Shown: piece after piece, positions 1 to 21,316 of the stretch
How positions within the stretch are numbered: position 1 is the first letter of the stretch
Layout: each line of letters begins with the position of its first letter
Source: Verrucomicrobiota bacterium
GTDB lineage: Bacteria; Verrucomicrobiota; Verrucomicrobiia; Chthoniobacterales; UBA10450
Length of the DNA stretch: 21,316 nucleotides
Reading direction: 5' to 3'
Assembly: GCA_003219395.1 (NCBI GenBank)
Contig: QHOR01000100.1
Coordinates: forward strand, 6,116-27,431
Notes under the pieces: generated by a model
What the model saw: the letters and a program-made list of their open reading frames with translations, nothing else
The model's database searches: none
Told to the model about the DNA's origin: nothing
Program-made: the position numbers and the translations under genes

Positions 1-62
1 GAAAGCAGTCACGGCGTCGTGGCTGGGAAGTAGTTGCACCAAACGACAGGTTTTTTAAACGA

Positions 63-86
63 GCGGGAACACCTTCCCGCGCTTTT
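63..86 (+). terminator. Intrinsic terminator of a gene upstream of the window
   Basis: A perfect 7-bp stem (GCGGGAA at 63-69, TTCCCGC at 74-80) with a 4-base loop is followed by GC and then TTTT at 83-86. This is a textbook rho-independent terminator reading rightward. No gene in the window precedes it, so it probably ends a + strand gene lying before position 1. It also separates that gene from the KaiC-like gene starting at 153. Confidence 0.7.
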
Positions 87-152
87 AAAATTGCAGTCTC
101 GAAACTACATGGTAGGTGAAGGTACAGTCGTCGCGTTTTCGACGGCAGTATC

Positions 153-1646
153 GTGAAGCGCAAGTCGATCCGGAAATCCGCCACAACTGTCTCAACAGAT
201 GTCCGCGACGGACGCTGCCCCAGCGGAGTTGAGGGACTGGACGAAATCCTCGCGGGTGGGTTGCCGCGCAACTGCTTTTATTTAGTCCAAGGGGACCCTG
301 GGTCCGGCAAGACGACGCTGGCGCTTCAATTTCTTCTCGAGGGAGTACGGCGAGGCGAGAAGGTCTTTTACATTACGCTTTCGGAGACTAAACAAGAGTT
401 GCTCAAAGTGGCGCGGTCCCACGGCTGGTCGATCGACAAGATCCCGGTATTGGATTTGTCCGCGGTTGAAAATCTACTGCGGCCCGAAGCGCAGACGACA
501 GTGTTTCATCCATCCGAAGTGGAGTTGACAAAGGTCAGCCAACTGCTGATCGATGAAGTGCGGAAGGTGCAGCCAGCACGGGTCGCCTTCGATTCGCTTT
601 CTGAATTCCGATTGATGGCCGAAACGGCTTTACGGTACCGGCGCCAACTTCTGACGCTCAAACAGCAATTCGCACAATTCAACAGCACCGTTCTTTTGCT
701 CGACGACAAGATGAACAAGAGGGGAGTGATCGACCCGCATGTGCTCAGCCTCACGCATGGGGTCATTGACATGGAACAACTGTCCCCCGACTACGGCACA
801 TCACGCCGCCGGCTGCGCGTTTCGAAATTGCGGGCCGTAAAATTCCAGGAAGGCTATCATGATTACCTCATTGCGACCGGCGGTTTACGCGTTTTTCCGC
901 GTATGGTCGCCTCTGAGCATTATACCGATTTTGTGCACGGGTCCGTTTCCAGCGGCATCAAGGAACTGGACGCCTTGTTCGGCGGTGGATTGGATCGAGG
1001 AACAACCACTCTCATACTCGGTCAGGCGGGGACTGGCAAATCGACTCTAGCTTTGCAATACGCTGTCCACATGGCTGCTCAAGGTGAACGTTCTATGATA
1101 TTCACTTTTGATGAAACACGAGATGTGATGCTTCGCCGAGCTAAATCGCTGGGGTTCAACTTGGAAAAAGCCATCGAAAACGGCACGATTACAGTACAGC
1201 AGGTCGATCCTGCTGAACTTTCTCCCGGCGAATTCGCGGTGCGTATTTTGCTTGGTGTGGAAGCGGGTTGCAAACTCGTGGCAATTGACAGTCTGAACGG
1301 TTATCTCAACGCCATGCCGGGCGAAAAGTATCTGAACAATCAGCTGCACGAACTCTGCACGTGTCTCAACCACCAGGGGGTCGTCACGATCCTCGTTTTA
1401 GCGCAGAAAGGAGGCACTGCCGCCGCCGAAGCGCCCGTGAACCTTAGTTATCTTTCGGACACCGTGGCAAGCCTGCGATATTTCGAAGCTTACGGTGAAG
1501 TCAAACAAGCAATTTCAATGGTCAAGAAACGCAGCGGAAGACACGAGAAAACCATCCGCGAATTCAAGTTGATATCGGGCAAAGGCATCGTTGTCGGCGA
1601 GCCGCTAAAACGCCCGTCTTCCGTGGCAGTGAGAAGGAACTACTGA
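153..1646 (+). CDS. KaiC-like two-domain RecA-type ATPase
   Basis: The protein has 497 aa and two tandem KaiC/RecA domains (about residues 20-250 and 262-490). Each has a Walker A motif: GDPGSGKT at 47-54 and GQAGTGKS at 290-297. Walker B-like strands are ARVAFDS (142-148) and KLVAIDS (374-380). This is the double-domain layout of cyanobacterial KaiC. Non-cyanobacterial members without KaiA or KaiB are thought to be signalling ATPases or kinases rather than clock parts. At the place matching the KaiC phosphosites Ser431/Thr432, I align Ser432-Tyr433 (context NLSYLSDT), so the Ser is kept and the Thr is replaced. The start is GTG at 153, with no strong Shine-Dalgarno. No kaiA or kaiB is nearby. 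The histidine kinase gene begins 18 bases after the stop, so the two are probably co-transcribed and may act in one pathway. Family assignment is firm; the biological role is unknown. Confidence 0.93.
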   Translation: MKRKSIRKSATTVSTDVRDGRCPSGVEGLDEILAGGLPRNCFYLVQGDPGSGKTTLALQFLLEGVRRGEKVFYITLSETKQELLKVARSHGWSIDKIPVLDLSAVENLLRPEAQTTVFHPSEVELTKVSQLLIDEVRKVQPARVAFDSLSEFRLMAETALRYRRQLLTLKQQFAQFNSTVLLLDDKMNKRGVIDPHVLSLTHGVIDMEQLSPDYGTSRRRLRVSKLRAVKFQEGYHDYLIATGGLRVFPRMVASEHYTDFVHGSVSSGIKELDALFGGGLDRGTTTLILGQAGTGKSTLALQYAVHMAAQGERSMIFTFDETRDVMLRRAKSLGFNLEKAIENGTITVQQVDPAELSPGEFAVRILLGVEAGCKLVAIDSLNGYLNAMPGEKYLNNQLHELCTCLNHQGVVTILVLAQKGGTAAAEAPVNLSYLSDTVASLRYFEAYGEVKQAISMVKKRSGRHEKTIREFKLISGKGIVVGEPLKRPSSVAVRRNY

Positions 1647-1664
1647 AGAATCGCTGAAGAAGGA

Positions 1665-2939
1665 ATGCAGTCGCGGAGAAATTTCAATTCTCGTGCGCCA
1701 AAAGACCGACCATTGATGAATAATGCCACTCACGACGAACACGCACGCATATCGCGAGTGCACAAAGAGGAGCGCGTTATTATCCTTGCACCTGTCGGAC
1801 AGGATGCCGAAGCCATGGCGGCCTTGCTCGATGCCACAGGTTTTGAGACACAAGTCTGCCATGGGCTGGATGAATGTTCCCGAGAAATTACGGATAGCGC
1901 CGGCGTGCTACTGCTTACCGAAGAAGCGCTGGAAACAGTACAAAGTTCGCCTCTTTTGGACGCCCTCAAAGCGCAGCCGCCCTGGTCCGAATTACCGCTC
2001 ATCATTCTCACAAGCGGCGGCGAGTCGCGCCGGGCAGGATTACTCGATTTAGCGGCTGCGGCTGCCGGATCTGTGACTTTGTTGGAGCGACCTGTCAGCA
2101 CCGTGACGTTGATCCGCTCGGTGCAAGTCGCATTACGTTCTCGCCGGCGGCAATACCAGGTGCGGGATCTCGTCACTCAGCTCGAGAACTTGAACCAAAC
2201 CCTGGAAGAGCGGGTCGCTAAGCGCACTGCGGAAGCGTTCGAACGGGCACAAAAGCTCCGACTCCTCTCGGCCGAATTGTCGCTCGCCGAGGAAGCGGAG
2301 CGTCGCCGCATAGCGGAGATGCTACATGAAGATCTACAGCAATTACTCGTGGCGGCGCGGATGCAACTTGCCGCGCTGTGCAGAACCAAAGATGCCGCCC
2401 AACGAGAATCGATCGCCCGCGAAATCTCTGACATACTAGAGCGTTCGTTCCACTTAACGCGATCTCTTAGTGTGGAGCTCGCGCCGCCAGTTTTGCATGA
2501 CGGCGGTCTGGCCGCAGCACTCGAGTGGCTCGCGGCTGAGACACGTAAGAATTACAATGTGAAACTCACAGTCGAGGCCGACCCTGCAGCGAACCCGAAA
2601 GCCGCCGATGTGCGGATTTTCCTGTTCAGAGCTGTGCGCGAGCTACTGCTAAATTCGGTGAAGCACGCCGGAGGCACCTCCGTGCGCATCACGATGCAGC
2701 ATCTGGGGCGAGACAAGCTCCGCATCATCGTCGCGGATGGTGGTCCCGGGTTTGACCCCAGCTCACTCGACACACAACGAACCCGTCAAACCTTTGGTCT
2801 TCTCAACATTCGGGAACGGGTAAGCAACTTCGGAGGCAAGTTCCATATCGACAGCGGACCCAATCGCGGCACGCGAGTAACGCTCTCGCTTTTCGGCGGC
2901 TCCCCGGCCGAGATTAACTTAGCCAATGGGTCAAGGTGA
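1665..2939 (+). CDS. Sensor histidine kinase (HisKA_3/HATPase_c) with degenerate N-terminal receiver domain
   Basis: The protein has 424 aa, or 407 aa if it starts at the in-frame ATG at 1716; the GAAGAAGGA run touches the 1665 ATG, so the start is open. Order: receiver-like fold (about 37-158), coiled coil (165-205), HisKA_3 dimerisation helix with the phosphoacceptor His221 (motif EMLHEDLQQLL), then an ATPase domain with the N box RELLLNSVKHA (325-335) and the G1 motif DGGPGFD (358-364). There are no membrane segments, so it should be cytosolic. In the receiver-like part the usual phosphorylated Asp is missing (VLLLTEEAL around 81-89), the N-terminal acidic pair is not evident, and the conserved Lys is replaced (ERP at 141-143). 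It cannot be phosphorylated in the normal way and is probably a pseudo-receiver used for protein contact. No response regulator follows within the window. It pairs with the KaiC-like gene just upstream. Confidence 0.9.
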   Translation: MQSRRNFNSRAPKDRPLMNNATHDEHARISRVHKEERVIILAPVGQDAEAMAALLDATGFETQVCHGLDECSREITDSAGVLLLTEEALETVQSSPLLDALKAQPPWSELPLIILTSGGESRRAGLLDLAAAAAGSVTLLERPVSTVTLIRSVQVALRSRRRQYQVRDLVTQLENLNQTLEERVAKRTAEAFERAQKLRLLSAELSLAEEAERRRIAEMLHEDLQQLLVAARMQLAALCRTKDAAQRESIAREISDILERSFHLTRSLSVELAPPVLHDGGLAAALEWLAAETRKNYNVKLTVEADPAANPKAADVRIFLFRAVRELLLNSVKHAGGTSVRITMQHLGRDKLRIIVADGGPGFDPSSLDTQRTRQTFGLLNIRERVSNFGGKFHIDSGPNRGTRVTLSLFGGSPAEINLANGSR

Positions 2940-3010
2940 CCAGAGACGACCAAGCTCGGTTATCTTAACGGCGATGGACGAACACGCCGAACTCCGGCGG
3001 TCGTACGTAC

Positions 3011-3042
3011 GCAAAAAGCGGCGTGAGTTGCCTCCCGCCGCT
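3011..3042 (-). terminator. Intrinsic terminator of the small Q/G/R-rich gene
   Basis: The arms AGCGGCG (3017-3023) and CGCCGCT (3036-3042) form a perfect 7-bp stem with a 12-base loop. On the minus strand the stem runs into a TTTTT tract (3017-3013), as expected for a rho-independent terminator. It lies 48 bases past the stop expected for the small minus-strand gene at 3091-3305. On the + strand there is only a short TT after the stem, so it would end the KaiC/kinase transcript poorly. Confidence 0.6.
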
Positions 3043-3090
3043 CGTTAATGCAAGACGCAAACACCAAGCGCCTAGGCTCTCTTATGCAAG

Positions 3091-3305
3091 CTCAGCTTGC
3101 ACCGCCTTGTTGGCCGCCGCCACGTTGCCGGCCTCCTTCGCCACCCTGCTTGTCACGCTCGCGCTGTTGGCGTTCACGTTCCTGTTTGTCCCGATCTCCT
3201 TGTTGGCTGCCACCGCCCTTCTGTCCGCCGCCACCTTGTTGGGCCGCCTTGCTGTCCCGCGCCTTGTGGTTTGATGGGTTCGTTCCGATTACGTCGTGTT
3301 TCCAT
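3091..3305 (-). pseudogene. Small Gln/Gly/Arg-rich hydrophilic protein gene, frame-broken
   Basis: ATG at 3305 is preceded by a good ribosome binding site (AAGAAAGG, then 4 bases). The first 21 codons read METRRNRNEPIKPQGAGQQG and then Gly. At a CCC run (3241-3243) the frame is lost, and the original frame stops after 43 codons. In the next frame the reading becomes a clearly biased Gln/Gly/Lys/Arg/Asp sequence (QQGGGGQKGGGSQQGDRDK, then repeated Gln/Arg/Glu). Removing one C at 3241-3243 joins the two parts without a seam. A second one-base removal at the GGG near 3120 would let it end in GGGQQGGAS and TGA at 3091, giving 70 aa. Without the second change the frame ends differently at about 3072. 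The terminator just downstream supports a real transcription unit. The composition recalls small KGG/QGG-type stress proteins, but I cannot assign a family. It is either a recent pseudogene or sequence error in a G/C-rich low-complexity tract. Confidence 0.5.
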
Positions 3306-3654
3306 AGTGCCTTTCTTTGTTAGTTAGTGAGTTCGCTGATGTCCTTTCGCTCGTTCAACTCGGCTTGGAATGAAAACGTTGCAATCGGGAGGACGGATGA
3401 TTGTCTAATCAGACAAAGTCCTAGACTCTCCTATCTTTTTCGCACGCCCGGATCGCGACTTGAGCCTCTCGCTGTGGGGGAGCCCACTCGCGCACTCGGA
3501 TTGATACGCATCCAGTTAACCCTGCTTATCGACCCAAGTTACGACAGTGGTCGAAGCTGCTGACTCGTGGGCATCTCCCAGTCTGTTTGATTCGAAAATG
3601 GTCAAGGACAATTCTACCTTTCACCTACGGGGCGCACGTCTCGCGAGCGTCACG
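3306..3654. other. Intergenic region with no recognised gene; one short perfect palindrome
   Basis: No coding frame here has a convincing start or family resemblance. It lies between two minus-strand genes, so it should hold the promoter of the small Q/G/R-rich gene (near 3306-3400) and the end of the transporter transcript. I could not place a good -35/-10 pair. The only clear structure is an inverted repeat, TTGTCT (3401-3406) and AGACAA (3411-3416) with a 4-base loop, followed at once by a weaker one, AGTC and GACT (3417-3427). Confidence 0.4.
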
Positions 3655-4800
3655 TTAGCTAAGAAATTCTGCTAGCGGCTCCATCGGTTTGATGTGAGCG
3701 CATAAGATCTTAAAAGCGGCCAGGATCGGTACCGCTAAGATGATGCCCACGATTCCCCACATCCAGCCCCAGAATGTCAGAGAGAGCAGGATAATTACCG
3801 GATTTAAAGTAAGCGAGCGCCCCATAACCCATGGGGTGATGAAACTGCCCTCCAATGTGCCAAAGGCGAGATAGACGGCAGGAAAGATCAGGGCGTACCC
3901 GAGACTGTCAAAGCTGAGAGTGGCGCCGATAGTCATGGAGATGATGCCTGTGAGCGCGCCCAGGTAAGGAACAAAATTAAGCAACGCGACCATCACACCC
4001 CACATAACAGGATTCCGCAGACCGAGCAGGCCAACTGCGGTTCCGACAGCTAGGCCAAGACAGACGTTAATCGCGGTGATGGTGAAAAGATAACGCGAGA
4101 CTTGTGATTCAATGTCATGCGCGATTGCGACAGCCGTCTTCTTATCTGCGAATGTTGGCAACAGCTTGACCAGCTTGGCGATGAAGACCTGATCGTAGAC
4201 GAGGAGGAAATAGAGCAAAATTAACGACAAAACAGCGCTGGCGATAAACTCTGGTGTGCGCGTGAAGAATGTCTCAGCAATCGGATGCCGCTTTACTTCC
4301 ACTGTTTTAGTTTCCGCAGTGGTTGTGGCCAGCTTCTCGATTTCGCCGGTCGCTTGGGTCATTTGGGCCACCGATCTTTTTACAGGCAGAAGCTTGTGCT
4401 GCAGCTCTATCAAGCCGGCCGGTGCTTTCTGGAGCCACGCCACCGTAGGCGTAGCTAGTGCTGAGATCCCAGAGCCGATCAGTGCTAGAAGTCCGATCAG
4501 GATTAATGCCGCGCCCACAGACAATGGAATCTTCAATCTGGCGAGCCCCCGCACGATCGGCCTCAACAGAAAGCTAAGCAGCAGTGCAAGGACGATCGGC
4601 AGGAGAATCGAGCGCATGAAGTACATGGTGTAAAAGACTGCCAGGATAAACAGGCCAGTAAGGGCAATTGACCTGATATCGAACGGCTTTTGCAACAGTT
4701 CCGCGGTGCGCAAGCGGGCACGGGATGTGACCTTTGCCGCTTGATTTTCGTCGTCGGAAACATCAGCGCGCGATTCCACGTTTACCGGGGGCGAAGCCAT
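3655..4800 (-). CDS. AI-2E family transporter (PerM/TqsA-like membrane protein)
   Basis: The protein has 381 aa, the usual length of the AI-2E/PerM/YdiK family. A hydrophilic N-terminus (1-42) is followed by a pair of hydrophobic segments (about 45-80) and another at about 94-117. A soluble stretch of charged and amphipathic sequence follows (120-180), and then five or so hydrophobic segments (about 183-205, 240-262, 264-290, 300-315, 333-365). Family marks seen are NFVPYLG (275-281) and GRSLTLNPVIILLSLTFWGW (327-346). Members export small molecules (AI-2 for TqsA) or act in ion and pH homeostasis; the substrate cannot be read from sequence. ATG at 4800 has no clear Shine-Dalgarno. With the MscS channel it gives the region an envelope/osmotic flavour, but they are not in one operon. 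Confidence 0.9.
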   Translation of the reverse strand: MASPPVNVESRADVSDDENQAAKVTSRARLRTAELLQKPFDIRSIALTGLFILAVFYTMYFMRSILLPIVLALLLSFLLRPIVRGLARLKIPLSVGAALILIGLLALIGSGISALATPTVAWLQKAPAGLIELQHKLLPVKRSVAQMTQATGEIEKLATTTAETKTVEVKRHPIAETFFTRTPEFIASAVLSLILLYFLLVYDQVFIAKLVKLLPTFADKKTAVAIAHDIESQVSRYLFTITAINVCLGLAVGTAVGLLGLRNPVMWGVMVALLNFVPYLGALTGIISMTIGATLSFDSLGYALIFPAVYLAFGTLEGSFITPWVMGRSLTLNPVIILLSLTFWGWMWGIVGIILAVPILAAFKILCAHIKPMEPLAEFLS

Positions 4801-4901
4801 CTATGCTCATGAATCGCATGGTACTTTGCATCCACGCGCCTCAGTGTTCTGCTTGCTGATACGATGCGAATGGCGGTTTAGACCTGGTTCTGCTGATCGT
4901 A

Positions 4902-5264
4902 CTAGGTGTCCTTTCGTTTTCGACAGGACTGCAGTGCTCGGCCTCTTCGCGTAATCAGGCAAAACCAATTGCGCTCCATCTCCATCATCGCAATCTTTAC
5001 CAAGACGGCGTCCGTTGGCCACACCCATTCTATCGGCATCGCATCACAATATTTGGTCGGGCAAGTGATGCGCAGCGACCTGTTTTCACGTGTGCCCATA
5101 GTCACTTTAATTTCCCGGCCGGTAATGATTTCGCCGCAAACCAGGCAATAACGTTTCTCATCCAGGCAGTGCCACTGCCGGAATCGATCAACTCGTTGCA
5201 ACACCGCAAGTTTTGCATCATCGGATAATCTAACGGTAGAGACAGCCATCATGATCGAAAACAT
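4902..5264 (-). CDS. Small Cys-rich protein, possible zinc ribbon, function unknown
   Basis: With the start at 5264 the protein has 120 aa. I chose this start because GGAGG (5275-5271) lies 6 bases before the ATG; another ATG directly abuts it at 5267, and an upstream reading extends to 5288. The core holds a CLVC pair (Cys40 and Cys43 from this start) and, about 25 residues later, CPTKYC (Cys68, Cys73), which could bind one zinc. Around them are the stretches GEIITGREI and MPIEWVWPTD. I recognise the style (RYCLVCG...SGREI...CP...C) from uncharacterised proteins of soil Verrucomicrobia-like genomes, but this is memory, not a search. It has no signal peptide or membrane segment and is probably cytosolic. 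The last 20 residues are basic. No function should be assigned. Confidence 0.7.
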   Translation of the reverse strand: MFSIMMAVSTVRLSDDAKLAVLQRVDRFRQWHCLDEKRYCLVCGEIITGREIKVTMGTRENRSLRITCPTKYCDAMPIEWVWPTDAVLVKIAMMEMERNWFCLITRRGRALQSCRKRKDT

Positions 5265-5452
5265 CATGTTCCTCCGAGCACTACACAATGCGGCAGACGC
5301 CGGATTGGTGTATCAGTGAAAACCCCAGTACTTTGACTTCGGTTCTGATAGAAGAAGCGTAATCATAACCGTGGTCCAGCGTTGATGAGCTCCGGTGATG
5401 TGGCAATACATGACGAAACCATACGAGCGGTTGTGCGTAGATGTACGCAAAT

Positions 5453-5494
5453 CGCGCCCTCGCTGTTCTCCCAAAGGAAGAACAGGAAGGCGCG
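5453..5494 (-). terminator. Strong two-part hairpin downstream of the secreted poly-Thr protein gene
   Basis: The outer arms CGCGCC (5453-5458) and GGCGCG (5489-5494) and the inner arms CTGTTCT (5463-5469) and AGAACAG (5479-5485) pair perfectly, with a small internal loop and a 9-base apical loop. It lies 32 bases past the stop of the minus-strand gene at 5526-5855, a normal place for its terminator. On the minus strand only ATTTGC follows, so the T tract is weak. It may work as an RNA 3' end or stability hairpin. Confidence 0.5.
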
Positions 5495-5525
5495 AGGAGA
5501 GAAACGAGCCTAATCCTTGTGGCTC

Positions 5526-5855
5526 TTAATCCTCATCGACTATAACGCGATCAACCATCATGTTGTCGCCAGTGCCGACGTAATGGACCCTGACTGGAAC
5601 ACCTACCTTAACTCTCGTTCTTACGGTATCTTCATCCAGGGTCTTACCGCTCCGCGTAACATAAGTAACGGTCTTTCCGAAGTGGTAAGTACGCGGCCCG
5701 GAGCTTTCCCTGAGCACAATGGTATTGCCCGGAGTGAACTCGGTGATCGTGCCATTGCCTTCCGTCGTGGTTGTTGTTGTGGTCGTCTGCGAGACTTGTC
5801 CCCACGCAAACGGCGCCACAACTGCCAAGGCTATACTGAGTAATAGTTGTTTCAT
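5526..5855 (-). CDS. Small secreted protein with poly-Thr tract, unknown function
   Basis: The protein has 109 aa. The N-terminus (MKQLLLSIALAVVAPFAWGQ) is a classical Sec signal peptide: Lys2, a hydrophobic core, and probable cleavage after Ala17-Trp18-Gly19. Directly after it comes VSQ and a run of eight Thr (about 24-31), probably an exposed linker or glycosylation-prone stretch. The rest is a compact beta-rich sequence (EFTPGNTIVLRES, RTYHFGKTVTYV, VKVGVPVRVHYVGTGDNMMV) that could form one small beta-barrel. The start is supported by AAAGGA about 7 bases before the ATG. The mature protein should be periplasmic or secreted. It appears to be a single-gene unit with its own downstream hairpin at 5453-5494. 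No family function is known to me. Confidence 0.75.
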   Translation of the reverse strand: MKQLLLSIALAVVAPFAWGQVSQTTTTTTTTEGNGTITEFTPGNTIVLRESSGPRTYHFGKTVTYVTRSGKTLDEDTVRTRVKVGVPVRVHYVGTGDNMMVDRVIVDED

Positions 5856-5950
5856 ACTGTTTCCTTTTGTTTCTTGCGCGCGGGCGAACGTTTCCGCTGC
5901 CGATGTTTCCTCGACTGCGGAAAGGACGTCCGGCGTTTTACACTCTTAAT

Positions 5951-5970
5951 CGAAGGTAAGCTATCCTTCG
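5951..5970 (-). terminator. Short hairpin after the HhH-PHP gene, weak terminator candidate
   Basis: CGAAGG (5951-5956) and CCTTCG (5965-5970) form a 6-bp stem, extendable by TA/TA with one bulge. It lies 47 bases downstream of the minus-strand HhH-PHP stop and upstream of the secreted-protein gene. The sequence after it on the minus strand (ATTAAG) has no real T tract, so it may be only a weak terminator or an mRNA-end hairpin. Confidence 0.3.
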
Positions 5971-6016
5971 GCCGTGACTGGCAGCCTCAGGCAGGCAGGT
6001 ATCCACGGCGGTGGCA

Positions 6017-7072
6017 CTAGTTCTTAACTGCGCCTGCGTGGTGTATTTGCGCTCGCCAGTTCCTCAGGTCTGAGACTGACATGAAATTGATGATTTGTTG
6101 TGACGGAATCTTCGCTTTCAATGCAGCAGCTAGCCCAAGCTCGATAAACTCTAGCTGCCATGGATGATGAGCATCCGTGCCGATCGAAATACGAGTTCCA
6201 TGTTCCCGCGCGAGTCGTAGCAGGCGGACATTCAAATCCTGCCGATCAGGATAACAGTCAATTTCCAGCGCCTTATCAAGCTGGGCTGCTTCCGCGAAAA
6301 CCCGCGGCCAGTCTGCACTCAAGCCGATTCGATAGTTGTAAATGCGGCCGCGCGGATGGCCCAGGATTTGAATGTTTGGATTGCGTAATGCTGCAAGGTA
6401 CCGGTCGGTTTGGTCTTGAGTGGTCCGCAGAGAAGAATGAAACGAACCCAGAACTATATCCAGGCGCGATAAACAATTTGGCAGCATATCTCCTTCGCCG
6501 CGCGGATTAAGGTTCAGTTCGACGGACCGGAGCACGGTTAATTTTGCGCCCGATCGTGAGGTTAAGATATTGACGCTCTCTATTTCTTTTCCCTGTTCTC
6601 TCAAGCTGGCTTCGTCTATTCCGCCCGCAATTTTCAAGCTCTTAGAATGATCGGTAATGGAAATGTAATCGTATCCCCGCTCTTTCGCCGCATCGGCCAT
6701 TTCGGCGATTGTTCCTGATCCGTCACTCCAACGAGTGTGCATCTGTAAATCACCGCGCAGGTTTTTTGCCCAGGCGGGCTTTCGTGCTAATAGCTGTTTC
6801 GCTTCCGCGCGCGAAATGAAATCCTGGCGAATCGCGGGAGGTTTCGTGATTACTGGTGGCGGCTTATCAAGCCATCGATGGATCTGTTTTTCAATGAATG
6901 GGCCGATGCCGCGCAGTTCAGTTAGCGAACGATTTTGGGCCGCGAGATCAATCACGTTTTCCGGCCATAAGAACGCACTACGAGCAGCCCGTCGAAAAGC
7001 GCGCGATAGAATTCCTGTCTCCTCTTCTGCCTGTCTGGAGAGCAGCTCCGCGAGCTCCGTATTCGATAACAC
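6017..7072 (-). CDS. HhH and PHP domain phosphoesterase (PolX-like C-terminal half without polymerase)
   Basis: The protein has 351 aa. A helix-hairpin-helix segment (LTELRGIGPFIEKQIHRW, about 50-67) is followed by a PHP metal-dependent phosphoesterase domain (about 107-340). PHP metal-binding motifs are visible: DLQMHTRWSDG (108-118), ITDHS (139-143), VELN (184-187), GSFHSS (209-214), GHPRGR (238-243), EID (270-272) and GTDAHH (298-303). In bacterial family X polymerases the same PHP domain sits behind a nucleotidyltransferase; here that catalytic part is absent and only the small HhH part remains. A role as a DNA repair nuclease or phosphatase (3'-phosphatase or AP/exonuclease like PolX PHP) is an inference. 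The gene diverges from the MscS gene across a 103-bp gap. Confidence 0.85.
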   Translation of the reverse strand: MLSNTELAELLSRQAEEETGILSRAFRRAARSAFLWPENVIDLAAQNRSLTELRGIGPFIEKQIHRWLDKPPPVITKPPAIRQDFISRAEAKQLLARKPAWAKNLRGDLQMHTRWSDGSGTIAEMADAAKERGYDYISITDHSKSLKIAGGIDEASLREQGKEIESVNILTSRSGAKLTVLRSVELNLNPRGEGDMLPNCLSRLDIVLGSFHSSLRTTQDQTDRYLAALRNPNIQILGHPRGRIYNYRIGLSADWPRVFAEAAQLDKALEIDCYPDRQDLNVRLLRLAREHGTRISIGTDAHHPWQLEFIELGLAAALKAKIPSQQIINFMSVSDLRNWRAQIHHAGAVKN

Positions 7073-7175
7073 ATCTAGGAATCGGTTCGGCTACCGTCTT
7101 CAGTGGCGTCTAAACTGGTCACGACATTACGGCGCATTGGCACCCGTTCCTTTCTTTCGGCGCGATGTAATAGTG

Positions 7176-8225
7176 ATGCCGGAGAGCGCAGACCAAATCT
7201 CCCAGCAACCCGAAGTTCGCAAAGAGCTTCAGAGGGCTACCGGTGAAAAGCGCCGCGAAACCGTCAAACCGGCTGGCAGAGACAAATTCTGGTTTGTTAC
7301 CCACGCGTTTGTTCTTGCCGCCTGTGCCACGGTTTACTTTCTGCTCGGTACAAAATTAATTTCGTTACCGCAGACGACTGTCGATCTTGCAGCGCGAATT
7401 ATAAGGGGCACAGCCTTGGTCGTGATAGTGCTGGCGATCGCGCGAGCCACTTCCGTCTATGCGCTGGCCCGCATTGAAGATCCTTCTACGCGTTTCACGC
7501 TCCAGCGCATCCTGCATCTGGTCATTGGTCTTGTTATCGTGGTGATTGGTCTATCGATAATTTTTGTCAACTGGTATGCCGCGGCTGCGGCACTCGGTGT
7601 TGGTTCAATTGTTGTCGGCCTTGCGGTGCAAACGCCGATGAAAAGTTTTATTGCCTGGATTTATATTCTCGTTCGGCAGCCTTTCCGCGTAGGCGATCGC
7701 ATCAAGATCGGTGACGCGACCGGCGACGTCATTGACGTCAATTACTTGGATACCACTCTCTGGGAATTCGGCGGCCAATATATCTCAGGTGATCATCCAA
7801 GTGGAAGACTAATCAAGTTTCCAAACGAAAAAGTTCTGGAGGAAATCGTTTATAACTATTCGTGGCCGCTTTTTCCCTATATCTGGAATGAAATCAAATT
7901 CCAGATCGCCTATCAGAGCGATTTGAAATTTGTAGCCGACACCATGCAGCAGATCGTTGAAAAAGAACTCGGTGAAGAGATGATGAAGCGCGTCGAAGTT
8001 TTTCGCGATCTGCTGGCTCGCACACCGGTTGATGAACTTGAAGTTCGCTCGCGCCCGCGAGTCATATTTCGTGTCGACGAAGTGGGCTGGATCAATGCGA
8101 TTGTACGTTACCTTGTGTCGCCGCGCGAAGCCGGCTCAGTCAAAACGCGCTTAATCCCCAAGCTGCTCGCTGCTCTCAATGCGGAGCCGGATAAGGTTAT
8201 GTTCCCTGCCGGAGCGAATCGTTGA
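7176..8225 (+). CDS. MscS family small-conductance mechanosensitive channel
   Basis: From ATG 7176 the protein has 349 aa. The frame is open far upstream to 6735, but that part lies antisense to the HhH-PHP gene and does not look like protein, so I reject it. After a hydrophilic N-terminus come hydrophobic segments at about 38-62, 65-92 and 105-130. The pore-lining TM3 is Ala/Gly-rich (WYAAAAALGVGSIVVGLAVQ) and leads into QTPMKSFIAWIYILVRQPFR and VGDRIKIGDATGDVIDVNYL, the hallmark MscS beta-domain entry. The C-terminal part is the cytoplasmic alpha-beta cage. It acts in the inner membrane as an emergency release valve upon hypo-osmotic shock. There is no obvious Shine-Dalgarno; a GTG at 7173 is adjacent. 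The gene converges on trpA with a 29-bp gap. Confidence 0.88.
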   Translation: MPESADQISQQPEVRKELQRATGEKRRETVKPAGRDKFWFVTHAFVLAACATVYFLLGTKLISLPQTTVDLAARIIRGTALVVIVLAIARATSVYALARIEDPSTRFTLQRILHLVIGLVIVVIGLSIIFVNWYAAAAALGVGSIVVGLAVQTPMKSFIAWIYILVRQPFRVGDRIKIGDATGDVIDVNYLDTTLWEFGGQYISGDHPSGRLIKFPNEKVLEEIVYNYSWPLFPYIWNEIKFQIAYQSDLKFVADTMQQIVEKELGEEMMKRVEVFRDLLARTPVDELEVRSRPRVIFRVDEVGWINAIVRYLVSPREAGSVKTRLIPKLLAALNAEPDKVMFPAGANR

Positions 8226-8235
8226 AATCTGATCG

Positions 8236-8250
8236 AGCGAAATGATCGCT
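8236..8250. terminator. Small hairpin between convergent MscS and trpA ends
   Basis: AGCGA (8236-8240) and TCGCT (8246-8250) form a 5-bp stem with loop AATGA, flanked by GATC on both sides. It occupies the 29-base gap between the converging stops of the MscS gene (8225) and trpA (8255). There is no T tract on either side, so this is only a weak candidate for a shared terminator. Confidence 0.25.
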
Positions 8251-8254
8251 GGGA

Positions 8255-9055
8255 TCACAACGTGCCGTTTCGAGCGACAAGTGATCGCGCAAATTCGCCC
8301 ACGCGAGCTACCAAATGGGGCGAACTGGACAGTTTTTCGATTTGACTGACGAGAGCGCTTCCGATCACCGCGCCATCCGCAAAGCGCCAGACCTGACGGA
8401 CCTGTTCGGGCGTTGAGATCCCGAATCCAACTGCGACGGGGAGATCGCTCACTGCTCGCACACGTCTTACGAGAGATTCGGCGTCAGCTGGCATCTCATT
8501 TTGTGCGCCAGTAACGCCCGCGCGCGAAACAGCATAGATAAACCCGCTAGCCTGCTGGGTGATGTGCGTTAGTCGCTCGTCCGAAGTAGTCGGCGCAACG
8601 AGAAAGATCATATCTATAGCGCGATCATGAAATGCCCTGACCCAAGGCCCTGCTTCTTCCACAGTCAGATCAGTTATGAGCACTGCGTCAATTCCAACCC
8701 GCTCGGCCTCGTCTGCCAACCGCTCTCGACCGAACTTTAAGAGGGGATTGAGATAGCTGAAGAGCACAATCGGGAGGTCAATGTGCTTCTTGACGTTTGA
8801 AATGCACTTTAGTGTGTCTCCCAGTGTCACACCTTTTCGCAGCGCACGCTCGGATGCGCGCTGAATCACCTCGCCATCGGCAACTGGATCGCTGAATGGG
8901 ACACCAAGTTCAATGATATCCGCGCCAGCGGCAGCCAGTTCGACCAGGAGAAGTTCGGTGGTTGCCAGATCGGGATCGCCTGCGGTGATAAACGGTATGA
9001 ATCCACCGCGTCCGGAACCCTTCGGCTCGATGAGGGTGTCGCGCATCCGGCTCAT
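8255..9055 (-). CDS. trpA: Tryptophan synthase alpha subunit
   Basis: The protein has 266 aa, normal for TrpA. It cleaves indole-3-glycerol phosphate to indole and glyceraldehyde 3-phosphate and channels indole to TrpB. The catalytic Glu49 (in [13 protein letters not shown]) and Asp60 (in PVADG) fall at the same residue numbers as in the E. coli enzyme. Other TIM-barrel marks are [11 protein letters not shown] (19-29), the loop VSRAGVTGA, and the phosphate-binding VGFGIS. Its ATG overlaps the trpB stop by 4 bases, so translation is probably coupled. It is the last gene of the operon, followed only by a weak hairpin and the convergent MscS gene. Confidence 0.97.
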
Positions 9056-10275
9056 TTCGACTGCAAATCCGCAATGAGTTGGACATCTTTGTCGCCGCGA
9101 CCGGACAAGTTAACAATGATAGAGTCGTGTTGTGACAACTCACGTGCCACGCGAATGGCAGGCAGGATAGCATGTGAGGTCTCCAGCGCTGGGATGATTC
9201 CCTCCAATTTTGCGCAAAGTTGAAATCCTTCGAGCGCCTCGGCATCGCTCGCTCGGGCGTACTCGGCTCGTTCGCTATCATGAAGGAAGGCATGTTCCGG
9301 ACCGACCGCTGAGTAATCGAGGCCAGCGGAGATCGAATGAGACGTCGCAATCTGACCGTTGGCGTCCTGCAGCACATAGGACATGGTTCCCTGCAGAACC
9401 CCAACCTGTCCGCCGCCGCTACCTGTTTCGGTGTGAAATCTCGCAGCGTGTTGGCCTAACGAATCGCCACGCCCGGCGGCTTCTACGCCGATTAGCCGGA
9501 CCCCTTCATCTGCAATGAAAGGATGAAACAAACCGATCGCATTGGAGCCGCCACCGACACATGCAATCAGAGCACGCGGTAATTTTCCGGTGGCGGACAG
9601 AATCTCTTCACGCGCTTCGCGTCCAATCACACTTTGAAACTCGCGCACCATGAGTGGATACGGATGCGGACCGAGTGCGCTGCCGAGCAGATAGTAGGTG
9701 TCATACACGTTCGTCACCCAGTCGCGCAGCGCCTCGTTGATTGCATCCTTCAAGATGCGCGTTCCGGAATTAACAGTGATGACTTCGGCGCCGAGCAATC
9801 GCATTCGGAACACGTTGAGTGCCTGCCGCCGCACATCTTCTGCACCCATATAGATGATACAACGCAATCCGAACAAAGCGCAAACCGTCGCGGTTGCGAC
9901 GCCGTGTTGGCCTGCACCCGTCTCGGCGATGACGCGACGCTTGCCCATTCGACGCGCAAGCAATGCCTGTCCCACAGCGTTGTTGATTTTGTGCGCGCCG
10001 GTGTGCAAAAGGTCTTCACGCTTTAAATGGATTTGCGCTCCTCCGGCATCAGCTGTGAGCCGCCGCGCATGAAAAAGCGGCGTTGGGCGGCCACAGTAAT
10101 CGCGCAGCAGTTGATTGAGTTCGCCCCAGAAATTCGGGTCTTCTCGTGCGCGCAAGAACTCGTTAGTCAGTTCGTCGAGAGGCGCAACCAGGGTTTCGGG
10201 GACATAACGTCCGCCAAATTGTGACCAATGCCCGGTCTCGTCTGGCTCGCTTTTTGTAATCGGCGGTTTTTGCAT
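9052..10275 (-). CDS. trpB: Tryptophan synthase beta subunit
   Basis: The protein has 407 aa, a standard TrpB1-type length. This PLP enzyme condenses indole with serine to form tryptophan. The Schiff-base Lys96 sits in [10 protein letters not shown], the catalytic Glu118 in AETGAGQHG, and the PLP phosphate is held by the GGGSNAIG loop (241-248). The N-terminus has the usual GRYVPETL segment that contacts the alpha subunit. The gene starts 4 bases after the trpF stop and overlaps trpA by 4 bases. All expected active-site residues are present. Confidence 0.97.
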
Positions 10276-10279
10276 CGAG

Positions 10280-10918
10280 TTACGAGGCGGCGAAAACGTT
10301 TACCGAAGACGTCGCAGTCCGCACCGCCGTGATAAAATCTTGCAGAGCCTTGTGACTTTTGACTCCAGGCGCGCTCTCAACGCCGCTGCACACATCAACC
10401 GCGTGAGGTAGAACGGTTGCGATGGCCTGGCCGACATTTTGTTTGGCTAAGCCGCCGGATAGAATGAGGAATCGCGGTGCCGCTGCCCAATCACACGTCA
10501 GGCCGGTGCCGCCACGGAGGTTCGGATGATGCGCGTCAACCAGCACATCGCAATGGGCAAATAACGACACCTCTTCAGGTCGGAACTGAGGATCCGTGGC
10601 GAAGGCTCGGATCACATGAAATTCACGGGCTAATTCGCTGCATGTGCCGGGTGAAGTGTGTCCGTGCAACTGCACGCATCGAACTCCCGATACATTCGCG
10701 ATGTTCCGAATTTCTTCCGCACTGCCGTCCACGAAAACTCCGACCGGACAAACTCCATGCGGGATCGCATCGATAATTTGCCGGGCCAGCCTGGGTTCAA
10801 CATAACGTGAACTTTCGGGGTAAAAGTTGAACCCGATCATACTGGCTCCAAGATCAGCACATGCTCTGGCGTCTCGAATATTCGTGACGCCACAAATCTT
10901 GATCTGCACGGCGGTCAT
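10280..10918 (-). CDS. trpF: Phosphoribosylanthranilate isomerase
   Basis: The protein has 212 aa, a single TIM barrel that converts N-(5'-phosphoribosyl)anthranilate to CdRP by an Amadori rearrangement. The general base Cys9 lies in KICGVT (7-12) and the general acid Asp128 in VLVDAHH. The phosphate-binding ends LILSGGL and DVCSGVE are intact. It is a free-standing enzyme, not fused to trpC as in E. coli. The ATG at 10918 overlaps the trpC stop (ATGA), and trpB begins 4 bases later. Confidence 0.96.
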
Positions 10919-11757
10919 TGTTGTTGAGCTCTAATTAAACCCTCTGTAAATTGCCGAGCTTCGGCGGCGCCGATTAAATTGCGAAGAGCGGTTTCCGGAT
11001 CAGGCGCCCGCATCAATGCCTCACCTATCAGAAAACCGCGAAATCCGATTTTACGAAGACGGCGCAGGGAGTCTGCACTTTGTAATCCACTTTCGCTGAC
11101 CAAAATTCTATCTGGCCGGACTTCCGAGATTAGGCGCTCGCTTGTATTAAGTGAAACCTGAAACGTCCTGAGATCGCGGTTATTTACTCCTATAATTGTT
11201 GCCCCTGAATTCTGGGCGCGGCGCAGTTCCTCTGACGAATGCACTTCAACCACCGCGTCGAGTCCCAGTTCGTCTTCGGCCAGCACGCGCAGTTCGCCTA
11301 ACGAGATGTCGTCTAGCGCGCCGACGATCAACAATACGGCGTCGGCTCCAGCAATGGCGGCTTCGAAAATTTGGATCGAATCGATAATGAAATCTTTGCG
11401 CAAAAGCGGCAGGTGGGTAGTGGATCGCGCTGCGCGAAGATCGAGAATCGAACCACCGAAATATTGTTCGTCGGTCAGAATGGAGATCGCGCAAGCGCCA
11501 CCGCGTTGGTAGGAATGAACAATTTCACTGACCGTCAAATCGTCGCGAATCATTCCAGCGGAAGGCGATCTGCGCTTGAACTCGGCGATAATGTTTGGTC
11601 GCTGTGAGTCGACCTCCAGCGCTCGCAGCAACCGGTGCGGGCTGGCGGTCTTTCGGATCTCCAAGGCGCGCGCGCCAAAGTCGGATGACGAAGGATCCGC
11701 TCGAAGCTGCGCGACGGCGTTCCGTTTTCGATCGAGGATTTGGGAGAAAATTTTCAT
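10915..11757 (-). CDS. trpC: Indole-3-glycerol phosphate synthase
   Basis: From ATG 11757 the protein has 280 aa. A TTG at 11766, which overlaps the stop of trpE-trpD and sits 5 bases after GGGAG, would add three residues, and the choice is open. The enzyme closes the indole ring of CdRP with loss of CO2 and water. Typical marks are the start MKIFSQILDRKR, the catalytic strand NIIAEFKRRSPSAG, LLRKDFIID, GVNNRDLRTF and LVSESGL. The gene lies between the trpE-trpD fusion and trpF with overlaps or near-overlaps on both sides, so coupled translation is likely. Confidence 0.96.
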   Translation of the reverse strand: MKIFSQILDRKRNAVAQLRADPSSSDFGARALEIRKTASPHRLLRALEVDSQRPNIIAEFKRRSPSAGMIRDDLTVSEIVHSYQRGGACAISILTDEQYFGGSILDLRAARSTTHLPLLRKDFIIDSIQIFEAAIAGADAVLLIVGALDDISLGELRVLAEDELGLDAVVEVHSSEELRRAQNSGATIIGVNNRDLRTFQVSLNTSERLISEVRPDRILVSESGLQSADSLRRLRKIGFRGFLIGEALMRAPDPETALRNLIGAAEARQFTEGLIRAQQQ

Positions 11758-11762
11758 GACGT

Positions 11763-14360
11763 TCAATTCGTCTCCCGGACTAACGAATCCAGCTTCGATG
11801 CTGCACGTCCGCTGTCGATGCTTTCACGAGCAAACCTCGCTGCCGATCGGAGATCCGGGGCAACGCCTGCGAGATGGAGCGCCGCGGCGGCGTTTGCAAT
11901 GACCAAATTCCGCGCCGGAGCGATTGTTTTCGTCTGCTCCCCGAGCAAAATTGCGCGGATAAGCCGGGCGTTTTCGTCCGGGCTCTTCCGACGAAATCCA
12001 TCGAAGTGTTGCCGTTCCAATCCAAAGTCGTCAGGCGATAATGTAAATGTTTCCAGATCCCCGGTGGACGAACAGGCGGCAACGAACGTTTCGTCCGCAA
12101 TCGTTATTTCATCCAGGCCATCAGCGCCATGTACCACCCATGCTTTGCGCACGCCAAGACAAGCAAGGGCCGCCGCGACCCGCTCAAGTAGCGAGCGATG
12201 CCAGACGCCCACGATCTGAAACGGCGCCCGCGCTGGATTGGTAAGAGGGCCAAGCAAGTTGAATGTAGTTTGCAGCCCGAGCTCACGACGCACATGCGCG
12301 ACGCGGGCCGTCGCAGCATGAAAAAGCGGCGCGAACATGAAACAAATTTCATGCTGGTTGAGGCAACGCTCTACGATCTCCGGTGGAGCGGCTGTGTTGA
12401 CGCCTAGCGCCTGGAGAACGTCGGCGCTACCACAACGCGATGTTGCCGCTCGCGAGCCATGTTTCGCTACGGGCAAACCGGCACCCGCAATGACGAAAGC
12501 CGCCGCTGTTGAAACATTAAATGGTTTTGCAGTGCTCGAGCCAGTCCCCGCTGTATCGATGAAACGCGCGTGACGCGATCGCAACGGCAGCGCACGATTT
12601 CGCATTGCTTCGGCAATTCCTGCGAGCTCATCCAAGGTCTCGCCTTTTACTGCCAGACTAGTAAGCGCGGCTGCTATTTGAGCGTCTGTAGCCATTGGAT
12701 TCAGCAGACCGTCTAGAAACTTTCCAGCCTCCACACGGCTGAGATTCTCACCACGCATCAAGCGCAGTGTTAGCTCACGCAGTTCGAAATCGCCGGCTTC
12801 GGTCGGCTTGCATCCGTCTTTGCCTCTTCGTAGTGGAGTAATCCTTGTCGCCATCGACATCGCTTTTGCCATTGCATGCGCTTTATTAAGAGTTTCCTCG
12901 TATTCCGAACGTGGATTGGAGTCAGCGACAATTCCGGCGCCAGCTTGAAAATACGCCTTTCCTTTTTTCAAGATCGCGCAGCGCAACGCGATGCATGAGT
13001 CGACATTGCCTTCAAAGCCCAGATAGCCGATCACGCCGGCATAGCAGCCGCGCCTGGTTCTTTCCAGTTCGCTGATGATTTGCATGGCACGAATTTTCGG
13101 CGCCCCGGACACGGTGCCTGCGGGAAACGTTGCTTTGAGCAAATCGAAGCCGGTGCAGCCGGTACGCAGGCGACCAGTGACATTTGAAACAAGGTGCATC
13201 ACGTGGCTATAACGCTCGATGCCCATCAATTCAGTCACGCGCACGGTACCGAACTCTGAAACCCGGCCGACATCGTTGCGCGCGAGATCGACGAGCATGG
13301 TGTGTTCGGCCCGTTCCTTGGGATCGGCAAGGAGTTCGGCCGCGTTTTTCTCGTCCTGCGCAGATGTGGCGCCGCGCGGTCGCGTGCCAGCGAGAGGACG
13401 GATTTCCACTGCGTCTCCAATCAGCCGGACATGCATCTCCGGCGAGCTCCCAACGAGCGCAAAATCCGGCCCGAACCTGAGACAAAACATGTAGGGCGAC
13501 GGATTGATGAAGCGAAGGCATCGATAAAAATCGAGCGGATCGCCAGTAAAATCGGATTCGAACCGCTGCGACAAGACGACCTGGAAGATGTCACCTGCGC
13601 GAATGTATTCCTTCGCTCGTTCTACCGCCCGTACGAACTCTTCCGGATGAAAATTGCTGCGAACCGGCTCTGTTTCGCAATCTGCCGGTGGAACAAGTGG
13701 AAGATCGCCGGGTTTCGCAAGGTCATGAATGATAGCGTCGATCGATTCAACCGCTCGCGCATAGACTTTTTCAACTGGGCCATCTTCAAGGAACGCGTTT
13801 GCGACGATCTTTAGTATGCGCAGCCGATGATCGAAGATGAGAAGACTGCCTGTAATCATGAAGATCATCTCGGGCAATCGCGGTTCAGCGCGCTCTGCTA
13901 GGGTAACTTTGGGTTCGAAGGAATGGATCGCCTCATAGCCGACGAAACCGACAGCACCGCCGCTGAATCGCGGCAGTTGCGGATGCGACACAAATTGATA
14001 ACGCGCCATCAATTTGCGGAGCTCATCCAACGGATCGCCTGTTAATTCAGCCCGCCGTTCGATTCCCAGTTCGGCGATCTGTAGCTCATGTCCATTGCTC
14101 TTCATCACGATCCGGGGCTCGATCCCGACGAAAGAGAAGCGTCCTGACTCGTCATTTTTCTCAGTCGATTCGAATAGGAAACTGTAACCGCTTTTGTCCA
14201 GCTTCTTGAACGCCGAAACAGGCGTTTCGTTATCGGCGATAAACTCTGCGAAAATCGGGATGACATTGCCGTGTTTCGCCAGCTCTGTGAATTCGTCCAG
14301 AGTCGGAGTCAGTTGAGTTGTCATCTGCTGTGCCGTGTATAACGCCTCTTTAGGTTGCAT
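11763..14360 (-). CDS. trpE-trpD: Fused anthranilate synthase component I - anthranilate phosphoribosyltransferase
   Basis: One uninterrupted frame of 865 aa. Residues about 15-505 are TrpE: the feedback-site-like segment SGYSFLFES (57-65), the chorismate-binding core GDIFQVVLSQRF (256-267), RPLAGTRPRG (321-330), KERAEHTMLVDLARND (348-363) and GTVSGAPKIRAM (415-426). After a short linker (about 505-525), residues 526-865 are a full TrpD: DTAGTGSST (602-610), VAKHGSR (631-637), NLLGPLTNPA (701-710) and DGLDE (747-751). The protein would turn chorismate into anthranilate (with TrpG ammonia) and then attach phosphoribose from PRPP. The PRPP loop reads GTGSST where the commonest form is GTGGDG. 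The start is ATG 14360, or ATG 14324 without the first 12 residues; neither has a strong Shine-Dalgarno. It begins 30 bases after trpG and overlaps or abuts trpC. I see no sign of a missed stop between the domains. Confidence 0.95.
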   Translation of the reverse strand: MQPKEALYTAQQMTTQLTPTLDEFTELAKHGNVIPIFAEFIADNETPVSAFKKLDKSGYSFLFESTEKNDESGRFSFVGIEPRIVMKSNGHELQIAELGIERRAELTGDPLDELRKLMARYQFVSHPQLPRFSGGAVGFVGYEAIHSFEPKVTLAERAEPRLPEMIFMITGSLLIFDHRLRILKIVANAFLEDGPVEKVYARAVESIDAIIHDLAKPGDLPLVPPADCETEPVRSNFHPEEFVRAVERAKEYIRAGDIFQVVLSQRFESDFTGDPLDFYRCLRFINPSPYMFCLRFGPDFALVGSSPEMHVRLIGDAVEIRPLAGTRPRGATSAQDEKNAAELLADPKERAEHTMLVDLARNDVGRVSEFGTVRVTELMGIERYSHVMHLVSNVTGRLRTGCTGFDLLKATFPAGTVSGAPKIRAMQIISELERTRRGCYAGVIGYLGFEGNVDSCIALRCAILKKGKAYFQAGAGIVADSNPRSEYEETLNKAHAMAKAMSMATRITPLRRGKDGCKPTEAGDFELRELTLRLMRGENLSRVEAGKFLDGLLNPMATDAQIAAALTSLAVKGETLDELAGIAEAMRNRALPLRSRHARFIDTAGTGSSTAKPFNVSTAAAFVIAGAGLPVAKHGSRAATSRCGSADVLQALGVNTAAPPEIVERCLNQHEICFMFAPLFHAATARVAHVRRELGLQTTFNLLGPLTNPARAPFQIVGVWHRSLLERVAAALACLGVRKAWVVHGADGLDEITIADETFVAACSSTGDLETFTLSPDDFGLERQHFDGFRRKSPDENARLIRAILLGEQTKTIAPARNLVIANAAAALHLAGVAPDLRSAARFARESIDSGRAASKLDSLVRETN

Positions 14361-14390
14361 TCGCAGAGACTGCAGATTTAACCTGAGCTC

Positions 14391-14998
<608 letters not shown>

Positions 14999-15009
14999 GC
15001 TGGAATTCG

Positions 15010-16053
15010 TTAGGCCGCCTGGGATTGCGCTGGAGTGTCAGTAATCAATGGAGTGGTAAGGTCGCGGATGGCGAGCACTTGCCTGATGAGCTGAGCGTAC
15101 TCGGTGGGCGTCAGAGCTTGCGCGGCGTCGGAAAGAGCGAGCTCTGGATGATTGTGGACTTCCAACATGAGTCCGTCCGCTCCAACTGCGACTCCTGCCC
15201 GCGCGAGTGGGGTAACCATGTACGCGCTCCCTGTGCCGTGTGATGGATCGACAATTACCGGCAAATGAGAAATTCGCCGGATCGCCGGCACCGAAGCAAG
15301 GTCGAGGGTGTTACGCGTATGTTGCGCGAACGTACGAACACCGCGTTCGCAAAGAATGACGTTATAATTCCCCTCAGCCATGACGTATTCGGCAGCGAGC
15401 AACCATTCCTCGAGCGTTGCGGCCATTCCCCGTTTCAACAGAACCGGTAACTTCGAGCGACCAGCTTTCCTAAGGAGCGAAAAGTTCTGCATGTTGCGCG
15501 CGCCAATTTGAATGACGTCGCCATACTGTTCGATTAAGTCGATATGAGATGCTTCGAGCGCTTCGGTGACGATCTTTAGTCCAAACGCCTGGCGAATCTC
15601 GGATATGATTTTCCAGCCCTTCTCTCCAAGACCTTGAAATGCGTAGGGAGAAGTTCGAGGCTTCCACACGCTCCCTCGAAAGAAGCGCGCGCCGCTTTGC
15701 TTCACCGCTTTCGCCACTGCGAATGCCTGATCGTGACTTTCGATCGCGCACGGTCCAGCGATAATGGCGAGTTCACTTCCTCCGATTGTGGCGTCCCCAA
15801 CTCGCACCACCGTCTTTTCCGGACGCAGATCAAGTGTGATTAACTTGTACGGCTTGGTGACCCGGATGACTTCCGCGACACCCGCCAGGTTTTCAAAACG
15901 CCTGCCATCAACAGGACCTGTGTTACCTGTGATGCCAATCGCTGTTCGCGTCGCGCCGGGCATCGGATGGGGACGCAGCCCGATGTTCTGGATTACACTT
16001 ATGACTGCATCAATTTCCTGCCCGGCAGCGCCAGGTTTCATTACGATCAACAT
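15010..16053 (-). CDS. aroF: 3-deoxy-7-phosphoheptulonate (DAHP) synthase, Thermotoga-type with N-terminal regulatory domain
   Basis: The protein has 347 aa. It condenses phosphoenolpyruvate and erythrose 4-phosphate, the first step to chorismate. Residues about 1-70 form the ferredoxin-like (ACT-like) regulatory domain seen in Thermotoga-type enzymes (MLIVMKPGA start; [10 protein letters not shown]). The catalytic barrel follows: [10 protein letters not shown] (97-106), [35 protein letters not shown] and [10 protein letters not shown]. The metal-binding Cys (GPCAIES), His and Asp motifs are all visible. It is the first structural gene of the operon, 13 bases before trpG, so aromatic supply and tryptophan synthesis would be co-regulated. 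ATG 16053 has no Shine-Dalgarno. The symbol is given by activity; paralogue naming (aroF/aroG/aroH) is arbitrary here. Confidence 0.93.
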
Positions 16054-16099
16054 ATGGTTAAAGAGGGTTGAGTTATTTTCATTGGTGCAAACGCCAGAT

Positions 16100-16116
16100 C
16101 TCTCCTGAAGGGAGAG
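16100..16116 (-). other. Second hairpin in the aroF-trp leader
   Basis: On the minus strand CTCTCC (16116-16111) and GGAGAG (16105-16100) pair perfectly around a CTTCA loop. It lies between the T-tract hairpin (16121-16151) and the aroF start codon, and no T run follows it. Pyrimidine-rich CTCC repeats precede it, so the stem can slip. It may be part of a leader structure, or a stray copy of the CTCTCC-type palindromes common in many genomes. Confidence 0.4.
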
Positions 16117-16120
16117 GGAG

Positions 16121-16151
16121 AAAATCAGCGTCCCGTTGGAAAACGGTCGCT
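16121..16151 (-). terminator. Candidate attenuator hairpin with T tract upstream of aroF
   Basis: Directly after the leader-ORF stop, the minus strand holds AGCG (16151-16148) pairing with CGCT (16130-16127), and CCGTT (16146-16142) pairing with AACGG (16137-16133), with loop TTCC and a 1x2 internal loop. GA and TTTT (16124-16121) follow, as in a modest intrinsic terminator. A competing fold exists: CGTTGG (16179-16174) with CCAACG (16139-16134), plus CGCT (16173-16170) with AGCG. That fold would undo the hairpin and enclose the two Trp codons. This is consistent with transcription attenuation of the aroF-trp operon but not proof of it. Confidence 0.45.
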
Positions 16152-16153
16152 TT

Positions 16154-16231
16154 CTATCGCCACCAGACGAGCGCCAACGCGAAGGCGAGCGGCCTTCGAA
16201 GCTGTGTCGAATACAGAATGTCGACGCTCAT
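16154..16231 (-). CDS. Candidate trp leader peptide (25 aa, ends Trp-Trp-Arg)
   Basis: From ATG 16231 a 25-codon ORF runs to TAG at 16154 and ends in ALALVWWR. The two adjacent Trp codons (TGG at 16165-16163 and 16162-16160) are the third- and second-last sense codons. Tandem Trp codons close to the stop, just upstream of a trp operon, are the signature of attenuation leaders such as E. coli trpL (which ends GWWRTS). The hairpin with a T tract starts 3 bases after the stop. Weak points: the predicted transcript start (near 16234) leaves almost no 5' leader, so initiation would be leaderless. No Shine-Dalgarno is seen, and a shorter TTG start (16177) would give only seven residues. The peptide itself needs no function. 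Confidence 0.42.
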   Translation of the reverse strand: MSVDILYSTQLRRPLAFALALVWWR

Positions 16232-16240
16232 TTCGGAAGG

Positions 16241-16269
16241 ATTATAATGGCGAACCTGTCGCATGTCGA
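16241..16269 (-). promoter_or_regulatory. Near-consensus sigma-70 promoter of the aroF-trp operon
   Basis: On the minus strand TCGACA (16269-16264, five of six to TTGACA) is followed by exactly 17 bases and a perfect TATAAT (16246-16241). The predicted transcript start is near 16234, about 180 bases before the aroF ATG. It is placed properly to drive aroF-trpG-trpED-C-F-B-A and lies in a gap with no convincing longer gene. I saw no obvious operator palindrome over it. Confidence 0.55.
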
Positions 16270-16409
16270 CATTAAATTTCACGCCGTATTCGTAAGTCTT
16301 GCCGTCTTCTTTACCGCGGGTGATCTCGCGGCAGCGACGTCGAAGCAAGCATTAGGACGAGATCGCGATGCTAACCGTGTTGCTGCTGGGCCTGGGTTGC
16401 CAACCAGTT

Positions 16410-16886
16410 TCATTTCACAACGTAAAACGTGCCCAGAATAGCACCGAAGACTGCATGCGCGATCAGGACTGAAAGCGGTGTGCGAATCCCGTAATGCATG
16501 CCGAGAAAGCCTGGAGGTTCGAGCTGGCGAACGACCGTCGGCCCGTACTCCTCATTGGCCATACGCGGATGCAGCGCGGGCAGAATCGGCAGGAGCATGG
16601 TCAGAACAAACGTCGCCTGAACCAGCCCGATCAACGCGCCGAACCACCAGGTTGATCTTCCGATAAGCTGAAACGCCGCCACGTACACGAGGGAAAAAAT
16701 CCAACCGTTGGCAAAATGGAAAAAGAATCCGATAAACTGTGCGCGGTCACGATTCGGCGTGAACATAGTGCCAAGCATGTATGGAATGTTCATGCGCGTC
16801 AGCCCAATGCCCTGGCTGCCGGCGAGGATGGACGTGAGCACGACGGTGCTGGCAAATCCCCAGATTAACCAACTCATCCAGTTCAT
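16410..16886 (-). CDS. Small multi-pass membrane protein, unknown function
   Basis: From ATG 16886 the protein has 158 aa; an ATG at 16892 would add two. I prefer 16886 because it makes an ATGA overlap with the stop of the GH15 reading frame upstream. Four hydrophobic segments are seen: about 4-22 (MSWLIWGFASTVVLTSILAG), 50-76 (FIGFFFHFANGWIFSLVYVA), 80-105 (WWFGALIGLVQATFVLTMLL) and 135-156 (LSVLIAHAVFGAILGTFYVV). Between the third and fourth is a soluble loop with LHPRMANEEYGPT and PPGFLGMHYG. I cannot assign a family or function. The overlap with the GH15 frame implies it was, or still is, translated from the same mRNA. Its own frame is intact although its partner's is broken. Confidence 0.75.
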   Translation of the reverse strand: MNWMSWLIWGFASTVVLTSILAGSQGIGLTRMNIPYMLGTMFTPNRDRAQFIGFFFHFANGWIFSLVYVAAFQLIGRSTWWFGALIGLVQATFVLTMLLPILPALHPRMANEEYGPTVVRQLEPPGFLGMHYGIRTPLSVLIAHAVFGAILGTFYVVK

Positions 16887-18616
16887 TTGCATTGATCTTC
16901 ACTGTCACGCAAAGACAGCGCTGCGTTGATCACGCCAAGATGCGTAAAGGCTTGCGGAAAATTTCCAAGTGCGTCGCCTGTTTCCGCGTCGATCTCCTCT
17001 GCGAAAAGGTCGACGTCGTTGGCGTTCTCGAGGGCTGCTTCGAAAACTTCACGAGCTTCGTCAGTTTTTCCACTGCGCGCCAGAAAATCCGCTTCCCAAA
17101 AACTGCACAACGCGAAGGCACCCTCTTGTAATTGAAGGCTGCGCTGATTACGATAAACCAGGCCGACGCGCGGCACCAGCTTTTGGCGAATTTGCGCATG
17201 TGTTTGTTGCAAACGTTACGCCATTAGGAGCACGCTGGCATCAATTATGTCGCTCCCGCACGCTTGGGCGTACGCTGCTAACGCGGGGTTCCACGCACGA
17301 GTTTCGATTTCCTGACGAATCTTCGCCCGCTCCGCAGCGCATTTCGTCATATCGATTCCGCTGAGTTGCCCGCACTCTTGCATTTTCAGGATGCGGTCGA
17401 GGGCGACCCAGCACATCAAGCGTGAATGGGTGTAATGTCGCCGCTTGTCTCGATATTCCCAGATGCCATTATCGGGTTCGCGCCAATGTTCACAGACGTA
17501 TTGAGCACATTGCCGTAGAAATTTTTGCATATCGCGATCAAGTTTTTGATTCTCTCCCACGAAACGGGACACGGCTTCGACTACATCACCATAGATATCC
17601 AGCTGCACCTGCTCGCTTGCGCTATTGCCGACTCGCACCGGCCGCGCGTTGGCATACCCATTTAAGTAGCGCAGCTCGCGTTCGGGTGGCGTGCGCTCGC
17701 CGAAAACATCGTAAACAACGCGCAATTTCGGACGAGTCAGGCGCGTCGCGTGTAACAACCAATCAACGAACGCTTCCGCGTCAGCTTTGTAACCCAAACC
17801 GAACAGTGCATGAACAGTGAAAGCTGCGTCGCGAAGCCAGGCAAAGCGGTAATCCCAATTTGAATCGGCGCCGAGCCGCTCCGGCAGCGATGTTGTGGGC
17901 GCGGCGACAATGGCGCCGGACGGTGCATACGAGAGTAGTTTCAACACCAACGCGCTGCGCATAACCTGCCGTTGATACCGCCCTTTGTAGTTGGATTGAT
18001 CGGCCCAGTCGCGCCACCACGCGATTGTCAGATCCAATTTTTCTCTAACTAAATCGCCGAGTGTTTCTCCAGCCTTCAACTTGATTTTTCCCGACAAACC
18101 TTGGCAATCGCGTCGAATCGACCCGAGTTTGCCGCGCAAAATGAAGAGCGATCTTCCGGTATCGATCTGCCAGCCCAACTCGCCACAATCTTTTATTTTG
18201 GGAGAGGCGCGGCCATAATCGAGCCGAGGATCAAAATCGACGAGAACTTCTGCTTCGCCGTGTATGCATTTAATCTGCCTAACGAGCTCGTGTTCCGGCC
18301 AGAGCCGCTCCTTTTTCTGCTGTTCCGATGTGACCGGCATAAAATCTGTGACGGTAATTATTGCCAAATAGGTGGAGAAGGTGGTCTAGAGCACATTCGT
18401 ATTGTCGATATAACGTCGTGTGGTTTCGAAGCGTTGCGCGGGGCGGATATTCCAATGGCCGCCAACGTTGCGATCGAGAATTGCGGCAAAAATTGACGCG
18501 CTATCAAATCGCGGCCAGCAGAGCCAGTCAATCGAGCCGCGTGTGGAGATAAGCGCTGCCGATCTGCCGTTGCCAATGATGGCGTAGTCTTGGATCTTCG
18601 GCAGTTCCGCACTCAT
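16883..18616 (-). pseudogene. GH15 glucoamylase/trehalase-like gene with two in-frame stop codons
   Basis: One frame of about 577 codons runs from ATG 18616 to TGA at 16883, near the usual 600-residue length of bacterial GH15 enzymes. It is broken by TAG at 18386-18388 and TAA at 17216-17218, with no frame change. Part 1 (76 aa) has IQDYAIIGNGRSAALIS, GSIDWLCWPRFDS and RRYIDNTNVL. Part 2 (389 aa) has VTDFMPVTSEQ, WDYRFAWLRDAAFTVHAL and GIWEYRDKRRHYTHSRLMCW with the probable catalytic acid Glu. Part 3 (110 aa) has EGAFALCSFWEADFLARSG and LFAEEIDAETGDALGNFPQA with the probable catalytic base. The first stop falls where the family normally has Glu (NVL-E-TTF), a one-base GAG to TAG change. Around the second stop the spacer looks shorter than usual. 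The family hydrolyses alpha-glucosidic bonds, including trehalose. The stops part the two catalytic Glu, so no active single chain is expected. Confidence 0.85.
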
Positions 18617-18727
18617 TATTAGATGCGACAACCGGCCGAACAGCTCAGTCGCTCGAAAATCAAGTCGACGAGCGGAACAGCGATAATATGAAAGGTGGTC
18701 AAATCAACCCATTCGCTCGGATCGGAC

Positions 18728-19555
18728 TTATTTGATTGTGCCGTTCAAGCCGTTGGGAAAGAATGGTCGCGCGATTCGCAATACTTCTTCCGGCGTGCGA
18801 ATCAGCGATAAAGCCTTGTCGTCCACGCAGAAAAATTTCGAGCCGGCAGGCGGTGGCAGGATGTCTTTGTTATCTGTCGGTTTAACCTGAACTCCTTTTT
18901 GTGCGATGAATAAACGCACGTTGCCCATGTGATACGCCTCATCGGCGAGGATTCGCGCGGCGACGCCGAGGATTTCCTTCGATTTGAGCAGCGGTTCTGC
19001 CCCGCCATACGCGCTTACCCTGGTGTCCTCCATCGCTCGCCCGACAGTTAAATATTCCGCTTCGCTGCCGAATCCGATGCCAAGTGCCGTTAGATTTAGC
19101 GCTGGTTTGGCCACCGCTTTTTGGCCGAGCAGACTTCGGAGCAGTTTGACATGCTGTTGCTCATCAAACGCGAGTTCCTTGGCGGTCGCGAATAATGTTT
19201 GATCACTGAACTCCAGCTTTTGTCCATTGGTGGTTTCGCCCTTGGTGCCAACGCCATCGCCGGAGATACCAAGGGCATCAATCCCCTGTCCGGTCAGTGC
19301 GTACGTATAAAATTCCGACTCCAGATATTCCAGGTTTAACGCCAGATTGAGAATGTCGAAGTCAGAGGGAGTTTTATCGGTCGCTTTTCCCTTAGGTTTT
19401 TCCTGGCCAAAAGAAGTCGATGACAGGATCGACAATCCTGAGACCGCACCAATGGCACCACCGCCGAGCATTGCCAGCAGCGACCGTCGGGAAAGGCCGT
19501 TTCCTATGCGAGCGGTTGCGCATTGATCAGAACTCTCAGTGTTTTGAGCATTCAT
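18728..19555 (-). CDS. Tat-exported ferritin-like domain protein (desiccation-related type)
   Basis: The protein has 275 aa. The N-terminus carries a twin-arginine signal: LSRRSLLAML (21-30) and a hydrophobic stretch to about 46, with probable cleavage near SFGQ. The mature part is a four-helix ferritin-like bundle (Ferritin_2 style). Metal-ligand-type Glu/His helices are visible: DILNLALNLEYLESEFY (67-83), KELAFDEQQHVKLLRSLL (126-143), an EDTRVSAYGG helix and ILADEAYHMGNVRLF. Such proteins are often linked to desiccation or oxidative stress in soil bacteria, but the metal and reaction are not established. It should act in the periplasm. The gene ends 112 bases before the GH15 reading frame in the same direction, so the two may share a transcript. 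It diverges from the gene at 19896 over a gap with an overlapping pair of inverted repeats. Confidence 0.88.
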   Translation of the reverse strand: MNAQNTESSDQCATARIGNGLSRRSLLAMLGGGAIGAVSGLSILSSTSFGQEKPKGKATDKTPSDFDILNLALNLEYLESEFYTYALTGQGIDALGISGDGVGTKGETTNGQKLEFSDQTLFATAKELAFDEQQHVKLLRSLLGQKAVAKPALNLTALGIGFGSEAEYLTVGRAMEDTRVSAYGGAEPLLKSKEILGVAARILADEAYHMGNVRLFIAQKGVQVKPTDNKDILPPPAGSKFFCVDDKALSLIRTPEEVLRIARPFFPNGLNGTIK

Positions 19556-19613
19556 ATTCTAGGATCTTTCCGTTTTCCTTTGTTTCGCAGCCGGCCGACA
19601 ATTTAGGTCGTAT

Positions 19614-19648
19614 TAAGTCAAGATATTTTTTGACTTATTGCAATATCT
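19614..19648. promoter_or_regulatory. Two overlapping, mutually exclusive inverted repeats in a divergent promoter region
   Basis: TAAGTCAA (19614-19621) and TTGACTTA (19630-19637) form a perfect 8-bp inverted repeat with an 8-base spacer. AGATATT (19621-19627) and AATATCT (19642-19648) form a perfect 7-bp one with a 14-base spacer. The two share bases, so as RNA only one could fold at a time; as DNA they could be operators. The site is 59 bases upstream of the ferritin-like ATG and far upstream of the rightward gene. Both strands carry TTGACT, a -35-like hexamer, but I found no good -10 at the right distance. Confidence 0.4.
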
Positions 19649-19704
19649 GTTTCCCCAGCTTCTCGTATAAGAAAGAAAAAGCGTCGGCTATGACGGGAGG
19701 CAAT

Positions 19705-19749
19705 ATGCAGCGTGTGAGATATCTGTACCGAGGTGAAGTTTTGAATTAA
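19705..19749 (+). CDS. Possible 14-residue ORF with a strong ribosome binding site
   Basis: ATG 19705 follows GGGAGG (19695-19700) by 4 bases, the best ribosome binding site in this intergenic region. The ORF reads MQRVRYLYRGEVLN and stops at TAA 19747-19749, 147 bases before the preferred start of the secreted-protein gene. It is Arg- and Tyr-rich. It could be a leader peptide or simply the end of a chance open frame (an in-frame ATG at 19690 would add five residues). Confidence 0.25.
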   Translation: MQRVRYLYRGEVLN

Positions 19750-19895
19750 GCGGCAAATAAGCGCAAAACCGACAGCGATTCGGCCCTGCCCTTAACGATA
19801 GGAGAAGAACGGTAACGAGCGTGTTACTAAATCGCTTAACGTGCCGCCGACGCAGTGCCGCCATCCCCGCACTGCATCGCGATAAATGTACAGCT

Positions 19896-20702
19896 ATGTT
19901 CCCGGAAAAGCTGGTGTGGTTTTTGTTGATTATCGCCGGATGCTTCGCGCTACCAGTCTCAGCAATCGAAGTAACCGAGCCAACAGCAGCTGCCCATGCT
20001 TACCCGGGTCTCTACGATATTAATGGCAAGAAACTTGCCGACGGAGAATTCAAGCAATGGGTGGAAGATCAGCGTCTTAACGTCGTTATCACCTACAAAT
20101 TTCCCGATGGCGGATTGTTTGAGGAAAAGGCGCGCTTTCGTCAGCAGCCGGAACTAATGCAGGAACAATGGTCGTGGAGGGAAGTCAAGAACGAGAGGGT
20201 TCAACGCGAGTTCAGCGTAGATTTTGTATCCGGGACTGCCGCCGCGCATATCAGCAAGGACAACAAAGATGTATCTGAGAAGGTCGAGGTGGAAAAGGGC
20301 CGCACTTTCGCTGGATTCGGGTTCACCCTGGCATTGAGTAATCTGCGGAAACGGCTCCTGCGTAGGGAAGAAGTTCAGCTCAAGGCAGTCGGCTTTTCGC
20401 CATTCCCAACTCTCAAACCGCAAGTTGTGACTGTTAAACTTTCGCACGCCGGGCTTGATCGCATAAGAATGTCGGGACGCTCGCTCAAAGGCGATCGGTT
20501 CATTGTGCATCCTGAAGTCCCGGCGATCGCGAAATTGTTTGTCACTGTGCCGGACACCAAAATTTGGCTTACAAATCCTGAGCCCGCGGGTTTCCTGCGA
20601 TGGGAAGGACCAATCGTGTTGCCCAATGATCAACTGATTCGCGTCGATTTACTTCCTGGTACAAACAGCGGGCCGGCAAATCCGGTGGCAAGTAAAAGTT
20701 AA
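19896..20702 (+). CDS. Uncharacterised secreted protein
   Basis: From ATG 19896 the protein has 268 aa. An upstream GTG at 19821 would add 25 residues; I prefer the ATG because it gives a clean Sec signal peptide, MFPEKLVWFLLIIAGCFALP, cut probably after VSA at about 24. Neither start has a well-spaced Shine-Dalgarno (AGGAG at 19800-19804 is 16 bases before the GTG). The mature part is beta-rich and hydrophilic: YPGLYDINGKKLADGEFKQW, VVITYKFPDGGLFEEKARF, a mid-section FGFTLALSNLRKRL, and late strands KLFVTVPDTKIWL. Its style recalls periplasmic or outer-membrane-associated beta-sandwich proteins, but I cannot name a family. It is probably periplasmic. It is divergent from the ferritin-like gene and 123 bases before the Rieske-FAD gene, in the same direction. 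Confidence 0.75.
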   Translation: MFPEKLVWFLLIIAGCFALPVSAIEVTEPTAAAHAYPGLYDINGKKLADGEFKQWVEDQRLNVVITYKFPDGGLFEEKARFRQQPELMQEQWSWREVKNERVQREFSVDFVSGTAAAHISKDNKDVSEKVEVEKGRTFAGFGFTLALSNLRKRLLRREEVQLKAVGFSPFPTLKPQVVTVKLSHAGLDRIRMSGRSLKGDRFIVHPEVPAIAKLFVTVPDTKIWLTNPEPAGFLRWEGPIVLPNDQLIRVDLLPGTNSGPANPVASKS

Positions 20703-20825
20703 TGATTCTGAATCTCCCGATGTATAGCTTCGGTTACAGTTTGAGATGCCGCCAGCTGTAGAAGATTGGAACGCGCGCTGCATTGTTTCCCGGCGATTCC
20801 TATTTTGCCAAACGAACCGATCTTT

Positions 20826-21316
20826 ATGGCTGAATCATCGGACGAACTGGAAGGACCCGATTTCGAGAAGGGTTTTAACACCGATGCCATAGCGGACGGA
20901 AGGATGTTGTTAGGCCACGCCTTTGGCGAAGCGGTTCTCGTCGCCAGGCGCGGTGACGAGCTTTTTGCCGTCGGCGCGACGTGCACGCATTACGGGGGCC
21001 CACTGGCAAAAGGTTTGATGGTGGATTGCACCGTGCGCTGTCCATGGCATCACGCGCGTTTTGATCTGCGCACGGGCGAGGCGCTTGCCGCGCCGGCGCT
21101 CAACAATGTCGCAAGTTACAACGTCGATAAACGTGGAGAGCAGTTTTTCGTTACTGGAAGAATCGACAGGAAAACACAGCGCAAACCCAAATCATCGCCG
21201 GCAAGCGTGGTGATCGTTGGCGCAGGAGCGGCTGGCAACGCCGCGGCCGAAATGTTGCGGCGCGAAGGGTACGATGGTCCGATCACGCTAATCGGCGCGG
21301 ATGAATTTTTGCCTTA
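20826..21316 (+). CDS. Rieske-FAD/NAD(P) oxidoreductase, AIF-like (partial, runs off the window)
   Basis: ATG 20826 opens a frame of 163 complete codons that is still open at the window end. Residues about 10-115 are a Rieske [2Fe-2S] domain with CTHYGG and CPWHHARFD, giving the Cys-X-His and Cys-X2-His ligand pairs. After a short basic linker, VVIVGAGAAGNAAAEMLR (about 129-146) starts the FAD-binding Rossmann fold, with GPITLIGADE after it. A Rieske domain in front of a pyridine nucleotide-disulphide reductase is the AIF-like/nitrite reductase-like arrangement; such proteins serve as ferredoxin or rubredoxin reductase-type electron carriers. The substrate is unknown. No good Shine-Dalgarno was seen; an in-frame TTG at 20805 would add seven residues. 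The C-terminal part is outside the window. Confidence 0.88.
   Translation, partial: MAESSDELEGPDFEKGFNTDAIADGRMLLGHAFGEAVLVARRGDELFAVGATCTHYGGPLAKGLMVDCTVRCPWHHARFDLRTGEALAAPALNNVASYNVDKRGEQFFVTGRIDRKTQRKPKSSPASVVIVGAGAAGNAAAEMLRREGYDGPITLIGADEFLP

Follow-up and report, generated by a model that had tools for sequence, protein, structure and literature searches.

Can the tryptophan pathway of a bacterium be governed by a ribosome-mediated attenuator whose parts do not stand in the order known from Escherichia coli? The question is raised by a short region upstream of aroF in a window of 21,316 nt (the whole stretch of DNA analysed here), in which an earlier note, made from the sequence alone, had seen a candidate trp attenuator. 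Relatives of this aroF that carry names belong to the Candidatus Udaeobacter group of Verrucomicrobiota, and the genome of the window was assigned there; the Udaeobacter soil group has been described as among the most dominant on land (PMC7343977). The aroF gene, coding for DAHP synthase (15010..16053, minus strand; PF00793 and PF18152), is the first gene of an operon. Close behind it on the same strand, with small gaps, come trpG, a trpE-trpD fusion, trpC, trpF, trpB and trpA (8255..14996), so that Pfam domains and gene order bear out the presence of aroF and the trp genes downstream of the leader. The leader would place DAHP synthase and the entire trp pathway under single control. As judged by comparison with related genomes, it is real and conserved, and most likely a Trp-responsive attenuator of a new layout. 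The trpE-trpD fusion is a single ORF of 865 aa (window 11763-14360, minus strand) with both Pfam domain sets; contiguous trpE-trpD matches were also seen in L063, L065 and L099, and separate matches in many other relatives of the genus.

All the parts named in the earlier note are present on the minus strand, to which the window features described below belong: a promoter, a short ORF ending TGG TGG CGA and a hairpin behind its stop codon. The leader ORF (16154..16231; ATG at 16231, TAG at 16156-16154) has 25 codons before its TAG, MSVDILYSTQLRRPLAFALALVWWR, and ends V-W-W-R. Its two Trp codons TGG TGG (16160..16165) are followed by CGA, the second TGG lying at stop-6. Across the 18 readable copies, which comprise 17 loci of the genus and one in G079, a genome of another genus, the ORF is always open, with 23, 25, 26 or 27 codons, and always has Trp at stop-6. 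An Arg codon follows this Trp in 16 copies, and the two others end in Trp (LLLWW and AWWW) with the stop-6 Trp in the same place. An extra Trp is found at stop-9 in 7/18 copies and at stop-3 in 2/18, whereas in 10/18 the ORF ends with just one Trp codon; the extra adjacent Trp codons are spread over three distinct parts of the aroF tree, from which the G079 copy is absent. A 19th copy (L016/L048), masked by N over the 5' half of the ORF, has the readable end ALVAWR-stop; it was left out of the ORF, promoter and energy counts, and its row was kept in the 19-row alignment.

Several features suggest that the leader ORF is probably translated. The 13 copies of 27 codons have stops in frame +1 in every case and in frame +2 in nine, mean BLOSUM similarity is 1.85 in frame against 1.05 and 1.08 in the other frames, and differences over the whole ORF are commoner at third positions (0.421 versus 0.329 and 0.348). 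Codons 6-18 have no such third-position excess (0.423 versus 0.455 and 0.436), and consequently the middle of the peptide appears to be free of selection for its sequence, as expected of a leader peptide. Because this conserved tiny ORF ends in Trp codons just before hairpins that would switch, the leader probably senses Trp shortage by a waiting ribosome, and it can be placed in the Trp-sensing class with considerable confidence.

The distribution of the leader was followed with a covariance model built from 16 copies. Among the 35 genomes of the genus set it matched 18 loci in 17 genomes (E<1e-15), 16 of these loci being its own training rows; two genus loci and the G079 copy were new to it. 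G079 was also the only genome with a match (cut-off E 0.01) among 48 of other genera of the family, and none of the 33 stretches examined upstream of aroF in 32 genomes outside the genus (L151 being partly N) contained a Trp-pair ORF. The scan of the fetched loci covered 56 of them (L062-L130 in part; L131-L142 left out). Within the genus set there are 25 close aroF copies (79% identity or more). The leader precedes 18 of them and is absent from five (L007, L018, L022, L023 and L080, the last being the second G024 copy), which were left unaligned; two more, L021 and L024, come without upstream sequence. In this sampling, the element characterizes part of the genus and occurs elsewhere as one stray copy, which could be due to transfer or mis-binning. 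The aroF gene behind the stray leader (L062) has an interrupted reading, with matches to 1-110 and 131-334 in different frames, which may reflect transfer, decay or mis-binning. Alignment of relatives had been proposed in the earlier note as a check, and ORF, Trp codon and stems are all conserved in the 18 readable copies.

The sigma70-like promoter, TCGACA-17-TATAAT (16241..16269), has TCGACA at 16269-16264 and TATAAT at 16246-16241. TCGACA is kept in 16 of the 17 copies with sequence at that place, the remaining one reading TAGACA; L015, at a contig end, was left out of the promoter count together with L016/L048. In 17/17 copies 7-10 nt separate the end of the best-matching -10 box, weak in some of them, from the leader ATG. 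This distance leads us to predict that the ORF is leaderless, with a 5' untranslated stretch of 0 to about 3 nt, in agreement with the nearly leaderless initiation put forward previously. A genus-wide leaderless habit was considered and rejected: in 378 kb of genus DNA the excess of TANNNT before 178 first ATGs is small (7 at 12 nt, versus 0-5 elsewhere) and at a spacing other than that of the leader.

The leader RNA can be divided into five segments. Segment 1 (ATGAGCGTCGAC, 16220..16231) contains the start codon and in the window forms 12 bp with segment 2 (GTTGGCGCTCGT, 16167..16178), which lies directly 5' of the Trp codons; the fold of the window leader adds an inner stem to this 1:2 hairpin, CGAAGGC/GCCTTCG (16180..16198). 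Segment 3 (AGCGACCGTT, 16142..16151), in which AGCGACCGT is identical in 18/18 copies, can pair with segment 4 (AACGGGACGCT, 16127..16137) as AGCGaCCGTT/AACGGgaCGCT (16151-16127), followed by GATTTT with a T run at 16124-16121. The pyrimidine tract behind it (TTTTCTCCCTCTCCCTTC, 16107..16124) is a weak U-tract and a possible Rho-binding stretch. The rival partner of segment 4 is segment 5 (GGCGTTTG, 16088..16095), and the 4:5 arm encloses an inner hairpin, CTCTCC/GGAGAG (16100..16116), seen in the fold and with a counterpart in relatives. The CGCT of segment 4 is common to 3:4 and 4:5, both conserved, so that the two pairings should be mutually exclusive. The distance between the first base of the stop codon and hairpin 3:4 is 5 nt in 17/18 copies and 6 nt in one. 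The Trp codon stands between segments 2 and 3 in 18/18, an order unlike that of E. coli, as had been remarked.

Two of the pairing claims made earlier are not supported as conserved features. The T-tract hairpin is there, at a fixed distance in 17/18 copies, but its T run is short and unconserved: the 8 nt behind segment 4 hold 3-6 T, the longest run within 12 nt is 1-4, and in none of the 18 copies does hairpin 3:4 make a GC-rich terminator with an uninterrupted U-tract. The rival fold CGTTGG:CCAACG can indeed pair in the window (-11.6 kcal/mol), but it is kept in 5/18 copies only, with 6 bp in L002 (the window), L003 and L004 and as CGTCG:CGACG in L015 and L073; it is broken or changed in the other 13. 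The conserved competitor of 3:4 is segment 5, downstream and beyond the region that the earlier note had covered. A conserved pairing between segments 2 and 3 was also rejected, the mean energy with own and with foreign partners being equal (-8.16 and -8.16).

The pairings were evaluated in a 19-row alignment whose counts favour the helices of the model used to fit it, namely the inner CTCTC stem, 1:2 and 3:4. In it 86% of the cells of the 1:2 helix are paired and 98% of those of 3:4, where five of six counted pairs are invariant; together the two helices reach 90.3%, versus 27-54% with slid partners. Their covariation is weak, 36/500 shuffles reaching the score, and in an unfitted 16-row alignment 1:2, 3:4 and the CTCTC stem have no covariation above shuffles (367/500). 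For 4:5 with its inner stem the covariation score is 0.181 versus 0.141 for shuffled alignments (sd 0.012) and was reached in 1/500, the 10 doubly changed cells being reached in 12/500. Taken by itself, the outer 4:5 helix, which played no part in fitting the alignment, scores 0.106 versus 0.076 (4/500), with seven doubly changed cells (50/500), and one slid control (+2, 9 pairs) scores higher, at 0.135. These shuffles ignore the relatedness of the copies, and the four rows of the window's own clade, being out of register at segment 5, weigh against 4:5. One example is given by L013 and L014, which have UGCGC in segment 4 and GCGCA in segment 5 where most copies have GACGC and GCGUC. The 4:5 pairing is supported by covariation, and 1:2 and 3:4 by conservation, at the level of aligned sequences. 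Permutation tests on the duplexes gave nothing significant (1:2, 582/5000; 3:4, 277/5000; 4:5, 559/5000). The folding energy is under the shuffled mean in all 16 copies tested of the 19 (z from -0.15 to -3.42; -2.67 in the window).

The mechanism that we propose builds on the ORF, the Trp codon, the spacing, the pairings and the operon, which the comparison supports; from these we infer the leaderless start, the response to Trp, the OFF pairing and the termination step. RNA polymerase would begin at the leader ATG or no more than about 3 nt away, and a ribosome would load on the bare 5' end. If none has arrived before segment 2 is transcribed, 1:2 would shut over the start codon. A loaded ribosome would translate up to the stop-6 Trp codon and, when Trp is scarce, would wait there with its front edge against 3:4, which begins 11 nt downstream, thus preventing this hairpin while polymerase crosses the pyrimidine tract. 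Once segment 5 had been transcribed, segment 4 would pair with it and transcription would go on. When Trp is abundant, or when the leader is not translated, no ribosome would stand there, 3:4 would form and transcription would end early, through either a weak intrinsic terminator or Rho. We regard this Trp-sensing attenuation of the aroF-trp operon, taken as a complete mechanism, as plausible, with doubt slightly outweighing confidence.

Its most delicate step is the assignment of the ON and OFF states. With the stop-6 Trp codon in the A site, hairpin 3:4 lies 11 nt beyond the first base of that codon; with the stop codon there, the distance is 5 nt. If the ribosome edge is assumed to lie 13 nt ahead, 3:4 is blocked at either position and segment 4 finds its partner downstream. 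The helicase point of the ribosome, known from work on frameshifting, lies about 9 nt ahead; with this value a ribosome stalled at Trp leaves room for 3:4, and one at the stop opens it. Two opposite assignments therefore survive, since the outcome depends on which of these distances applies. We prefer 3:4 as the OFF state because this sign suits a biosynthetic operon, because at least 5 T in 8 follow segment 4 in 13/18 copies, and because a ribosome shortly upstream represses terminators in E. coli, where a terminator closely following the stop codon is described as almost fully repressed (PMC4824070). That a parked ribosome blocks 3:4 is nevertheless a tentative assignment, somewhat less likely than not.

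Several observations weigh against the proposed mechanism. Since a ribosome at the stop would cover segment 3 as well, dwell time would have to provide the discrimination. Polymerase has already left the pyrimidine tract when segment 5 is synthesized, and 4:5 consequently cannot pre-empt 3:4. Behind segment 4 only 3-4 T in 8 are present in 5/18 copies, and U-tract hairpins look rare in the genus. The stop-9 Trp sits 14 nt from the hairpin, a worse position for blocking, and the probability of 3:4 is below 0.5 in 13/18 copies even with segment 3 free. To these must be added the scarce covariation of 1:2 and 3:4, the non-significant permutation tests and the higher-scoring slid control of 4:5, as well as the single terminal Trp codon of ten copies, the lack of a third-position excess in mid-ORF and the five close aroF copies of the genus without a leader. 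A more specific form of the proposal is a leaderless attenuator of the one-shot kind. The leader could be read by no ribosome but the first, which binds the exposed 5' AUG ahead of the synthesis of segment 2, since the finished RNA would lock the start codon in a helix of up to 12 bp; that ribosome, parked on the Trp codon 11 nt before the hairpin, would itself be the antiterminator, without an upstream antiterminator helix, and the exchange between 3:4 and 4:5 would fix the decision. In this full detail, the scheme is rather unlikely. The layout, with its hidden start codon, its control codon at the ORF end and a hairpin at a fixed 11 nt, probes how near a ribosome must be to shift the choice of hairpin.

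The same Trp-sensing leader would work with the opposite assignment if the Trp-stalled ribosome left 3:4 free as the ON state and a ribosome at the stop melted the foot of 3:4, so that 4:5 formed as the OFF state; this would be the E. coli logic shifted one hairpin downstream. The order of transcription, in which 3:4 is the first to form, fits; covariation supports 4:5; the distance from stop to stem is fixed; and the extra Trp is commoner at stop-9 than at stop-3. Folding with a ribosome at the stop lets segment 4 pair downstream with a mean probability of 0.79, and 3:4 has a mean of 0.33 with the ribosome at Trp. However, 4:5 has no visible OFF output: there is no U-tract behind segment 5 in any of the 18 copies, and masking of the aroF start as a translation control was rejected, as its mean accessibility hardly alters between the states (0.60 versus 0.58). 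We consider the opposite assignment unlikely.

Similarly improbable, though to be taken seriously as an alternative, is a control resting on Rho, of the type of tna or the mycobacterial cys leaders, in which a ribosome beside the stop would shield the pyrimidine-rich untranslated stretch before aroF and the hairpins would only tune the response. A pyrimidine run of at least 8 occurs in 15/18 leaders, compared with 16% of random 97-nt stretches, and Rho has been proposed for leaders with cysteine codons near the stop (PMC1262725). In 378 kb of DNA from the genus (L176-L195), few gene ends have a hairpin with at least 5 T in 8: 4.2% of 168 gene ends and 2.7% of 74 convergent ends, compared with 1.2% of 168 intragenic places. 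U-tract terminators thus seem to be little used by the organism, a hint that termination in the genus depends mainly on Rho. On the other hand, the C/G ratio of the 78 nt before aroF exceeds the 90th percentile in only 6/18 copies, the pyrimidine tract doubles as a helix arm, and the hairpins are conserved here, unlike those of the mycobacterial leaders. Alternatively, the leader peptide or RNA may be conserved for an input other than Trp, such as the translation level, with the Trp codon kept for the RNA. This could account for the ten copies with one terminal Trp codon and for the nearly invariant nucleotides around the stop and segment 3. It is very unlikely, however, given the trp genes that follow and the additional Trp codons next to this one at three distinct places in the aroF tree.

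If the leader is indeed a Trp-sensing attenuator, this would be the first trp attenuator described in Verrucomicrobiota within the literature searched, where titles on trp attenuation in Verrucomicrobia, or on Udaeobacter and tryptophan, announced no such leader and one concerned enzyme evolution. Its nearest functional counterpart is E. coli trpL (Rfam RF00513, Trp_leader), described as a short ORF with two Trp codons then Arg and with mutually exclusive hairpins (PMC1183508); the present leader likewise has a Trp-Trp-Arg ORF before trp genes and hairpins that exclude each other. In trpL, however, the Trp codons are within segment 1 and the stop precedes segment 2, whereas here they follow segment 2, beside the stop. 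The hairpin stands directly behind the stop codon, a strong U-tract is missing, the start is predicted to be leaderless and aroF comes first in the operon. The window leader had no Rfam match at gathering score, and E up to 10 gave two unrelated weak matches. It would thus work like trpL, and is set apart from the trpL RNA family because layout, U-tract and Rfam model all fail.

Individual features of the leader have precedents. The trpL (rnTrpL) transcript of Sinorhizobium meliloti begins with the ATG of its leader ORF (PMC7298713), a leaderless start that here is predicted only; by its description that system is distinct, with a 14-codon peptide before trpE(G) and the usual antiterminator and terminator. 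The mycobacterial cys leaders, described as leaderless poly-Cys ORFs, share control codons near the stop, pyrimidine stretches and a possible role of Rho (PMC1262725). They differ in using cysteine codons, and the text available for them reports no conserved terminator-like hairpins, whereas the pairings are conserved here. In Corynebacterium glutamicum a leader peptide also precedes a DAHP synthase gene, aroF, but its codons are Phe-Tyr-Phe rather than Trp (PMC4046766) and the phylum is another. Each is already known on its own: trp leaders that are leaderless, and control codons that adjoin the stop. Their combination was found nowhere in the literature searched, which covered subscription papers partly.

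Leaders of similar appearance were observed outside the aligned set. In Acidobacteriota (L093 and L098), a leader ORF, M(K/T)T(S/T)NYNSRTINAAWYWWSVNVGGCVVWR(A/E)M, lies just upstream of an aroF-trp operon. This ORF (AAWYWW...VVWR) resembles the present leader in its position, but further Trp codons lie in mid-ORF and the hairpin behind it is GC-rich and followed by 7 T, a classical layout. L098 scores 12.6 bits against the covariance model (E 0.29 over 56 loci, 0.03 over 8). For Acidobacteria, the accessible literature on trp leader-peptide attenuation yielded only reinitiation. L128 has a Trp-pair ORF starting from GTG, without the classical layout of L093 and L098. Upstream of aroF in L018 and L080 (Udaeobacter type), where the covariance model has no match at the leader, there is a short ORF, MTRELFLSTW-stop, with AGCG...CGCTGA behind its stop and a 7-bp alternative, TACGCTG:CAGCGTA; it has the look of a divergent form of the present design.

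Finally, the palindrome TGGTAAC-N6-GTTACCA, absent from the window, occupies a fixed place 71-72 nt upstream of the leader ATG in 7/17 leaders (L003, L004, L009, L011, L012, L017 and L020), perfect in six and with one outer mismatch in L012. Four more perfect sites were found near other genes in the 35 genus genomes, and the palindrome is likely to be the operator of some regulator.
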